Source: Amycolatopsis solani (lineage in GTDB: Bacteria > Actinomycetota > Actinomycetes > Mycobacteriales > Pseudonocardiaceae). Taken from it: a DNA stretch of 64,000 nucleotides. Positions 1-64,000 of the stretch are shown one piece after another. The notes under the pieces are model-generated. The model was not told the DNA's origin. It saw only the letters and a list, made by a program, of their open reading frames with translations, and did not search any database. Numbering within the stretch: the stretch's first letter is position 1; each line of letters starts with the position of its first letter. A program made the translations under genes and the position numbers. Where the stretch lies: NCBI RefSeq assembly GCF_033441515.1, contig NZ_JAWQJT010000003.1, positions 1,364,001 to 1,428,000 of the forward strand, written 5' to 3'.

Positions 1-20
1 TGATCACGGTCATGTAGGGC

Positions 21-54
21 CCGGTACCCCCGGGCGAGGCCCCAGGGGTACCGG
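21..54. repeat. Inverted repeat in left-edge gap
   Basis: Ten-base arms (CCGGTACCCC and its complement) flank a 14-base loop. The first 168 bases hold no gene. Short GGTACC and GGTTACC motifs recur here. The hairpin may be a terminator for a gene left of the window, but it lacks a clear T-run. Confidence 0.5.
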
Positions 55-168
55 TTACCCGGTTACCGACTTCGGTAGGTACCCAAAAATGTCCCACGGA
101 ACTTACGTTTGTGCTCGTCGCCCGGTTTCGGGGCCGACATCCGGATCACCTGGCCGAAGGGCATTTTC

Positions 169-873
169 ATGCGAATGTCGAGGGCTGTTGCCGCGGTCGG
201 AGCGGCCGCCGCGGCGCTGGGCCTGGTCTCAGCGGGGGTTGCGGACGCCCAGGAGGACATCATCGGGGGGAGCACCGTCTCCTCCGCGCCGTGGGGCGCC
301 CAGATCTACTGGAACGACGTCACCACCTACGGCGGGTTCGAGTGCTCCGGGACGATCATCGCCCCGCAGTGGGTGCTGACCGCGCGGCACTGCCTGAACT
401 CGCCGGGCATGCACGTCAAGGTCGGCAACGTCGCGCTCCAGCAGGGGACGAACGCCAACGTCGACCAGCAGAAGGCGTCGCCGAACGGCGACATCGCGCT
501 GCTGCACCTGACGACGGCGGTCAGCACCACGTACATGAAGCTCGGCACCGGCAACCCGCCGACCGGCGCCACCAACCAGATCTACGGCTGGGGCCGCACG
601 GAGGGCACCAGCCCGCCGTCGAGCACCCTCAAGACCGCCAACGTGCGCGTCACCGGCACGAGCTCCGACGCGTTCGGCGGCACCGCCATCGCCAGCCAGG
701 GCGTCAACGGCTCGGCGTGGCACGGCGACTCGGGCGGCCCGCAGCTGTACAACGGCGCCCAGGTCGGGGTGTGCTCCACGGGCAGCAACTCGGGTTCGAA
801 CCCGCAGGGTACGCAGAACTACGCGAGCATCGCCTCGAGCCGCAGCTGGATCCGCACCACGGCCGGCGTCTGA
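169..873 (+). CDS. Secreted trypsin-like serine protease (S1 family)
   Basis: This is a 234-residue chymotrypsin-fold protease predicted to be exported. The ATG at 169 opens a signal peptide (basic MRMSR, then an Ala/Val-rich core) ending near the AQEDIIGG junction. The IIGG is the usual mature N-terminus of trypsins and follows a short propeptide. The triad is intact: His74 in TARHC, Asp108 in GDIALL and Ser188 in GDSGGP. A GTG or ATG 60 bases upstream would add residues unlike a signal peptide, so I chose 169. A hairpin follows the stop. The substrate is unknown. The product resembles the small secreted trypsins common in Streptomyces and Amycolatopsis. Confidence 0.9.
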   Translation: MRMSRAVAAVGAAAAALGLVSAGVADAQEDIIGGSTVSSAPWGAQIYWNDVTTYGGFECSGTIIAPQWVLTARHCLNSPGMHVKVGNVALQQGTNANVDQQKASPNGDIALLHLTTAVSTTYMKLGTGNPPTGATNQIYGWGRTEGTSPPSSTLKTANVRVTGTSSDAFGGTAIASQGVNGSAWHGDSGGPQLYNGAQVGVCSTGSNSGSNPQGTQNYASIASSRSWIRTTAGV

Positions 874-878
874 CCCGC

Positions 879-911
879 CGGGCCGGCCTCACCGCCCGGG
901 AGGCCGGCCCG
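879..911 (+). terminator. Hairpin after the S1 protease gene
   Basis: Arms of 11 bases (CGGGCCGGCCT and its complement) flank an 11-base loop just downstream of the protease stop. This is a GC-rich, T-poor terminator of the kind common in high-GC Gram-positives. Confidence 0.6.
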
Positions 912-914
912 CGG

Positions 915-920
915 CATACT
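915..920 (+). promoter_or_regulatory. -10 element for leaderless YdeI-like gene
   Basis: CATACT ends six bases before the ATG at 927, with no Shine-Dalgarno sequence between. This fits transcription starting at or next to the start codon. Confidence 0.45.
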
Positions 921-926
921 TCCCCC

Positions 927-1370
927 ATGGAGTTCCGCACGCGGGTGCTGCTCGGCGGCAAGACCGCGACCGGCCTGCCGGTGCCCGACGAGGTCGTCGA
1001 CGCGCTCGGCGCCGGCAAGAAACCCGCGGTCACGGTGACGCTCGGCGGGCACACCTACCGCACGACGGTCGCGAGCCGCGGCGGGCAGTTCCTCGTGCCG
1101 CTCAGCGCGGAGAACCGCGAGCAGGCGGGCGTCGCCGCCGGGGACGACGTCGTGGTGGAGATCGCCCTCGACACCGCCCCGCGCGAGCTGGAGATCCCCG
1201 CCGACCTCGCCGCAGCGCTGGCGGCGGACGAAACCGCGCGCGCCCGGTTCGAAAGCCTTTCCTACAGCGCCAAACAGCGGTTCGTGCTGCCGATCGGCCA
1301 GGCGAAGACCCAGGAGACGCGGCAGCGGCGGGTGGCCAAGGTGATCACGGACCTGCGCGCCGGGAAGTGA
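927..1370 (+). CDS. DUF1905 / YdeI-OmdA domain protein
   Basis: This 147-residue cytoplasmic protein has two parts. The N-terminal 90 residues form a DUF1905-like beta domain (GGKTATGLPVP, GGHTYRTTV). The last 55 residues (LAAALAADETARARFESLS, followed by a KQETRQRR-type basic tail) match the bacteriocin-protection YdeI/OmpD-associated domain. Family members are widespread in actinobacteria and their biochemical role is not established. The stop overlaps the ATG of the next gene (TGATG), so the two are probably translationally coupled. A second, stand-alone copy of the C-terminal domain is at 36646-36831. Confidence 0.8.
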   Translation: MEFRTRVLLGGKTATGLPVPDEVVDALGAGKKPAVTVTLGGHTYRTTVASRGGQFLVPLSAENREQAGVAAGDDVVVEIALDTAPRELEIPADLAAALAADETARARFESLSYSAKQRFVLPIGQAKTQETRQRRVAKVITDLRAGK

Positions 1371-1852
1371 TGGACGCACGCACGGTGCTGCGCGTGCTGG
1401 CCGCCGTGACGCCGAACGCGGTGTGGCTCGCCGGCGGCTGGGGCATCGACGCGCTCCTCGGGCGCCAGACCCGTGAACACGGCGATCTCGACCTGCTGCA
1501 CCGGCTGGACGAAGAGGAAGCCGTCCTGGCCGCGCTGGCGGCACTGGGCTACCGCGAAACCCTCGACCTCCGCCCGGTCCGGTTCGTGCTCTCCGACGGC
1601 GCGACCGAGCTCGACCTCCACCCGCTCGTCTTCGCCGCGGACGGCTCGGCCACCCAGGAAGCCGACGACGCGGGCGCGGTCTTCCCCTACCCCGCGGACT
1701 GCTTCGTCACCGGGCACGTCGGCGGCGTCGAGGTGCCGTGCGTCTCCGCGGCCCAGCAGGTCTTCTTCCACCAGGGGTACGCGCCGCGCCCGCGGGACCT
1801 CGCGGACATGCGCCGGCTGCGCGAGGCCTTCGGCGTCGACACCCACTTCTAG
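1370..1852 (+). CDS. Aminoglycoside/lincosamide nucleotidyltransferase-like protein
   Basis: A 160-residue member of the minimal nucleotidyltransferase fold. It carries the signature GGWGIDALLGRQTREHGDLDL, written here in two parts: GGWGIDALLG then HGDLDL. These supply the Gly-rich loop and the two metal-binding acidic residues. A third acidic position is in ELDLHP. It resembles the aminoglycoside-2''-adenylyltransferase and LinA-type resistance family, but chromosomal homologues often have no proven resistance role. The start overlaps the stop of the upstream gene; a GTG three bases earlier is also possible. It ends convergently with the AMP-binding ligase, sharing four bases (CTAG). Confidence 0.8.
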   Translation: MDARTVLRVLAAVTPNAVWLAGGWGIDALLGRQTREHGDLDLLHRLDEEEAVLAALAALGYRETLDLRPVRFVLSDGATELDLHPLVFAADGSATQEADDAGAVFPYPADCFVTGHVGGVEVPCVSAAQQVFFHQGYAPRPRDLADMRRLREAFGVDTHF

Positions 1853-3261
1853 TCCACAACGGACCGCCGCAGCGCCGCCTTGTCCGGTTTTCCCGACGGC
1901 GCAACGGGAACCGCGCCCACGAAGCTGAACTGCGCCGGTACCGCGGCCTCCCCCAGCTCGGCCGCCACGCCCTTGCGGACCTCCGCCAGGTCCGGGTCGC
2001 GGCCCGGCACCGGGACCACGAACGCGTGCGCCGCTTCGCCCGTCTGCGCGTCCGGGACCGCCACGACGTACGCCTGGTCGACGTCCGGGTGGGCCGCGAT
2101 CGCCCGCTCGATCGGGCCGGCGTAGTGGATGATCGCGTTCACGATCACCACGTCCCGCGCGCGGCCCGACAGGTGGAGGTAGCCCGCCGAGTCCAGGTGG
2201 CCGAGGTCCTGCGTCCGCACCCAGCCGTCGCGCAGCACCGACGCCGTCGTCTCGGGATCGCGCCAATAGCCCGAAAACGCCGACGGGGTGCGCACCCAGA
2301 TCTCGTCGCGGACGTCGATCTGCACGGTGTCGCAAGGCTTCCCGACCGAGCCGATGCCTTCGTCGGCCCGGCAGATGGTCAGCATCCCGGTCTCGGTCTG
2401 CCCGTACGCGTGGTGCATCGCGGGCCCGATCCGCTCGGCCGCCTCGGCGAGTTTGTGCTGCGGCATCGGCGATCCCGCGACGATCAGCGCCCGCAGCGCG
2501 CTCAGGTCGACGGGTGAGTCGCGCAGGGAGTCGAGGATCCGGTGCAGGCGCGGCACGGTCGTCAACGCGGCGGTGATCCGCAGCCGCGTGAGGACCGCCG
2601 GGAAGTCCGGCAGGCCCTCGGGGATCACCGCGGTGCCGCCGGCCATCAGCGACACCCCCAGCTGCTCGACCATCACGGCGCTGGCCAGGGAGCCGAACAT
2701 CAGGTAGCGCCCGAAGGCGGCGCCCAGCCGTTCGTGGGCCGTGCCGGCCAGCGGCGGCCGCCAGACGCGGCCCTCGGTCAGCGCGCGGTAGCTGTACGCC
2801 ACGCCCTTCGGGACGCCGGTGCTGCCACTGGTGAACACCACCGTCGCGATGTCCTCGAGCCGCGCGCCCGGCGCCGGCTCCTCGTACGCGGCCAGCAGCG
2901 CGGGGCCGATCCGCAGCACCGGCACGCCGGCGTCGACCAGGTCGGCCGAGTCGTCCACGACCAGCGCCGAGACGTCGGAGAGGACGTGGCGCAGCTGCGC
3001 TTCCGGCAGCCCGGCCCGGACCGCGACCGCGCGGCCGCCGAGCACGTGCACCGCGATCAGCGCGGCGAACCCCTCCGGGGTGACGGCGGTGGCGAGGCCG
3101 ACGCCGTCGCCGGGGCCGAGCCCGGCCGCCCGCAGGCCCGCGGTGAACCGGCCGATCAGCTCCCGCAGCTCGCCGCGTGACGTGACGCGGGAACCGTGTT
3201 CGAACGCGGGGACCTCCGGAGCGCGCTCCAGCTCGTCCAGCAGAGCCTGCGGGTGGACCAT
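1849..3261 (-). CDS. AMP-dependent acyl/aryl-CoA ligase family protein
   Basis: This 470-residue member of the ANL superfamily is shorter than typical 500-550-residue ligases. The P-loop motif TSGSTGVPKG is at residues 144-152, YGQTE is near 300, the GWVRTQDLG hinge region is near 360, and the catalytic lysine is K458 in SGKPDK. These residues suggest it can adenylate a carboxylic acid and transfer it to CoA or a carrier. The substrate cannot be read from sequence. No polyketide or peptide synthetase lies nearby, so a fatty or aromatic acid is the default guess. It is monocistronic on the minus strand. Confidence 0.85.
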   Translation of the reverse strand: MVHPQALLDELERAPEVPAFEHGSRVTSRGELRELIGRFTAGLRAAGLGPGDGVGLATAVTPEGFAALIAVHVLGGRAVAVRAGLPEAQLRHVLSDVSALVVDDSADLVDAGVPVLRIGPALLAAYEEPAPGARLEDIATVVFTSGSTGVPKGVAYSYRALTEGRVWRPPLAGTAHERLGAAFGRYLMFGSLASAVMVEQLGVSLMAGGTAVIPEGLPDFPAVLTRLRITAALTTVPRLHRILDSLRDSPVDLSALRALIVAGSPMPQHKLAEAAERIGPAMHHAYGQTETGMLTICRADEGIGSVGKPCDTVQIDVRDEIWVRTPSAFSGYWRDPETTASVLRDGWVRTQDLGHLDSAGYLHLSGRARDVVIVNAIIHYAGPIERAIAAHPDVDQAYVVAVPDAQTGEAAHAFVVPVPGRDPDLAEVRKGVAAELGEAAVPAQFSFVGAVPVAPSGKPDKAALRRSVVD

Positions 3262-3495
3262 CTCGACCGCCTTTCGCCCGGGGGTCCCGGTCTACCCGGC
3301 GGATCTCAGAATTTCGGCAGAAGATCCCACGGCCGGCGTTGACGAGCGTGCGATCATCGGACAGCGGCTGAGCAGCTACACCGCACCCCCGGCGTCGCGC
3401 CGGGCTCTCGATCGCGCCCCCGAATCCCCGCCGGGCAGCCCCTATCGGTCCTCTGTGGGTAGAAGTGCCGTCACTGCGACCGGCAGTTGTGCCGT

Positions 3496-3523
3496 TTGAC
3501 CGCACTGGCCTCTTTTCTAGCGT
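3496..3523 (+). promoter_or_regulatory. Candidate promoter of the ESX module
   Basis: TTGACC at 3496 and TAGCGT at 3518 are separated by 16 bases and lie about 65 bases before the first WXG100-like gene. The gap 3262-3587 holds no gene. A strong ribosome binding site, AAGGAGG, is at 3571-3577. Confidence 0.6.
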
Positions 3524-3587
3524 GACTTTCACACCGCGCGGACCACCGCGCCAGGGGTATTCGCTTCAGGAAGGAGGTGGCCCGTCC

Positions 3588-3932
3588 ATGTCCAGTCCGG
3601 GATTCCAGGCAGATTCCGCTGCCATGACGCGCGCCGTCCAGGGTTTCGAGGAAACCGCGACGAACGCCAAGTCCACGATGGCCAGCTTGGAGTCCGAGCT
3701 GACCGAGGCGCTGCGCAACTACAAGGGTGACCAGGCCGTGGCGTTCTGGGACCTCCAGCGGCGGCTGCAGGAGAAGATGACCGTGGCCGTGAAGGAGCTC
3801 GACACCATGTCGCAGCTCGTCCACACCAGCCACCAGAACTACGGCCGCGGCGACGCCGACGTCCACCAGAGCTTCCAGGGGGTCGGCAACTCCCTCGAGG
3901 GCTCGGGCGTGATCCCCCGCCTCAACCCCTGA
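3588..3932 (+). CDS. WXG100-like ESX substrate (EsxB-type partner)
   Basis: This 114-residue all-helical protein probably forms the secreted partner of a type VII (ESX) heterodimer. The turn normally occupied by WXG reads Y45-K-G47, so the tryptophan is replaced by tyrosine. The C-terminal secretion motif YxxxD/E is present as Y85-GRG-D89. In known WXG100 pairs only one partner carries that motif, which makes this the EsxB-like subunit. The ATG at 3588 is chosen because AAGGAGG lies 10 bases upstream; the frame stays open further left without support. The second WXG100 gene follows after 18 bases. Confidence 0.8.
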   Translation: MSSPGFQADSAAMTRAVQGFEETATNAKSTMASLESELTEALRNYKGDQAVAFWDLQRRLQEKMTVAVKELDTMSQLVHTSHQNYGRGDADVHQSFQGVGNSLEGSGVIPRLNP

Positions 3933-3950
3933 CCCGAGAGGACGCCCACC

Positions 3951-4253
3951 ATGGCCGACGTCGTCGAAATCAATTTCGCCGCGCTGCAGCACAGCTCGGC
4001 ATCCCTGGCCGCCAAGGCCAAGGCGCTCACCTCGCAGCTGGAGCAGCTGCACCAGAACCTCCAGCCGATCACCGCGACCTGGTACGCCTCCGGCAGCTCC
4101 GCCGGTGACGCGGCCCGCCAGTCGGAGACCCGGCTGCGTCAGGCCACCGCGGACATCGTCGCGATCATCGCGCAGTTCGGCGGCAAGGTCGGCGAGGCCC
4201 ACGACCTCCAGCAGTCGCTGGAGAACCGCAACCAGGGGCTGTTCGCGGGCTGA
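3951..4253 (+). CDS. WXG100 family protein (EsxA-type partner)
   Basis: This 100-residue helical hairpin protein has the usual WXG100 length. The turn motif is slightly irregular (W44-YASG rather than W-x-G). It lacks a YxxxD/E tail, as expected of the EsxA-like partner of the protein encoded just upstream. The gene starts 18 bases after its partner's stop with a GAGAGGA ribosome binding site. An intercistronic hairpin follows, so the pair may be produced in excess over the downstream genes. No EccC ATPase or other ESX core gene is in the window. Confidence 0.85.
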   Translation: MADVVEINFAALQHSSASLAAKAKALTSQLEQLHQNLQPITATWYASGSSAGDAARQSETRLRQATADIVAIIAQFGGKVGEAHDLQQSLENRNQGLFAG

Positions 4254-4266
4254 TCCGCGCCCAGAC

Positions 4267-4314
4267 GTCGGTCGGCCGGTGCGGGAAACCCCCCGCTCGC
4301 ACCGGCCGACCGGC
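4267..4314 (+). terminator. Hairpin after the WXG100 pair
   Basis: Perfect 14-base arms (GGTCGGCCGGTGCG and its complement, 4270-4283 and 4298-4311) extend by three more pairs. A short CTTTCCCC tract follows. It could end most transcripts after the WXG100 pair or stabilise their mRNA. Confidence 0.65.
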
Positions 4315-4355
4315 TTTCCCCATGTCCGCCCAGTGCGCCCAGAGAGCCGGGACCG

Positions 4356-4742
4356 ATGCCAGACCAGTCGTACTACGTCCACCTGGAATCGCTGAAGGAC
4401 TTCGTGCGGGAGCTGGAAACCCAGATCCACGCGATGTCGAAACCGAACGACTTCCTGCTCACCCTCGGCGCGGAGCCGCTGTTGTTCGGCGAGTTCGGCG
4501 AAGCCGGGTCGCTGGCCGACGCGCACCGCGCCGCCGTCTCGGAGATGCAGGGCCTGCTCGACCAGGTCCGCAGCGCGATCGGCTTCGCGCAGGACGTGAC
4601 CACCACGGTCGCCGACGGTTACCAGAACGCCGACCAGGCCGTGGCCGGGGACCTGCACCACTCCGGTGCCGTCACCAACCTCCTCGACCCGGTGCTCGGG
4701 CTGCTGGGCCTCGGTGACTCCGACGGGAGCCGCAAGGGATGA
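4356..4742 (+). CDS. Helical protein of the ESX module, function unknown
   Basis: A 128-residue protein with mostly amphipathic helices (LESLKDFVRELETQIHAM, then DAHRAAVSEMQGLLDQVRSA). It has no signal peptide or membrane segment. The size, helical pattern and position between a WXG100 pair and a PPE-like gene suggest a WXG100-superfamily protein or a chaperone-like partner for the PPE-like product. No WXG motif is visible, so this is inferred from context. The stop overlaps the next start codon (ATGA), indicating translational coupling with the PPE-like gene and joint production. Confidence 0.7.
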   Translation: MPDQSYYVHLESLKDFVRELETQIHAMSKPNDFLLTLGAEPLLFGEFGEAGSLADAHRAAVSEMQGLLDQVRSAIGFAQDVTTTVADGYQNADQAVAGDLHHSGAVTNLLDPVLGLLGLGDSDGSRKG

Positions 4743-6037
4743 CGAAGAACACCGCGCACACGAACTTCGCCGCGTACAGCCACCAGCAGCTCTACGCGAT
4801 GCTCCAGGCCGGCGACCCGAACAGCGCGCGCCACGCCGCCGACAAGTGGAAGTCCGCCGCGCTGCACCTGCACGAGCAGGCCCACAACCTCAACTCGGAA
4901 CTGACCGAGTTCAAGGACCAGTGGACCGGTGGCGCCGCCGACCAGTACCAGCACATGATCGTCGACCTCGCGAACGGCATCTCCAAGGTGGCGCAGACCG
5001 CCGAGGCGATGAACGTGATGCTCGGCGACGCCGCCGACGCGCTGGTGAAGGCCAAGAAGGAGATGCCGCCGCCGGTTTCGGTGCCGGACGTCTCCCCCGC
5101 CGACGTCGCGCTCGCGGTGAACCCGCCGCTGCTGCCGCCGGACTCCTCGCCCGCCGTCGTGCAGGCCGCGGCGCAGCAGCGCCAGCAGGCCATCGCGAAC
5201 GTCGAGGCCCAGCAGTCCGCGGCCAACGCGGCCGGGTCGGCGCACGGCCGGGCGATCGTCGTCATGACCGAACTGGCCGGGGAGTACACGGTGGCCGAGG
5301 AGTCGATCCCGGCGTCGCCGAACGCCGTCCCGGTGCCCGCGACCCCGCCCTCCGGTGGCGGTGCGGGCAGCGCGGGTTCGCCCGGGCTCGTCGGCAACGG
5401 CGTCACCGAGCCTGGCGTCGTGGTCACCCCCGGCGACGGGCACCCGCTGCCCTCGACCGGCACGCCGCAGCCGGGCACGACCGTGCCGACGTCGAACCCG
5501 CTGTTCGGCGACATGTTCACCGCCGGGCTCGCCGCGGCCTCGGCCGCCGCGTTCGGCCGGTTCGGCTCGATCATGCCGAAGGTGCCGTCGTGGGCCACCG
5601 GCAAGGACCCGAAGGACAACAAGGAAGAGCCGCCCGGAACCAAGCTCGGCGGCGGCGGCGCGGGCGTCGAAGGCGGCGCCGGGGGCGGCATCCCGATCGG
5701 CGGGGGTGACGCGCCGTCGATCGGCGGCGGCATCCCCGGCGGGGCGGGCATCGGCGGCGGCGCCGACGCCCCGGCCGCGCACTCCGGCCTGGCCGGCGAC
5801 GGCGGCGCGAGCAACGCGTTCAGCGGTCTCGCGGGCGGCGCGGCCGGTGCCGTCGGCGCGGCGGCGGCCAAGAGCGCGATGCCGATGATGCCCATGATGC
5901 CGATGGGCATGGGCGGTGGCGGCGACATGGGCTCCGGACGGCGGATCCCGGCGTGGCTGGTGGAGACGGAGAACGTCTGGGGCCAGTCGGCCCCGGTCGC
6001 CCCGCCGGTCATCGGCGAAGAGCCCGAAGCGTACTGA
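4739..6037 (+). CDS. PPE-like type VII secretion substrate, Gly-rich C-terminus
   Basis: The 432-residue protein has an N-terminal helical domain of about 175 residues with W62-T-G64 at the expected helix-turn-helix. A Pro-rich linker follows, then a low-complexity Gly/Ala stretch (residues about 295-400, repeats such as GGGIPGGAG and MPMMPMMPM). A short conserved-looking tail contains RRIPAWLVETENVWG. This layout matches non-mycobacterial PPE-type ESX substrates, in which the helical head is exported and the Gly-rich part acts outside the cell. It is coupled to the gene before it by a four-base overlap, and a long palindrome follows the stop. Confidence 0.8.
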   Translation: MTKNTAHTNFAAYSHQQLYAMLQAGDPNSARHAADKWKSAALHLHEQAHNLNSELTEFKDQWTGGAADQYQHMIVDLANGISKVAQTAEAMNVMLGDAADALVKAKKEMPPPVSVPDVSPADVALAVNPPLLPPDSSPAVVQAAAQQRQQAIANVEAQQSAANAAGSAHGRAIVVMTELAGEYTVAEESIPASPNAVPVPATPPSGGGAGSAGSPGLVGNGVTEPGVVVTPGDGHPLPSTGTPQPGTTVPTSNPLFGDMFTAGLAAASAAAFGRFGSIMPKVPSWATGKDPKDNKEEPPGTKLGGGGAGVEGGAGGGIPIGGGDAPSIGGGIPGGAGIGGGADAPAAHSGLAGDGGASNAFSGLAGGAAGAVGAAAAKSAMPMMPMMPMGMGGGGDMGSGRRIPAWLVETENVWGQSAPVAPPVIGEEPEAY

Positions 6038-6040
6038 CCC

Positions 6041-6088
6041 GGTCGTGAGTGTTGAGTCGGGTTAGAACCCGACTCAACACTCACGACC
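6041..6088. repeat. Palindromic element, family 1, copy 1
   Basis: A perfect 48-base palindrome with a two-base centre (AG at 6064-6065) sits between the PPE-like and DUF1023 genes. Its arms begin GGTCGTGAGTGTTGAGTCGG. A second copy with one compensated base pair lies at 62061-62112. It could act as a bidirectional terminator or an mRNA-stabilising hairpin. Confidence 0.85.
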
Positions 6089-6113
6089 CCCTGCTGCGAA
6101 ACGGAGGCGGGCC

Positions 6114-7454
6114 GTGACGGCTGCCGGCTATCGCGTCGCCCCGGCCCGCCTCGACACCGTGGCCGGCGAAACCGGCCAGCGGGCCGACGCACTGCACACC
6201 GCGGAGACCGCGGTCTCCGGTGAGAAGGTCCCGGCCGCGGCGTTCGGCCAGGTCGAGGAAGCCAAGGCCGCGGCGAAGACGTTCGAGAAGACCATGAAGG
6301 AGCTGGGCGGGAAGCTCGAATCGGGCGTGTCCCGGCTCCGCAGCATCCAAAGTGGACTTACCGAGTCGGCGGCCGGCTACCGCCGCGTCGACGCGCAGAT
6401 CGCCGCGATGTACCGGGCCCTGCTGCCCGAGGATCCCTTGCCCAAGGCGGGAAACCCGGCCGGGATCGGCGGTTCCGCCGACACCGGCGCGTGGGCGCAC
6501 GCGATCGAGGAGAACCGCGCGAAGGTCGCCGACGCGCTGACGGCCGAGCGCGGCAAGCTCGCCGGGCTGACCGACGCCGACGAGATCGCGCGGTCGCGGG
6601 CGCGGATCAAGCTGTACGAAGACATCCTCGCGAACAACCGGCAGATCCTGAAGTTCGACCCGTCCGGCAACGGCCGGATCGCCGAGCTGGTCGGGCACGT
6701 CGAGCCCGGGACGCGGAACGTCGGGCTGTTCGTCCCCGGCGTCAACACGCAGATGTCCAACTTCGACGCCTACGCCGGCCTCGGGCGCAGCCTGGTCGCC
6801 GCGGACCCGACCGGGCGCACCGCGATGGTCGTCTGGGCCGACGGGGTGTTCCCGCAGAACCCGGTCGTGCAGGGCCCGGACGCGAGCTACGCGCAGACGA
6901 TGGCCCCCGACCTCAAGCACTTCACCGACGACCTGCGCGGCGAGATCTCCAGCCACGCCGGCGACGGCGTCACGCTGACCGCGATCGGGCACAGCTACGG
7001 CGGCGCCACGGTCGGCCTGGCCGAGACGCACGGCCTCGACGTCGACCGCGTCCTGCACGTCGAGTCGGCGGGCATGGGCCACGGCGTGTGGTCGCCGTCG
7101 GACCTGCCGGCGAGCCAGGCGGGCGTGCAGCGCTACTCGATGACGGCGCCGCTCGACCCGATCGAGATCGCCCAGGGCAACGCGTGGGGCCTGGAGTGGA
7201 CCGGCATCGGCCACGGCGCCGACCCGGACACCTTCCCCGGCGTCACCGAGCTGGAGACCGGCCGTTCCGCGGACGGCTCGCAGTTGTGGGGCCTGTCCTC
7301 GCACAGTGACGTGCTGAAGCCCGGTTCGGAGTCGTGGACGAACATCTACCGGGTGATCACCACCGGACCGGTGACCCCGGACGGCACCTTCGACCCGCGT
7401 GGCATCCTCGAACACGGCGTCGAGTTCCTGAACGACGGGGGTGTGCTGCGATGA
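6114..7454 (+). CDS. ESX-type N-terminal domain fused to DUF1023 alpha/beta hydrolase
   Basis: A 446-residue protein. Residues 1-110 are helical and resemble ESX substrate heads. From about residue 195 there is a DUF1023 alpha/beta-hydrolase domain with the nucleophile elbow GHSYGG (Ser294). The GTG at 6114 follows ACGGAGG at a good distance. Proteins of this build are commonly found beside actinobacterial WXG100 and PPE genes and may be exported, but their substrates are unknown. There is no signal peptide. The stop overlaps the start of the small gene behind it (ATGA), as in many effector-partner gene pairs. Lipase, esterase or toxin activity are all possible. Confidence 0.8.
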   Translation: MTAAGYRVAPARLDTVAGETGQRADALHTAETAVSGEKVPAAAFGQVEEAKAAAKTFEKTMKELGGKLESGVSRLRSIQSGLTESAAGYRRVDAQIAAMYRALLPEDPLPKAGNPAGIGGSADTGAWAHAIEENRAKVADALTAERGKLAGLTDADEIARSRARIKLYEDILANNRQILKFDPSGNGRIAELVGHVEPGTRNVGLFVPGVNTQMSNFDAYAGLGRSLVAADPTGRTAMVVWADGVFPQNPVVQGPDASYAQTMAPDLKHFTDDLRGEISSHAGDGVTLTAIGHSYGGATVGLAETHGLDVDRVLHVESAGMGHGVWSPSDLPASQAGVQRYSMTAPLDPIEIAQGNAWGLEWTGIGHGADPDTFPGVTELETGRSADGSQLWGLSSHSDVLKPGSESWTNIYRVITTGPVTPDGTFDPRGILEHGVEFLNDGGVLR

Positions 7455-7819
7455 GCCCGGAACTGGACCGGCTGGCGGTCGAGCTGACCGACGTGATCGA
7501 CAGCGTCGCGGAGGTGTTCGGCGAAGGTGCGGACCGCACGGTCGAGGGCGAGCTGGACTGCGACCCGACCCGCCCGGGACAGCTGTTCTGCTGGCAGTAC
7601 GGCGTCCGGCTCGACCACCCCGGCGAGCCGGAACGCCGCCTGGCCGAGGTCGTCCTGCCGACCCTGGCGGAGCGCGGCTGGGAGTCGCACGACCGGAGCA
7701 CCCCGCGCGAGCTGATCGCGCGCTTCAGCCGCGAGGGCGCGGACTTCACGGTCCACGTGGCGCGAGCCAGCCAGGCGGTGGCGATCATCGGCTCGACCCG
7801 CCCGGTCCCCGCGTCCTGA
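7451..7819 (+). CDS. Small acidic protein coupled to the DUF1023 gene
   Basis: I do not recognise this 122-residue protein. It is acidic, soluble and predicted to be alpha/beta (VEGELDCDPTRPGQLFCWQY, then several short strands near AVAIIGSTRP). It has no signal peptide or lipobox, so it probably stays in the cytoplasm. Its ATG lies inside the stop region of the DUF1023 hydrolase gene, so the two are made together. By analogy with other type VII effector loci it might be a chaperone or an immunity protein for the hydrolase. That role is inferred from position only. Confidence 0.7.
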   Translation: MSPELDRLAVELTDVIDSVAEVFGEGADRTVEGELDCDPTRPGQLFCWQYGVRLDHPGEPERRLAEVVLPTLAERGWESHDRSTPRELIARFSREGADFTVHVARASQAVAIIGSTRPVPAS

Positions 7820-7825
7820 AGCCCG

Positions 7826-8356
7826 TCACCACGGTGTCCCGCCCATGCTCGCGGGCCCGCTGTCGACGACGATCAGCTTGTCCCCCAGGAACTCGTCCAC
7901 GTCGGGGCTCAGCCACGACTCACCGCGCCGGGCACGGTGAAACCTGAATGTGCCGTTGGTGCTGTTCGCTCCCACGATGCACCGCACCGCGACAGACCCG
8001 GGCAGCGCACGGACGAGCCGCACGACTTCCAGGGCGAAGCCCCACCCGTGACGCAGCATCACCACTTGGGCCGCCGCACTGATCACCGGCTCGTCCGCCA
8101 GCGATCCGACCTCGATGGGCACCACATCGTCCAGGTGGAAGCTGCTCGTGGCGCACTCCCACGCGGTCAGATCCGGTCCGCCCGAGCGGGGCGCCCGGAC
8201 GTGGGCGGCGTGCCGGGCAAAGGCCAATGCCGGGCCGTGCCGGACGATGCCTTCGGCAACCAGCTCGCGTAGTCCCGGTGCCAGCTCCGCCGCCGGCACC
8301 GCGCACGACGGCCCCAGAGCTTTGATGGCCACCTCGTTCATCCGGATGGTGAGCAC
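7826..8356 (-). CDS. Hypothetical protein, function unknown
   Basis: A 176-residue protein that I do not recognise. It contains one Trp-rich patch (DLTAWECATSSFHLDD) and a predicted alpha/beta core, with no signal peptide or membrane segment. The GTG start at 8356 is tentative; an in-frame ATG 18 bases downstream would begin at MNEVAIKALG. Its stop lies six bases from the stop of the small ESX-linked gene on the other strand. It is followed upstream on the same strand by the inactive mycosin gene, 42 bases away, so the two could form an operon. Confidence 0.55.
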   Translation of the reverse strand: MLTIRMNEVAIKALGPSCAVPAAELAPGLRELVAEGIVRHGPALAFARHAAHVRAPRSGGPDLTAWECATSSFHLDDVVPIEVGSLADEPVISAAAQVVMLRHGWGFALEVVRLVRALPGSVAVRCIVGANSTNGTFRFHRARRGESWLSPDVDEFLGDKLIVVDSGPASMGGTPW

Positions 8357-8398
8357 GGCGCAGAGCCTGCCAGGGCCAGGCCGACGAACGCACGCGCC

Positions 8399-9559
8399 CT
8401 ACGGCGTGAAGCGCGACGGCCGCCAACCGCGGTGCCGGGCACGCCGGACCGCCGCCACCGCCACGCCCGCCGCGGCGGCCAGTGCCACTCCCGCCAGTGC
8501 GATCGTGCCCGCCGGGACGTCCGCCGGCTGCTGGGCCGGGGCCGCCGCCGGGACGACGTCGGGCTCCGGGGCCGCCGGGGCGACGGAGCCGGGGGCAGCG
8601 ATGCCCGCGGGCAGCGTCGACGAGACCGCCGCGTACGCGTCCAGCACGCCCCAGCCGAGGCGCGGGTCGTGGCCGCCCGAAGCCGGGCGGTGGGCCGTCA
8701 GCGTGAGGCGGGTGGCGACCTGGTCGCCGGTCAGGTCCGGGTGGTACGCCCGCACCAGCGCCGCGACCCCCGCGACGTACGCCGCAGCCAGTCCCGGGTC
8801 GGTGACCGGAAAGCGGTGCGCGATCGCGCCGCCCGCGCCGGCCGACGTGCTGACCAGCTCCGCGCCCGGTGCGGCGACGCCGACGTAGTCCCCCGCCTCG
8901 GTCTGCACCGGCTCGCCCGCCTGGTTCACCGAACCGACCGCCAGCACCCCGGCCGTCGCCGTCGGGTACGTGCGTGCGCCCTGCTGGGTCGCCGACGCCG
9001 CCGAGACGACCACCGCGCCCTCCGACCGCGCGCGGGACACCGCGCCCGAGAGCGCCGGGCTGTCGAACGCCGCCGGGACGGCGATCAGGATGACGCCCGC
9101 GTGCCGGTCGAGCGCCGTGTCGATCGCGCCGGCCAGCGCGCCCGGGTCGCCGCCGTCGCGCGAAGAGCTGTCCGTGTAGCGGATCGGCAGCAGGCGCGCG
9201 CCCGGCGCGACGCCGGCGAACGTCGTGGACGGATCCGGTTGCGCGGCGACGATCCCCGCCGCGATCGTGCCGCGGCCGTCGCAGTCGGTCTGCTCGGTCC
9301 CCGCGCCGCCTTCGAGCTGGCCGGGCCGGAACTGGCCGTTCTGCCCGTCGACGCCGGTGCCGATCACGGCGACCAGCTGGCCGTCACCCCGCGTCAACGG
9401 CCACAGCCGCGCCGGGTCGACTTGGCGCTGCCCCCACGGGACGGCGCCGGAATACGTGCCGGACGGGTTCGCGCACTGCGCTTCCGGGGCCGCGGCCGCC
9501 GTCACGGGCAAGCCGGCCGTCACCAGGCCCGCCACCGCGAGCGCCGCCGCTATCCGCAC
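8399..9559 (-). CDS. Catalytically inactive mycosin-like (MycP) subtilase
   Basis: A 386-residue protein with the mycosin layout: signal peptide, S8 domain (residues about 40-310), Pro/Ala-rich linker, and a C-terminal membrane helix with a basic tail (AGTIALAGVALAAAAGVAVA). MycP anchors and stabilises ESX complexes and trims substrates. Here every active-site position is changed. The Asp of DTG reads VIGTGVD (Gly), the His of DxHGT reads DCDGRGT (Arg), the oxyanion Asn region reads SAASAT, and the GTS serine region reads TDPGLAAAYVAG. The fold-defining segments are well kept, so it is not a decayed gene. A structural role in an ESX apparatus is the likeliest function. Confidence 0.85.
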   Translation of the reverse strand: MRIAAALAVAGLVTAGLPVTAAAAPEAQCANPSGTYSGAVPWGQRQVDPARLWPLTRGDGQLVAVIGTGVDGQNGQFRPGQLEGGAGTEQTDCDGRGTIAAGIVAAQPDPSTTFAGVAPGARLLPIRYTDSSSRDGGDPGALAGAIDTALDRHAGVILIAVPAAFDSPALSGAVSRARSEGAVVVSAASATQQGARTYPTATAGVLAVGSVNQAGEPVQTEAGDYVGVAAPGAELVSTSAGAGGAIAHRFPVTDPGLAAAYVAGVAALVRAYHPDLTGDQVATRLTLTAHRPASGGHDPRLGWGVLDAYAAVSSTLPAGIAAPGSVAPAAPEPDVVPAAAPAQQPADVPAGTIALAGVALAAAAGVAVAAVRRARHRGWRPSRFTP

Positions 9560-9580
9560 CCCAACCCCCGAACAGAAAGA

Positions 9581-9608
9581 CGGTGGCGGACAAGGAACTC
9601 CGCCACCG
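9581..9608 (-). terminator. Terminator hairpin of the nad operon
   Basis: Perfect 10-base arms (CGGTGGCGGA and its complement) with an eight-base loop lie between the end of nadC and the start of the mycosin gene. Confidence 0.65.
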
Positions 9609-9631
9609 CCAGTCTAGCCGGGAACCCCGGC

Positions 9632-10525
9632 TCAGCGAAGGTCCATGCCCAGATCCAACGCCGGTGAAGAGTGCGTCAACCCGCCCACCGAAAGGTAGTC
9701 CACACCGGACTGGGCGTAGGCCCTACCACGGTCGATGGTGAGGCCACCAGAGGATTCCAGCCGCGTCTTCGGGGAAACCTCGTCGCGGCGCGCGACCGCC
9801 CGGCGGCACTGCTCCGGCGTGAAGTTGTCCAGCAGCACCTCGTCCGCCCCCGCGGCCAGCGCCTCCTCGAGCTGCTCGAGCGTGTCGACCTCGACCTCGC
9901 ACGGCAGTTCCGGCGCGTGCGCGCGGGCCGCGGCCAGCGCCGCCGTCACCGAACCCGCGGCGACGACGTGGTTGTCCTTGATCAGCACCGCGTCGCCGAG
10001 GCCCAGCCGGTGGTTCACCCCGCCGCCGCAGCGGACGGCGTACTTCTGCAGCAGCCGCAGCCCCGGCAACGTCTTGCGGGAGTCGCGGATCGCGCAGCCG
10101 GTACCGTCCACTTCGGACACCCAGGCGGCGGTCGCGGTGGCGACGCCGGAGAGGTGGCAGAGCAGGTTCAGCGCCGTGCGCTCGGCGGTGAGCAGCCCGC
10201 GCACCGGGCCGGCGAGCACCAGCGCGGGCTCCCCCGCGACCAGCCGGTCGCCGTCCTCGCGCCCGGCCAGCACCTCGTAACCGTCGCCCAGCACCATGTC
10301 GAACACCGCGAGCGCGACCGGCAGCCCGGCGATGACGCCGTCCACGCGCGGAGTCAGCTCCGCCACGGCCGTCGCGGACTCGGGCACCGTCGACGCCGTC
10401 GTCGCGTCGGGCCCGTACCGCAGGTCTTCGCCCAGCGCGGTGGTCACCACCCGCTTGACGTCTTCGACGTCGAGGCCCGACGCGGCGATCAGGCGCAGGA
10501 CCGGTTCGGAGATCGGGAACGTCAT
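9632..10525 (-). CDS. nadC: Nicotinate-nucleotide pyrophosphorylase (carboxylating)
   Basis: The 297-residue enzyme converts quinolinate and PRPP to nicotinate mononucleotide, the last step unique to de novo NAD synthesis. Family landmarks are TAERTALNLLCHLSG, a DSRKTLPGLR basic motif that binds quinolinate, GGGVNHRLGLGDAVLIKDNH, and EVEVDTLEQ with LLDNF near the phosphate site. The ATG at 10525 overlaps the nadB stop by four bases; the frame is open further upstream inside nadB but that part is not NadC-like. It is the last gene of nadA-nadB-nadC and is followed by a hairpin terminator. Confidence 0.97.
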   Translation of the reverse strand: MTFPISEPVLRLIAASGLDVEDVKRVVTTALGEDLRYGPDATTASTVPESATAVAELTPRVDGVIAGLPVALAVFDMVLGDGYEVLAGREDGDRLVAGEPALVLAGPVRGLLTAERTALNLLCHLSGVATATAAWVSEVDGTGCAIRDSRKTLPGLRLLQKYAVRCGGGVNHRLGLGDAVLIKDNHVVAAGSVTAALAAARAHAPELPCEVEVDTLEQLEEALAAGADEVLLDNFTPEQCRRAVARRDEVSPKTRLESSGGLTIDRGRAYAQSGVDYLSVGGLTHSSPALDLGMDLR

Positions 10526-12165
10526 GCCACGCCCTCCAAGGGGATCGGGTCGGCCAGCACCGGCTGGCCGGAGGGACTGAGCCGGATGAGCTGGCTGCGC
10601 CGCCAGTTCCCGTCCGGTGCCGGGAAATCGGACCGCACGTGGCAGCCGCGCGACTCGGTGCGCCGGACGGCCGCGGCGAGCAACGCCTGCGCCACCACGG
10701 TCAGCGCCGCGTCTTCGACCGCCGCGTGTGTCCACAACGGACTGTCCTGAGCCGACAGGTCGAGCACCGAACCCGCGGCCGCGAGGCCGTCGGCGTCACG
10801 GCCGATCGCCGCGTACCGGCTCATCACCCGCTGCAGCGCGTCGCGCTCGGCGGCGGGCGCGGTGGTCCACGACGGCAGCCGGCCGCGGGCGGGATCGGCG
10901 AGCAGTCCGGCCGCGAGGTCCGCCGCCACGGCCTCGGCGACGCGCTGCCCGACGACCAGGCCTTCGAGCAAGCTGTTGGACGCCAGCCGGTTCGCGCCGT
11001 GCAAGCCGGTCCGCGCCACCTCGCCCGCGGCGTACAGGCCGGGCACCGACGAGCGTCCGTCCACTGTGGTCACCACGCCGCCGCACGAGAAGTGCGCCGC
11101 CGGGGTGACCGGGATCGGGTCGACGGCGGGGTCCAGCCCGAGCACCCCGCAGGCCGCGAACACGGTCGGGAACCGCGCCGCGAAGCCGGCGACCGACGTC
11201 GCGTCGAGGAAGACGTGGTCGTCGACGCCGCCCGGCGCGGTCACCATCCGGCGCGTGATCGCCGCCGAGACGACGTCGCGGGGCGCCAGGTCGCCGAGCG
11301 GGTGCACGCCCGCCATGACCGGCGCGCCGGTGGCGTCGACCAGCGTCGCGCCCTCGCCGCGTACGGCCTCGGTGACCAGCGGGCAGCGTCCCCGCGCGCC
11401 CGGGGTGTACAGGACGGTCGGGTGGAACTGGACGAACTCGACGTCCGCCACCGCGGCCCCGGCCCGCAACGCGAGCGCGAGGCCGTCGCCGGTGGCGATC
11501 TCCGGGTTCGACGTGGCCTGGTAGAGCTGCCCGATCCCGCCGCTGGCCAGCAGCACGGCCGGCGCGCGGACGACGCCGGGAACGCCGCCCGAGTCGAGCA
11601 CCGTGACCCCGGCGACCCGCCCGCCCGGCGTGCGCAGGGCGTCGACGGCGATGTGGTGCTCCAGGACCGGCACCCGGGCGTCCCCGGCCCGCGCGACCAG
11701 TGCGCGTTCGACCTCGGCGCCGGTCGCGTCGCCGCCCGCGTGGATCACGCGGAACGCGCTGTGCCCGCCCTCGCGGGCCCGGGCGAGCAGCCCGTCCCCC
11801 GCCGAGTCGAACGTCGCGCCGTCCGCCCGCAGCCGGGCGACCGCGGCCGGGCCGCCGTCGAGGATCGAGCGGGCCGCGGCCTCGTCGACCAGGCCGGCAC
11901 CCGCGGCGAAGGTGTCCTCCGCGTGCTTCGCGACCGAGTCGTCGAGGTCGTGCTCGTGCTCCAGGACGACGGCGACGCCGCCCTGGGCCCAGCGCGTGTT
12001 GCCGTCGGCGACCGCCGCCTTGGTGATCACCAGGACGTGCAGCCCGAGCGCCTGCGCCCGCAGCGCCGCGGTCAGCCCCGCGACGCCGCTGCCGATCACG
12101 ACCAGATCCGCGCGAGCCTCCCAAACCGGAGTTTTCGCCTGGTGGTCATTAACCGGCGGGGTCAT
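10522..12165 (-). CDS. nadB: L-aspartate oxidase
   Basis: A 547-residue flavoenzyme that oxidises L-aspartate to iminoaspartate for quinolinate synthesis. The FAD-binding motif GSGVAG is at residues 25-30 ([16 protein letters not shown]). Succinate dehydrogenase-like active-site elements follow: [14 protein letters not shown], and the FAD-contacting [18 protein letters not shown]. The C-terminal helical domain is present. The gene overlaps nadA and nadC by four bases at each end, so all three are translationally coupled. Expression is probably controlled from the nrtR-nadA intergenic region. Confidence 0.97.
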
Positions 12166-13175
12166 TCGCCGCCGCCGGGCTGCCCGATCTCGATCATCCG
12201 CTGCACCGAAGCCTGCGCGCGGGCCGCCGTCTCGAGGTCGACGTGGACCTCGTCCAGGCCGTCACGCAGGCACCGGAGCAGCGCGGCGGGGGTGATCATC
12301 TTCATGTACCGGCAGGACGCGCGGTCGTTCACCGCGCGGAAGTCGATGCCCGGCGCGGCCTTGCGCAGCTGGTGGATCATGCCGATCTCGGTGGCCACCA
12401 GCACCGACTTGGCCTTCGTGTCGCGGGCCTCGTGGACCATGTCCCCGGTGGAGAGGATCTTGACCCGCTCCGGCGCCACGGCACCCTCGCCGGCCAGGTA
12501 GAGCGCCGACGTCGCGCAGCCGCATTCGGGGTGGACGAACAGGTCCGCGTCCGGGTTCTCGGCCGCGCGCTCGGCCAGCTCGGCGCCGTTGATCCCGGCG
12601 TGGACGTGGCACTCCCCCGCCCAGATGTGCATGTTCTCCCGGCCGGTCACGCGCTTGACGTGGGCGCCGAGGAACTGGTCCGGGAGGAAGAGAACCTCCT
12701 GGTCGGCGGGGATGGAGGCGACGACGTCGACCGCGTTCGAGGACGTGCAGCAGATGTCGGTCTCGGCCTTCACCTCGGCCGTGGTGTTGACGTAGGAGAC
12801 GACCGCCGCGCCCGGGTGCTCGGCCTTCCAGGCCCGCAACTCGGCGCCGGTGATGGAGTCGGCCAGGGAGCAGCCGGCCCGCGCGTCCGGGATCAGGACC
12901 GTCTTCTCCGGGGCGAGGATCTTCGCGGTCTCGGCCATGAAGTGGACGCCGCAGAAGACGATGGTGGACGCGTCGCTGCTCGCCGCGATGCGGCTCAGCG
13001 CGAGGGAGTCGCCGGTGTGGTCGGCGATGTCCTGGATCTCCGGGACCTGGTAGTTGTGCGCGAGCAGGACCGCGTCGCGCTGCTTCGCCAGGCGCCGCAC
13101 CTCCTCGGCCCAGGCCGCGTTCGCCTCGACCCCGCCGAACGGGGTGAGGCCTTCCGGAACCAACGTGGTGGTCAT
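12162..13175 (-). CDS. nadA: Quinolinate synthase A
   Basis: This 337-residue [4Fe-4S] enzyme condenses iminoaspartate with dihydroxyacetone phosphate to give quinolinate. It shows [19 protein letters not shown] at the N-terminus, the cluster-ligand cysteines ([15 protein letters not shown] and ASCRYMK regions) and the triplicated Rossmann-like layout. It starts at ATG 13175 behind AGGAGG (RC of 13181-13186). It is first in the nadABC operon. The divergent nrtR gene and a perfect inverted repeat immediately upstream suggest NAD-linked repression. Confidence 0.97.
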
Positions 13176-13185
13176 CTGGCCCTCC

Positions 13186-13215
13186 TGGACCGGTCGCGGG
13201 TTTTCGCCTTACAAT
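13186..13215 (+). promoter_or_regulatory. nrtR promoter (leaderless)
   Basis: TGGACC (13186-13191) and a near-consensus TACAAT (13210-13215) are 18 bases apart. The -10 ends eight bases before the GTG of nrtR and lies inside the spacer of the NrtR-like inverted repeat. Confidence 0.65.
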
Positions 13216-13223
13216 CGAAAACC
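13199..13223. promoter_or_regulatory. Candidate NrtR operator between nadA and nrtR
   Basis: GGTTTTCG (13199-13206) and CGAAAACC (13216-13223) form a perfect inverted repeat with a nine-base spacer. It ends exactly at the nrtR start codon and overlaps its -10. Binding here would block both nrtR and nadABC. In mycobacteria NrtR represses nadABC from the equivalent gap; assigning this repeat as the site is inference. Confidence 0.7.
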
Positions 13224-13919
13224 GTGCGAAGTCATCTTAACACCCAGGCACCCCTGGCCCACGAGGTTTTAGGAGCGGTACTGCAAGTGCGCTCGGACAC
13301 ACTGCGGGTGCTGCTGTGGCGCCGCGCGCTCGACCCGCACCTCGGCCGCTGGTCGCTGCCGGGCGGGCGGCTGCGGCCCGACGAGGACGTCGAGACGTCC
13401 ATCCGGCGCCAGCTCAAGGAGAAGGTCGACGTCCGCCAGCTCAAGCACGTCGAGCAGCTCGCGGTGTTCAGCGACCCGCACCGGGTGCCCGGCCCGCGCG
13501 TGGTGGCGACGGCGTTCCTCGCGCTGGTCCCCTCCGACGTCGACCCGGAGGTGCCCGAGGACACCGAGTGGCACGACGTCGCGCAGCTGCCGCGCACGGC
13601 GTTCGACCACGAGGCCATCGTGCGGCGCGCCCGCGACCGGCTGCGCTCGAAGCTCTCCTACACCAACCTCGGGTTCGCGCTGGCCCCCGACGAGTTCACG
13701 ATTTCCGCCCTGCGCGGCCTGTATTCGGCGGCGCTCGGCTACCGCGTCTCGGCGACCAACCTGCAGCGGGTGCTGTCCCGGCGCGGCCTGCTGGTCCCGA
13801 CCGGCCACACGGCCGCCCCGGGCCGGGCCGGCGGCCGTCCGGCGGCGCTGTTCTCCTTCGCCGGCAAGGGCATGCAGATCACTGATCCGTTCGCGGTCTT
13901 CAAGCCGCCGAACCGGTGA
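13224..13919 (+). CDS. nrtR: NrtR-type Nudix transcriptional regulator of NAD synthesis
   Basis: A 231-residue protein with an N-terminal Nudix-fold domain and a C-terminal winged helix (KLSYTNLGFALAPDEFTIS then LYSAALGYRVSATNLQRVL). The Nudix box keeps G48, E54 and R62 but has Gln at 63 and Lys at 67 where catalysis needs Glu. That fits a sensor that binds ADP-ribose without hydrolysing NDP-X. NrtR proteins typically release DNA on binding ADP-ribose, a sign of NAD turnover. The GTG at 13224 is chosen because a TACAAT box ends eight bases upstream. Divergence from nadABC supports autoregulation plus nad repression. Confidence 0.9.
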   Translation: MRSHLNTQAPLAHEVLGAVLQVRSDTLRVLLWRRALDPHLGRWSLPGGRLRPDEDVETSIRRQLKEKVDVRQLKHVEQLAVFSDPHRVPGPRVVATAFLALVPSDVDPEVPEDTEWHDVAQLPRTAFDHEAIVRRARDRLRSKLSYTNLGFALAPDEFTISALRGLYSAALGYRVSATNLQRVLSRRGLLVPTGHTAAPGRAGGRPAALFSFAGKGMQITDPFAVFKPPNR

Positions 13920-13947
13920 CCGTGCTGCGGGAGCCGCGTTCTCCCCT

Positions 13948-13953
13948 TAACGT
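13948..13953 (+). promoter_or_regulatory. -10 element for leaderless LON-domain gene
   Basis: TAACGT ends six bases before the GTG at 13960, and no Shine-Dalgarno sequence is present. Confidence 0.5.
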
Positions 13954-13959
13954 GGACCC

Positions 13960-14676
13960 GTGACCGAGCCGGAATCGGATAGTGACGCGACGACGACGAT
14001 CCTGCCGTTGTTCCCGCTGCAGACCGTGCTGCTGCCCGGTACCAAGCTCCCGCTGCACATCTTCGAACCGCGCTACCGGCAGCTGACGGCGGACCTCGTG
14101 AGCGGCACGGTGCCGGGCCGCGAGTTCGGCGTGGTCGCCCTCCGCTCGTCGCTGACCCGCGAAGTACGTGGTCTGGACCAGCTGTACGAGATCGGCTGCA
14201 GCACGGTGCTGCGCGAGGCGAAGCGCCTCCCGGACGGCCGCTTCGACGTCGTCACGCAGGCCCAGCGCCGGTTCCGCCTGACCGACCTCGACTGCACGTC
14301 GGCGCCGTACCTGATCGCGTCGGTGGTGTGGATCGACGACGACCCGGTCGCCCCGTCCGGCGGCATGGCGGAGCGCCTGGCGACGGTCGCGCGAGCGGCG
14401 CACCAGCGCTACTGCGAAACGGCGTGGCGCAGCGACGACTGGCACGCCCCGGACCCGGACACGGCGATCGAGGAGCTGGCCTACGTGCTGGCCGCGGACT
14501 GCCTGCTGCCGCTGGAAGACCGCCAGCACCTGCTGGAGGAGCGCCACCCGCTGCGCCGGCTCCGCATCGCGTGCCGCCTGCTGACCCGCGAAACGGGCTT
14601 CCTGGACAAGCTGGGCGCGGTCCCGCTGCCGCCGGGCGAGCTCACCGACCTGAGCCGCCCGGCCAGCTTGAACTGA
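13960..14676 (+). CDS. LON peptidase substrate-binding (LAN) domain protein
   Basis: A 238-residue cytoplasmic protein made of the N-terminal substrate-binding domain of Lon protease without the ATPase or protease parts. The family motif LPLFPLQTVLLPGTKLPLHI (residues near 13-32) followed by FEPRYRQL is clear. A helical C-terminal part (DCLLPLEDRQHLLEERHPLR) follows. Stand-alone LON-domain proteins are common in bacteria; their partner, perhaps an AAA protease, is not known. It is convergent with the M48 protease gene; a palindrome cluster separates the two. Confidence 0.85.
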   Translation: MTEPESDSDATTTILPLFPLQTVLLPGTKLPLHIFEPRYRQLTADLVSGTVPGREFGVVALRSSLTREVRGLDQLYEIGCSTVLREAKRLPDGRFDVVTQAQRRFRLTDLDCTSAPYLIASVVWIDDDPVAPSGGMAERLATVARAAHQRYCETAWRSDDWHAPDPDTAIEELAYVLAADCLLPLEDRQHLLEERHPLRRLRIACRLLTRETGFLDKLGAVPLPPGELTDLSRPASLN

Positions 14677-14695
14677 CGCCCGCGCCCAGGCCCAA

Positions 14696-14780
14696 GCGCC
14701 CCAATGTGGCCTTCGGTGCGTGAGACGCACCCAAGGCGGCCTTCGGTGCGTCAGACGCACCCAAGGCCGCCTTGGGGCGC
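14696..14780. repeat. Palindrome/direct-repeat cluster, family 4
   Basis: Two 30-base units (14701-14730 and 14731-14760) and a partial third each contain a small hairpin GTGCGT-N3-ACGCAC. The outer ends GCGCCCCAA (14696) and TTGGGGCGC (14772) also pair, so the whole block can fold into one long hairpin. It lies between two convergent genes and probably terminates both. Confidence 0.75.
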
Positions 14781-15820
14781 TAGGAAGCCGAGCCGTTCCC
14801 GGACCCGTTGCCGAACTTGGTCCACACCTTGCCCGCCGCGCCCGAGACCGCTTCGCCGACGTCGCTGAACACCTTCGTCAACGGGTCCGCCGACGAGTTC
14901 CACGATTCCTTGTACGACTGCGCGGCCGACTTGAGGTCGTCCTTCCAGTCCGAGCCCGGCTTGTCCGCGTCCCGCCGCGGGTAGTCGCCCGCCAGGATCG
15001 CGCGGTAGTCCTCCGAAGCCGCCCAGCGCTGCAGCTGCGCCGCGCGGACCACCGCGAACGGGTGCGACTCCGTCTCGACGAACTTGAGCTTGAGGAAGCT
15101 GTCGCGGATGTCCTCGACCGACTCGTACTCGGACGCCTGCTGCAGGAACGACGGGATGTCGATGCGGGCCGGGTCGATGCCGCCCGCGACCTGGATCTGC
15201 GCGCGCAGCGCCGCCGTCGGGTCCTGACCGCAGAGCAGACCCGCGCGGTCGCACGACAGCTCCGCCTTGCGGAACCACTCGCGCAGCGCCGCGATGATCG
15301 CCCGGATGCCGAGCGCGCTGACCGGCGTCCACGACATCGCCAGCTGCAGGCTGATCAGGCGCACCATCATCGTGCGGTACACCGCGTGCCCGGACAGCAC
15401 GTGCCCCATCTCGTGCCCGAGCACGAACCGCAGCGAATCGTGGCTCATCAGCTCGACCATCCCGGTGCTGAGCCGGATGAACGGCTCGTCCATGCCGACG
15501 GTCTCCGCGCCGAGACGCGGGTCTTGGAACACGTAGACGTTCGGCACCGACGGCAGGTCGAGCGTCTCGGCGCACTCGTGGCGCAGGCGGTCGAGCTCCG
15601 GGTACTGCTTCGGCCCGACGCGGATCGACGACGCGAGCGCCATCAGCCGCTCGCCGCGCTCGTTGTAGAACCCCGAAATGGCCTTGACGACCTGCGCGAA
15701 CCCGGGCACCGCGCGCAGCGTGGCGAGCGCGCCGCGGTCCACCGGGTGCTCGTAGGCGCGCGGGCTGATCCCCGGGAAGCGGACGGCGTCACGCCGCGAA
15801 ACTTCGATGTCCTCGGTCAT
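14780..15820 (-). CDS. M48 family zinc metalloprotease
   Basis: A 346-residue protein with the M48 zincin motif H136-E137-MG-H140 (FVLGHEMGHVLSGH), with a later Glu/Asp region (ELSCDRAGLL) as the third zinc ligand side. The third-ligand region lies after a hydrophobic segment. A long C-terminal part ends in a low-complexity GNGSGNGSAS tail. There is no N-terminal signal peptide, so it may be cytoplasmic or loosely membrane-associated, unlike HtpX. Actinobacterial relatives are annotated as M48 peptidases of unknown substrate. The stop overlaps the palindrome block by one base. Confidence 0.85.
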   Translation of the reverse strand: MTEDIEVSRRDAVRFPGISPRAYEHPVDRGALATLRAVPGFAQVVKAISGFYNERGERLMALASSIRVGPKQYPELDRLRHECAETLDLPSVPNVYVFQDPRLGAETVGMDEPFIRLSTGMVELMSHDSLRFVLGHEMGHVLSGHAVYRTMMVRLISLQLAMSWTPVSALGIRAIIAALREWFRKAELSCDRAGLLCGQDPTAALRAQIQVAGGIDPARIDIPSFLQQASEYESVEDIRDSFLKLKFVETESHPFAVVRAAQLQRWAASEDYRAILAGDYPRRDADKPGSDWKDDLKSAAQSYKESWNSSADPLTKVFSDVGEAVSGAAGKVWTKFGNGSGNGSAS

Positions 15821-15862
15821 GGAACCCCCTGTGAGTGAGGGGACCAGAGTAGGGCAAACCGC

Positions 15863-16459
15863 TCAGCCGAGACGGCGGCCCAGGTCGTCGCGGCCGTTCC
15901 AGGTGGCCAGCAGGCTGTAGGCGATCGACACGCCGAGCGGGCCGGTCAGCAGCACCCACCACGACTCCAGCCGCGGCGCGAGCTCGATCACCGAGCCGAG
16001 CGCGGGCGGGCTGGTGATCGCGTAGTGGCTGTTCGCCCAGGTCACGCCGAGCAGGATGGCGATCACGCCCGCGAGCGCCACCCCGAGCAGAGCCGCGACG
16101 AACACGACCGGACCGCGGAGTTCGCGCAACAGCCAGATGACGACGCCGACGACGATCCCGAGCCCGAGCGCCATCAGCCCGAACACGGCGAGGTCGTCGA
16201 ATCGGTGCCAGCTCTCCAGCTCCAGCGCGCCCTGGGTGCCGTCGGCGGCGACGATCCGGACGCGCTCGGGCGGCGCGAGCCGCGACCAGGCGAAGGCGAG
16301 CGGGAAGCCCAGCAGGCCGACCGTGCTGAACACGCTCAGCGCGGGCAGCAAGTCCGCCTTGACGACCACCCGGGGCCGCCGTTCCCGGAACAGCACGGGC
16401 ACCGACCACGGACCGGCCACGGCCGACGGCCGGTGCGCGGGCCCCGACGTCTCACTCAC
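15863..16459 (-). CDS. DUF2567 membrane protein of the biotin cluster
   Basis: A 198-residue integral membrane protein with four predicted helices (LLPALSVFSTVGLLGFPL, then LAVFGLMALGLGIVVGVVIW, a VFVAALLGVALAGVIAILL segment, and WWVLLTGPLGVSIAYSLL). The GTG at 16459 is chosen because AGGAGGG lies eight bases upstream. It matches the DUF2567 protein encoded next to bioB and bsaP in mycobacteria (Rv1591-like position). Its role is unknown. It follows bsaP by 59 bases and probably belongs to the bioB transcript. Confidence 0.8.
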   Translation of the reverse strand: MSETSGPAHRPSAVAGPWSVPVLFRERRPRVVVKADLLPALSVFSTVGLLGFPLAFAWSRLAPPERVRIVAADGTQGALELESWHRFDDLAVFGLMALGLGIVVGVVIWLLRELRGPVVFVAALLGVALAGVIAILLGVTWANSHYAITSPPALGSVIELAPRLESWWVLLTGPLGVSIAYSLLATWNGRDDLGRRLG

Positions 16460-16518
16460 CCGGACTCCCTCCTGGAACGCGTTGCCACCGAGGGTAACCG
16501 GTCGGTGTACACCCACCG

Positions 16519-16722
16519 TCAGCCGCTGGCCGTGTCGCCGTGCCGGCTGCACTTCGCCGTCCAGCCGAGCGGGCTCACCTGCACCACCAGCCGCCGGGCG
16601 CAGAAGGTGCAGTAGCGCGGGGGTTCCAGTGCCGTCCGGGGGTTGTGGCACGCCGGGTGGTCCGCCCCACCCGGCGATTCCTGTCCACAGTGGACGCAGA
16701 AGACCGCGTCAGAGGCTGTCAC
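16519..16722 (-). CDS. bsaP: Biotin synthase auxiliary protein
   Basis: A 67-residue Cys-rich protein with CxxC pairs at C9/C12 and C38/C41, plus C25 and C58 (WTAKCSRHG). In mycobacteria, BsaP is encoded directly after bioB and is needed for efficient biotin synthase turnover, probably by helping its iron-sulfur cluster. Here the GTG start lies inside the last codons of bioB (14-base overlap), so the two are strictly co-translated. The size, Cys pattern and position all agree with BsaP. It is unlikely to be a zinc ribbon transcription factor, because no DNA-binding region remains outside the Cys motifs. Confidence 0.85.
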
Positions 16723-17722
16723 TGAGGGCCTTGATGGGCATCTTGAGCTCGTCCAGCATCTCGAGGTCCGCCGAGGCCGGGCGGCCCAGGTTGGTCAGGT
16801 AGTTGCCGACGATGATCGCGTTGACGCCGCCGAGCATGCCCTGCTCCGCGCCGAGGTCGCCGAGCGTGAGCTCACGGCCGCCGGCGAAGCGCAGCATCGT
16901 GCGCGGCATCGCGAGCCGGAACGCCGCCACCGTGCGCAGGGCGTCCTTGCCCTCGACGATCTCGTAGTTCTCGTACGGTGTGCCGGGCTGCGGGATGAGG
17001 AAGTTCATCGGCACCTCGTGCGGGTTCAGCTCGGCCAGCTGCACCGCGAACTCCGCGCGCTGCTCGACCGTCTCCCCCATGCCGATGATGCCGCCGCAGC
17101 AGACCTCCATGCCCGCCTCGGCCACCATCCGCAGCGTGTCCCAGCGCTCTTCCCACGTGTGCGTGGTGACCACCGCGGGGAAGTGCGAGCGCGCCGTCTC
17201 GAGGTTGTGGTTGTAGCGGTGCACGCCCATCTCGACGAGCTCGTCGACCTGCTCCTGCGTGAGCATGCCGAGCGAGCAGGCGATCTGGATGTCGTTCCCG
17301 TCCGCCCGGATCGCCTTCACGCCTTCGCGCACCTGCGAGAGCAGCCGCTGGTCCGGGCCGCGGACGGCGGCGACGATGCAGAACTCCGTCGCGCCGGTCT
17401 CGGCGGTCTGCCGGGCGGCCTTGACCAGGTTCGGGATGTCGAGCCACGCCGAGCGCACCGGCGTCGGGAAGCGGCCGGACTGGGAGCAGAAGTGGCAGTC
17501 CTCCGGGCAGCCGCCGGTCTTCAGGCTGATGATGCCCTCGACCTCCACCTCGGGCCCGCACCAGCGCATCCGGACCTCGTGCGCGAGCGCGAGCAGGTCG
17601 GGCAGCCGGTCGTCGGGCAGCCGCAGCACCTCGAGGACCTCGGCTTCTCCCAGGCCGGCGCCGGTTTCGAGGACGAGCTCACGGGCGTGGGCGAGGACGT
17701 CGGTGTCCGGAACTGCGGTCAA
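16709..17722 (-). CDS. bioB: Biotin synthase
   Basis: A 337-residue radical SAM enzyme that inserts sulfur into dethiobiotin. The cluster motif C72-PED-C76-HF-C79 binds the [4Fe-4S]-SAM centre. YNHNLETA and the [11 protein letters not shown] segment help form the [2Fe-2S] and substrate sites. The start is a TTG at 17722 with AAGGAG five bases upstream. bsaP overlaps its 3' end. A 72-base gap separates it from bioD on the same strand, so bioD-bioB-bsaP-DUF2567 may be one operon. Confidence 0.97.
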
Positions 17723-17794
17723 GGCGTCTCCTTGGTCGTGGCGGAAGCGTCCCTCATCGTGCCTGACGGGCCCCTCGGGCGACAGCGACGCAGG

Positions 17795-18517
17795 TCACTT
17801 CCCGGCTGACGCGCAGCCGGCGAACAGCTCGGGGTCGAACTCGCCGCCGAACCACGGCGAGAGCCCGCCCCTGGCCGCGGCCAGGAACTCGTCACGGGAC
17901 GCCGTGCCGAGCCCGGCGGGCAGCACGCCGAGCAGCGGCGCCCCGGCCGCCACCGGCAGGTCTTCGAGGTTGGACAGCGCCGCGAGGTCCGGCTCGGCCG
18001 GCCAGGCGCCGATGATCACGCCGGCGACGGTCAGGCCGCGCTTGCCGGCGACCTCGGCGGTGAGCGCGGTCGCGTTGAGCGTGCCGAGCCCGGCCTCGGC
18101 CACGATGATCACGAGCGAGCCGAGCGACCAGGCGACGTCGGCGAGGCTCGCCCCGGTGGAGTCGAAGCGGACCAGCAGCCCGCCCGCGCCTTCGATCAGA
18201 GTCAGGTCGTGCCCGGTGTCCAGGTCGGACGCCGCCCGCGCGATCTCCCCCGGGTCCAGCGTCGGCAGCCCGCTGCGGCGCGCGGCGGCTTCCGGGGACA
18301 GCGGATCCGGGTAGCGGCGCAGTTCGAGGGTGGTGACGTCACCGGCGAGCCGCCGGACGTCGGCGAGGTCGCCGGGCTCGTCGGGCCGCACCCCGGTCTG
18401 CGCCGGTTTCAGCACCGCGACCCGCTGCCCGCCGTCCGCCGCCAGAGCGGCGATCGCCGCCGTGGTGATCGTTTTGCCGACCCCGGTCCCGGTCCCCGTC
18501 ATCACCAGCATGGTCAC
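17795..18517 (-). CDS. bioD: ATP-dependent dethiobiotin synthetase
   Basis: A 240-residue enzyme that closes the ureido ring of dethiobiotin from DAPA, CO2 and ATP. The P-loop TGTGTGVGKT is at residues 7-16, VLKPAQTGV follows, and LIEGAGGLLV forms the second catalytic loop. The GTG at 18517 follows a TAAGTT element by eight bases, suggesting a leaderless message; an ATG two codons later is possible. BioD uses CO2/bicarbonate, which is relevant to the carbonic anhydrase fusions encoded next door. Confidence 0.95.
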   Translation of the reverse strand: MTMLVMTGTGTGVGKTITTAAIAALAADGGQRVAVLKPAQTGVRPDEPGDLADVRRLAGDVTTLELRRYPDPLSPEAAARRSGLPTLDPGEIARAASDLDTGHDLTLIEGAGGLLVRFDSTGASLADVAWSLGSLVIIVAEAGLGTLNATALTAEVAGKRGLTVAGVIIGAWPAEPDLAALSNLEDLPVAAGAPLLGVLPAGLGTASRDEFLAAARGGLSPWFGGEFDPELFAGCASAGK

Positions 18518-18525
18518 GGACCATC

Positions 18526-18531
18526 AACTTA
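18526..18531 (-). promoter_or_regulatory. -10 element upstream of bioD
   Basis: TAAGTT on the minus strand ends eight bases before the bioD GTG, and no ribosome binding site is seen. It separates bioD transcription from the SulP gene terminated just upstream. Confidence 0.45.
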
Positions 18532-18553
18532 GTGAACCCGGTCCGGGACGCGC

Positions 18554-18589
18554 ACACGCGGGCCGTGCTCGAGCGCACGGCCCGCGTGT
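18554..18589 (-). terminator. Terminator between SulP-CA gene 1 and bioD
   Basis: Perfect 15-base arms (ACACGCGGGCCGTGC and its complement) flank a six-base loop, directly after the first SulP-carbonic anhydrase stop in the direction of transcription. Confidence 0.75.
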
Positions 18590-18592
18590 CGA

Positions 18593-20764
18593 TCAGGCTC
18601 CCGTCACCGCCGCTCCGGCCGGGCGGAACGTGCGCTCGGCCGCGTCGAACAGGTGGACCTGCGCCGTCCCGACCGCGAAGTACATGCCGGTCAGCTGCAG
18701 CTTCCCGGCCGCCTCGGCCGCGGCCACCGACGGGTACTCGCGCAGGTGCTCCAGCTGCTGGAGCACGTTGTGCAGGGCCAGCCGGTCACCCTTCCGCTCC
18801 GGGACCGCGCCCTCCAGCGTGGCCGAACCCAGCCGGTGCGCGCTCGGCTCCGCGTGGCGGAGCCAGACCGACAGCGGTCCCGGCGGCGGGCCGTCGGCCA
18901 GCGCCGCCATCGCGCCGCAGCCCGAGTGGCCGCACACCACGATCTCCTCGACTCCGAGCACGCCGACGGCGTACTCGATGGACGCGTTCATCGACGGGTC
19001 CGCCTGCCCGGGCGGGACGAGGTTGCCGATGTTGCGGATGGTGAACAGGTCGCCGGGGCCGCTGGTGGTGATCAGGTTGGGCACGATCCGGGAGTCGCCG
19101 CAGGTGATGAACAGCGTGCGCGGCCGCTGGCCGTCGGCGAGCCCGGACAGCGTGTCCTTGAGCAGCGGCGCGGCGCGGCGGTGGAACTCGGTGGCACCGT
19201 TGCGGGTCTGCTGCGTGGGGATGCCTTCGGTGGCCTGCCACGCCGACCAGGGCGCGAGCCAGCGCGGCACCGCCCGGCTCGCGTGCAGCCGGGACCGCGT
19301 CGGGCGGCCCGCCTTGCCTTCGCCGAACCACGGGTGGCCGACCTCGTCGACCTCGACCGTGCCGCCGGCGCGCTCGTGGGCCTGCTGCCAGGTGGTGAGG
19401 CTCTCGAACGCGGCGTGGTCGAGGTAGTCGACGACGAGCTCGAGCCGCACCGGGACGCCGGCCGGGATGGTCCCGAGCACCTTCGACAGCCGCGGCACGG
19501 ACAGGAACGTCAGGACGCCTTCGACGACGACGCGCCAGGCGTCCCCTTCGCGCTCGACGTGAATCCCCGACCAGAGCGTGCGGCGCAGCATCAGCACGAG
19601 CGCCAGCCCGATGCCCGCGAGCACGCCGGTGAGCAGGTCGAACACCACGACGCCGGCGAGGGTGAGCAGGTAGACGGGCAGGTCGCCGTGGGCGAGGACG
19701 GTCTTGATGTGGCCCGGGTTGACCAGCTTCGCGCCGACGTGCACCAGCAGGCCGGCCAGCGCGGCCAGGGGGATGCTCTGGATCAGCCCGGCGAGCAGGA
19801 CGACGAACAGCAGCACCCAGACGCCGTGCAGCACCGCCGACGCGCGGGTCTTCGCCCCGGCGGCGACGTTGGTGGAACTGCGGACGATGACGCCGGTGAC
19901 CGGCAGGCCGCCCAGCGCGCCGGAGAGCATGTTGGCCGCGCCCTGGCCGACCAGTTCCCGGTCGAGGTTGGCGCGCCGCCCGGTGTGCATCTTGTCCACC
20001 GCCACGGCCGAAAGCAGGCTTTCGACGCTGGCGATCAGGGCGATGGTGACGACGGCGAGCGCAAATCCGCCCCAGCCGCCGTCGGGCAGCTGCGGGACGA
20101 GCTGGATGTCCAGCAGGTCACCGGGCAGCTCGACGCGCGGCAGCGTCATCCCGAGCAGGACCGACAGGCCGGTGGCGGCGGCGATCGCGGCGAGCGGTCC
20201 CGGCACCTTCCGGACGGCGGACGGCAGCTTCGGCCAGACGAGCAGGATGGCGATGGTGAGCAGGCCGATCACGGCGGCTGAGTCGTGGTGGGCGACGATC
20301 TGGCCGGGCAGCTCGGCGATGTTCTCCACCGCCGAGCTCTGCGCCTTGCCGCCGAGGACGACGTGGAGCTGACCCAGCACGATCGTGACGCCGATGCCGG
20401 CCAGCATGCCGTGCACGATCGCCGGCGAGATGGCCAGCGCGGCGCGCGCGATGCGGCTCAGCCCCAGCAGGATCTGGCAGGCGCCGGCGGCGACGGTGAT
20501 CGCGCAGGTGACGACCCACCCGAACGTCTGGATGGTTTCGGCCATGACGACGGTCAGGCCGGCGGCGGGCCCGCTCACTTGCAGCGCGGAGCCGCCCAGC
20601 GCCCCGGCGACGACGCCACCGACGACGGCGGCGACGAGCCCGGCGGCGACCGGCGCGCCCGAAGCGAGGGCGATGCCCAGGGACAGGGGTACTGCGACGA
20701 GGAAGACGACCAGTGAGGCCGGCAGGTCGTGGCGGAGCACGGCGAGGGGTCTCATGATCACCAT
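18593..20764 (-). CDS. SulP anion transporter fused to beta-carbonic anhydrase (paralogue 1)
   Basis: A 723-residue inner-membrane fusion. Residues 1-385 form the SulP transporter core (about 12-14 membrane segments, SGPAAGLTVV signature). A STAS domain follows at about 395-480, and a beta-carbonic anhydrase at about 520-720. Zinc and catalytic residues are intact: C555, D557 and R559 (CGDSR), H613 and C616 (HSGCG). It is Rv3273-like. Such fusions are proposed to import bicarbonate or sulfate and interconvert CO2 and bicarbonate. Both an ATG at 20764 and one at 20755 are possible; neither has a clear ribosome site. A paralogue lies directly upstream. Confidence 0.9.
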   Translation of the reverse strand: MVIMRPLAVLRHDLPASLVVFLVAVPLSLGIALASGAPVAAGLVAAVVGGVVAGALGGSALQVSGPAAGLTVVMAETIQTFGWVVTCAITVAAGACQILLGLSRIARAALAISPAIVHGMLAGIGVTIVLGQLHVVLGGKAQSSAVENIAELPGQIVAHHDSAAVIGLLTIAILLVWPKLPSAVRKVPGPLAAIAAATGLSVLLGMTLPRVELPGDLLDIQLVPQLPDGGWGGFALAVVTIALIASVESLLSAVAVDKMHTGRRANLDRELVGQGAANMLSGALGGLPVTGVIVRSSTNVAAGAKTRASAVLHGVWVLLFVVLLAGLIQSIPLAALAGLLVHVGAKLVNPGHIKTVLAHGDLPVYLLTLAGVVVFDLLTGVLAGIGLALVLMLRRTLWSGIHVEREGDAWRVVVEGVLTFLSVPRLSKVLGTIPAGVPVRLELVVDYLDHAAFESLTTWQQAHERAGGTVEVDEVGHPWFGEGKAGRPTRSRLHASRAVPRWLAPWSAWQATEGIPTQQTRNGATEFHRRAAPLLKDTLSGLADGQRPRTLFITCGDSRIVPNLITTSGPGDLFTIRNIGNLVPPGQADPSMNASIEYAVGVLGVEEIVVCGHSGCGAMAALADGPPPGPLSVWLRHAEPSAHRLGSATLEGAVPERKGDRLALHNVLQQLEHLREYPSVAAAEAAGKLQLTGMYFAVGTAQVHLFDAAERTFRPAGAAVTGA

Positions 20765-20786
20765 GCAACCGGAAACCGAGTGAAAT

Positions 20787-20798
20787 GTCCGCTATGCA
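20787..20798 (-). promoter_or_regulatory. 12-base motif shared by both SulP-CA upstream regions, copy 1
   Basis: GTCCGCTATGCA (plus-strand reading) lies 23 bases before the first SulP-CA start and recurs exactly at 23244-23255 before the second. It may mark the promoter or a common regulator site. Confidence 0.5.
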
Positions 20799-20851
20799 CC
20801 ACTCGTTCGGGTGAATAATTCGCTGCATTTAGCTCGAATGTCACATATCGG

Positions 20852-20899
20852 ACAAGCCGTTCACAAGCCGTTCACACACTTTGGCCTGTCACGTGACAG
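20852..20899. promoter_or_regulatory. Tandem 11-mers and palindrome upstream of SulP-CA gene 1
   Basis: ACAAGCCGTTC occurs twice in a row (20852-20873), then a perfect 14-base palindrome CTGTCACGTGACAG follows (20886-20899). The stretch is AT-richer than its surroundings. Regulator binding is plausible, but no factor can be named. Confidence 0.45.
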
Positions 20900-20930
20900 T
20901 TGAATTCCGTACTACACAAGGGTTTCCACG

Positions 20931-20972
20931 CTCCCGATGTGACACCGGACGGGCCCGGTGCCACATCGGGAG
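20931..20972 (-). terminator. Terminator after SulP-CA gene 2
   Basis: Arms of 17 bases beginning CTCCCGATGTG pair with one mismatch around a short loop, ten bases after the stop of the second SulP-CA gene on the minus strand. Confidence 0.7.
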
Positions 20973-20981
20973 CGGTCCTCG

Positions 20982-23213
20982 TCAGTGCTCCACAGCGCCG
21001 GCCGGGACGAAGCCGCGAGCCGCATCGTCCAAAAGGGACACCTGCGCGGCGCCGACGTCGAAGTACATGCCGGTGAGCCGGAGCGCGCCGCGCTCGAGCG
21101 CGGCCGCCACCACCGGGTACGCACGCAGGATCTCCAGCTGCTGCACCACGTTCTGCAGCGCGAGCTGGTCGGCCTCGGCGGCCGGCCGCTCGCCGCCGAG
21201 CAGCACCGGCGCTTCGCGGGCGCGGCGCCGGAGCGTCGCTTCGCCGTGGCGGAGCCAGCTGCCGAGCTGCTCGAGCCCGTCCGGGGCCCGGCCGAGCAAC
21301 GCCTTCATCGCGCCGCAGCCGGAGTGCCCGCACACCACGATCTCGGCCACGCCCAGGACGCCGACCGCGTACTCGATCGCGGCGCCGACCGAGGAGTCGT
21401 CGCCGTCCGGCGGCGGCACCAGGTTGCCGATGTTCCGGACCGTGAACAGGTCGCCCGGCCCGCTGGTGGTGATCAGGTTGGGCACGATCCGCGCGTCGCC
21501 GCAGGTGATGAATAGCGTGTGCGGCTGCTGGCCGTGCGCCAGCCCGCTCCACGTGTCCCGCAGCAGTGGCGCGGTGCGGCGCTGGAACTCCGACGCGCCG
21601 CGGCAGAGCAGCGAGCTCGCCGTGCGCTGGGCGGGGAGCACGACGTGCTCGGCCTGCCACTGCGACCACGGCGCGAGCCACCGCGGCACCACGCGCGCGG
21701 CGACGCTGCGGCGCACGGTCGGCTCGCCCGAACTCCCGCGTTCGAACCACGGGTGCCCGATCTCGTCGACCGTCACCGGCCCGGCGTGCGCCTGCTGCCA
21801 GCCGCGCAGGCAGTCGAACGCGGCGTGGTCGAGGTAGTCGACGAGCAGTTCGAGGGTGACCTCGGCGTGCGGCGGCACCCCGGCGAGCACGCGGGTCAGC
21901 CGCGGCACGGACAGGAACGTCAGTGCGCCTTCGATGACGACGCGGTGGCGCTCGCCTTCCCGCTCGACGTGGATGCCGGAGAAGATCATCCGCCGCAGCA
22001 TCAGCGCGAGCGCGAGCAGGACGCCCGCGGCGACACCGGTGAGCAGGTTGACGGCCACCGCGCCGGCGAGCGTGACGACGTACACCGGCAGGTCGCCGTG
22101 CCGCCGGACTTCCTTGAGCCCGTGGACGTTCACGAGCTTCATCCCGACGTACACGAGCAGGGCGGCGAGGGCGGCCAGCGGAATAAGCCGCAGCACGCCG
22201 GTCAGCAACAGGCAGGCGGCGAGGATCCAGACGCAGTGCAGGATCGCCGACAGCCGCGTGCGCGCGCCGGCCTCGTAGTTGGTCATGCTGCGCACGATGA
22301 CGCCGGTGACCGGGAACCCGCCGAGCGCGCCGGCCGCGACGTTCGCCGCGCCCTGCCCGATGAGCTCGCGGTCGAGGTCGGTGCGCGGGCCGCCGCGGAG
22401 CTTGTCGACCGAAACGGCGGACAGCAGGCTTTCCAGGCCGGCGATGAGCGCGATGGTGAGCGCGGCGAGGGCGAACCCGCCCCAGCCGCCGTCCGGCAGC
22501 CGCGGCACGATGTGCAACTCGGGCAGCCCGGCCGGGAGGTCGACGCGCGGCAGCGACATGCCGGTCAGCACGGACAGCCCGGTGGCCAGCGCGACGGCGG
22601 CCAGCGGCGCGGGCACGCGGCGGACGGTTTTCGGCAGCCGCGGCCAGGCGATCAGCACGGCGAGGGTGACGACCCCGATCAGCACGGCCTGGTCGTGGTG
22701 CGCGGCGATCTGCCGCGGCAGCGCGACGACGTTGGCGAGCGCGGAACCCTGCGCCGAGCCGCCGAGCACGACGTGCAGCTGCCCGAGCACGAGCGTGACC
22801 CCGATGCCGGCGAGCAGCCCGTGCACGATGGCAGGCGAAACGGCGAGCGCGGCCCGGGCGGCCCTGGTCAGCCCGAAGAGGATTTGGAGCAGCCCGGCGG
22901 CGACGGTGATCGCGCAGGTGACGGGCCAGCCGTGGGTGGCGATCGTGTCGGCCAGCACCACGGTGAGCGCGGCGGAGGGCCCGCTGACTTGCAGCGGCGA
23001 CCCGCCGAAGAGGCTCGCGACCAGCCCGCCGACGACGGCGGAGATGAGGCCGGAGAGCAGCGGTGCCCCGGCGGCGAAGGCCACACCGAGGGACAGGGGG
23101 ACGGCGACGAGGAAGACGACTATCGACGCGAGGAGGTCGTGCTTGAGGTTCTCCGGAAGACGGGGCTGCTTCGGCGGGCCGGTGTCGTGTTCACCACGAA
23201 CGATCTCGATCAT
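20982..23213 (-). CDS. SulP anion transporter fused to beta-carbonic anhydrase (paralogue 2)
   Basis: A 743-residue paralogue of the gene next to it, with the same order of domains: SulP core (SGPSAALTVV), STAS, then beta-carbonic anhydrase with C571, D573, R575, H630 and C633 intact. The two proteins are similar along their whole length, so this is a tandem duplication, followed by clear divergence in the linker (residues about 500-545). It has its own terminator and an upstream motif shared with its paralogue, so the two can be expressed separately. The transported anion cannot be read from sequence; bicarbonate is suggested by the fusion. Confidence 0.9.
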   Translation of the reverse strand: MIEIVRGEHDTGPPKQPRLPENLKHDLLASIVVFLVAVPLSLGVAFAAGAPLLSGLISAVVGGLVASLFGGSPLQVSGPSAALTVVLADTIATHGWPVTCAITVAAGLLQILFGLTRAARAALAVSPAIVHGLLAGIGVTLVLGQLHVVLGGSAQGSALANVVALPRQIAAHHDQAVLIGVVTLAVLIAWPRLPKTVRRVPAPLAAVALATGLSVLTGMSLPRVDLPAGLPELHIVPRLPDGGWGGFALAALTIALIAGLESLLSAVSVDKLRGGPRTDLDRELIGQGAANVAAGALGGFPVTGVIVRSMTNYEAGARTRLSAILHCVWILAACLLLTGVLRLIPLAALAALLVYVGMKLVNVHGLKEVRRHGDLPVYVVTLAGAVAVNLLTGVAAGVLLALALMLRRMIFSGIHVEREGERHRVVIEGALTFLSVPRLTRVLAGVPPHAEVTLELLVDYLDHAAFDCLRGWQQAHAGPVTVDEIGHPWFERGSSGEPTVRRSVAARVVPRWLAPWSQWQAEHVVLPAQRTASSLLCRGASEFQRRTAPLLRDTWSGLAHGQQPHTLFITCGDARIVPNLITTSGPGDLFTVRNIGNLVPPPDGDDSSVGAAIEYAVGVLGVAEIVVCGHSGCGAMKALLGRAPDGLEQLGSWLRHGEATLRRRAREAPVLLGGERPAAEADQLALQNVVQQLEILRAYPVVAAALERGALRLTGMYFDVGAAQVSLLDDAARGFVPAGAVEH

Positions 23214-23243
23214 GGGGGCAGGATCGCCGAAACGCGGCGAAAA

Positions 23244-23255
23244 GTCCGCTATGCA
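23244..23255 (-). promoter_or_regulatory. 12-base motif shared by both SulP-CA upstream regions, copy 2
   Basis: GTCCGCTATGCA recurs here 31 bases before the second SulP-CA start. Flanking bases differ from copy 1, so the conservation is specific to the motif. Confidence 0.5.
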
Positions 23256-23420
23256 AGGATTTCTCGCGTTTGCTCCGGTACGGATCGGGTCGGTTCATCC
23301 GGCTTTTCCCCCGCGACCGCCCCACCGTTCGCGTGGTGTCGATCTTGGTCGGGTACACAGCGCGACGATGAGAGACCTTCGGGTCTCACTGTGGGCGTGG
23401 TCACACCCGATGTGCTGAAA

Positions 23421-23708
23421 TCACGCCTTTTCCGCCACCGCCAGCATCGCGCGGGTGATCAGTGCGGGGAGCCGCGACCGCTCGGCACCCACCCGGAACG
23501 CCCTTGGGCCACAGGCCTCGCCGCGCTCGCGACCCGCCGGGCAACGCGGCACCTCACGCCTTTTCCGCCCCCGCGAGCACCGCGCGGATGACCAGAGCCG
23601 GCATCGCGCGGACGTCACGCGGCCCGCGTCGCTCGTCGGGCCACGCGGCACCCCACCCGGCCGCCGTCACGCCTTTTCCGCCACCGCCAGCATCGCGCGG
23701 GTGATCAC
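23421..23708 (-). repeat. Three copies of the bioA 3' end
   Basis: The last 42 bases of bioA including its stop (23667-23708, encoding [12 protein letters not shown]) recur at 23554-23595 and 23421-23462. The distal copy differs from the bioA copy at one base; the middle copy has about eight changes. Unit spacing is 113 and 133 bases, and the sequence between copies is not repeated clearly. The gap 23214-23666 has no other gene that I can support. Confidence 0.85.
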
Positions 23709-24944
23709 CGCGAGGTCGGCTTCCGTCGAAACGTACGGGGGCATCGCGTAGACGAGGTCGCGGAACGGGCGCAGCCAAGCGCCGTGCTCGGTGACCACCT
23801 CGGTGGCCACCGCCATGTCGACCGGGTGGTCCAGCTGCAGCACGCCGATGCCGCCGAGGACGCGGACGTCCACCACCGGCGCCAGGTCGCGGGCCGGGGC
23901 GAGGCCGTCCAGCAAGCCTTTCTCCAGGCGGGTCACGTCGGAGCGCCAGGTGCCGTCGGCGAGCAGGCCGAGCGAGGCGTTCGCGACCGCCGAGGCCAGC
24001 GGGTTGCCCATGAACGTCGGGCCGTGCGCGAGGACCGGGAGCGCGCCGCGGGAAATGCCCGCCGCCACCTCCGGGGTGCACAGGGCCGCCGCCATGCTCA
24101 GGTAGCCGCCGGTCAGCGCCTTTCCGACGCACAGCACGTCCGGCGTCACGCCCGCGTGCTCCGCCGCGAAGAGCGCGCCCGTGCGGCCGAAGCCGGTCGC
24201 GATCTCGTCGAAGATCAGCAGCACGTCGTGCGCTTCGGTCAGTTCCCGCAGCGCGCGCAGATAAGCGGGGTGATGGAAGCGCATGCCGCCCGCGCCCTGC
24301 ACGACCGGCTCGACGATCACCGCCGCGAGTTCCCCCGCGTGGCGGGAAATCGACTCGACCAGGGTGTCCACATAGGACTGATCCGGCGGCGCGTCGAACC
24401 CGGACGGCGGGGCGGGCACGAAGACCTGCTCGGGCAGCACCCCGCGCCACAGCGAGTGCATGCCGCCGTCGGGGTCGCACACGCTCATCGGCGTGAACGT
24501 GTCGCCGTGGTAGCCGCCGCGCCAGGTGAGCAGCCGCCGCTTCTCCGGCAGCCCGCGCGAACGCTGGTACTGCAGGCACATCTTCGCCGCGACCTCCACC
24601 GACACCGACCCGGAGTCGCAGAGGAAGACGTGCTCCAGCCCGTCCGGGGTCAGGTCGACCAGCGTCTTCGCCAAGGTGATCGCGGGTTCGTGCGTCAGGC
24701 CGCCGAACATGACGTGGCTCATCCGGCCGGCCTGCTCCGCGAGCGCGGCGTCGAGCACCGGGTGCCGGTAGCCGTGGATGGCCGACCACCACGACGACAT
24801 CCCGTCGACGAGCTCCCGGCCGTCGGCGAGCTTCAGCCGCACGCCGCTCGCCTCGGTCACCAGCAGCGAAGGCACCTTCGCCGGCATCGGCGCGTACGGG
24901 TGCCACACGTGCTGAGCGTCCAAAGCGAGCAGGTCGGTTTCCAT
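23667..24944 (-). CDS. bioA: Adenosylmethionine-8-amino-7-oxononanoate aminotransferase
   Basis: A 425-residue PLP enzyme that makes DAPA from KAPA with SAM as amino donor. Features include HVWHPYAPM at the N-terminus, [10 protein letters not shown] (SAM/KAPA site), [24 protein letters not shown], and the PLP lysine K275 in [11 protein letters not shown]. It starts 17 bases after a P450 stop on the same strand, so the two are probably co-transcribed. Its 3' end is present in three copies downstream. bioF, which makes its substrate, is not in the window. Confidence 0.96.
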
Positions 24945-24961
24945 CAGCCGACCCTACGACG

Positions 24962-26164
24962 TCACTTCAGCCGGACCGGCAACGCCTCCAGCCCGTGCAC
25001 CAGCGAACTCGGCCGGTAGACCAGCTCGTCCGGCTTCGCGTCCAGCGTCAGCTCCGGGAACCGCGTCACCAGCCCGCCCAGCGCGATCTCCGCCTCCAGC
25101 CGGGCCAGGGGCGCGCCCACGCAGTAGTGGATGCCGTGCCCGAACGCCAGGTGCCCGCCCGCCGCGCGCGTGATGTCCAGGCGGTCCGGCTCCGGGTAGC
25201 GCTCGGCGTCGCGGTTCGCGCCCAGCAGCGAGACCAGCACGAACTCGCCCTCCGGGATCGTCACGCCGCCCACCTCGACCGGCTCGGCCGTGAAGCGCAG
25301 CGTGGCCAGGTGGATCGGGCCGTCGAACCGGAGGAACTCCTCGACGGCGTTCGGCAGCAGCTCCGGCTCCGCGCGCAGCTTGGCCAGCTGCGCCGGCTCG
25401 CGCAGCAGCGCCAGCACGCCGTTGGCGATCAGGTTGACAGTGGTCTCGTGGCCGGCGACCAGCAGCAGGAACGCCATCGAGACGAGCTCGGGCTCGGACA
25501 GCGAGTCCCCGTCGTCGGTCGCGTGCACCAGGTCCGACAGCAGGTCCTCGGCCGGCTCCGCGCGCTTCTGCGCGATCAGGTCCGTGAGGTAGGCGAACAT
25601 GTTCTGCGCCGCGCTCTGCATGGCCTCCGGCTCGGACGCGCTCAGCAACGTCTTGGACCACGCGGAAAAGTCGGTGCGGTCCGCCGCGCGCACGCCGAGC
25701 AGCTCGCAGATCACCGTGATCGGCAGCGGCGCGGCGAACGACGGCAGCAGGTCGGCCCGCTCCTGCCCGGCCAGCGCGTCGAGCAGCTCCGCGGTGATCT
25801 CCTCCACGCGCGGCCGCAGCCGGGCGATGGTCCGCCCGGTGAAGGCCTTGTTGACCAGCTTGCGCAGCCGCGTGTGGTCCGGCGGATCGGAGTTGAGCAT
25901 GTGGAAGCCGAGATCCGCACCCACCCCGGCCTGGGCCGGCTGGCCGGACGGCAGCTTCGCCTCGAACAGCTCGCGGGCGCGCGCACTGTTTTTGTGCAGC
26001 CGCGGATCCGCCAGCAGCGCCCGCGCCTGGGCGAAGTCCGTCACGATGTAGCAGTCCAAGCCGCGCGGCATCCGGGCCCGGCGCACCGGCCCGCCCGCGC
26101 GCAGCAGCTCCGCGAACAGGTGCGCGTCCTGCGCGAAGTCCTCGGCCACCTCGAAAGTCGTCAT
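24962..26164 (-). CDS. Cytochrome P450 (CYP107/105-like), upstream of bioA
   Basis: A 400-residue soluble class I P450. It has the I-helix oxygen motif AGHETT, an ExxR in EEFLR, and the heme loop FGHGIHYCVGAP with Cys348. The start is ATG 26164, after GGGGGAG. It lies 17 bases before bioA and 23 bases after an SRPBCC gene, so all three look like one operon. BioI, a CYP107 member, cleaves acyl-ACP to pimeloyl-ACP for biotin synthesis in Bacillus. A BioI-like role is possible here but rests on position; many Amycolatopsis P450s serve secondary metabolism. No ferredoxin gene is adjacent. Confidence 0.9.
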   Translation of the reverse strand: MTTFEVAEDFAQDAHLFAELLRAGGPVRRARMPRGLDCYIVTDFAQARALLADPRLHKNSARARELFEAKLPSGQPAQAGVGADLGFHMLNSDPPDHTRLRKLVNKAFTGRTIARLRPRVEEITAELLDALAGQERADLLPSFAAPLPITVICELLGVRAADRTDFSAWSKTLLSASEPEAMQSAAQNMFAYLTDLIAQKRAEPAEDLLSDLVHATDDGDSLSEPELVSMAFLLLVAGHETTVNLIANGVLALLREPAQLAKLRAEPELLPNAVEEFLRFDGPIHLATLRFTAEPVEVGGVTIPEGEFVLVSLLGANRDAERYPEPDRLDITRAAGGHLAFGHGIHYCVGAPLARLEAEIALGGLVTRFPELTLDAKPDELVYRPSSLVHGLEALPVRLK

Positions 26165-26187
26165 CCCGCTCCCCCGTGCAGTCCGCT

Positions 26188-26601
26188 TCAGCGCTCGGCG
26201 AGTGCCACTACCACGCGCTCGGTCACGTCCTGCCAGTATGCCCGTTGTTCCTCGCGTTCTCCGGCGCCCGCGAGCCATTCCTGGTGGAACCGCAACGTGG
26301 TTTTGGCGCCCGCGCCGCTCAGCCGCACCTGGACGGTCGAATCGTGGTCCCAGTCGCTGGGCCGCCAGGTGAGCCGCACGCGGTCGTTCTCGACGTAGCT
26401 GCGGACCTCGCCGACCGTGCCGTTCGCCGTTTCGTACTCCACGCCCGGTTCGCGCGGCAGCTCCACCCCGGGACCGAGCCAGATCGCGACGCCGTCCCGG
26501 CTCACCAGGAACTCCCAGATCCGCTCCGCCGGGTACGGCAGGGTCCGCGAAACGCCGATGTTCCACCCGACATCGGCCGTTTTCCCCACTGATGAAGTCA
26601 T
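26188..26601 (-). CDS. SRPBCC / AHSA1-like ligand-binding protein
   Basis: A 137-residue START-like fold protein: LPYPAERIWEFLVSRDGVAI at the N-terminus, a GTVGEVRSYVENDRVRLTW strand series, and a C-terminal helix. AHSA1-like domains bind hydrophobic ligands or act as stress proteins; no catalytic residues are evident. It is the first gene of the apparent SRPBCC-P450-bioA unit. Its start codon overlaps the region upstream of the divergent kinase-like gene. Confidence 0.85.
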   Translation of the reverse strand: MTSSVGKTADVGWNIGVSRTLPYPAERIWEFLVSRDGVAIWLGPGVELPREPGVEYETANGTVGEVRSYVENDRVRLTWRPSDWDHDSTVQVRLSGAGAKTTLRFHQEWLAGAGEREEQRAYWQDVTERVVVALAER

Positions 26602-26665
26602 GTCCGCATCCTCCCACCGGGGTACGACAAAACCGGTCGCCGGTCCGGGTGCAGGATCGGTACTC

Positions 26666-27289
26666 GTGCGCTACCGCCCCATTTCCCCAGCCGTGCTGGC
26701 CCAAGAACTGACCGAACGCATCGACGCGCTCACCGGGCGTCCGCGGTTCGCGGTCGCGATCGACGGCGCCGCGGGTGCGACGGAAACCACAGAACTCGCG
26801 GACGCGCTGGTCGACCCGCTGCGCCTGCGCGGCCGCGCGGCCTTTCGCGTGTCCGCGCACGACTTCCTGCGCCCCGCGTCGCTGCGCTACGAGCACGGCC
26901 GCACGAACCCCGACGCCCGCTACACCGACTGGCTCGACCTCGGGGCGCTCCGCCGCGAGGTGCTCGACCCGCTCGGCGACGGCGGTTCCGGCGAGGTCCT
27001 GCCTTCGCTGTGGGACGCCGGGCGCGACCGCGCGACCCGCGCCGAGCGCGTGCCGGTCCCCGAGGGTGGTGTCGTGCTCGTCGACGGCGAGCTGCTGCTC
27101 GGAGCCGGTCTCGCCTTCGACCTGGCCGTGCACCTGTGGCTTTCCCCCGCCGCGCTGCGCCGCCGAGTGCCGGAGGAGTGGGCGGTCCCGGCTTACGAGC
27201 GCTACGAAGAAGAAGTGGACCCCGGCTCGCTCGCCGACGTCGTCGTGCGCGTCGACGATCCGCGGCACCCGGCGCTGTACACGCCGTGA
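26666..27289 (+). CDS. Uridine kinase-like P-loop protein with degenerate Walker A
   Basis: A 207-residue protein resembling actinobacterial uridine kinase-like NTPases (FAVAIDGAAGATETTELADA at the N-terminus, then a VSAHDFLRPASLRYEHGR segment and VVLVDGELLL). The Walker A lysine is replaced by Glu (GATETT instead of GxGKT), so ordinary ATP binding is doubtful. The GTG at 26666 was chosen because the homologous region begins there; an ATG at 26600 overlaps the divergent SRPBCC start. It ends four bases from the pimB stop. Confidence 0.7.
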   Translation: MRYRPISPAVLAQELTERIDALTGRPRFAVAIDGAAGATETTELADALVDPLRLRGRAAFRVSAHDFLRPASLRYEHGRTNPDARYTDWLDLGALRREVLDPLGDGGSGEVLPSLWDAGRDRATRAERVPVPEGGVVLVDGELLLGAGLAFDLAVHLWLSPAALRRRVPEEWAVPAYERYEEEVDPGSLADVVVRVDDPRHPALYTP

Positions 27290-27292
27290 GCC

Positions 27293-28450
27293 TCAGCGGA
27301 CGACGGCCACCGGGTCGCCGTCGAGGAGGCCGGACAGCCGCCCGGCCATGGCGTCCCAGCGCCAGTTCTCGGTGACCCAGGCGCGGCCCGCCTCGCCCAT
27401 CCGGCGGGCCCGCACGGGGTCGGCGAGGAGGCTGGCGAGGGTCTCGGCCAGCTGGCCGGTGTCGCGGCCCTCGACGACGTGCCCGGTGACCTCGTCGAGC
27501 ACCGTTTCCGGGGCCCCGCCGGAGTTGCCGGCCACGACCGGCAGCCCGGTCGCCGACGCCTCCAGGTAGACGATGCCGAGCCCTTCGACGTCGAGGCCGC
27601 GGCCGCGGGTGCGGGCGGGCATCGCGAAGACGTCACCGGCCGCGTAGTGGGCGGGCAGCTCGGCCCACGGCACCGAGCCGGTGAGCACGACGTCCCGTTC
27701 CAGGCCGAGCCCGGTGACCAGCTGGGTGAGCTTCTTGCGGTACGGCCCGCCGCCGACGATCAGCAGCGCCGAGTCCGGCACGCGCTCGCGGATCAGCGGC
27801 AGCGCGCGGATCAGCTGGTCCTGGCCCTTGCGGGGGACCAGCCGGGACACGCAGACGACCGTCGGCCGGTCGGAAAGGCCGTGCCGGGCACGGATTTCCG
27901 CGCGGCCGGCCGGATCCGGTTTGTACAGTTCCGCGTCCACACCGGACGGCAGCAGCTCCAGCCCGGCCATCGGGCCGAACGCGGCGGCGAACCGGCCGCG
28001 CGTGTAGCGGCTGACGTAGGTGACGGCGTCCACGGTGTCGCCGATGCGCCGCAACGCCTGCCGCGAGGCCGGGAGCATGGACCAGCCGACTTCGTGGCCG
28101 TGCGTCGACGCCACGACGCGCCGCGCGCCCGCCTGGCGCAGGGAGTGCCCCAGCAGCGCCAGCGGCGCCGCGGCCCCGAACCAGACGGCTTCGCAGTCCC
28201 GCGCGCGCATGATCTCCTTCGCGCGGCGGAGCACGTCCGGCGTCGGCAGCATCAGCGACGTCGGGTGCCGCACGACCTCGAACGGCGCTTCGGCGTCGAA
28301 CTCCTCGTGCGACCCCGTCCGCGACTCCCACGAAGGCGCGTAGACGACCAGGTCGTCCGCCGGCAGCCGGGTGGCGAGGGAGTTCAGGTAGTTCTGGATC
28401 CCCCCGGGCCGGGGCGGGAAGTCGTTGGTCACGAGCAGGGTCTTCAACAC
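27293..28450 (-). CDS. pimB: GDP-mannose-dependent PIM1 alpha-(1-6)-mannosyltransferase
   Basis: A 385-residue GT4-family GT-B glycosyltransferase, closely similar to M. tuberculosis PimB' (Rv2188c). It adds the second mannose to phosphatidylinositol mannoside at the inner face of the membrane. It has TNDFPPRPGGIQNYL at the N-terminus, STHGHEVGWSMLP, CVSRLVPRKGQD and the nucleotide-sugar motif EGLGIVYLEASATGLPVV. The GTG start at 28450 lies seven bases after a TAGCCT element. Position beside the NlpC/P60 gene is as in mycobacteria. Confidence 0.93.
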   Translation of the reverse strand: MLKTLLVTNDFPPRPGGIQNYLNSLATRLPADDLVVYAPSWESRTGSHEEFDAEAPFEVVRHPTSLMLPTPDVLRRAKEIMRARDCEAVWFGAAAPLALLGHSLRQAGARRVVASTHGHEVGWSMLPASRQALRRIGDTVDAVTYVSRYTRGRFAAAFGPMAGLELLPSGVDAELYKPDPAGRAEIRARHGLSDRPTVVCVSRLVPRKGQDQLIRALPLIRERVPDSALLIVGGGPYRKKLTQLVTGLGLERDVVLTGSVPWAELPAHYAAGDVFAMPARTRGRGLDVEGLGIVYLEASATGLPVVAGNSGGAPETVLDEVTGHVVEGRDTGQLAETLASLLADPVRARRMGEAGRAWVTENWRWDAMAGRLSGLLDGDPVAVVR

Positions 28451-28457
28451 GCTCCAG

Positions 28458-28463
28458 AGGCTA
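28458..28463 (-). promoter_or_regulatory. -10 element upstream of pimB
   Basis: TAGCCT on the minus strand ends seven bases before the pimB GTG; no Shine-Dalgarno sequence is seen. Confidence 0.45.
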
Positions 28464-28542
28464 GCGGCCGCCTCCCCTCTTCGTTCGGGGGTCCGGGTGG
28501 CGAAGCCCCCGGCCCGAGGCGGAGCCTCGGCTGACACAGCGA

Positions 28543-28574
28543 AGGGGCGGCACCGCGTGTGCGGTACCGCCCCT
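28543..28574 (-). terminator. Terminator after the NlpC/P60 gene
   Basis: Arms AGGGGCGG-C-ACCGC and complement (one C-A mismatch) flank a GTGT loop just after the hydrolase stop. Confidence 0.75.
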
Positions 28575-28595
28575 CCGGGAGTGCTGCTCGGGAAG

Positions 28596-29648
28596 TCACG
28601 CCGTCGGGCGGCGGGCTCCCGCGTACTGGCTCTGCAGCGGCGAAATCTTCACGACGTCGCCGGTGTCGGGCGCGTGCACCATCTTGCCGTCGCCGAGGTA
28701 CATGCCGACGTGCGAGACGGGCGAGTAGTAGAACACGAGGTCGCCCGGCTGCAGCTGGTCACGCGGCACCGCGGCGCCGAACGTGGACTGCTCGCGGCTC
28801 GACCGGGGCAGCTTGATCCCGGCCTTCCCGTACGCCCACAGCATCAGGCCCGAGCAGTCGAACGAGCTCGGCCCGGTGTCGCCCCAGCCGTACGGGCTGC
28901 CGAGCTTGCTCAGCGCCGCGTTGACCGCGGTCTGGGCGGCGGCGGTGGGCGCCTGGACGTTCGGCGCCGTGCCGCCCTTGTCGCCCTGCAGGGCCTTGTC
29001 GGCCGAGCTGAGGCTCTTGTTGGCGGCCTTCAGCTGGTCGATCTGGTCGTTCAGCGTCTTCTGCTTGGCCTGGATGTCCTGCGTCAGCTTCGCCGCGGCG
29101 TCACGGGCGTCCGTCGCGCGCTTCGCGGCGTCGGTGGCCTTGCTGGTGGCGTCGTCGGCCTGCTTGACGGCGCCGGTGAGGTTGCCCATCGCGCCGTTCT
29201 TCTCGGTCGCGATCACCTCGAGCGCCGAGGAGCGGTCGAGGAAGTCCTGCGTGGACGTACCGGCCAGCAGCGCGGACAGCTTGTTCAGCTGGACACCGCT
29301 GGTGAACGACGCGCCGGCGAACTTGTCGACCTCGGTCTGGTACTTCTTCTGGTTCGCGGTCGCCTGGGCGGCCTGGTCCTTCGCCGCGTTGACGTCGTTG
29401 GTGGCCTTGTCGAGCTCGCCCTGCTTGGCTTTCAGGTCGTCCTGGGCCTTGAGCAGGTCTTCGTTGAGCTTTTCGGCCTGCGCCGCGAGATCGCGGTACT
29501 GGGCGAGGGCGTCCGAACCGGTGGGCGGGGCCTGGAGGACGGGGACGGGGGCGGCGGTGGCCGTCGGCTGGGCCACGGTGACGAGGGTGATCACCGATGC
29601 CGCGGCGAGGACGCCGGACATCACGCGCCTGACTGGATGCGACTGCAC
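28596..29648 (-). CDS. Secreted NlpC/P60 peptidoglycan hydrolase (Rv2190c/RipC-like)
   Basis: A 350-residue exported protein with a signal peptide (VMSGVLAAASVITLVTVA core). A long coiled coil of about 180 residues (repeats such as AEKLNEDLLKAQDDLKAKQGE) follows, then a C-terminal NlpC/P60 domain with Cys265 (SFDCSGLM) and His313 (SHVGMYLG). It should cleave D-Glu-mDAP stem-peptide bonds; the coiled coil probably positions or inhibits the enzyme, as FtsEX does for RipC. The GTG at 29648 follows AAGGAG. A 425-base upstream gap holds a promoter, a CRP-like site and a structured leader. Confidence 0.9.
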   Translation of the reverse strand: MQSHPVRRVMSGVLAAASVITLVTVAQPTATAAPVPVLQAPPTGSDALAQYRDLAAQAEKLNEDLLKAQDDLKAKQGELDKATNDVNAAKDQAAQATANQKKYQTEVDKFAGASFTSGVQLNKLSALLAGTSTQDFLDRSSALEVIATEKNGAMGNLTGAVKQADDATSKATDAAKRATDARDAAAKLTQDIQAKQKTLNDQIDQLKAANKSLSSADKALQGDKGGTAPNVQAPTAAAQTAVNAALSKLGSPYGWGDTGPSSFDCSGLMLWAYGKAGIKLPRSSREQSTFGAAVPRDQLQPGDLVFYYSPVSHVGMYLGDGKMVHAPDTGDVVKISPLQSQYAGARRPTA

Positions 29649-29696
29649 GGTCGCGCGTGTCTCCTTCGGTCTCGGCCGCCGTCGGGGATCGGGGCA

Positions 29697-29841
29697 CGAA
29701 GAGGCCGGGGAGTCCTCTTCGCCGCTCGTCCCCCACCGCTTCGGGGCTGCTTCGTCCGCAACAGGTGAAGCAAAGCGGTGGTGGTTCCGGATCCCAGCTT
29801 CCCGACAAAGCTGCGCCCGGCGGCGATCTCGCGTCGCCGCC
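29697..29841 (-). promoter_or_regulatory. Structured 5' leader of the NlpC/P60 gene (possible riboswitch)
   Basis: Four hairpins in a row can form in the leader: 29819-29841 (8-base arms), 29795-29813 (6), 29733-29781 (9-base outer plus 6-base inner stem) and 29697-29721 (8). The promoter at 29875-29903 would give a leader of about 220 bases. Actinobacterial NlpC/Rpf genes often carry a cyclic di-AMP (ydaO) riboswitch here. I see a GGGGGAC motif but not the full consensus, so the class is unproven. Confidence 0.45.
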
Positions 29842-29874
29842 TCATCGACGGCCGGGGGCCACGAGATCTCGGAC

Positions 29875-29903
29875 AGGTTACGAAAAGACCGCCACCACGT
29901 CCA
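29875..29903 (-). promoter_or_regulatory. Promoter of the NlpC/P60 transcript
   Basis: TGGACG and TAACCT (minus strand) with a 17-base spacer predict transcription from about 29868, giving the long structured leader. Confidence 0.55.
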
Positions 29904-29969
29904 CCACCCCGCGGCCAAAAACTCTCCGTAGCGCCTGGAAACACCATCGGACCAGCCGTGGAGAAAACA

Positions 29970-29985
29970 TGTGATGGGCGTTACA
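29970..29985. promoter_or_regulatory. CRP/FNR-like binding site
   Basis: TGTGA-N6-TTACA matches the CRP consensus TGTGA-N6-TCACA at nine of ten defined positions. It lies about 70 bases upstream of the NlpC/P60 -35. In mycobacteria a CRP controls rpfA with the same consensus; regulation here is inferred. Confidence 0.5.
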
Positions 29986-30073
29986 CGCTGGGGATATTCC
30001 CGAAGCAGATTCGGTCACCGACCGTTCACCTGACCCGATCGACCATTCGGCGCGCCGACACGAAACGGGCGTG

Positions 30074-30331
30074 TCAGGCCGTGCGCAAGTCGGCTCCCTC
30101 CACCAAGCGCAGCCGCGGCACCATCCCCGCTTCGGCGAGCGCGTCGACGGCGCGTCGCTCGTCGGCGTCCCACACGACGGCGGGCGGCGCCCCGAGCAGC
30201 ACGCTCACCACGCAGTCGTGGCAGGAGATGCCGCGCACGACGCAGCGATCGCAGTCGACCACGAGGTTTTCCATGTCCTCGACGGATAGGTGCGAGACGT
30301 CCACTGCGGACAGATCGGGGGTGTCGTTCAT
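30074..30331 (-). CDS. Small Cys-rich protein with a damage-type promoter
   Basis: An 85-residue soluble protein with CDRCVVRGISCHDC near the middle, giving two CxxC pairs suited to metal or redox chemistry. A helical C-terminal part follows (ERRAVDALAEAGMVPRLRLV). I do not recognise a named family. ATG 30331 follows AGGAGG. A perfect match to the RecA-independent DNA-damage promoter lies 35-57 bases upstream, so it is probably induced by genotoxic stress. The NlpC/P60 gene is next downstream after a long gap. Confidence 0.75.
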   Translation of the reverse strand: MNDTPDLSAVDVSHLSVEDMENLVVDCDRCVVRGISCHDCVVSVLLGAPPAVVWDADERRAVDALAEAGMVPRLRLVEGADLRTA

Positions 30332-30365
30332 GTGGTCCTCCTCACGTCGGAACTGACTGAGGAGA

Positions 30366-30388
30366 ACGGTAGGGGTCACCACCGACAA
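30366..30388 (-). promoter_or_regulatory. PafBC-type (RecA-independent) DNA-damage promoter
   Basis: On the minus strand the sequence reads TTGTCGGTG, eight bases, then TACCGT. It matches the mycobacterial RecA-NDp consensus TTGTCRGTG-N8-TANNNT exactly and drives the small Cys-rich gene. Confidence 0.75.
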
Positions 30389-30520
30389 TTTCGGGCGAGC
30401 GAGCCCACGCCCCCTGCGGCAGCGGCGTGCGAGCCGGCGGCATCTCGCCATGCTCCCGGGACCGGACCCGGCACGGTCCGGGCGAGTGCGGCAGTCCTGC
30501 CGGTGCCGGAGTGCACGAAG

Positions 30521-30573
30521 GTCGCGAATGACTCATTGGGGACCTCCCTGGTCCCCGATGAGTCATTCGCGAC
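30521..30573. repeat. Palindromic element, family 3, copy 1
   Basis: Arms of 23 bases starting GTCGCGAATGACTCATTGG pair around a seven-base loop, with one T-G wobble. The gap 30332-30683 holds this, the small palindrome at 30625, and no gene. Confidence 0.8.
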
Positions 30574-30624
30574 ACCGGTCCCAGTGGGCAAGCCCGACTT
30601 TGCCGGAGCGCTGACGTCGGGCGC

Positions 30625-30643
30625 GGTGAACGACTCGTTCACC
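30625..30643. repeat. Short palindrome related to family 3
   Basis: GGTGAACGA-C-TCGTTCACC is a perfect palindrome with a one-base centre and resembles the AATGA-N-TCATT core of family 3. Confidence 0.6.
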
Positions 30644-30683
30644 ACGTCCAGGGCCGCGCGACCCCGGGTCACAGGCCGCGCGA

Positions 30684-32072
30684 TCAGACCCGCGAAAGGC
30701 GGCTGACCAGCACCGAAGAGGGCGCCGGGTGGGCGCCGCCGCCGCGGACCGAGTCGGCCACCGCGCGATCGGACGTCGCCACCACCATCGGACGGCCCGC
30801 GGGCTCGGCCGCGACGATGTTGCGGATCACGTCGTCGGCCAGCACCCCGCGGTCGGAGAACAGCACCCGCACCCCGCGCGGCACCGCGGCGGGGACCGAC
30901 AGCACGCCCGCCCCGTCGAAGACCACCGTGACCTCGGCGGACGTGCGCGCGGCCAGCGCCTGGAGCTGGTGGATCAGCCGGTCGCGCTGGTCGGCGAGCG
31001 CGAGTTCCGGGTAGCCGGTCTTCGTCACGTTGTAGCCGTCGACGATCAGGTGCACGTTGGGCAGCGCGAGGTAGCGGTCCAGCGTGGACACGTCCGCGAT
31101 CTTGCCGCCCTGCCCGGTGCCGGACCGGGTGCCGCGCACCATGTCCGCGGGGCGGGCGCCACGCGCGCCGAGGGCGAGCTCGCGCCGCAGCCCGGTGACG
31201 GCGCCGTCGATCGTGTCGATGAGCAGCCCGAGCCGCACCTCGTCGGCTTGGCGGGCTTCCCGGGCGGACTGGCGGGCGATCTCGGCGTCCGCGGCGGCGC
31301 GTTCGGCACGGGCGCGTTCGGCGGCGACGCGCTGGCGTTCGCGGTCGAGCTGGGCGGTCAGCGCGGCGATCTCGTCCGCGCGGGCGGCGGACCCGCGGGC
31401 GGCGTCGGCGGCCGCCGCTTCGGCCGCGTCACGGGCCTGGCGCAGCTGGACGCCTTGCTCGCGCAGGCGCTTCAGGAGCTTCTCGACTTCGCCCTCGCGC
31501 TCGCCGCGGACGCTTTCGGCGGCGAGGCGCGCTTCGGCGAGTTCGGCGCGGACCTGGCCGAGTTCGGCCTCGAGCCGCTGGTTGCGGGCCAGCGCGGCGT
31601 CGCGTTCGGCGCGGAGGGCGTTCTCCTCGGCGTTCTTGGCGACCAGCCGCACGCGCCCGGCGGCACCGGACTCCCCGAGCAGGACGGCGGCGGCCGCGGC
31701 GGCGACGGAGTCGGCGGCGTTCGGGTCGAGCGCGTCGGTGCGGTGTTCGCGCAACCACTCGATGACGGCGGTCCGGAACTGCGAGGACTCGCCGAGCGCG
31801 GCCAGCAGGGCGGCCCCGCCGAGCTTGGCGCGCTTGGCCGGGGCGAACTTGGCGACCGGCCGCAGCTGGCGCGGCACGTCGGTGCCGGGGAGCTTGGCGA
31901 CGGCGGCCGCGGCGAGCTCGGCGATGCGGTCCCGGACCGGCTCGGGCAGTGCCGGCCAGGTGGCGGGTTCCGGCCGGTCGGCGGGCTCTTCAGCCGGCTC
32001 CGGGCGCGACGCGACACCCGAGGGACCGGCGGGGTCCCCTGGCGGCTCCGGCACGAGCGGCTGCGGGTGCAT
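30684..32072 (-). CDS. NYN-domain (PIN-like RNase) protein with coiled coil
   Basis: A 462-residue protein. The N-terminal 130 residues are Pro/Ala-rich then helical. A coiled coil of about 130 residues rich in Arg, Glu and Ala follows (about 160-300). The C-terminal 160 residues form a YacP-like NYN domain (LIVDGYNVTKTGYPE, VVFDGAG, SDRGVLADDVI, VVATSDRAV) with the acidic residues expected of a PIN-fold RNase. The ATG at 32072 lies six bases after TACCCT, suggesting a leaderless message. It is divergent from the DnaQ-UvrC nuclease. Its RNA target is unknown. Confidence 0.85.
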   Translation of the reverse strand: MHPQPLVPEPPGDPAGPSGVASRPEPAEEPADRPEPATWPALPEPVRDRIAELAAAAVAKLPGTDVPRQLRPVAKFAPAKRAKLGGAALLAALGESSQFRTAVIEWLREHRTDALDPNAADSVAAAAAAVLLGESGAAGRVRLVAKNAEENALRAERDAALARNQRLEAELGQVRAELAEARLAAESVRGEREGEVEKLLKRLREQGVQLRQARDAAEAAAADAARGSAARADEIAALTAQLDRERQRVAAERARAERAAADAEIARQSAREARQADEVRLGLLIDTIDGAVTGLRRELALGARGARPADMVRGTRSGTGQGGKIADVSTLDRYLALPNVHLIVDGYNVTKTGYPELALADQRDRLIHQLQALAARTSAEVTVVFDGAGVLSVPAAVPRGVRVLFSDRGVLADDVIRNIVAAEPAGRPMVVATSDRAVADSVRGGGAHPAPSSVLVSRLSRV

Positions 32073-32078
32073 TGGTCC

Positions 32079-32084
32079 AGGGTA
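32079..32084 (-). promoter_or_regulatory. -10 element upstream of the NYN gene
   Basis: TACCCT on the minus strand ends six bases before the ATG at 32072, with no ribosome binding site. Confidence 0.5.
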
Positions 32085-32139
32085 GGCCCCGCCCCCGCAT
32101 CCCGCGCCGCGCGGCACACGGACCGGCTCCGCGCGGAAA

Positions 32140-32162
32140 CTGTCGGTGGTCGCCCTTACAGT
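32140..32162 (+). promoter_or_regulatory. PafBC-type DNA-damage promoter of the DnaQ-UvrC gene
   Basis: CTGTCGGTG, eight bases, TACAGT matches the RecA-NDp consensus TTGTCRGTG-N8-TANNNT except for the first base. The -10 ends six bases before the ATG, so the message would be leaderless. Confidence 0.75.
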
Positions 32163-32168
32163 CCGACC

Positions 32169-33872
32169 ATGCGTTCGATCCAGGCACAACTCGCGTTCGA
32201 CGAGCTCGGAACCCCGTTGCGGGAAACGACTTTCGTGGTTTTCGACCTGGAAACCACCGGAGCCGGGCCGGGCGCGTCCGAAATCACCGAGATCGGCGCG
32301 GTGAAGGTCCGCGCGGGCGAGGTGCTCGGCGAGTTCGCGACCCTGGTGAACCCGGGCAAGACCATCCCGCCCCAGATCGTCTCGCTGACGGGTATCACCC
32401 AGCTGATGGTGTACGACGCGCCGCCGATCGAGGAGGTGCTGCCGGCGTTCCTGGAGTTCATCGGCGGCTCGGTGCTGGTGGCGCACAACTCGGGGTTCGA
32501 CACCTCGCACATGCGGGCCGCCTGCGAGGCGCACGGGTACGCGTGGCCGAAGCTGACGGTGGTGTGCACGGCCCGGCTGGCCCGGCGCGTGGTGCCGCGC
32601 GACGAGGTCGGGCGCTACAACCTGACGGCGCTGGCGCTGCTGTTCGGCGCGCGCACGCGGCCGACGCACCGGGCGCTCGACGACGCGCGGGCCACCGTGG
32701 ACGTGCTGCACGGCTTGCTGGAGCGCGTCGGGAACCTCGGCGTCCATTCGCTCGAGGAGCTGATGGGGTACCTGCCGGAGGTGACGGTCGCCCAGCGGGC
32801 GAAACGGCACCTGGCGGCCGACCTGCCGGCCGCGCCGGGCGTCTACCTGTTCAAGGGCCCGAAGGAGGAGGTCCTCTACGTCGGCACGGCGAAGGACCTG
32901 CGGCGGCGGGTGCGGACGTACTTCACGGGTTCGGAGAACCGCAGCCGGATCCGGGAGATGGTCGCGCTGGCCGAGCGCGTCGACCACGTCGTGTGCGCGC
33001 ACGCGCTGGAGGCGGAGGTGCGGGAGCTGCGGCTGATCGCGGCGCACCGGCCCGCGTACAACCGCCGGTCGAAGAACCGTCACCAGGGCTGGTGGATCGG
33101 GCTGACGGAGGAGGCGTTCCCGCGCCTGTCGGTGGTCCGCCTGCCGCGGCCGGGGGTGCTGGGCCCGTTCCGTAACCAGGCGGACGCCCGCGCGACGGCG
33201 GACACCCTGGCCGGCGCATCGGGCCTGCGGACCTGCACGCAGCGGATCTCACCCCGCTCGCCCAACGGGACCCCGTGCGTCCTGGCGGAGCTGGGCCGCT
33301 GCGGCGCGCCCTGTGCGGGACGGCAGAGCGTCGAGGCGTACGAGCCGTCGGTCGCATCGGTGTCGGGCCTGATCGCGGGCCTGGACGGCCGCCCGTTGCA
33401 CACGGCGGCGGCCCACGTGGAGCACCTGGCGGCCGGCGAGCACTTCGAGCAGGCGGCCCGCCACCGCGACGAGCTGGCCGGCCTGATCCGCGCACTGGGC
33501 CGGGCCCACCGCCAGGGCGCACTGGCCGCGATCGCCGAGCTGATCGCAGCAGCCCCGGACGGCGCGGGCGGCTGGGAGCTGTCGGTGATTCGCTACGGCC
33601 GGCTGGCTTCAGCGGGAGTGGCCCGGCGCGGGGTGCCGCCGATGCCGGTGGTGGAGGCTTTGGTGGCGTCGGCGGAGACGGTGCTGCCGGAGCCCGGGCC
33701 CCTGCACGGGGCGCCACCGGAGGAGGTGGGGGTGCTGCTGCGCTGGCTGGCCAGGCCGGGGGTTCGGCTGGTCCGGACGACGAGGCCGTGGGCGGAGCCG
33801 GCGGCGGTGGCGGGCTGGCAGGGGTGGCTGGACCTGGTGGCGGGGGCGCATTCGCTGGAGCACGTGGGGTGA
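32169..33872 (+). CDS. DEDDh exonuclease fused to UvrC-like endonuclease (Rv2191-like)
   Basis: A 567-residue fusion. Residues 1-190 form a DnaQ-type 3'-5' exonuclease (VFDLETTGAGPG, HNSGFD, HRALDDA supplying the DEDDh residues). Residues 210-300 form a GIY-YIG domain (GVYLFKGPKEEVLYVGTAKDLRRRV). A UvrC/Cho-like C-terminal part follows with a CVLAELGRCGAPC cluster. It probably acts in nucleotide excision repair or end processing. A PafBC-type promoter overlaps its start, consistent with DNA-damage induction. The gene order relative to pimB and ctaE is as in M. tuberculosis. Confidence 0.92.
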   Translation: MRSIQAQLAFDELGTPLRETTFVVFDLETTGAGPGASEITEIGAVKVRAGEVLGEFATLVNPGKTIPPQIVSLTGITQLMVYDAPPIEEVLPAFLEFIGGSVLVAHNSGFDTSHMRAACEAHGYAWPKLTVVCTARLARRVVPRDEVGRYNLTALALLFGARTRPTHRALDDARATVDVLHGLLERVGNLGVHSLEELMGYLPEVTVAQRAKRHLAADLPAAPGVYLFKGPKEEVLYVGTAKDLRRRVRTYFTGSENRSRIREMVALAERVDHVVCAHALEAEVRELRLIAAHRPAYNRRSKNRHQGWWIGLTEEAFPRLSVVRLPRPGVLGPFRNQADARATADTLAGASGLRTCTQRISPRSPNGTPCVLAELGRCGAPCAGRQSVEAYEPSVASVSGLIAGLDGRPLHTAAAHVEHLAAGEHFEQAARHRDELAGLIRALGRAHRQGALAAIAELIAAAPDGAGGWELSVIRYGRLASAGVARRGVPPMPVVEALVASAETVLPEPGPLHGAPPEEVGVLLRWLARPGVRLVRTTRPWAEPAAVAGWQGWLDLVAGAHSLEHVG

Positions 33873-33975
33873 GGGCGGCGGCGACCCTGCGGCCGACCTG
33901 CCGCGCTCGGCGGCCCGGGGCGGGGCACTCGGCTGCGGCGGGCAACCCCGAGCGGCGGGGAAGCAGGCCAAGCTG

Positions 33976-34245
33976 CTGACTACGGCCGGCAACCGGCCGC
34001 GGCTGACCACCCGCAGCTACCGACTGTGGCGGGGCACCCCGGTCGACCGGATAGCTGACCAGCCGCTGGCTGCGGCGGGCAACCGGCCGCGGGCTGACCA
34101 GCCAGGGCTACCGACTGCGGCGCGCACCCGGACGGCGGGCCAGCCGGCCAAGCCGCTGACTGCGGCGAGCAACTAAGCCACAGCCGACCACCCGGCGCTA
34201 CCTCGGGAAGGCGCGCACCCGGTCGGCCGGCCGGGTGCGCCGCTG
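33976..34245. repeat. Degenerate 90-base tandem repeat
   Basis: Units begin at 33976, 34066 and 34156 with CTGRCTRCGGC and share CGGCTGACCA and GCTACCGACTG segments. The third is the most diverged; a partial copy precedes at about 33934. The gap 33873-34635 holds no gene I can support and uses an unusual Cys/Pro/Gly codon mix in all frames. Confidence 0.7.
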
Positions 34246-34635
34246 CTGCGGCCGGCAGCCTGGGCAGCAGGGCCGCTGGCCACCGAGCCGGCGTGCCCCG
34301 AGCCGCCAAGCGACGACCGTCGGCGACCGGGCTGCCATGGCGCCCGCGCGCACTGTCCTGCGCACGCCGGCCGGCAGCAACTGCCACAGCGGCGGCGCCA
34401 CGCTTACGCGTCCGCAAATGCTCAATGCCGACCGCAGCTCTCGCCGGCGCATGCCAGCCAGCCACCGCGGCCCAGCTAGCGGCCGTGCGCCCTCGCTGGC
34501 GCAAGCCAGCCGCCCGCAGGAGCCCAAGTCCTGGCCACACACCCCCGTCCAGCCACCGCAGGGCCGTCTCAGGCAAGCCAACCGGCGCTCAAGCAAGCCA
34601 CAGCGGCCCCCAAAGCACCAACCAGCCCGAGCCCC

Positions 34636-35526
34636 TCACCCCACCGATCGGTCCAGCGCATCGAGCAGCCAGGTGTGCGCAACCCCCATCGGCGCGGCCT
34701 CCCCGGTGACCTCACCCGCCAGATGCCAGTACCGCCGCAAGCGCGGTGACCGGTCCGCCGCCGTCCGGCGGTTCAATGCCCGGCGGAACTCCACACTGTC
34801 CGAAGCCCGATGCGCCGTCGCGTGCGCCGCCACGAAACGGTCCAGCGCCGCACCCGGCGACGGCGAGGCACCCGCCGCCACCGCGTCGGCCGCCAAAGCG
34901 CACGCCTCCCCCACCGAGGCGTGCAGCTCGCCCAGGTCCGTGATCCGCTCGTGCGCCACCAGCGTGCTCGCCCTCAGCCGCACCGCCAGCTCCCGGTCGG
35001 CCGCCAGCACCACCAGCTCGGCGTACGCGACCACCTGGGCCGTCGTCGGGGACTCCGGTGGCTGCGGCGCGCTGATGTCCAGGAACATCCGCGCCGTGTC
35101 CGGTGGGATCGGGCCCGTCGTCATCGGCTCCCACAACCGCACCAGCGCCGCACGGGCCGCGGGGGCGTCCTGGACCGCCGACAGCACGTCCAGCCGGGAC
35201 GGCACCTCCTCCACCGCCCGAAGCACCGACCGCCGCCAGGACAGGGTCGCCAGCTCGCGGTCCAGGGCCGTGCGCTCGGCCGCCACCGCGTCGTCCAGGG
35301 ACCTGCGGCCGGCCAGCACCTCGGTGATCGCGCGCAGGCCCAGCCCGAGGCCGCGCAGCCGGCGCACCAGCCCGAGCCGCTCCACCGCCGACGCTTCGAA
35401 ACGGCGGTGGCCGCCGACGCTGCGGGCCGGCTCCAGCAGGCCCTCGTCGCAGTAGAACCTGATCGTGCGGACCGGCACCCCCGTCCGCCGGGCCAGGTCG
35501 CCGATCCCCAGTGTGTCCTCGGTCAC
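34636..35526 (-). CDS. MerR family transcriptional regulator
   Basis: A 296-residue regulator. The N-terminal winged helix is typical MerR ([20 protein letters not shown], then EGLLEPARSVGGHRRF), followed by the dimerisation helix (RELATLSWRRSVLRAVEEV). The C-terminal 180 residues are a helical domain of unknown ligand, without the Cys cluster of metal sensors. The GTG at 35526 is 45 bases from the divergent mycothiol-dependent gene. MerR proteins often control the adjacent divergent gene by untwisting its promoter, so that gene is the likely target. Confidence 0.88.
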   Translation of the reverse strand: MTEDTLGIGDLARRTGVPVRTIRFYCDEGLLEPARSVGGHRRFEASAVERLGLVRRLRGLGLGLRAITEVLAGRRSLDDAVAAERTALDRELATLSWRRSVLRAVEEVPSRLDVLSAVQDAPAARAALVRLWEPMTTGPIPPDTARMFLDISAPQPPESPTTAQVVAYAELVVLAADRELAVRLRASTLVAHERITDLGELHASVGEACALAADAVAAGASPSPGAALDRFVAAHATAHRASDSVEFRRALNRRTAADRSPRLRRYWHLAGEVTGEAAPMGVAHTWLLDALDRSVG

Positions 35527-35558
35527 CTTCGGTCGAACCTCCAGCCGGGTGGAATTCC

Positions 35559-35564
35559 TACGGT
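35559..35564 (+). promoter_or_regulatory. -10 element of the mycothiol-dependent gene
   Basis: TACGGT ends seven bases before the ATG at 35572. The 45-base divergent gap with the MerR gene is the likely regulator site. Confidence 0.5.
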
Positions 35565-35571
35565 ACGGCCC

Positions 35572-36309
35572 ATGGACACCACCAGACTCGCCGAAGGCCT
35601 CCACGACCACACCGCCGGGCTCGCCGCGGCGGTGACCGGCGCCGATCCGGACGCGCGGGTGCCCACCTGCCCCGACTGGCCGGTGCGGGTGCTCGTCGGG
35701 CACATCGGCCAGGCCCACCGCTGGGCCGCGGGCATCGTCCGGTCCGGGCCCTCCCCCGTGCCCGATCCGTTCGACGCCGACCCCGGCTCGCCCGAGAAGT
35801 GGTCCGATTGGCTGCTCGAGGGCGCCGCCGACCTCGAGGACGCCGTCCTGGCCGCCGGGGAGACGCCGGTCTGGACGTTCTTCGGCCCCGGCCCCGCCCG
35901 GTTCTGGCTGCGGCGGATGGCGCACGACACCACCGTCCACCACGCCGACGCCGCGTTCGCCGCCGGCGCCGCGTTCGAGGTCGCCCCCGACCTGGCCGCC
36001 GACGCAATCAGCGAGTGGCTGGACGTACTCTCCGACCCCGTGACGCCGACCCTGAACCCCGCCTTCGCCGAGCTCCGCGGCACCGGCCAGACCCTGCGGG
36101 CCGACCCGGGCGACGGCCCCGGCTGGCTGATCACCCGCACCCCGGACGGCGTCCGCTGGAACCACGCCGCCGGGCCCGCCGACACGACCCTCGCCGGGCC
36201 CGTCGGCGACCTGCTGCTCGTGCTCACCCGCCGCCTGCCCGCCGGCCGCGTCACCATCACGGGCGACCCCACGTTGGCCGAGCACTGGCTGGCGCACACG
36301 GCGGCGTAG
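35572..36309 (+). CDS. Mycothiol-dependent maleylpyruvate isomerase family (DinB fold) protein
   Basis: A 245-residue TIGR03083-type protein with an N-terminal DinB-like four-helix bundle and an alpha/beta C-terminal domain. Likely metal-binding histidines are in VGHIGQAHRW and MAHDTTVHHAD. VPTCPDWPVRVLVGH is the family signature. Such enzymes use mycothiol for isomerisation or S-transfer, but most members have no assigned substrate. No aromatic catabolism genes are nearby, so detoxification under MerR control is more likely. Confidence 0.85.
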   Translation: MDTTRLAEGLHDHTAGLAAAVTGADPDARVPTCPDWPVRVLVGHIGQAHRWAAGIVRSGPSPVPDPFDADPGSPEKWSDWLLEGAADLEDAVLAAGETPVWTFFGPGPARFWLRRMAHDTTVHHADAAFAAGAAFEVAPDLAADAISEWLDVLSDPVTPTLNPAFAELRGTGQTLRADPGDGPGWLITRTPDGVRWNHAAGPADTTLAGPVGDLLLVLTRRLPAGRVTITGDPTLAEHWLAHTAA

Positions 36310-36367
36310 CGAGGCAGCTCACTAGGATCGCGGTCGACACCCCGCAGACGAGTCTTGGAGGACCCAG

Positions 36368-36649
36368 GTGATCACCGCGATCGTGTTGATCCAGGTTGAG
36401 GCGGACGCGATCCCGGACGCGGCGCAGGCGATCGCCGACATCGACGGTGTCGGCGAGGTCTACTCGTGTGCCGGGGACGTCGACCTCATCGCCACCGTGC
36501 AGGTCTCCGCGCACGAAGAGCTGGCCGACCTCATCCCCGGCCGGATCGGGAAGGTGCCGGGGGTGCTGGACACCGTCACGCACATCGCGTTCCGGTCCTA
36601 CTCCCGCACCGACACCGAGTCGGCCTTCTCGATCGGCGTCGAGGATTGA
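36368..36649 (+). CDS. Lrp/AsnC ligand-binding (RAM) domain protein
   Basis: A 93-residue protein consisting only of the RAM domain of Lrp/AsnC regulators (VLIQVEADAIPDAAQAIADI, GDVDLIATVQV, GKVPGVLDTVTHIAF). It lacks the DNA-binding helix-turn-helix. Stand-alone RAM proteins form octamers and bind amino acids; they may modulate full-length Lrp proteins. The GTG at 36368 follows GGAGG. Its stop overlaps a TTG-started small gene (ATTGA), suggesting coupling. Confidence 0.88.
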   Translation: MITAIVLIQVEADAIPDAAQAIADIDGVGEVYSCAGDVDLIATVQVSAHEELADLIPGRIGKVPGVLDTVTHIAFRSYSRTDTESAFSIGVED

Positions 36650-36831
36650 CCGAGGTCCCCGGGGAACTGGCCGCCGCGCTCGCGGCGGACCCGGACGCGG
36701 CGGCGGCGTTCGAAGCCCTGCCGCCGTCGCACCGGCGTGAGTACGCCCAGTGGGTCGCGGAGGCCAAGAAGCCGGAAACCCGCGTCTCCCGGGCCGGGAA
36801 GACCGTCGCCCGGCTCCGCGAACCGGGCTAG
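36646..36831 (+). CDS. Small stand-alone YdeI/OmdA domain protein
   Basis: A 61-residue protein starting at TTG 36646, overlapping the stop of the RAM gene by four bases. LAAALAADPDAAAAFEALP, then REYAQWVAEAKKPETR and KTVARL match the C-terminal domain of the protein encoded at 927-1370. The family (bacteriocin-protection, YdeI/OmpD-associated) has no proven biochemical role. No ATG or GTG start exists in this frame before the homologous region, so a coupled TTG is the best choice. The stop shares CTAG with the convergent VOC gene. Confidence 0.7.
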   Translation: MTEVPGELAAALAADPDAAAAFEALPPSHRREYAQWVAEAKKPETRVSRAGKTVARLREPG

Positions 36832-37190
36832 GCCGGCTGCCAGAGCTCGACCCGGTTCCCCTCGGGGTCGGTGACCCAGCCGAAGCGGCCGATGCCGTCC
36901 ATGTCCTGGGTCTCTTCGGCGACGTCGGCGCCCTGGGCACGCAGCTGCGCCAGCATCGCGTCCAGGTCGCGGACCCGGAAGTTGAGCATGGCCTGCTGCG
37001 AGGGCGACCCGAAGTAGTCGGTCCCGGCCTCGAACGGCGCGAAGACGGTCGGGCCCGGCGCCTGCTGCCACAGCCCGTGCTCGTCGGCGTCGAGCCCCAG
37101 GAAGTCCCGGTACCAGGCCCCCAGGGCCGCCGGGTCCGCCGCGCGGAAGAAGTAACCTCCGATGCCGAGCACACGTTCCATGCCGCGCAT
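36828..37190 (-). CDS. VOC family (glyoxalase-like) protein
   Basis: A 120-residue vicinal-oxygen-chelate protein with the beta-alpha-beta repeats of the glyoxalase fold (GIGGYFFRAADPAALGAWYR, then WVTDPEGNRVELWQPA). Possible metal ligands are few, the Glu in VELW being one, so it may be a dioxygenase-like or ligand-binding member. ATG 37190 or the ATG nine bases later could be the start. It lies downstream of the qcr operon terminator on the same strand. Confidence 0.8.
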   Translation of the reverse strand: MRGMERVLGIGGYFFRAADPAALGAWYRDFLGLDADEHGLWQQAPGPTVFAPFEAGTDYFGSPSQQAMLNFRVRDLDAMLAQLRAQGADVAEETQDMDGIGRFGWVTDPEGNRVELWQPA

Positions 37191-37209
37191 CGTGCCAGCC
37201 CGGAAACAC

Positions 37210-37245
37210 CGAAGGCCACCTCCGGCGAACCGGAGGTGGCCTTCG
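37210..37245 (-). terminator. Terminator of the ctaE-qcrCAB operon
   Basis: Perfect 16-base arms starting CGAAGGCCACCTCCGG flank a CGAA loop, 14 bases beyond the qcrB stop. Confidence 0.85.
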
Positions 37246-37258
37246 CGTCGTCTTGCGG

Positions 37259-38950
37259 CTAGTGGTCCGACTGCTTCGCGGCCGAAGCCGTTTCGGCGGA
37301 GTCGAACTCCCCGTGCTGGCCGTTCTCGACCGCGGAGTGGCCGTTGCCGTTGCCGTGCCCGTTGCCGTGGGCCCGCTGCAGCGCGGCGGTCTCCTCGGCC
37401 GGGTCCGGCGACCAGAACGTGCCCGGGACGGCGTGGCCCGCCGAGCCCAGCTTGTTCATCTTCTTCGGCACGGACGCACCCTGGTATTCGAGCGGGATCG
37501 CGTGGCCGTGGCTGTCGACGCCGGCGAGCGGCTGGTGGATCTCGATGAACTCACCGTGCGGCAGCCGCTTGATGATGCCCGTCTCGACGCCGTGCTCCAG
37601 CACCTCGCGGTCGGCCCGCTGCAGGCCCAGGCAGAGCCGGTAGGTGAGGTAGTAGGCGATCGGCGGCACGATGAGCACGCCGATGCGGCCCGCCCACGTC
37701 GTCGCGTTCAGGGAGATGTCGAACTGGTCGGCGATGATGTCGTTGAAGCCCGACAGTTCGATCACCATGAAGAAGCCCAGCGCCATCGCGCCCAGCGCCG
37801 TGCGGACCGGGACGTCCCGGGGCCGCTGGAGCAGGTTGTGGTGCGCGGTGTCCTTGGACAGCCTCCGCTCGATGAACGGGTAACCCAGGAACAGGGCGAA
37901 CAGGATCGGCATGCCGACCGCGCCGGGGAAGAACACCGCCGGGATCGTGTAGTTCCCGAGGTAGACCTCCCACGCGGGCCAGATCCGCAGCATGCCGTCG
38001 GCCCAGGCCATGTACCAGTCCGGCTGCGAGCCCGCCGACACCTGCGCCGGGTTGTAGGGGCCGAAGTTCCACACCGGGTTGATCTGGAACAACCCCGACA
38101 TCAGCGCCAGCACCCCGATGACCAGGGTGAAGAACGCCCCGCCCTTCAACGCGAAGTACGGCATGATCCGCACCCCGACGACGTTGGTCTCCTTGCGCCG
38201 CACCCCCGGGAACTGGGTGTGCTTCTGGTACCACACCAGCGCCAGGTGCGCCCCCACCAGCGCCAGCATGATGCCCGGCAGCAGCAGGATGTGCAGCGTG
38301 TACAACCGCGGGATGATCTGATCGCCCGGGAACTCCCCACCGAAGAGCGCCCAGTGGATCCAGGTCCCCGCCACCGGCACCGACAGCACGATCCCCGACA
38401 GCGTCGCCCGGATACCGGTACCCGAGAGCAGGTCATCGGGCAGGGAGTAGCCGAAGAAGCCTTCGAAGCAGCCCAGGATCAGCAGCAGCCCGCCGATCAC
38501 CCAGTTCGCCTCACGCGGGCGCCGGAACGCGCCGGTGAAGAAGATCCGCAGCATGTGCACGGCCATCGACGCCACGAAGATCAGCGCCGCCCAGTGGTGC
38601 AGCTGCCGCATGAACAGCCCGCCGCGCACGTCGAAGGAGATGTCCAGCGTGGTGCGGAACGCCTGCGACATCTCCAGGCCCTGCATGTTCTTGAAGCTGC
38701 CGTGGTAGACGACCTCCTGCATGGAGGGGTCGAAGAACAGCGTCAGGTACACACCCGTGAGCAGCAGGATGATGAAGCTGTAGAGGGCGATCTCGCCGAG
38801 CAGGAACGACCAGTGCGTCGGGAAGACCTTGTTGAGCTGGTGCCGCAGGCCCTTGGCCGCGTGGTAGCGCTGGTCCGCGTTGTTCGCCGCGTCGCCCAGC
38901 GCCTTCTCGACCGGGCTCGACCCCTTGGTCGGCGTGGTGAGTGAACTCAT
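37259..38950 (-). CDS. qcrB: Cytochrome bc1 complex cytochrome b subunit
   Basis: A 563-residue membrane protein of the menaquinol:cytochrome c reductase. It contains the cytochrome b N-terminal helices with heme histidines ([20 protein letters not shown], then [10 protein letters not shown]) and the quinol-site region near [18 protein letters not shown]. An actinobacterial C-terminal extension of about 120 residues is rich in His, Gly and Asn. It overlaps the qcrA stop by four bases. It forms a supercomplex with the aa3 oxidase in actinobacteria and is the target of Q203-type inhibitors in mycobacteria. Confidence 0.96.
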
Positions 38951-40101
38951 GACTTACGCTCCCAAAAGGCCGGACCGATGGCCTCGATGAAGTCGCCTCG
39001 CGCGATCAAGTATCCCTCTTCGTCCACCGTGATCGGTAGCTGGGCCAGCGGACGCGTCGCCGGGCCGAAAATCGGCTTGCCGTAGTGCAGCGCGTCGAAC
39101 TGCGACTGGTGGCAGGGGCACAGGATGCGGTTGGTGCGCTGCTCGTACAGGGAGGTCGGGCAGCCGACGTGGCTGCAGATCTTCGTGTACGCGTAGTAGT
39201 CGCCGAAGTTGAAGTCCTCCTGGCCGGACCGCTTGACCACCTTGGCGGCGTCGGTCGGGCGCAGGCGGATCAGCATGACCGGGTTGTCGACCCGGGTCAG
39301 CGCGGCGGCGAGCAGCTCCGGCTTGTCCTTCTCGGACTCGCGGTACGGGAAGACCGTTTCCATCGCGCCGGCGTCGAGGTCCTCGGCCTTGACCAGGCTG
39401 ACCTCTTCGCCCTCTTCCAGCGGCTTGCCGGTGTTGCGGCGCAGGTAGACCTTCTCGCCCGGGAAGTTCGGCTGCCAGCCCGTGTGCCACAGCGACTCGC
39501 GGGTCTCGCTGTCCTTCCACGGGTTCTTGATGAAGGACGCCAGCGGCAGCGCGGCGGCCGCGAGGCCCAGCGTGCCGGCCCCGGCGATGGCCGTGCGCTT
39601 GATCAGCGACCGGCGCGCGATGGTGCTGCGGTTGCCGGCGTCGGCCAGGTGCGCGAGGAACGTCTGGCGGTCGACCTCGGCCGACCCCTTGCCCTCGCCG
39701 TCGTGGCGCTCCTGCACCGCGACCTCGGCGGGCACGAACTTCTTCGTGTACAGGATCACGCCGATGCCGAGGCCGAGGATGGCCAGGCCGAGCGTGATGC
39801 CGAGCATCGGGGTGTAGAGGCTGTACCAGAAGTGGCCGCTCTCGTTGTCCGGCGACTCGTACTTCCACGGCCACCAGATCAGCGAGACGACGAAGCCCAG
39901 CCCGGCCACGGCGGACAGCGCGAACCAGAACGCCACCAGGCGCTCGGCGCGCTTCTCCGCGCGGGTGCCCTCCACGGGCCACGGGGTCGGGTATTCGACG
40001 ATTTCGACGCCGTCGAGCGCCCCGCCCAGCTTGACCAGCTGGTCACGGTCCATCTCAGCCAGTTCCGCCTCCGTCGGCGGCTTCGGCCCCTCGGCACTCA
40101 T
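38947..40101 (-). CDS. qcrA: Cytochrome bc1 complex Rieske iron-sulfur subunit
   Basis: A 384-residue protein with three membrane helices (about 65-85, 110-130, 185-205), typical of actinobacterial Rieske proteins. A C-terminal Rieske domain carries CSHVGCP and CPCHQSQFD as [2Fe-2S] ligands. The ATG at 40101 overlaps the qcrC stop (ATGA); an upstream ATG at 40119 would add MDWIEG inside qcrC and is less likely. The twin-Arg-like [14 protein letters not shown] before the third helix suggests combined Sec/Tat insertion. Confidence 0.95.
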
Positions 40102-40916
40102 GCCTTCGATCCAATCCACAACGTCACGCCGATCAGCGCGGCGATCCCGACGATGAAGGCGATGACGCCCTCCGAAGCGGGGCCGACCCCGCCGAGGCCG
40201 TTACCACCCGGGTTGTTGTTGCCGTCCGACACCGACTTCACGTAGGCGACGATGTCCTTCTTCTCCTCCGGCGACAGCTGCCGGTCGGAGAACTTCGGCA
40301 TGTTCTGGGGGCCGGTGAGCATGGCCGTGTAGATCTGCTCTTCGCTGGCCGGGTCCAGGTTCGGCGCGTACTTGCCCGCCGACAGCGCGCCGCCGCGGCC
40401 GGTGAAGTTGTGGCACGAAGCGCAGTTCAAGCGGAACAGCTCGCCACCGCGGGCCGGGTCGGAGCCGCGCAGGGCCTCGCCCTTCTCGGCCGGGCGCTGG
40501 ACGCCGCCGCCGTGCGCCTGGATGTAGGCGCCGACCGCGTCGATCTCGGCCTCGGTCAGCTTCGGCGGCTTCCGCGCGGCCTGCGCCTCCTGGCGCGCGG
40601 CCGGCATGCGGCCCGAAGAAGTCTGGAAGTACACCGCGGCGTCGCCGATGCCGATCAGGCTCGGCCCGCGGTCCTGCACGCCTTCGAGGTTCGCGCCGTG
40701 GCACGCGATGCAGGTGTTGTTGTAGACCTGCTCGCCGAGCCGCAGCTGCGCCGGCGTTCCCTGGGCCTGCGCGGTCTGCGGCTCCGGGGCGAACACGGCG
40801 TACAGGGCGCCGGCGCCCACCAGCGCGATACCGAGCGCGAGCAGGCCGGCGAACCGCCTCCGCAGCTTCGACCGCGCGCGGTAGCGGCGCTCCGACGTTT
40901 TGGTGCTGGTGGTCAT
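40098..40916 (-). CDS. qcrC: Cytochrome bc1 complex diheme cytochrome c subunit
   Basis: A 272-residue protein with a basic N-terminus and signal anchor (residues 23-43), two class I cytochrome c domains with heme motifs CIACH (69-73) and CASCH (165-169), and a C-terminal membrane helix. It replaces both cytochrome c1 and soluble cytochrome c, passing electrons directly to the CuA centre of CtaC. Coupled to qcrA by overlap; ctaE lies 62 bases upstream. Confidence 0.96.
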
Positions 40917-40978
40917 CTTGCGGCAACCCTTGCTGTCAGTTCAGGCCGGTGGTGATGGTGGTGGCGGCTGGGTGTGAG

Positions 40979-41602
40979 CTACGGAAGGAGGTAGATCACA
41001 CCGAAGAGGCCGACCCACACGATGTCGACGAAGTGCCAGTAGTAGGACACGACGATCGCCGACGTGGCCTGGGCGGGCGTGAACTTGCTCAGCTTGGTGC
41101 GGATGAGCAGGTACACGAAGGCGATGAGCCCGCCGATGACGTGCAGGCCGTGGAACCCGGTGGCGAGGTAGAAGACCGTGCCGAACGGGCCGGACGGGAT
41201 CGTCATCCCCTCTTCCACCAGGTTGTGGTACTCGTTGGCCTGGCCGCCGACGAAGATCGCGCCCATGATCAACGTGATGATGTACCAGCGGCGCAGCCCG
41301 TAGACGTCGCCGCGCTCGGCGGCGAACACCCCGAACTGGCAGGTCAGCGAGGACAGCACCAGGATCACCGTGAACGGGATCGCGTACGCCACGTTGAGGT
41401 GGAACTCCTCGCCGTGCAGCGGCGGCGGCCACTGGCCGGAGGAGTTCTGCGCCTTGACGGTGAAGAACATCGCGAACAGTCCGGCGAAGAACATCAGCTC
41501 GCTGGACAGCCACACGATGGTGCCGACACTGACCATGTTCGGCCGGTTCAGCGAGTGGACCCGCTGACTGATGGTGGGAGCTGCCGTTGTCACGCGTCGC
41601 AT
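40979..41602 (-). CDS. ctaE: Cytochrome c oxidase subunit III
   Basis: A 207-residue membrane protein with five predicted helices ([20 protein letters not shown] first; [37 protein letters not shown] last). The ATG at 41602 has GAGAGGA six bases upstream; an earlier in-frame start lacks one. It heads the ctaE-qcrCAB operon, the arrangement conserved across actinobacteria. ctaD, the catalytic subunit, is not in the window. Confidence 0.95.
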
Positions 41603-41697
41603 TATGTCCTCTCGCACCGCCGCTCCGCCGGGTGGGTCCACGGCGAGCCGTCTGCGTAACCGATCACACGGGATGCCCGGGAAGGTGAGAGCTACTC

Positions 41698-42111
41698 ATG
41701 AGTTTGGTGAACCGCCTGCTCAACCTGGTCAAGAAGCGCGAAACGCCTGTTCTCGGGCCCGACGACCCCGGGCTGGAGATCGTCGTGGCGGCCTTCGACC
41801 CGGTCGTCGCGGACTCCGCCGTCCTCGCGGGTTCACCCGGCTGGGTCAGCACGGCACCGGCCGTTCTGCGGCACCACCTGCTGCTGCCGCCGGACCGGGT
41901 CGCCGAAGCGGCGTCGATCCTCGCGCAGGACGGCTACGAGCTGCGCGAACAGGGTCTTTCGGGTGATTCGGCGCGGGTGCTGGCGGTGCGCGTCCAGGTG
42001 CTCGACGCGCTCCACTGCGCCCAGGAACGGTCCCGGATGGCGGGTCTCGCGCAGCGGCTCGGGGGCGACGCGCTGGGCTGGGACGCGCTCCAGCCGGAGC
42101 CGACCGCGTGA
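41698..42111 (+). CDS. Hypothetical protein next to trpD
   Basis: A 137-residue soluble protein that I do not recognise. It has an N-terminal basic helix (SLVNRLLNLVKKRE) and an alpha/beta body with a HHLLLPPDRVAEAASILAQ segment resembling a small ACT-like fold. A helical C-terminus follows. It is divergent from ctaE and 63 bases before the receiver-like gene, and might form an operon with trpD. No function can be assigned. Confidence 0.75.
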   Translation: MSLVNRLLNLVKKRETPVLGPDDPGLEIVVAAFDPVVADSAVLAGSPGWVSTAPAVLRHHLLLPPDRVAEAASILAQDGYELREQGLSGDSARVLAVRVQVLDALHCAQERSRMAGLAQRLGGDALGWDALQPEPTA

Positions 42112-42174
42112 TGTCCGTCTCGGCCGATACGATCGGCGTGCGAGACGTGCGGTGACGACATGGAGGCGTGCCTG

Positions 42175-42576
42175 ATGGGCGAGTCGATGCGGGTCCTGGT
42201 GTTCAGCCACAAGGCGGAGGTGCGCGAAGCGATCGTGAACGCGGTCGGCCGCCGGCCCGCGGCGGACCTGGCGCGCGTGGACTACATCGAGGCGGCCGGG
42301 ATCGCGGACGTGCTGTCCGAGGTGGACGCGGGCAACGTCGACCTGGCGATTCTGGACGGCGAGGCGCAGCCGACCGGCGGCATCGGCCTGTGCCGTCAGC
42401 TGAAGGCGGAGATCGCGGACTGCCCGCCGATCGTGGTTTCGGTGCGGCGCAAGGACGACCGGTGGCTGGCGACCTGGTCGCAGGCGGACGCCGTGCTGGT
42501 GCACCCGCTGGACCCGCTGACCGCCGCGGAGACCGTCGCCGACGTGCTGCGACGGGTCCCCGTCGTGAACGGCTGA
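42175..42576 (+). CDS. Receiver-like (pseudo-response regulator) protein
   Basis: A 133-residue single-domain protein with a CheY-like fold: strand [11 protein letters not shown], helix, [21 protein letters not shown], then VVSVRRKDD and [13 protein letters not shown]. The phosphoacceptor-like Asp (ILDGEA) is present, but the usual acidic pair after strand 1 is replaced by Ser-His, so Mg2+-dependent phosphorylation is unlikely. The ATG at 42175 follows GGAGG. It ends five bases before trpD and is probably co-transcribed with it. Confidence 0.8.
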
Positions 42577-42581
42577 GCCCG

Positions 42582-43616
42582 GTGACCACCCCGGTCCCCC
42601 GCACCTGGCCACCCCTGCTCAAGCAGCTCGTCGCGGGCGTCGACCTCTCCGCGGACGACACGGCGTGGGCGATGGACCAGATCATGAGCGGGGCCGCGAG
42701 CCCGGCCCGGATCGCCGGGTTCGCGGTGGCGCTGCGAGCCAAGGGCGAGACGCCCGAGGAGATCGCCGGCATGGCGGCCACGATGCTGGCGCACGCCCGG
42801 CGGGTCGAGCTGGACCGCCCGGCGGTCGACATCGTCGGCACCGGCGGCGACGGCTCGAACTCGGTGAACATCTCGACGATGGCGACGATCGTCACGGCGG
42901 CCGCCGGCGCGCCGGTGGCCAAGCACGGCAACCGCAGCGCGTCCTCGAAGTCCGGCGCGGCCGACGTCCTCGAGGCGCTCGGCGTGCGGATCAGCCTGCC
43001 GCCGGAGGACGTGCGGCGCAGCCTCGACGAGGTCGGGATCGGGTTCTTCCTGGCGTCGGCGTTCCACCCGGCCCTGCGCCACGCCGGCCCGGTGCGCAGC
43101 GAGCTCGGCATCCCGACGACGTTCAACCTGCTCGGCCCCCTGACCAACCCGGCCCAGCCGGGCGCCGCGGTGATCGGCTGCGCGTACCCGGACAAGACCC
43201 GCGTCCTGGCCGAGACGTTCGCCCGCCGCGGCACGACGGCCCTGGTCGTCCGCGGCGACGACGGCCTCGACGAGATCACCACCACGACGACGTCGACGGT
43301 GTGGGTGGTCTCGGGCGGCACGGTCACCGAGCGCTCCCTCGACCCCGCCGACCTGGGCATCCCCCGCGCGACGGCGGACGACCTGCGCGGCGGCGACGCG
43401 GCGGCGAACGCCGAGGTGGTCCGCGAACTGGTGAGCGGCAAGGCCGGCCCGGTCCGCGACGCGGTCCTGATCAACGCGGCCGCCGCGCTGGCGGCGTTCA
43501 CGGGCTTCTCGGAGTCCCTGGAGGACGACCTGCGGGCCGGCCTGGTGCGCGCGGCCGAGGCGATCGATTCGGGCGCCGCGGCCACGCTGCTGGACCGCTG
43601 GATCGCCTTCAGCTGA
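42582..43616 (+). CDS. trpD: Anthranilate phosphoribosyltransferase
   Basis: A 344-residue enzyme that joins PRPP and anthranilate, the second step of tryptophan synthesis. Signatures are [20 protein letters not shown] (PRPP loop), [20 protein letters not shown] (anthranilate site) and [18 protein letters not shown]. The GTG at 42582 is chosen because it directly follows the receiver-like stop. No other trp gene is nearby, as in M. tuberculosis, where trpD sits beside ctaE. Confidence 0.96.
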
Positions 43617-43626
43617 CCCGCGGTCC

Positions 43627-43658
43627 GGTGGCCGCGCCGGGAAGCCGGCGCGGCCACC
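43627..43658. terminator. Bidirectional terminator between trpD and the EamA gene
   Basis: Perfect 14-base arms (GGTGGCCGCGCCGG and complement) with a GAAG loop lie between two convergent stops. Confidence 0.75.
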
Positions 43659-43661
43659 CGC

Positions 43662-44585
43662 TCACTTGCAGGCAGCGGGTTCGGGCACCGCTCCCGCCTC
43701 CCTCGGCTGCTGCGGCACACCGGACTTCCGGCCACGCTGCGGTGCCAGCGCCGCCGCCAGGACCGCCAGCATGCCCACCGCCTCCGGCCAGCTCGGGCGG
43801 TGGCCGTAGAAGGCGATGTCCACCAGGACCGCGACCACCGGGTACAGGTAGGACAGCAGCGCCACCGTCGTGGTCGGCAGCTTGCCGATGCTCGCGTACA
43901 TCAGCACGTACATCAGCGCCGTGTGGACGGTTCCGAGCAGGACCAGCCACAGCAGCCCCGAAGTCGTCGACGGCAGGGGCGTGACGAGCAGCACGGGGGC
44001 CAGGACCAGCGCGCCCACCGTCGTCTGCACGGCGGCCAGGAGGTGCGGGCGGATGTGCTTCAGCTGCTTCGCGACGAAGGACGCTCCCGCGTAGAGCACG
44101 GCCGCGCCCAGTGCGAGGCCGATGCCGGCCAGCTGCACCGGTTTGCCGTCCTCGCCGTGGGCGGACAGCGAGATCAACGCCACTCCGCCGAACGCGATGG
44201 CGGCGCGGGCCAGGTGGCTCTTCGCGACCTTCTCGCCGAGGAACGCGGCCGCCAGGCCGACCAGGATCAGCGGCTGCGTGTGGTAGACGACCGTGCTGAC
44301 CGAGATCGACGACAGCGCGTACGACGCGAACAGCAGCACCCAGTTGCCGACCAGGAAGAGCCCGCCCAGCACGGCCAGGCCGAGGTCGCGGCGGGACGGC
44401 CGCCAGGCCTGCAGCCAGCCGCGGGAGAGGCACCACAGCACCAGCAACGTGCCGCCCACGAAGCAGCGGGCGAAGGCCACCGCCGGCGCGGCCGCGCCGC
44501 TCTCGAGGACGACCGCGCCGATCGTGCCGGACATCGCCATCGCCGCGGACCACTGGAGGAGCGGGCGGGTTTCGGAGTTCGTCAT
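43662..44585 (-). CDS. EamA (DMT) family transporter
   Basis: A 307-residue protein with ten predicted membrane helices in two EamA repeats (residues about 10-140 and 150-280). Such carriers usually export amino acids, nucleotides or small metabolites; the substrate is unknown. ATG 44585 is followed by MTNSETRPLLQW. It is divergent from a GlxA-type regulator, with an inverted repeat TGTCA-N4-TGACA between them, so that regulator may control it. Confidence 0.88.
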   Translation of the reverse strand: MTNSETRPLLQWSAAMAMSGTIGAVVLESGAAAPAVAFARCFVGGTLLVLWCLSRGWLQAWRPSRRDLGLAVLGGLFLVGNWVLLFASYALSSISVSTVVYHTQPLILVGLAAAFLGEKVAKSHLARAAIAFGGVALISLSAHGEDGKPVQLAGIGLALGAAVLYAGASFVAKQLKHIRPHLLAAVQTTVGALVLAPVLLVTPLPSTTSGLLWLVLLGTVHTALMYVLMYASIGKLPTTTVALLSYLYPVVAVLVDIAFYGHRPSWPEAVGMLAVLAAALAPQRGRKSGVPQQPREAGAVPEPAACK

Positions 44586-44622
44586 ACCGATCAGGTTCGT
44601 CTCGTCGGCGCCCCGCAACCAG

Positions 44623-44636
44623 TGTCAGAGATGACA
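44623..44636. promoter_or_regulatory. Inverted repeat between transporter and GlxA regulator
   Basis: TGTCA-GAGA-TGACA is a perfect inverted repeat; a further TGACA half-site follows in the GACAG stretch about 17 bases on. It is a candidate operator for the divergent pair. Confidence 0.45.
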
Positions 44637-44668
44637 ACGACCGCAAAACTTGTGACAGACTGGCCGCC

Positions 44669-45628
44669 ATGGACGTCAACCGGGTCGCGGTGGTGCTCGC
44701 CGACCGCGTTTCGCCGTTCGAGCTGGGCGTCGCGTGCGAGGTGTTCGGCACCGACCGCAGCGCCGACGGCATCGAGGGCTGGGACTTCGCCGTCTGCTCG
44801 CCGGGCGGGGACGCGGTCGCCAGCTGGTCCGGGTTCGGGCTCTCCGGCCTGAAGGACCTGGACCACGCGGCGACGGCGGACCTGCTCATCGTGCCGACGT
44901 GCGCGCCGCGGACCGCGCCGCCGCCGGAGCCGGTCCTGGACGTCCTGCGCGACGCCGCCGGGCGCGGGGCCTGGGTCGCGGGGTTCTGCGCGGGCGTGTT
45001 CACCCTCGGCTACGCGGGCCTGCTGGACGGGCGCCGCTGCACCGTCCACTGGGTGTACGAGGCGGAGTTCCGCGCGCGCTTCCCGGCGGCCGAGGTCGAC
45101 CCGCAGGCGCTGTACGCCGACGACGGCGGCGTCCTGACCAGCGCGGGCACGGTCGCGGCGGTCGACCTGTGCCTGCACCTGGTCCGCCGGGTGCGCGGCG
45201 TCGCGGCGGCCACGACGCTGGCGCGCCGGATGGTCGCGGCCCCGCACCGCGCGGGCGGGCAGGCCCAGTTCGTCCAGGCCCCGGTGCCCGCTACGGCCGC
45301 GCCCGACGACGCCGTGGTCGCGGAGGCCCTGGAGTGGGTCGAACGGCGCCTGGACCAGCCGTTCACGGTGGCGGAGCTGGCCCGGCGCAGCGGGCTCGGC
45401 GAACGGACGTTCCTGCGCCGCTTCTCGGCCGCCACGGGCACGACACCGCACCGCTGGCTGACCGAGCGGCGGCTGGACCGCGCCCAGGCCCTGCTGGAGG
45501 AGGGCGGGCGCTCGGTGGAGGACATCGCGGCGGCCTGCGGGTACGCGTCCGCGGCCGCGCTGCGGCACCAGTTCACCCGGCTGCGCGGGACGAGCCCGTC
45601 GTCCTACCGGACGGCGTTCCGGGGCTGA
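44669..45628 (+). CDS. GlxA/FtrA-type AraC family regulator
   Basis: A 319-residue regulator with an N-terminal DJ-1/PfpI (class I glutamine amidotransferase-like) domain (residues 1-185; VAGFCAGVFTLGYAGLLDG holds the nucleophile-elbow cysteine) and a C-terminal AraC helix-turn-helix pair (FTVAELARRSGLGERTFLRR, then VEDIAAACGYASAAALRHQF). The amidotransferase-like domain is thought to sense a ligand, not to catalyse. The divergent EamA transporter is the likely target. Confidence 0.9.
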   Translation: MDVNRVAVVLADRVSPFELGVACEVFGTDRSADGIEGWDFAVCSPGGDAVASWSGFGLSGLKDLDHAATADLLIVPTCAPRTAPPPEPVLDVLRDAAGRGAWVAGFCAGVFTLGYAGLLDGRRCTVHWVYEAEFRARFPAAEVDPQALYADDGGVLTSAGTVAAVDLCLHLVRRVRGVAAATTLARRMVAAPHRAGGQAQFVQAPVPATAAPDDAVVAEALEWVERRLDQPFTVAELARRSGLGERTFLRRFSAATGTTPHRWLTERRLDRAQALLEEGGRSVEDIAAACGYASAAALRHQFTRLRGTSPSSYRTAFRG

Positions 45629-45636
45629 AAACGAAA

Positions 45637-45667
45637 CCGGCCGCCACGCGCGATGCGTGGCGGCCGG
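45637..45667. terminator. Bidirectional terminator between the GlxA and ctaF genes
   Basis: Perfect 13-base arms (CCGGCCGCCACGC and complement) with a five-base loop lie between convergent stops. Confidence 0.75.
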
Positions 45668-45681
45668 CTGTGAAGAAGAGC

Positions 45682-46101
45682 TCAGTCGTGCGACGGGCCG
45701 GTGTGGTACTCGAACACCAGGCCGCCGATGGTGATGAGCAGCGCGACGAGCGCGATCACCAGCAGCCAGATGTGGAAGAACGCCAGCGCCAGCGCCGCGA
45801 GCGCCGCCGTCGCCGCCATGCTGACCGGCCAGTAGCTGCCCGGGCTGAAGAAGCCCAGCTCGCCCGCGCCGTCGCTGATCTCGGCGTCTTCGCGGTCTTC
45901 CGGGCGCGGTTCGATGCGGCGGGCGACGAACTGCATGTAGCTGCCCGCGAGGAACGCCAGGCCGCCGGTCAGGAACAGCGAGACGATGCCCACCGGCTCC
46001 GGGCCGTGGGTCGCGGCCGCCGCGGTCCACACCCAGTACACCGCCGCCATGAACACGGCGAAGATCGCCACGATGAAGAAGATGCGGGCTTCGGCCTTCA
46101 T
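45682..46101 (-). CDS. ctaF: Cytochrome c oxidase subunit IV (actinobacterial)
   Basis: A 139-residue membrane protein with four predicted helices (FFIVAIFAVFMAAVYWVW; SLFLTGGLAFLAGSYMQF; the MAATAALAALALAFFHIW region; VIALVALLITIGGLVF). It matches actinobacterial CtaF (Rv2199c), a structural subunit of the aa3 oxidase. It follows ctaC by 32 bases on the same strand, as in mycobacteria. Confidence 0.93.
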   Translation of the reverse strand: MKAEARIFFIVAIFAVFMAAVYWVWTAAAATHGPEPVGIVSLFLTGGLAFLAGSYMQFVARRIEPRPEDREDAEISDGAGELGFFSPGSYWPVSMAATAALAALALAFFHIWLLVIALVALLITIGGLVFEYHTGPSHD

Positions 46102-46133
46102 GGGTCTTCCCTACTCCTGTTTGTCGCCGGGCG

Positions 46134-47093
46134 TCAGTTGGACGCGGTGCGGGCCGTGCGGTCGGTGTTGAACGGCTGGGTCGTGACCGCGTGCGGGGCG
46201 CACAGCTCGCCGCAGTTCATCTTCGCCAGTGCCTCGGCCGCGGTGAAGGCCTGACCGGTCGCCGGGTTCGTCTGCTTGCGCAGCCCGATGTACTGGTCGT
46301 ACTTGTCCGCCGACAGCGCGCGGACCTCGAAGTTCATCACCGAGTGGTACGTGCCGCACAGCTCCGCGCACCGGCCGACGAAGGAGCCTTCGCGGTCGAT
46401 CTTGTTCTGGAAGGAGCTGTCCTGGTTGTTCTTGTCCGGGTTCGGCATGACGTCCCGCTTGAAGTGGAACTCCGGGACCCAGAAGGAGTGGATGACGTCG
46501 GTGGAGATCAGGTCGTACTGGATGGTCTTGCCGACCGGGAGCACCAGGAGCGGGATCTCGCCGGACGAGCCGACGGTGCTGACCTGCTGCCCGTCCGCCT
46601 TCTTCGCGGACTCGTCCTCGTACTTGAACTCCCAGTTCCACTGGAAGGCCACGACCTGGACCTTGACGTCCGGGTTCGGGATCTTGTCCAGGACCTTCGA
46701 CTCCGTCGTCGCGGTGAAGAAGAACAGGACGCAGACCATGATCGTCGGCACGACGACCGTGAACAGCTCGAGCGGGATGTTGTACTGGAACTGCCGGGGC
46801 AGCTCCTCCGGCTCGCCGTCGACCGTCTTCTTCTTGCGGTGGAACGTCGCGGTCCAGAAGATCAGGGCCCACACGATGACGCCGACGACCAGCGCCGCGA
46901 CCACGGTCCAGGTCCAGAGGTTCCGCATCTGGTTCGCCTGCTCGGTGACACCGACCGGCCAGCCGAACCGCAGGATCTCGTCACCGGAGCAACCCGTCGC
47001 GGTCAGCGCGACCAGCACCGCCAACGCGGCGACGCGCACGGTCCGCTTCCCCAGGGTGCGCTCGGGTTGTCCCACTGCGCCTCGCCCTTTCAC
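46134..47093 (-). CDS. ctaC: Cytochrome c oxidase subunit II
   Basis: A 319-residue lipoprotein-type subunit II. A signal peptide ends in the lipobox LTATGC with Cys35; two membrane helices follow (about 60-82 and 108-130), then the cupredoxin domain. The CuA ligands are in VIHSFWVPEF and CAELCGTYHSVM. It accepts electrons from QcrC. It is divergent from asnB across a 168-base gap. A short C-terminal extension (MNCGELCAPHAVTTQP) adds an extra Cys pair. Confidence 0.95.
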   Translation of the reverse strand: MKGRGAVGQPERTLGKRTVRVAALAVLVALTATGCSGDEILRFGWPVGVTEQANQMRNLWTWTVVAALVVGVIVWALIFWTATFHRKKKTVDGEPEELPRQFQYNIPLELFTVVVPTIMVCVLFFFTATTESKVLDKIPNPDVKVQVVAFQWNWEFKYEDESAKKADGQQVSTVGSSGEIPLLVLPVGKTIQYDLISTDVIHSFWVPEFHFKRDVMPNPDKNNQDSSFQNKIDREGSFVGRCAELCGTYHSVMNFEVRALSADKYDQYIGLRKQTNPATGQAFTAAEALAKMNCGELCAPHAVTTQPFNTDRTARTASN

Positions 47094-47261
47094 CCAGAGC
47101 CTCCTACGACAGATCTTCGTGACGAGCGGAGCCTAGCCGAGTTGGCGCGTCCCGCTGACCAAGGGGTAACCATCGACGCGCGTGTTACGCGCCACCGGCC
47201 GCCCGGCATACTGGGCTCTTCCCCCAGCCCGGTGAAGAACTCCGAAGGTGTGTGAGTACCC

Positions 47262-49196
47262 GTGTGCGGCCTGCTTGGACTGATCTGCGCGACCGAGACC
47301 GGCGCGGCCAACGCGCGTGACGCCGTCGGCGCGGCCATGCGCTGCCAGCGCCACCGCGGCCCCGACGAGCAGGACACGTGGGCCGACGCCGAGGTCGTCT
47401 ACGGCTTCAACCGGCTCGCGTTCATCGACGTCGAGCACGCGCACCAGCCGCTGGTCTGGGGCCCGCCGGAGGCGCCCGGCCGGTACACGATGAACTTCAA
47501 CGGCGAGATCTACAACTACCGTGAACTGCGCGAAGAGCTCGCGGCGCAGCACGGTGCGAAGTTCGAGACCGAGGGCGACGGCGAGGCCATCGTCGCCGGC
47601 TTCCACTACCTCGGCGCGGACTGGGTCAAGCGGCTGCGCGGCATGTTCGCCTTCATGATCTGGGACTCCCAGGAGAAGCGCGTCTTCGGCGCCCGCGACC
47701 CGTTCGGCATCAAGCCGCTGTTCTACTCGGCCGGCCCCGGCGGGGTGGCGTTCTCCAGCGAGAAGAAGAGCCTGCTGGAGCTCTCGGACGTCCTCGGCGT
47801 CGCCCAGGAGCTGGACCGCAAGGCCCTTCAGCACTACCTGGTCCTGCAGTACGTGCCCGAGCCCGAGTCGCTGCACACCGCGATCCGCCGCGTCGAGTCC
47901 GGCACGTCGTTCGAGGTGGCCCCCGGCGGTGAGGTGAAGTTCACGCGCTACTTCCACCCGGAGTTCCGCGCGAAGCCGGTGAACACGCAGGCCGAAGCCG
48001 AGGAACTGCACCAGCGCATCGCCGATGTGATGCGCGACTCGGTCGGCAAGCACATGATCTCCGACCCGGACGTCACCGTCGGCGCCTTTCTGTCCGGCGG
48101 CATCGACTCCACGGCCACCGCCACGCTGGCCAAGGAGCACAACCCGAACCTGATCGCGTTCACCACCGGGTTCGAGCGCGAGGGCTACTCCGAGGTCGAC
48201 GTCGCCGCCGAGTCGGCCGCCGCGATCGGCGTGAAGCACGTGGTCCGGACGGTGTCGGCGGACGAGATGATGGAGGTGCTGCCGCTCATCGTCTGGTACC
48301 TCGACGACCCGGTGGCCGACCCCGCGCTGGTCCCGCTGTGGTTCATCGCCCGCGAAGCCCGCAAGCACGTCAAGGCGGTGCTGTCCGGCGAGGGCGCGGA
48401 CGAGCTGTTCGGCGGCTACACGATCTACAACGAGCCGATCTCGCTGGCGCCGTTCGAGAAGATCCCGGGCGGAATGCGGAAGCTGATCGGCAAGGTCTCG
48501 ACGAAGATCCCCGAGGGCACCCGCGGCAAGGACCTGCTGCGCCGCGGCGCGCTGCCGCTGGAGGACCGCTACTACGGCAACGCCCGCAACTTCCGCGACG
48601 ACCAGCTGCGCAACGTGCTCAAGACCTACCAGGAAGGCGTGGGCTTCAAGGACGTCACGGCGCCCTGGTACGACGTCTCGCGCGGCTGGGACCCGGTGGC
48701 CCGCATGCAGCACGTCGACCTCTACACCTGGCTGCGCGGCGACATCCTGGTCAAGGCCGACAAGGTGACGATGGCGAACTCGCTGGAGCTACGGGTGCCG
48801 TTCCTCGACGCCGAGGTCTTCAAGGTCGCGGCGTCGATCCCGCTGGACCAGAAGCTGGCGCACGGCACGACGAAGTACGCGTTGCGGCAGGCGCTGGCGA
48901 AGATCATCCCGGCGCACGTGCTCAACCGCCGCAAGCTCGGCTTCCCGGTCCCGATCCGGCTGTGGCTGCGCAACGAGATGTACGACTGGGCGAAGGGGAT
49001 CATCAGCGACTCGAAGACCGAGGAGCTGCTGGACAAGAAGGCGATCCTGGCGCTGCTGGAGGAGCACAAGGCGGGCCAGCTGGACCGCAGCCGCCAGCTG
49101 TGGGCGCTGATCGTGTTCATGCTGTGGCACGGCATCTTCGTCGAGCACCGCATCAAGCCCGAGGTCCCGGAGCCGGTCTACCCGGTCAAGCTCTGA
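47262..49196 (+). CDS. asnB: Asparagine synthase (glutamine-hydrolysing)
   Basis: A 644-residue enzyme with an N-terminal Ntn glutaminase domain (nucleophile Cys2 in MCGLLGLI; RHRGPDEQ; NGEIYNYRELREEL) and a C-terminal ATP-pyrophosphatase synthetase domain (SGGIDSTATATLA; GEGADELFGGY). It starts at GTG 47262; the next residue is the catalytic Cys, which confirms the start. In mycobacteria the homologue (Rv2201) amidates meso-DAP of peptidoglycan in some lineages; whether it makes free asparagine here is not decided by sequence. Confidence 0.94.
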   Translation: MCGLLGLICATETGAANARDAVGAAMRCQRHRGPDEQDTWADAEVVYGFNRLAFIDVEHAHQPLVWGPPEAPGRYTMNFNGEIYNYRELREELAAQHGAKFETEGDGEAIVAGFHYLGADWVKRLRGMFAFMIWDSQEKRVFGARDPFGIKPLFYSAGPGGVAFSSEKKSLLELSDVLGVAQELDRKALQHYLVLQYVPEPESLHTAIRRVESGTSFEVAPGGEVKFTRYFHPEFRAKPVNTQAEAEELHQRIADVMRDSVGKHMISDPDVTVGAFLSGGIDSTATATLAKEHNPNLIAFTTGFEREGYSEVDVAAESAAAIGVKHVVRTVSADEMMEVLPLIVWYLDDPVADPALVPLWFIAREARKHVKAVLSGEGADELFGGYTIYNEPISLAPFEKIPGGMRKLIGKVSTKIPEGTRGKDLLRRGALPLEDRYYGNARNFRDDQLRNVLKTYQEGVGFKDVTAPWYDVSRGWDPVARMQHVDLYTWLRGDILVKADKVTMANSLELRVPFLDAEVFKVAASIPLDQKLAHGTTKYALRQALAKIIPAHVLNRRKLGFPVPIRLWLRNEMYDWAKGIISDSKTEELLDKKAILALLEEHKAGQLDRSRQLWALIVFMLWHGIFVEHRIKPEVPEPVYPVKL

Positions 49197-49256
49197 AAAG
49201 CCGTGAAGGCCTCCTTACCGGCTCTTATGGCCGGTAAGGAGGCCTTCACGGCTTTT
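49196..49256. repeat. Palindromic element, family 2, copy 1
   Basis: Arms of 27 bases containing GCCGTGAAGGCCTCC flank the loop TCTTATG, with A-run and T-run flanks that would make it a good terminator in both directions. It separates convergent asnB and the PfkB kinase gene. An almost identical element is at 57404-57456. Confidence 0.88.
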
Positions 49257-49260
49257 GGGC

Positions 49261-50304
<1,044 letters not shown>

Positions 50305-50384
50305 TCATGACCCATCCGGGTAGTTCGCGCGCGCCCAACCGACACTACCGGCTGGTACTCCTTCTCCAGTCGAATCGCGATCAA

Positions 50385-50390
50385 TAGCGT
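50385..50390 (+). promoter_or_regulatory. -10 element of the small ORF at 50399
   Basis: TAGCGT ends eight bases before the GTG; no ribosome binding site is present. The same hexamer is used at the ESX promoter. Confidence 0.45.
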
Positions 50391-50398
50391 TACGAATC

Positions 50399-50569
50399 GT
50401 GAACGCCGTCACCGAACCCGAGACCCTGTCCGAGCTGATCGCCGACTGCGCCCTCATCCCCGAGACGTTGCAGGCCGAGAGCCTGCCGCAGCCCCGCGTC
50501 GCGGCCAAGCCGTGGCAGGTCGACGACGCGTGCCACGCCCAGGTGGCCGAGCTCGACGCGTACGTCTGA
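50399..50569 (+). CDS. Small 56-residue protein, function unknown
   Basis: A GTG-started frame reading MNAVTEPETLSELIADCALI, then a Pro/Arg-rich middle and DACHAQVAELDAYV before TGA. Third positions are mostly G or C, in line with neighbouring genes. A -10 element ends eight bases upstream and a strong hairpin follows 18 bases after the stop, so it looks like an independent leaderless gene between divergent PfkB and convergent HesB genes. No domain is recognised. Confidence 0.6.
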   Translation: MNAVTEPETLSELIADCALIPETLQAESLPQPRVAAKPWQVDDACHAQVAELDAYV

Positions 50570-50587
50570 CGTAGTCCGCAGCAACGG

Positions 50588-50624
50588 AGAAGGCCCCGCC
50601 TCCCTCTGGGGGACGGGGCCTTCT
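50588..50624. terminator. Bidirectional terminator
   Basis: Perfect 11-base arms (AGAAGGCCCCG and complement) with a 15-base loop lie between the small gene and the HesB gene, which are convergent. Confidence 0.7.
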
Positions 50625-50643
50625 TCGCGGCTGTCGCGGTGGC

Positions 50644-51021
50644 TCAGTGGAACGAGTCGCCGCAGGCGCAGGAGCCGGTCGCGTTCGGGTTGTCGATCGT
50701 GAAGCCCTGCTTCTCGATCGTGTCCACGAAGTCGATGACGGCTTCCGACACGTACGGGGCGCTCATCCGGTCCACGGCGACCTTGAGGCCGTCGAAGTCG
50801 CGGAACAGGTCGCCGTCGAGCGTGCGCTCGTCGAAGAACAGCTGGTAGCGCAAGCCCGCGCAGCCACCGGGCTGGACGGCGATGCGCAGGTGCATGTCGT
50901 CGCGGCCCTCCTGCTCGAGCAGGGCCTTCGCCTTGGCAGCCGCGGTGTCGGTCAGCGTGACCCCGTGGGTTTCTTCGGCGGTCTCGGCCTGCGTCGCGCC
51001 GGCGTGCTCAGCGGTCGTCAT
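50644..51021 (-). CDS. HesB/IscA-type iron-sulfur assembly protein (Rv2204c-like)
   Basis: A 125-residue A-type carrier with the three cluster-ligand cysteines C54 (PGGCAGLRY), C118 and C120 (GSCACGDSF). It transfers iron-sulfur clusters to target enzymes. The ATG at 51021 follows GAGGGAG. Candidate clients in this window include NadA, BioB and the Rieske protein. It is divergent from the DUF3043 membrane protein gene, as in mycobacteria. Confidence 0.92.
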   Translation of the reverse strand: MTTAEHAGATQAETAEETHGVTLTDTAAAKAKALLEQEGRDDMHLRIAVQPGGCAGLRYQLFFDERTLDGDLFRDFDGLKVAVDRMSAPYVSEAVIDFVDTIEKQGFTIDNPNATGSCACGDSFH

Positions 51022-51155
51022 GGCACTCCCTCTAAGTTCGAACTCACTGCGGATACTCCTCGTGCTGACGTCTTCAACACCCGGGGAGTCCGTTCTGTTC
51101 CCCCACCATGGTCGCACATCGATCGACCTGGTGAACGGCGGCGTGACGCCTGCAA

Positions 51156-51161
51156 TACCCT
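51156..51161 (+). promoter_or_regulatory. -10 element of the DUF3043 gene
   Basis: TACCCT ends six bases before the GTG at 51168; the message would be leaderless. Confidence 0.5.
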
Positions 51162-51167
51162 GGTGAG

Positions 51168-51815
51168 GTGAGGTTCCTGCGCCGAAGCACCACAGACACC
51201 CCCGCCGACGAGCCGGAGTCGACGGAAGCCGTCGACGTCGCGGGCAAGTCGTTCACGCCCGGTAAGGGCAAGGCTACGCCCAAGCGCCGCGACGCGGAGG
51301 CGAAGAAGCGCGGCCCGGTGGCCCCGCCGCCCACCACGATGCGTGAGGCGATGAAGCGCAACAAGGAACTGCGCAAGTCGAACCCGCAGACGAAGGAAGA
51401 CCGCCGCGCGGCGGCCAAGCTGCGCCGCGACCGCATGATGGCGGGTGACGACAAGTACCTCCTCCCCCGCGACCGCGGCCCGGTGAAGGCGTACGTCCGC
51501 GACCTCGTCGACACCCGGCGCAACCTGCTGGGCCTGTTCATGCCGCTGGCGATCGTGGTGTTCCTGGCGCTGCTGGTGCCGCTGCCCCAGGTGCAGTCGT
51601 ACATCACGCTGCTGTGCACGGCGCTGCTGCTGGTGATGGCGATCGAGGGCTTCGTCAACGGCCGGAAGATCGCGAAGCTGGTGCGGGAGAAGTTCCCGAA
51701 GGAGACGGTGAACGGCCGCTCGGTCGGCTGGTACGCGTTCGTCCGCGCCTCTCAGATCCGGCGGCTGCGGGTGCCGAAGCCGCGCCTGAAGCCCGGGGAC
51801 CCGATCCCGAACTGA
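51168..51815 (+). CDS. DUF3043 membrane protein (Rv2203-like)
   Basis: A 215-residue protein with a charged, basic N-terminal half (KGKATPKRRDAEAKKRG) and two membrane helices at about 120-160 (NLLGLFMPLAIVVFLALLV, SYITLLCTALLLVMAIEG). A basic C-terminal tail follows. It matches DUF3043, a conserved actinobacterial family of unknown role near ctaC and asnB. A strong terminator follows the stop. Confidence 0.88.
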   Translation: MRFLRRSTTDTPADEPESTEAVDVAGKSFTPGKGKATPKRRDAEAKKRGPVAPPPTTMREAMKRNKELRKSNPQTKEDRRAAAKLRRDRMMAGDDKYLLPRDRGPVKAYVRDLVDTRRNLLGLFMPLAIVVFLALLVPLPQVQSYITLLCTALLLVMAIEGFVNGRKIAKLVREKFPKETVNGRSVGWYAFVRASQIRRLRVPKPRLKPGDPIPN

Positions 51816-51825
51816 GCGCTTTTCG

Positions 51826-51860
51826 AGAAGCCGGGTCGAGCGATGCTCGACCCGGCTTCT
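51826..51860 (+). terminator. Terminator of the DUF3043 gene
   Basis: Perfect 16-base arms (AGAAGCCGGGTCGAGC and complement) with a GAT loop lie 11 bases after the stop; TTCTTG follows. Confidence 0.85.
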
Positions 51861-51894
51861 TGCTGTCCGGCCTCGGCTCGGGCGCTGGTCGAGC

Positions 51895-51950
51895 GTCGCG
51901 AATGAGTCATTCGGGACTTCTGAGGTCGCGAATGAGTCATTCGCGACCTC
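51895..51950. repeat. Palindromic element, family 3, copies 2 and 3
   Basis: Two adjacent palindromes: 51895-51917 (one mismatch) and 51922-51950 (perfect, centre G at 51936). Both contain GTCGCGAATGAGTCATTCG. The gap 51816-52200 holds these, the copy at 52073 and no gene. Confidence 0.85.
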
Positions 51951-52072
51951 CTGGTGCCGGAGCGCCCGCCCGGACCCGCCCATCCACCGCGCCGCGCCGG
52001 TGGGGCGCTCTGCCTCGAGCGTCAGGGTCTCGGCGAAGCCGTGCCCGCAGCCGACCGGCGCCCCCGAAACGT

Positions 52073-52121
52073 CGTGAATGACTCATTCCTGTCGTCCGGC
52101 GACAGGAATGAGTCATTCACG
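52073..52121. repeat. Palindromic element, family 3, copy 4
   Basis: Perfect 22-base arms starting CGTGAATGACTCATTCCTG flank a five-base loop. The AATGACTCATT core is shared with the other copies. Confidence 0.85.
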
Positions 52122-52163
52122 TCACCCCGGCCCCGAGCCGAGGCTGGAGTCACTCCAGGGTCG

Positions 52164-52193
52164 TTAGCAAAGCAAACGATTACCGCCTAAGCT
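52164..52193 (+). promoter_or_regulatory. Promoter of the aldo/keto reductase gene
   Basis: TTAGCA and TAAGCT are 18 bases apart; the -10 ends seven bases before the ATG, giving a leaderless message. Confidence 0.5.
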
Positions 52194-52200
52194 CACCGGC

Positions 52201-53190
52201 ATGGAGTTTCGTCGTCTCGGCCGCAGCGGCCTCAACGTCAGTGAGATCTCGTACGGGAACTGGCTCACCCACGGTTCCCAGGTCGAGGAGGACCAGGCCC
52301 ACGCCTGCATCAAGGCCGCCCTCGACGCCGGCATCACCACCTTCGACACCGCCGACGCCTACGCCAACACCGCCGCCGAATCGGTGCTCGGCCGGGGGCT
52401 GAAGGGGCAGCGGCGGGAGAGCCTCGAGATCTTCACCAAGGTCTTCTGGCCCACCGGTCCCAAGGGCCCCAACGACAAGGGCCTGTCCCGCAAGCACATC
52501 ATCGAGTCGGCCAACGCCTCACTCGAACGGCTCGGCACCGACTACCTCGACCTCTACCAGGCGCACCGGTTCGACCGGACCGTGCCGCTGGAAGAGACCA
52601 TGCTCGCCTTCGCCGACCTCGTCCGGCAGGGGAAGGTGCTCTACGTCGGCGTCTCCGAGTGGACCGCCGAGCAGATCAGCCGCGGGGCCGCCCTCGCCCG
52701 CGAGCTCAAGGTCCCCTTCGTCTCCAACCAGCCGCAGTACAACATGCTCTGGCGCGTCATCGAGGACCAGGTCATCCCCGCCTCCGAGCGCGAAGGCCTC
52801 AGCCAGATCGTCTGGTCGCCGATCGCGCAGGGCGTCCTGACCGGCAAGTACAAGCCGGGCGCGGCCTTCCCCGAAGGCTCGCGGGCCACCGACGAGAAGG
52901 GCGGCGCCAACATGGTCGCCCGCTTCCTCGACGACAACGTCCTCAAGCGCGTGGCCGAACTGGAGCCGCTCGCGAAGCAGGCCGGCCTGAGCCTCGCGCA
53001 GCTGGCCGTCGCCTGGGTGCTGCAGAACCCGAACGTCGCCTCGGCGATCATCGGGGCTTCGCGCCCGGAGCAGGTGCACGAGAACGTCAAGGCCGCCGGC
53101 CAGAAGCTCGACGCCGACCTGCTGAAGGCCATCGACGACGTCCTCGGCGATGTCGTCGAGCGCGACGCGAGCTTGACGAAGAGCCCCTAG
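52201..53190 (+). CDS. Aldo/keto reductase (potassium-channel beta-like)
   Basis: A 329-residue (beta/alpha)8 NADPH-dependent oxidoreductase. It has FRRLGRSGLNVSEISYGNWL at the N-terminus, catalytic D-x-A-D-x-Y (TADAYA, Tyr54), a Lys in IFTKVFW and His in YQAHRFD, plus the cofactor motif IIGASRPEQVHEN. It resembles the AKR family related to Kv beta subunits and YghZ. The substrate is unknown. It is monocistronic and convergent with a small gene sharing CTAG. Confidence 0.92.
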   Translation: MEFRRLGRSGLNVSEISYGNWLTHGSQVEEDQAHACIKAALDAGITTFDTADAYANTAAESVLGRGLKGQRRESLEIFTKVFWPTGPKGPNDKGLSRKHIIESANASLERLGTDYLDLYQAHRFDRTVPLEETMLAFADLVRQGKVLYVGVSEWTAEQISRGAALARELKVPFVSNQPQYNMLWRVIEDQVIPASEREGLSQIVWSPIAQGVLTGKYKPGAAFPEGSRATDEKGGANMVARFLDDNVLKRVAELEPLAKQAGLSLAQLAVAWVLQNPNVASAIIGASRPEQVHENVKAAGQKLDADLLKAIDDVLGDVVERDASLTKSP

Positions 53191-53399
53191 TCCTGGTTGA
53201 TCCGGCCCTGGAACGGCACCCCGAGGTCGAACGCGTCCTCGGGGGCCATCCGGGGCGCCAGCCCGAACCCGCGCAACAACCGGCTGGCACCCGCCAGCCG
53301 GTCACCGCCGCGCCCGGGCACCCGCGACGGCTCGAGGCCGCGCGAGACCAGCAACGTCTCGACGTCGTCGATCAGCTGGTACGGGTCGTAGTCACCCAC
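53187..53399 (-). CDS. Small protein downstream of purC, function unknown
   Basis: A 70-residue frame whose ATG overlaps the end of purC by eight bases (GDYDPYQLIDDVETLLVSRG, then a basic Arg-rich middle and DLGVPFQGRINQD). Codon third positions fit a real gene. No domain is recognised. Coupling to purC suggests it is made with the purine enzyme. Confidence 0.6.
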   Translation of the reverse strand: MGDYDPYQLIDDVETLLVSRGLEPSRVPGRGGDRLAGASRLLRGFGLAPRMAPEDAFDLGVPFQGRINQD

Positions 53400-54234
53400 G
53401 GACCCAGGTCTTCCCGGTGATCCGCTCGTAGACCTCGGTGTAGCGCTGCCGCGTCTGCTCGACGATGTCCGCCGGGATCTCGGGCCCGGGCGGGGTCTGG
53501 TCCCAGCCCGTCGAACGCGACCAGTCGCGCACGAACTGCTTGTCGAACGCGTGCTGCGGGCGGCCCGGCTCCCACTCGTCGGCGGGCCAGAACCGCGACG
53601 AGTCCGACGTCAGGACCTCGTCGCCGAGGGTCAGCGTGCCGTCGGCGTCGAACCCGAACTCCAGCTTCGTGTCCGCGATGATCACGCCCTGCTTGGCCGC
53701 GTGTTCGGCGCCCTTCGTGTAGATCTCCAGCGTCAGCTCGCGAAGCCGCTTCGCGGTGTCTTCGCCGATCTCGTTCAGGACCTCGTCGAAGGTCATGAAC
53801 TCGTCGTGGCCGGTGTCGGAGATCTTCGTCGTCGGCGTGAAGATCGGCTCGGGCAGCTTGTCGCCCTCGACCAGCCCCGGCGGCAGCGCGACGCCGGAGA
53901 TCTTGCCGTCGCGCTGGTATTCGCGCAGGCCCAGGCCGGCGAGGTAGCCGCGGGCGATGCACTCGACCTGGACCATCTTCAGCGGCTTGCAGCGCATCGC
54001 GCGCCCGGCGAACTCTTCCGGCACGTCGGTCGTCGAGACGACGTGGTTCGGGACCACGCCGGACATGCGCTCGAACCACCACGCCGACAGCTGGTTGAGC
54101 AGCGCGCCCTTGTCCGGGATCGGCGTCGGCAGCGAGACGTCGTAGACCGAGACCCGGTCGGACGCGACCAGCAGGATGTCCCCGCCGTCGAGCTCGTACA
54201 GGTCGCGGACCTTGCCCGCGTGGATGTGCTTCAT
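53392..54234 (-). CDS. purC: SAICAR synthetase
   Basis: A 280-residue ATP-grasp-like enzyme that joins CAIR and aspartate in purine synthesis. Landmarks are HAGKVRDLYELDGGDILLVA at the N-terminus, VECIARGYLAGLGLREYQRD, GIIADTKLEFGFD-like (here VIIADTKLEFGFD) and LTSDSSRFWPADEW. It overlaps the upstream GntR gene by four bases, so the regulator and purC share a transcript. Other pur genes are not in the window. Confidence 0.95.
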   Translation of the reverse strand: MKHIHAGKVRDLYELDGGDILLVASDRVSVYDVSLPTPIPDKGALLNQLSAWWFERMSGVVPNHVVSTTDVPEEFAGRAMRCKPLKMVQVECIARGYLAGLGLREYQRDGKISGVALPPGLVEGDKLPEPIFTPTTKISDTGHDEFMTFDEVLNEIGEDTAKRLRELTLEIYTKGAEHAAKQGVIIADTKLEFGFDADGTLTLGDEVLTSDSSRFWPADEWEPGRPQHAFDKQFVRDWSRSTGWDQTPPGPEIPADIVEQTRQRYTEVYERITGKTWVRG

Positions 54235-54980
54235 TCGCCGTCCTCAGTCGTGTACTCGTAGAAAACCCAGTGGTCGGGCAAGGCGGCGGATTCACCGTAC
54301 TCGACGACCGTCCCGTCGGCCGCGAGGAAGGTGCTGCGGCCGAGCAGCACCGGCGCCCCTTCGGGCAGCCCCAGCTCGCTCGCCTCCTCGCCGCTCGCGC
54401 GGCCCGCCGCGTGCCGTTCCTGCGTCGTCACGATCTTCGTGCCCAGCCGGGCGGCCGCGTGGGCCGAGGTGCCCTCGATGATCCGCTCCGCCACCAGCAG
54501 CGCCGGGGCCTTGGCCGACAGCGTGCCGTCGAACCACGACGTCGACGTCGACAGCGGCCGCGAGTCCGGCCCGTACGTGGTCCGCCGCCGCCGGATCGCC
54601 GGGGCGCCTTCTTCGAGGCCCAGCGCGGCGGCGGCGCGTTCGGCCGCCGGCTCGAGCCCGGCCTCGCGGATCACCGCGTAGTGGCCGGGCGGGTAGATCC
54701 GCCCGGTGCGCGCCGCGGCGGCCGAGCGGTCGCGGGCCGTGCGGTGCAGGCCGCCGCGGTCGACGACCGTGCCGACGCCGCGCACGGGCCGCACCAGGCC
54801 CTGGGAGCGCAGCGTGGCCAGCACCTTGGTGGCCGTCGCCATGGCGACGGCCCACGTGCGCGCGATCTCGCGCGCGGAGGGCACGGTGTCGCCCTCCTGC
54901 AGCCGGCCGGACAGGATGTCGTCGCGGATCCGGCCCGCGATCTGCAGGTACGGCGGCTCTGGACGGTCGAGGGTGGGCAC
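54231..54980 (-). CDS. GntR/HutC family transcriptional regulator
   Basis: A 249-residue regulator with an N-terminal GntR winged helix (YLQIAGRIRDDILSGRLQEG, then TVPSAREIARTWAVAMATATKV) and a C-terminal UTRA ligand-binding domain (residues about 90-245). It starts behind GAGGAG. Three related 14-base CTAG-centred sites lie upstream between it and the divergent gene at 55118, suggesting autoregulation and control of that gene. The ligand is unknown; its overlap with purC suggests a link to purine metabolism. Confidence 0.9.
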   Translation of the reverse strand: MPTLDRPEPPYLQIAGRIRDDILSGRLQEGDTVPSAREIARTWAVAMATATKVLATLRSQGLVRPVRGVGTVVDRGGLHRTARDRSAAAARTGRIYPPGHYAVIREAGLEPAAERAAAALGLEEGAPAIRRRRTTYGPDSRPLSTSTSWFDGTLSAKAPALLVAERIIEGTSAHAAARLGTKIVTTQERHAAGRASGEEASELGLPEGAPVLLGRSTFLAADGTVVEYGESAALPDHWVFYEYTTEDGE

Positions 54981-55009
54981 GGCAGCTCCTCACGGGGACT
55001 AACGCACAA

Positions 55010-55023
55010 GTGTTCTAGCACGC
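55010..55023. promoter_or_regulatory. GntR operator-like site 1
   Basis: GTGTTCTAGCACGC is an imperfect palindrome centred on CTAG, 30 bases upstream of the GntR start. Confidence 0.55.
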
Positions 55024-55062
55024 CAGGGTGTCGGAGACAAAGCCCTGATCAGAACCACCCAG

Positions 55063-55076
55063 GTGTACTAGTACAC
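55063..55076. promoter_or_regulatory. GntR operator-like site 2 (perfect)
   Basis: GTGTACTAGTACAC is a perfect 14-base palindrome, the best match of the three sites. Confidence 0.7.
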
Positions 55077-55086
55077 GAGCTGGACT

Positions 55087-55100
55087 GCGCTCTAGTACGC
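55087..55100. promoter_or_regulatory. GntR operator-like site 3
   Basis: GCGCTCTAGTACGC lies immediately upstream of the -10 for the gene at 55118, where bound protein would block RNA polymerase. Confidence 0.6.
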
Positions 55101-55104
55101 AAGT

Positions 55105-55110
55105 TACCCT
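55105..55110 (+). promoter_or_regulatory. -10 element of the gene at 55118
   Basis: TACCCT ends seven bases before the GTG and starts five bases after operator-like site 3. Confidence 0.5.
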
Positions 55111-55117
55111 CGAAAGT

Positions 55118-55561
55118 GTGTCCCCGCCCACACCTCACACCGGATCCAGCGGCCAGGGCCTCGAGGAACTCCTCGAGGAGCTCCGGCGCCGCAAATGGGT
55201 GCTGCACCTGTTCGGCGGCCGGGAGGCGCCGGAGGTCTACGCGGCGGTGCACCGGTGGCCGACCTGCGCGGACGTCATCATCCTCCGCGACGAGCACCGG
55301 GCCAGCGCCTACCGGGTCCCGACCTTCCCGGGCACGGACGTGTTCAGCCCGCGGGTCGTCACCTGGCAGTACCACGCCACCCCGGTGTGGACGCTGCGAG
55401 CGGTACTCACCCTCGCGGAGCCCGGCACCCCGGGCGCGCCGCTGCAGGCGCTGCGCCCGCAGCCGGACTGCGCGGTTCCGCCGGAACTGCGGCAGGACGT
55501 CACCATCCGGCCCACGAGCACCACGGAAGGGGACGACGGCGGCCCGCCCGCCTGCGCTTAG
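55118..55561 (+). CDS. Hypothetical protein under GntR-type sites
   Basis: A 147-residue soluble protein that I do not recognise: an N-terminal helix (GLEELLEELRRRKWVLHLF), a GGREAPEVYAAVHRWPTCADV segment and an alpha/beta body with VVTWQYHATPVWTLRAVL. The tail is low-complexity. It is probably leaderless and controlled by the divergent GntR regulator. The stop shares four bases with the convergent IspD-type gene. Confidence 0.7.
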   Translation: MSPPTPHTGSSGQGLEELLEELRRRKWVLHLFGGREAPEVYAAVHRWPTCADVIILRDEHRASAYRVPTFPGTDVFSPRVVTWQYHATPVWTLRAVLTLAEPGTPGAPLQALRPQPDCAVPPELRQDVTIRPTSTTEGDDGGPPACA

Positions 55562-56244
55562 CGGGCGAGCAACCGCTCCGCGACCACCAGGTCGTGGGGA
55601 TACGTGATCTTGAGGTTTTCGGGAGCACCCGGGACCCACCGGATCGGCAGGGAGGAGAACCGCTCCATGCACGAGGAAGTGTCCGTACCCACGAAACCTT
55701 CGCGCGCGGCCTGTTCGTAGGCCTCGAGCAGCGGTCCGGCCCGGAAGCCTTGAGGCGTCTGGACGCGGATCGCGCCGGGCACCTGGGCGACCAGGTGCCC
55801 GGCATCCACCCCGACGACGTCGTCCGCGGCCAGGCCCGGCACAGCCCCCCCGTCCTCGCGTGTCCGGGCCAGCACCGCATCGACCAGCTGTGGGTGGACC
55901 AGCGGCCGGGCCGCGTCGTGCAGCAGCACGGCGTCGACCCGGCCGCCTGTCATCCGGGGGGCGAGGTGGCGCAGCGCGTTGAGCTCGGACGCCTGGCGCG
56001 TGTCCCCGCCGTGCACGACTTCGACGACGCCGCCGAACTCCGCGAGCACCTCGTCCGCCAGGTCGCGGTCCTGCGGCCGGATGACCAGCACCAGCACGCC
56101 GATGCCGGGCACGCGCGCGAACGCGTCCAGCGACCAGGCCACCACCCGGCGCCCGGCCAGCGGCAGGTAGACCTTGTTCAGCTTCGCGCCGACGCGGGTG
56201 CCCGCGCCGCTGGCCAGCACCACCGCGGCCGCCGTCGTCTCCAC
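55558..56244 (-). CDS. ispD: IspD-family 4-diphosphocytidyl-2-C-methylerythritol synthase
   Basis: A 228-residue cytidylyltransferase of the non-mevalonate isoprenoid pathway. It carries [20 protein letters not shown] with K24, [12 protein letters not shown] and QTPQGF. It is close to the usual 230 residues. The GTG at 56244 follows TAGTCT by eight bases. ispF, commonly adjacent, is absent and the setting differs from the carD-ispD-ispF locus, so it could be a second copy or a TarI-like enzyme acting on a sugar alcohol phosphate. Confidence 0.8.
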
Positions 56245-56252
56245 GAGCCGCG

Positions 56253-56258
56253 AGACTA
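56253..56258 (-). promoter_or_regulatory. -10 element upstream of the IspD-type gene
   Basis: TAGTCT on the minus strand ends eight bases before the GTG, with no ribosome binding site. Confidence 0.45.
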
Positions 56259-56317
56259 CCGGGACGGCCGCAGCGGTAGGTTGGCCACAGCGTTGCCGTG
56301 ACGAGAAAGGGCCTGGT

Positions 56318-57394
56318 GTGGAGCCGGAAAACATCGAGTTCCCCGAGATCACCCCGCCCGACGACCACGCCCGGTCCAACGCGATCGCCCTGCACGACAA
56401 GCTGGTCAAGCCGGCCGGGTCACTGGGCAGGCTCGAAGAGCTGGGCGTGTGGATCGCCGCGTGCCAGGGGCAGTCGCCGCCGCGGCCGTTCACGCGGCCG
56501 CGCGTCGTCGTGTTCGCCGGTGACCACGGCATCGCCGCGAAGGGTGTGTCGGCCTATCCCGCCGAGGTCACCGCGCAACTGCTCGGCACGATGCTGACCG
56601 GTGGCGCCGCGATCAACGTGCTGGCCGCCGCCGCGGGCGCGAGCGTCCGCGTGGTCGACCTGGCCGTGGACACCGAGGCGCCGGCGACCAAGTCGATCGG
56701 CGAGTTCAAGGTCCGCCGCGGCTCCGGCTCGATCGACGTCGAAGACGCGCTGACTGCCGACGAGGTCAAGGCGGCGGTCCGCGCCGGGATCGCGATCGCC
56801 GACGCCGAGGTCGACGGCGGCGCGGACCTGCTCATCCCGGGCGACCTCGGGATCGGCAACAGCACCCCGGCGTCGGTGCTCGTCGCGGCGCTGACCGGCA
56901 GCGAGCCGGTCGCCGTCGTCGGGCGCGGCTCCGGCATCGACGACAACGCCTGGATGCGCAAGGCGACCGCGGTCCGCGACGCCCTGCGGCGCGCCCGCGC
57001 GGTCCTCGCCAACCCGGTGGACCTGCTGCGCACCACGGCGGGCGCGGACATCGCGGCGATGGCGGGCTTCCTGGCCCAGGCCGCGGTCCGGCGGACCCCG
57101 GTGGTCCTCGACGGCCTGGTGGCGTGCGCGGCGGCGCTCGTCGCCGAAGACCTCGCCCCGGGCGCGCGCCGCTGGTGGGTGGCCGGTCAGCGGACGGCCG
57201 AACCGGCGCACTCCCTCGCACTGGAGCACCTCGACCTCGGGCCGCTGCTGGAACTCGACGTCCGCCTCGGCGAAGGCACCGGCGCCGTGACGGCGTTGCC
57301 GCTGCTGATGATGGCCGCCCGCGTCCTCGCGGAAACCGCCACGCACGAGCAGGCCGGCGTCTCCGGCCCGCTCATCGCCGCCCCCGCTTCCTGA
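56318..57394 (+). CDS. cobT: Nicotinate-nucleotide-dimethylbenzimidazole phosphoribosyltransferase
   Basis: A 358-residue enzyme that activates the lower ligand of cobalamin. It has [22 protein letters not shown] N-terminus, [35 protein letters not shown], and the catalytic Glu in RLGEGTGAV. The GTG at 56318 follows GAGAAAGGG. No other cob gene is in the window, although cobT sits near ilvE and pepA in mycobacteria too. I saw no cobalamin riboswitch upstream. Confidence 0.94.
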
Positions 57395-57403
57395 CCCCGG
57401 AAA

Positions 57404-57456
57404 GCCGTGAAGGCCTCCTTACCGGCTCTTATGGCCGGTAAGGAGGCCTTCACGGC
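57404..57456. repeat. Palindromic element, family 2, copy 2
   Basis: Perfect 23-base arms (GCCGTGAAGGCCTCC at the start) with the loop TCTTATG are identical, including the loop, to the core of copy 1 at 49196. It separates convergent cobT and ilvE. Confidence 0.88.
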
Positions 57457-57467
57457 ATTCGGCAGCT

Positions 57468-58571
<1,104 letters not shown>

Positions 58572-58577
58572 GGCTAG

Positions 58578-58583
58578 ACGATA
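58578..58583 (-). promoter_or_regulatory. -10 element of ilvE
   Basis: TATCGT on the minus strand ends six bases before the ilvE ATG. Confidence 0.5.
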
Positions 58584-58655
58584 CCGCTTGGTCGGACGCA
58601 CGTTAGTCGGATGTCCTTGTGTTCCGGGTCCCCCGCACGCGTAGCCCGACGGCCC

Positions 58656-58661
58656 TAGTAT
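58656..58661 (+). promoter_or_regulatory. -10 element of the membrane protein gene at 58668
   Basis: TAGTAT ends six bases before the GTG start. Confidence 0.5.
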
Positions 58662-58667
58662 GACGTT

Positions 58668-58970
58668 GTGACCTACCACTCCACGCAGCCGGTGCCCCGG
58701 CCCAAGACCGGCGGGGCCGACGTCAAGACGTTCGCCACCGCGGTGCTGCTGACCTTCGGCGTCGGCCTGCTCGGCATGGTCGGCTGGGCGGTGCTCAGCA
58801 GCGGCTTCGGCGGCTTCCTTGGCCTCGTCGCCGGCGTCTTCGGCATCGTCTGGTGGCGCAGCATCCACGGCAAGACCGTGTTCCCGAAGGTGATCCCCAC
58901 GAAGTCGGTGGTCATCCTCGCGGTCATCAACGTCGTGCTGGCGCTGATCCTTCTCCTGACCGCGGGCTGA
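58668..58970 (+). CDS. Small three-helix membrane protein
   Basis: A 100-residue protein with a polar N-terminus and three predicted membrane helices ([54 protein letters not shown]). No family is recognised. Its last 44 bases overlap the end of the convergent DUF402 gene. Confidence 0.7.
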
Positions 58971-59601
58971 GCCCGGCGAGCAGGCCGGGGGGCAGCTCCG
59001 GCGCGGGCCACGCCGGGTCCGGGCGGAAGTCGGTGTCCGTGCCGTCGAACGGGTAGGCGCCGCGTTCGGCCAGCGCGCCGATCCGCTCGCCCTCGGCGCG
59101 CAGCCGGTCGAGCTGCTCGCGCGTCAGCCGGCCGGCGTCGATCGCGACCTCGGCTTCGTCTTCGTCGTCCCAGCGCCAGGTGCCGTCCCGGTCGACGATC
59201 ACGTCGAGCACGCCGTCGATGCGGTCCACCCCCAGCGGGTTCCGCCCGAGCGGGACCTCGAGGTTGACGTACCAGTTCGTGAAGCGGCCGCGGGCGTCGA
59301 AGAACCACCAGACCGACGACCATTCGTCGTCGGCGATGCGGCGCAGCGTGGACGTGCGGTGCCAGAAGTCCGGCACCGGCACGCGCGGGATGCGGAACCG
59401 CTGCTCCAGCGGCGCTTCCGCCATCGAACGCCCGTCCACGAGCCTGCTGCCGACGATCGGCGTGCCCGCCGGCAGCCAGGCGAGCAGCACGCGGCCGTCG
59501 TCCGCCAGCACGCGCAGCGGGTGGACCTGGCCGATCGAGCCGTCGGGGCGGTGGAACCGTTCGACCACCGTCTGCCCCGGCCGCCACCGTCGATCAGTCA
59601 C
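58927..59601 (-). CDS. DUF402 domain protein
   Basis: A 224-residue cytoplasmic protein with the DUF402 beta-barrel (residues about 40-190): [35 protein letters not shown], and [22 protein letters not shown] acidic residues (here [10 protein letters not shown] then DDEDEAEV). DUF402 members include nucleoside diphosphate phosphatases such as YtjA/Ntdp. The GTG at 59601 has TACAGT seven bases upstream. It overlaps the membrane protein gene upstream by eight bases and the convergent gene by 44. Confidence 0.82.
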
Positions 59602-60439
59602 GCACCCCACTGTACCTGCGCGCGCGTACACCCAGTAGCAGCTCGATCACGGTCACCAGTCCCACGGCGACGAGCACCGGGAGCACCGGCAGGAAGTACG
59701 CGGCCACCGCGGCGACGGCCAGACCGGCGAGCCCGGGCACCCCCGCCCGGGTCCGGACTTCCGCGCCCGCGGCGAGCGCCGGGACGACGGTGGCGACCAC
59801 GGCCACGGCGGTCAGCAGCGGCTGCAGCGCGTCCGCGTCGGCGGCGGACAGCAGGTCGCGCAGCGACGTGAGCGACAGCCCGAGCCGGACCGCGCCGAGC
59901 TGGTAGAGCGCGGCGAACGCGGCCAGGACGGCGACCGCGCCGAGCAGCAGCACGCGCAGGCCCGCGTGCTCGCGGCCGCCCGGGCGCAGGAAGGGCAGCG
60001 CGAGCACGGCGGCGACGAGGACACCCGCGAAGTCCGGTGGCCGGAGGCCGTCCGCCGTCCCCACCGGGGCCACGGCCACGCACACCACGACGAGCACCAG
60101 CCCGGCCGCGAGCAGCAGCCCGCCCGCGATCCGTACGACGATCGTCGGGATCTTCAGCCCGGCGAACCCCGCGCCGGCGACCACGACGGCGAAGGCCGCC
60201 GCGGCGAGTTCGCGGTGCGCCGGGAAGACGTAAGCGCCGAACGCGATCGCGTAGACGGTCATCTCGGCGAGCCTCGCGACGGCGACGACCACCCGGTCGA
60301 CCAGGGCATCCCCCGGTTCCGGCACCCGCGCCGACGCGGCCGCGACGACCGCCGCGAGCACCAGCCCGGCGAGCAGCCACCAGCCCGCGCCCGCCGCTCC
60401 CGCCGCCAGCAGCACCAGCAGCCCGCCACCCAGCCGCAC
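59594..60439 (-). CDS. Polytopic membrane protein, function unknown
   Basis: A 281-residue protein of about eight predicted membrane helices with a very high Ala/Val/Leu content and short polar loops. The GTG at 60439 follows GAGGGAGGG. No transporter or enzyme motif is visible. It is co-transcribed with the DUF402 gene by overlap and divergent from pepA. Confidence 0.75.
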   Translation of the reverse strand: MRLGGGLLVLLAAGAAGAGWWLLAGLVLAAVVAAASARVPEPGDALVDRVVVAVARLAEMTVYAIAFGAYVFPAHRELAAAAFAVVVAGAGFAGLKIPTIVVRIAGGLLLAAGLVLVVVCVAVAPVGTADGLRPPDFAGVLVAAVLALPFLRPGGREHAGLRVLLLGAVAVLAAFAALYQLGAVRLGLSLTSLRDLLSAADADALQPLLTAVAVVATVVPALAAGAEVRTRAGVPGLAGLAVAAVAAYFLPVLPVLVAVGLVTVIELLLGVRARRYSGVRD

Positions 60440-60549
60440 GCGGCCCTCCCTCTCCCTGTGTTCACCCCGGCTTCCGCCGTCATTAGCATGGCTCACGATC
60501 CCGGCCGGGCCGGTGCCCGGTACCACCGAGAACGCGCGAGGAGCCAGAA

Positions 60550-62049
60550 GTGACCGTGCCTAAGCTCGCCCTGTCCGACAACACCGGGGAGGCACTGGCC
60601 AAGACGCGCGCCGACGTGGTCGTCATCGGCACCCTGGCCGGCGAGGACGGCCCGGTCCTCGCCGCGGGGGCCGCCGCCGTCGACGCCGCCTTCGACGGCC
60701 GCCTCGCCGACCTGCTGGCCACCCTCGGCGCGAGCGGCAAGGCCGAAGAGGTCGTCAAGGTCCCGACGCTGGGCAAGCTGCCGGCCGCCGTCGTCCTCGC
60801 CGTCGGCCTGGGCAAGCCGGGCGACGCCGTCACCCCCGAGCAGGTCCGCCGCGCCGCGGGTGCCGCCGGCCGCGCGCTGGCCGGCACCGACCGCGCGCTC
60901 GTCACGCTGTCCGAGCTCGACCTGCAGGCCGCCGTCGAGGGCACCGTCCTCGGCTCCTACGTCTTCACCGCCTACCGCTCCGAGAAGGGTGACGCGCCGG
61001 TCGCGAAGGTCGACTTCGCGAGCCCGGCCGAGGGCACCGCCCGCGAGCACAAGGCGACGCTGAAGGCCGCGACCTCCATCGCCGAGGCCGTCCTCACCGC
61101 CCGCGACCTGATCAACACCCCGCCGAACGACCTGTACCCGGCCTCCTTCGCCGACCGCGCGAAGAAGCTGGCCGAGGACAACGGCCTCGAGTTCGAGGTC
61201 CTCGACGAGAAGGCGCTGAAGCGCAAGGGCTTCGGCGGCATCCTCGGCGTCGGCGGCGGCTCGTCCCGCCAGCCGCGCCTGGTGCGCATCGGCTACAAGC
61301 CGGCCAAGGCCGCCAAGAAGGTCGCGCTGGTCGGCAAGGGCATCACGTTCGACTCGGGCGGCATCTCGCTCAAGCCCGCTGCGAACATGGACCACATGAC
61401 CTCGGACATGTCGGGCGCGGCCGGCGTGCTCGCCGCGGTCGTGCTGGCGGCGAAGCTGAAGTACCCGCTGGAGGTCGTCGCGCACATCCCGCTGGCGGAG
61501 AACCTGCCCTCGGGCACCTCCTACCGCCCGGGCGACGTCCTGACCATGTACGGCGGCAAGACCGTCGAGGTCCTCAACACCGACGCCGAAGGCCGGCTCG
61601 TGCTGGTCGACGCGATGGTCCGCGCGGCGGAGGAGAACCCGGACTACCTGATCGAGACCTCGACGCTGACCGGCGCCCAGGTCGTCGCGCTCGGCAACCG
61701 CACCGCCGGGGTGATGGGGTCGGAGGACTTCCGCGACCGCGTCGCCGCGATCATGCAGGCCACCGGCGAGAACGGCTGGGCCATGCCGCTGCCGGAGGAA
61801 CTGCGCGCCGACCTCGACTCGCGCCTGGCCGACCTGGCCAACGTGACCGGCCACCGCTGGGGCGGCATGCTCGCGGCCGGGATCTTCCTGCGCGAGTTCG
61901 TCGCCGACGGCCTCGACTGGGTCCACATCGACATCGCGGGCCCGTCGTTCAACACGGGTTCCCCGTGGGGCTACACCGGCAAGGGCGGCACCGGCGTCCC
62001 GGTCCGCACGATCGCCGCGGTCCTGGCCGACATCGCCGCCAACGGCTGA
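60550..62049 (+). CDS. pepA: Leucyl aminopeptidase (M17 family)
   Basis: A 499-residue cytosolic aminopeptidase that removes N-terminal residues using two metal ions. The catalytic domain has [28 protein letters not shown] and the family signature [14 protein letters not shown]. The N-terminal macro-like domain covers residues 1-160. GTG 60550 is preceded by GAGGAG. It matches mycobacterial PepB (Rv2213) in place and length. Confidence 0.95.
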
Positions 62050-62060
62050 CCCTCGCCGCA

Positions 62061-62112
62061 CCGGTCGTGAGTGTTAAGTCGGGTTAGAACCCGACTTAAC
62101 ACTCACGACCGG
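62061..62112. repeat. Palindromic element, family 1, copy 2
   Basis: A perfect 52-base palindrome with centre AG, 12 bases after the pepA stop. Arms start CCGGTCGTGAGTGTTAAGTC. It matches copy 1 at 6041 except that one G-C pair has become A-T on both arms. Confidence 0.88.
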
Positions 62113-62161
62113 TCTGGCGCGGATGATCCCTTTGCCGGTTTCGGTGTGATCCGCGACACCG

Positions 62162-62167
62162 TACGGT
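62162..62167 (+). promoter_or_regulatory. -10 element of the TRAP permease gene
   Basis: TACGGT ends six bases before the GTG at 62174, again without a ribosome binding site. Confidence 0.5.
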
Positions 62168-62173
62168 GACCGG

Positions 62174-64000
62174 GTGACCACCGGGCCGGTCGAAAAGGAC
62201 GCTCCTGCCGCGATCGCCGCCGAGCACGACGAAGAACGCCCGGCACGCACGCTTCCCCGGGTCCCCGACCGCGTCGTCTACTTCGTGGCGCTGGCCGTCG
62301 CGGTCCTCGTGCTCAAGCAGGTGTTCTTCCCCTTCGCCAAGGGCAACCAGTTCTACCTGGTGCTCTTCCTCGGCACGACGCTCCCGCTGGTCTTCCTCTG
62401 CTACCGCCCGCGCGCCCGCGCGAAGGACGATCCCGGCTGGACGGACTGGGTCCTCGCCGTCGTCGCGCTCGCCGTCGGCCTCTACCCGGTGCTGACCGGG
62501 TACGACGCCTTCCTCGACCGACAGGGCACCCTGTCCCCGCTGGACGTCGTGGCCGGCGCGCTGCTGCTGGTGCTGATCCTCGAAGCCACCCGCCGCACCA
62601 CCGGGCTGGTGCTGCCGATCGTCTGCCTGCTCTTCCTCGCCTACGCCTACTACGGCGGTTTCCTCCCGCAGAACTGGGGCATCGCGCACGCCGGCATCGA
62701 CTTCGGCCAGATCGTCAACGCGCTGTTCAACGACGCCAGCGGGTTCTACGGCACCCCGCTCGACGTCGCGGGCAGCTACATCGTGCTGTTCACCCTCTAC
62801 GGCGCCGTGCTCAACGCCTCCGGCGCGGGCCGGTTCTTCGTGGACATCTCGTTCGCCGCGTTCCGGAAGTCGCGGACGGCGCCGGGCCGGACCACCGTCC
62901 TGTCGGGATTCCTGCTCGGCACGGTGTCCGGGTCGGGCACCGCCACCGCGGTCAGCCTCGGCTCGATCACCTGGCCGATCCTCAAGAAAGCCCACTACCC
63001 CAAGGAAAACGCGGGCGGGCTGCTCGCCGCGGCCGGGATCGGGGCCATCCTCTCGCCGCCGACGCTGGGCGCCGCCGCGTTCATCATCGCCGAGTACCTG
63101 CAGACGTCGTACTTGAAGGTGCTGATCTGGGCGACCGTGCCGACGCTGCTGTACTACCTCGGCATCGTGTTCGCGATGGAGGCCGACGCCCGCCGCTTCA
63201 AGGCCGAAGCGGTCGACGTCCCGCACGAGGATCCGTGGAAGCTGCTGCTGCGCGGCGGCTACCACTTCCTGTCGCTGGCGATCATCGTCGTGTTCCTGGC
63301 GCTGGACATCCCGCCGTTCGCCGCGGTCGTCTACGCCACCGGCGTCGCCGCGCTCTTCGCGCTGATCGCCCGGCGCCACGACGTCCGCGGGTGGGCGAAG
63401 GACATGGTCGACGCGCTTTCGGCCGGGGTGCGCGGGGCGCTGCCGGTGATCGCGGTGTGCGCGGCGGCCGGCGTGATCACCTCGACCATCACCAAGACCG
63501 GGCTCGGCCTCGAACTCGCGGACGCACTGGTGGAGCTGGCCGGGGTGATCAGCGACAACGGCACCGTGGTCCTCATCTTGACCGTGCTGCTCTCGGCCGT
63601 CGCCGTCGGCGTGCTCGGCCTCGCCGTGCCGGTCACCGCGAGCTTCATCATCGCCTGGGTGGTGATCGGCCCCGCGCTGGAGACGCTGGGCGTCGCCGAC
63701 GCCGAGCGCGCGATGTTCATCTTCTACTACGCCGTGCTGTCCGAAGTCACGCCGCCGACCGCGCTCGCCGCCGTCGCTTCGGCGGCGATCACCGGCGGCT
63801 CGGTGCTGGGAACCATGTGGCAGTGCTGGAAGTACACGCTCCCGGCGTTCCTCGTGCCGATCGCCTTCGTGCTCACCGACAACGGCGCCGCGCTGCTGCT
63901 GGAATCCGACGCGCTGACCGCCGTCTGGGTGGCGGCGGTGTCCGCGCTGGCCGTCGCCGCGCTGGCGGTGGTGACCGGCGGCTGGCTGTTCGGGCCGGTC
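62174..64000 (+). CDS. TRAP transporter fused permease (DctQM-type), 3' truncated by window
   Basis: At least 609 residues, open to the right edge with no stop. A hydrophilic N-terminus of about 35 residues is followed by many membrane helices; the conserved permease motif reads GSGTATAVSLGSITWPILKK, then GIGAILSPPTLGAAAFIIAEY. This is the fused small-plus-large permease form that pairs with TAXI-type solute-binding proteins and imports organic acids with sodium. No binding-protein gene lies upstream; it may lie beyond the edge. Confidence 0.88.
   Translation, partial: MTTGPVEKDAPAAIAAEHDEERPARTLPRVPDRVVYFVALAVAVLVLKQVFFPFAKGNQFYLVLFLGTTLPLVFLCYRPRARAKDDPGWTDWVLAVVALAVGLYPVLTGYDAFLDRQGTLSPLDVVAGALLLVLILEATRRTTGLVLPIVCLLFLAYAYYGGFLPQNWGIAHAGIDFGQIVNALFNDASGFYGTPLDVAGSYIVLFTLYGAVLNASGAGRFFVDISFAAFRKSRTAPGRTTVLSGFLLGTVSGSGTATAVSLGSITWPILKKAHYPKENAGGLLAAAGIGAILSPPTLGAAAFIIAEYLQTSYLKVLIWATVPTLLYYLGIVFAMEADARRFKAEAVDVPHEDPWKLLLRGGYHFLSLAIIVVFLALDIPPFAAVVYATGVAALFALIARRHDVRGWAKDMVDALSAGVRGALPVIAVCAAAGVITSTITKTGLGLELADALVELAGVISDNGTVVLILTVLLSAVAVGVLGLAVPVTASFIIAWVVIGPALETLGVADAERAMFIFYYAVLSEVTPPTALAAVASAAITGGSVLGTMWQCWKYTLPAFLVPIAFVLTDNGAALLLESDALTAVWVAAVSALAVAALAVVTGGWLFGPV

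Follow-up and report, generated by a model that had tools for sequence, protein, structure and literature searches.

A gene in the window analysed here, a 64,000-nucleotide stretch of the Amycolatopsis solani genome, raises the question of what a mycosin is kept for once its catalytic residues have been replaced. The gene, termed pseudomycosin in the following, is located at window positions 8399..9559 on the minus strand (as are all features within it), starts with GTG and encodes 386 aa; it was assigned by open reading frame, Pfam, NCBIfam and predicted structure. In a profile search, the protein matches Pfam Peptidase_S8 over residues 58-304 (E 2.3e-19). Together with the predicted structure and a structure match, this confirms the subtilase fold that the initial annotation of the locus had claimed. 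The NCBIfam model T7SS_mycosin (TIGR03921) yields 244.2 bits, which is below its curated cut-off of 278.75. The signal peptide and the C-terminal helix of that annotation can likewise be recognized: residues 1-24 (9488..9559) are signal-peptide-like by eye, and residues 348-376 are predicted to be helical. As in other mycosins, this C-terminal helix (8432..8518) is probably membrane-spanning, judged from its hydrophobic sequence, and it is followed by a conserved R-rich tail, RGWRPxRF. Cys29 (9473..9475), conserved in 90% or more, aligns with the cysteine of the N-terminal extension of MycP1, and its likely partner is the invariant Cys93 (9281..9283) of the DCDG motif; both align with MycP1 only, and the disulfide is putative.

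The catalytic residues were assigned by alignment with MycP1 (PDB 4M1Z, 4KB5, 4J94) and MycP3 (4KG7) and with intact relatives. Compared with these proteins, the catalytic Asp is replaced by Gly67 (9359..9361), the His by Arg96 (9272..9274), the oxyanion Asn by Ala190 (8990..8992) and the Ser by Gly256 (8792..8794), with the codons ggc, cgc, gcg and gga as read by eye in the DNA. The Asp/His/Ser triad and the oxyanion Asn required of an active mycosin are absent, and the nucleophile motif reads DPG, where intact mycosins have GTS. Five further residues, N158, S160, G254, T255 and P260, each with a conservation of at least 95% among 36 intact relatives, are changed in pseudomycosin and its clade. 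As in subtilisin, these positions presumably line the catalytic site.

The same replacements are found across a clade. An orthologue is present in 71 of 80 Amycolatopsis genomes, the window's own included (E below 1e-120), and pseudomycosin occurs in 22 of 150 genomes of the family, distributed over 8 of the 46 sampled genera; for each genome, these searches scored only the candidates that ranked best at first look. The samples of the order and class (171 and 196 genomes), which are thin, contained no further clade member outside the family; because the family genomes of the order sample that scored as clade members all belong to the same genus, the gap in scores is uncalibrated for distant members. 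Residues were read at 57 genome loci, comprising 42 of the 71 same-genus orthologues (37 + 5) and 15 loci of other genera. None of the 57 has an intact triad: Asp is replaced by Gly or Ala and His is missing throughout, with Arg at its position in 56 loci and Gln in one (L080). In the best 120 of 667 database homologues, the His column is occupied by Arg in 120/120, the Asp column by Gly (117) or Ala (3), the Asn column by Ala (96), Gly (22) or Ser (2), and the Ser column by Gly (79), Ser (33), Thr (5) or Val (3). Within the clade, Asp, His and Asn are thus changed in everything that was read, and Ser is changed often but not always. The loss of all four catalytic residues, as initially annotated, therefore stands for the window protein and not for the clade, in which 33/120 of the best homologues keep the Ser. 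The Ser column of L085 is misaligned and its value was left unused; L057, a decayed copy from genome G022, was left out of the orthologue count, and nothing can be read from its Asn and Ser columns.

The descent of the clade was traced in a tree of 91 mycosins, calculated by a quick search without bootstrap and with the triad sites left out. Its 33 members group together (SH-aLRT 100), and when the tree is rooted on the ESX-4-type mycosin they lie among intact mycosins, from which they would be descended. By sequence, pseudomycosin can be regarded as a mycosin by descent and position that is not an active mycosin, and it would not be expected to carry out proteolysis.

Relaxed selection, stops and frameshifts, the hallmarks of a pseudogene, were not found for the clade. 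The dN/dS of pseudomycosin (Nei-Gojobori) has a median of 0.240 against 32 orthologues, and the pairwise values have a median of 0.262 with a range of 0.112-0.397 (556 of 561 pairs with dS 0.1-1). The gene is under purifying selection. It is less constrained than the neighboring nadC, with a median of 0.131. In 25 genomes that carry both genes, pseudomycosin has a dN/dS of 0.237 versus 0.328 for the intact ESX-4-type mycosin, which is not a strict comparison because the latter includes a long linker. All 71 same-genus matches are free of internal stops; the single internal TGA in each of L077, L080, L081 and L085 belongs, as judged from coordinates, to family matches that run past the terminal stop. 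A decaying pseudogene would fit the dN/dS above that of nadC as well as the truncated or decayed copies in two genomes, G055 (among the 71) and G022 (outside the 71). In both genomes, most or all of the ESX locus is missing as well, and a pseudogene is further contradicted by the 71 uninterrupted matches, the dN/dS of about 0.24, the near-invariant Arg96 and the spread over 8 of 46 genera. On the lack of internal stops and the low dN/dS, decay was rejected for the clade and is considered extremely improbable. The recurrence of the changes and the low dN/dS agree with the initial proposal of a non-proteolytic pseudoenzyme that is kept by selection. Membership of a complete ESX system and the repeated change of the triad, both described below, go beyond that proposal.

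To the left of pseudomycosin, the window holds further genes of an ESX locus on the plus strand. These are a WXG100 protein (3588..3932; PF06013, 33.5 bits; start set by eye inside ORF 3465-3932), a WXG100-like protein (3951..4253; 27.1 bits, just below the cut-off of 27.3), a conserved 128 aa protein with no Pfam match (4356..4742) and a WXG100/PPE-like protein (4739..6037), which is a candidate substrate. They were found in 16, 18, 19 and 20 of 20 stretches of 20 kb from relatives, respectively. An Abhydrolase_8 protein with a weakly WXG100-like N terminus (6114..7454, plus strand) is of unsure membership, with a clear match beside the locus in genome G038 and partial matches in 3/20 stretches. 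The 176 aa protein encoded directly downstream of pseudomycosin (7826..8356, minus strand; no Pfam match) is found in 0/20 stretches and is probably not a member. Elsewhere in the window, two neighboring similar ORFs of 723 and 743 aa (18593-20764 and 20982-23213, minus strand) appear by eye to be sulfate-transporter/carbonic-anhydrase fusions and possibly arose by tandem duplication.

The core genes of the locus lie outside the window. On the same contig (C3), EccB, EccE, EccD, WXG100 proteins and a full EccC are encoded 24 to 38 kb before pseudomycosin, with no other mycosin match near these ESX genes; EccE (PF11203) scores 78.6 bits (L047:11354-12526). Pseudomycosin is accordingly accompanied by EccB, EccC, EccD and WXG100 genes, as is typical of a mycosin, in a locus that a gap of about 19 kb interrupts in the window genome. 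The locus is compact in 20 relatives, which belong to seven genera (one of them Amycolatopsis), with some rearrangement between genera; there, 0.5 to 3.3 kb separate EccC from the small WXG or PPE-like genes, versus about 19 kb here. Pseudomycosin, EccC, EccD, a YbaB-like gene and the PPE-like gene are present in all 20 stretches, EccE in 13 (with a model from five loci, of which four belong to the same 20) and EccB in 11, several stretches ending before EccB; nadC lies beside the locus in five, all from Amycolatopsis. A stray secreted subtilase unrelated to secretion is ruled out by this synteny. Each of the 20 stretches yielded a single mycosin, and no intact second mycosin was detected in any of them.

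Several other genes accompany the locus. A NarL/LuxR-type response regulator is encoded beside EccB (L047:9211-9918, minus strand) and also occurs in 15/20 stretches of the relatives. The gene between EccE and EccD of the window genome (L047:12534-14066, minus strand) has a lower GC3, 0.73, and weakly resembles AAA proteins. Just before the window, within the stretch that splits the locus, two large ALF-repeat proteins are encoded (L048:5433-9152 and L048:9582-13556, minus strand), one of which carries a pretoxin HINT domain; both resemble secreted proteins of the polymorphic-toxin type.

Pseudomycosin co-occurs with its own ESX locus and, where loss is seen, is lost together with it. With C3-type EccD defined by more than 170 bits and an identity of 67% or more, 69 of the 80 genomes of the genus have this EccD, all of them also with pseudomycosin; two have pseudomycosin alone and nine have neither. 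In G054, the EccD match runs over two frames. In one of the two exceptions, G038, the contig ends before EccD, with EccC and WXG genes present; in the other, G055, the 40 kb that were read retain no more of the locus than EccB, the response regulator and a pseudomycosin shortened at its N terminus. Among the nine, G022 still has a decayed pseudomycosin fragment between an AMP-binding gene and nadC, and none of the ESX locus genes was found in the 20 kb read. The remains in G022 (L241:14093-14437) and G055 (L237/L238) are relics of a lost ESX locus at the same place beside nadC. At the family level, 22 of 150 genomes have pseudomycosin and 21 have C3-type EccD, all 21 shared; the extra genome (G090) is 74% complete. 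The Fisher p for co-occurrence is 2.4e-10 in the genus and 9.8e-25 in the family, both without correction for phylogeny.

Besides its two ESX loci, the window genome holds a third EccB match, a short fragment of 60 positions (G000:C4:190336-190515). The second locus is found on contig C1 beside rpoA, rplQ and truA, the usual ESX-4 neighborhood, and encodes EccC, EccD, EccB and an intact mycosin (317.7 bits) that is the sole mycosin of the genome above the NCBIfam cut-off. A match to this ESX-4-type mycosin is found in 80/80 genomes of the genus (E 2e-108 or better; split over two frames in G060), and its triad is intact in all 30 that were read. An active protease is thereby at hand in these genomes that could join pseudomycosin in a mixed complex and supply the cutting. 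Such an arrangement is judged unlikely: the ESX-4-type system is encoded elsewhere, in a locus that has an EccB, EccC and EccD of its own, and the nine genomes without pseudomycosin have the ESX-4-type mycosin match as well.

Mycobacterial MycP is essential for secretion, and active-site mutants of MycP1 and MycP5 still secrete, according to a study and a commentary (PMC5082899; PMC5156307). In the ESX-5 structure, a MycP5 trimer caps and stabilizes the EccB5 ring, with the active sites facing the chamber (PMC8131196). Pseudomycosin matches MycP5 of this system (PDB 7NP7/7NPS) in sequence and structure and shares with it the subtilase domain, the C-terminal transmembrane helix and a locus with EccB, EccC, EccD and EccE. 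The two differ in that MycP5 has 585 residues versus 386 and keeps its predicted active site facing the chamber, whereas pseudomycosin has none. By analogy with this mycobacterial work, pseudomycosin would be a scaffold, and the simplest reading is that it may perform only the structural task of MycP. With good confidence, it is proposed to be the pseudoenzyme MycP of a dedicated accessory ESX system. After export it would stay attached through its C-terminal helix and, on the outer side of the membrane, most likely form a cap that keeps the EccB ring together, like MycP5 in ESX-5, while cutting nothing. The MycP5 side of this interface includes Trp523. Two EccB5 Trp residues that the ESX-5 report assigns to the interface align with Tyr and Gly in C3-type EccB, which says little on EccB binding because the ESX-4-type EccB of the window genome also seems to lack both in an alignment to EccB3.

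That catalysis is dispensable was already known from the engineered mutants, and what appears to be new is a natural, clade-wide pseudomycosin. The protease-dead MycP1 and MycP5 (van Winden 2016, PMC5082899) have in common with it that no catalysis is expected and that the structural role is kept, for pseudomycosin presumably so by analogy. They are laboratory point mutants, whereas pseudomycosin is natural and clade-wide, with several further catalytic-site positions changed. Among the papers listed by a literature search of the open-licence portion of PubMed Central, none describes a natural pseudomycosin, and no paper of the searched set uses 'mycosin' together with 'pseudoprotease'. The single Amycolatopsis paper found to report type VII genes labels mycP an S8 peptidase and, in its available text, says nothing of activity (PMC11004387). 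According to a survey of ESX evolution, actinobacteria that lack mycolic acids carry one to four copies of ESX-4; the word 'catalytic' does not occur in its available text (PMC4791881), and neither 'catalytic' nor 'inactive' occurs in that of a review of type VII variants (PMC11217815). So far, the need for MycP without a need for its protease activity has been argued from engineered mycobacterial mutants. The loci described here provide a natural counterpart: complete ESX loci in which the only detected mycosin lacks the catalytic residues, is kept by selection and is lost with the locus where loss is seen. They allow the structural function of MycP to be studied apart from proteolysis, and in a harmless organism, and suggest that a mycosin may serve as scaffold rather than scissors in the ESX export machine. 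In such loci, the automatic labels 'S8 serine peptidase' or 'mycosin' are no reliable guide to activity. Other bacterial pseudoproteases with a signaling or partner-binding role are reportedly CspC and CspA of Clostridioides, which are subtilase-like. They act in spore germination from an unrelated locus and would share at least the fold with pseudomycosin.

The former catalytic site shows changes of its own. In a comparison of 33 clade members with 36 intact relatives, Asp94, Arg96, Ala100, Pro162, Glu221, Leu235, Pro255 and Ala260 reach a conservation of 94-100% in the clade and are rare among the intact proteins. Altogether, the clade has 23 columns with a conservation of at least 90% whose residue is rare in intact relatives; several are beside former catalytic residues and one lies before the assigned start. 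The clade-only Asp94, Arg96, Pro162, Glu221 and others suggest a remodeled site that may do more than scaffold. A cleft rebuilt around Arg could bind a peptide, a substrate or EccB and gate or sense secretion, beside or instead of scaffolding. This reading, favored by these columns and by Arg96 itself (in 120/120 of the best of 667 homologues and in 56/57 loci), is put forward tentatively: the conserved residues may serve only the folding of a triad-less cleft, no ligand is known for the site, and other altered mycosin lineages carry different replacements. A protease with a non-canonical catalytic site could draw on the Ser kept at the nucleophile position in 33/120 of the best of 667 homologues. 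It is very unlikely, as everything read has His changed to Arg (once Gln), Asp to Gly or Ala and Asn to Ala, Gly or Ser, and the GTS motif is largely lost.

Altered triads recur among the mycosins of Pseudonocardiaceae. With 'altered' defined as a changed Asp, His or Ser, the tree of 91 mycosins requires four intact/altered changes by parsimony, at least two of them forced by well supported branches. The parsimony count itself gives no direction, and loss was inferred from the intact state of the ESX-4-type outgroup and of subtilases at large. The other altered mycosins of the family are L144, L064, L146, L149 and L160; L131 and L133; L135 and L141; L143, L148 and L150; L145 and L151; L154; and L055 and L155. 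Their replacements, in the order Asp/His/Asn/Ser, include Gly/Ile/Asp/Ala, Asp/Arg/Val/Glu and Asp/His/Val/Glu. EccB, EccC and EccD were found in 15/15 stretches of about 20 kb from these lineages (one stretch has two altered mycosins), and EccE in 0/15, which is weak evidence of absence given that the model was built from focal loci. L064 is also part of an EccB/EccC/EccD locus, and the 14 kb stretch of L055 showed EccC alone. It is conceivable, though doubtful, that catalysis was lost repeatedly in actinobacterial T7SS, that an ancient Arg-centered site took on a new role in the clade described here, such as gating the EccB chamber or substrate binding, and that a whole class of ESX systems has a non-cutting cap.

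Outside the family, 32 of 35 loci read (16 + 19) are intact and three are altered. These three, L198, L200 and L247, come from three genomes of one other family and are tandem pairs with both copies altered at His and Ser (L198:23-2583 and L200:32-2601 for the first two); His is replaced by Ser or Thr in one copy and by Arg in the other. A further tandem mycosin pair, at L166:8274-10706, has altered catalytic residues in both copies.
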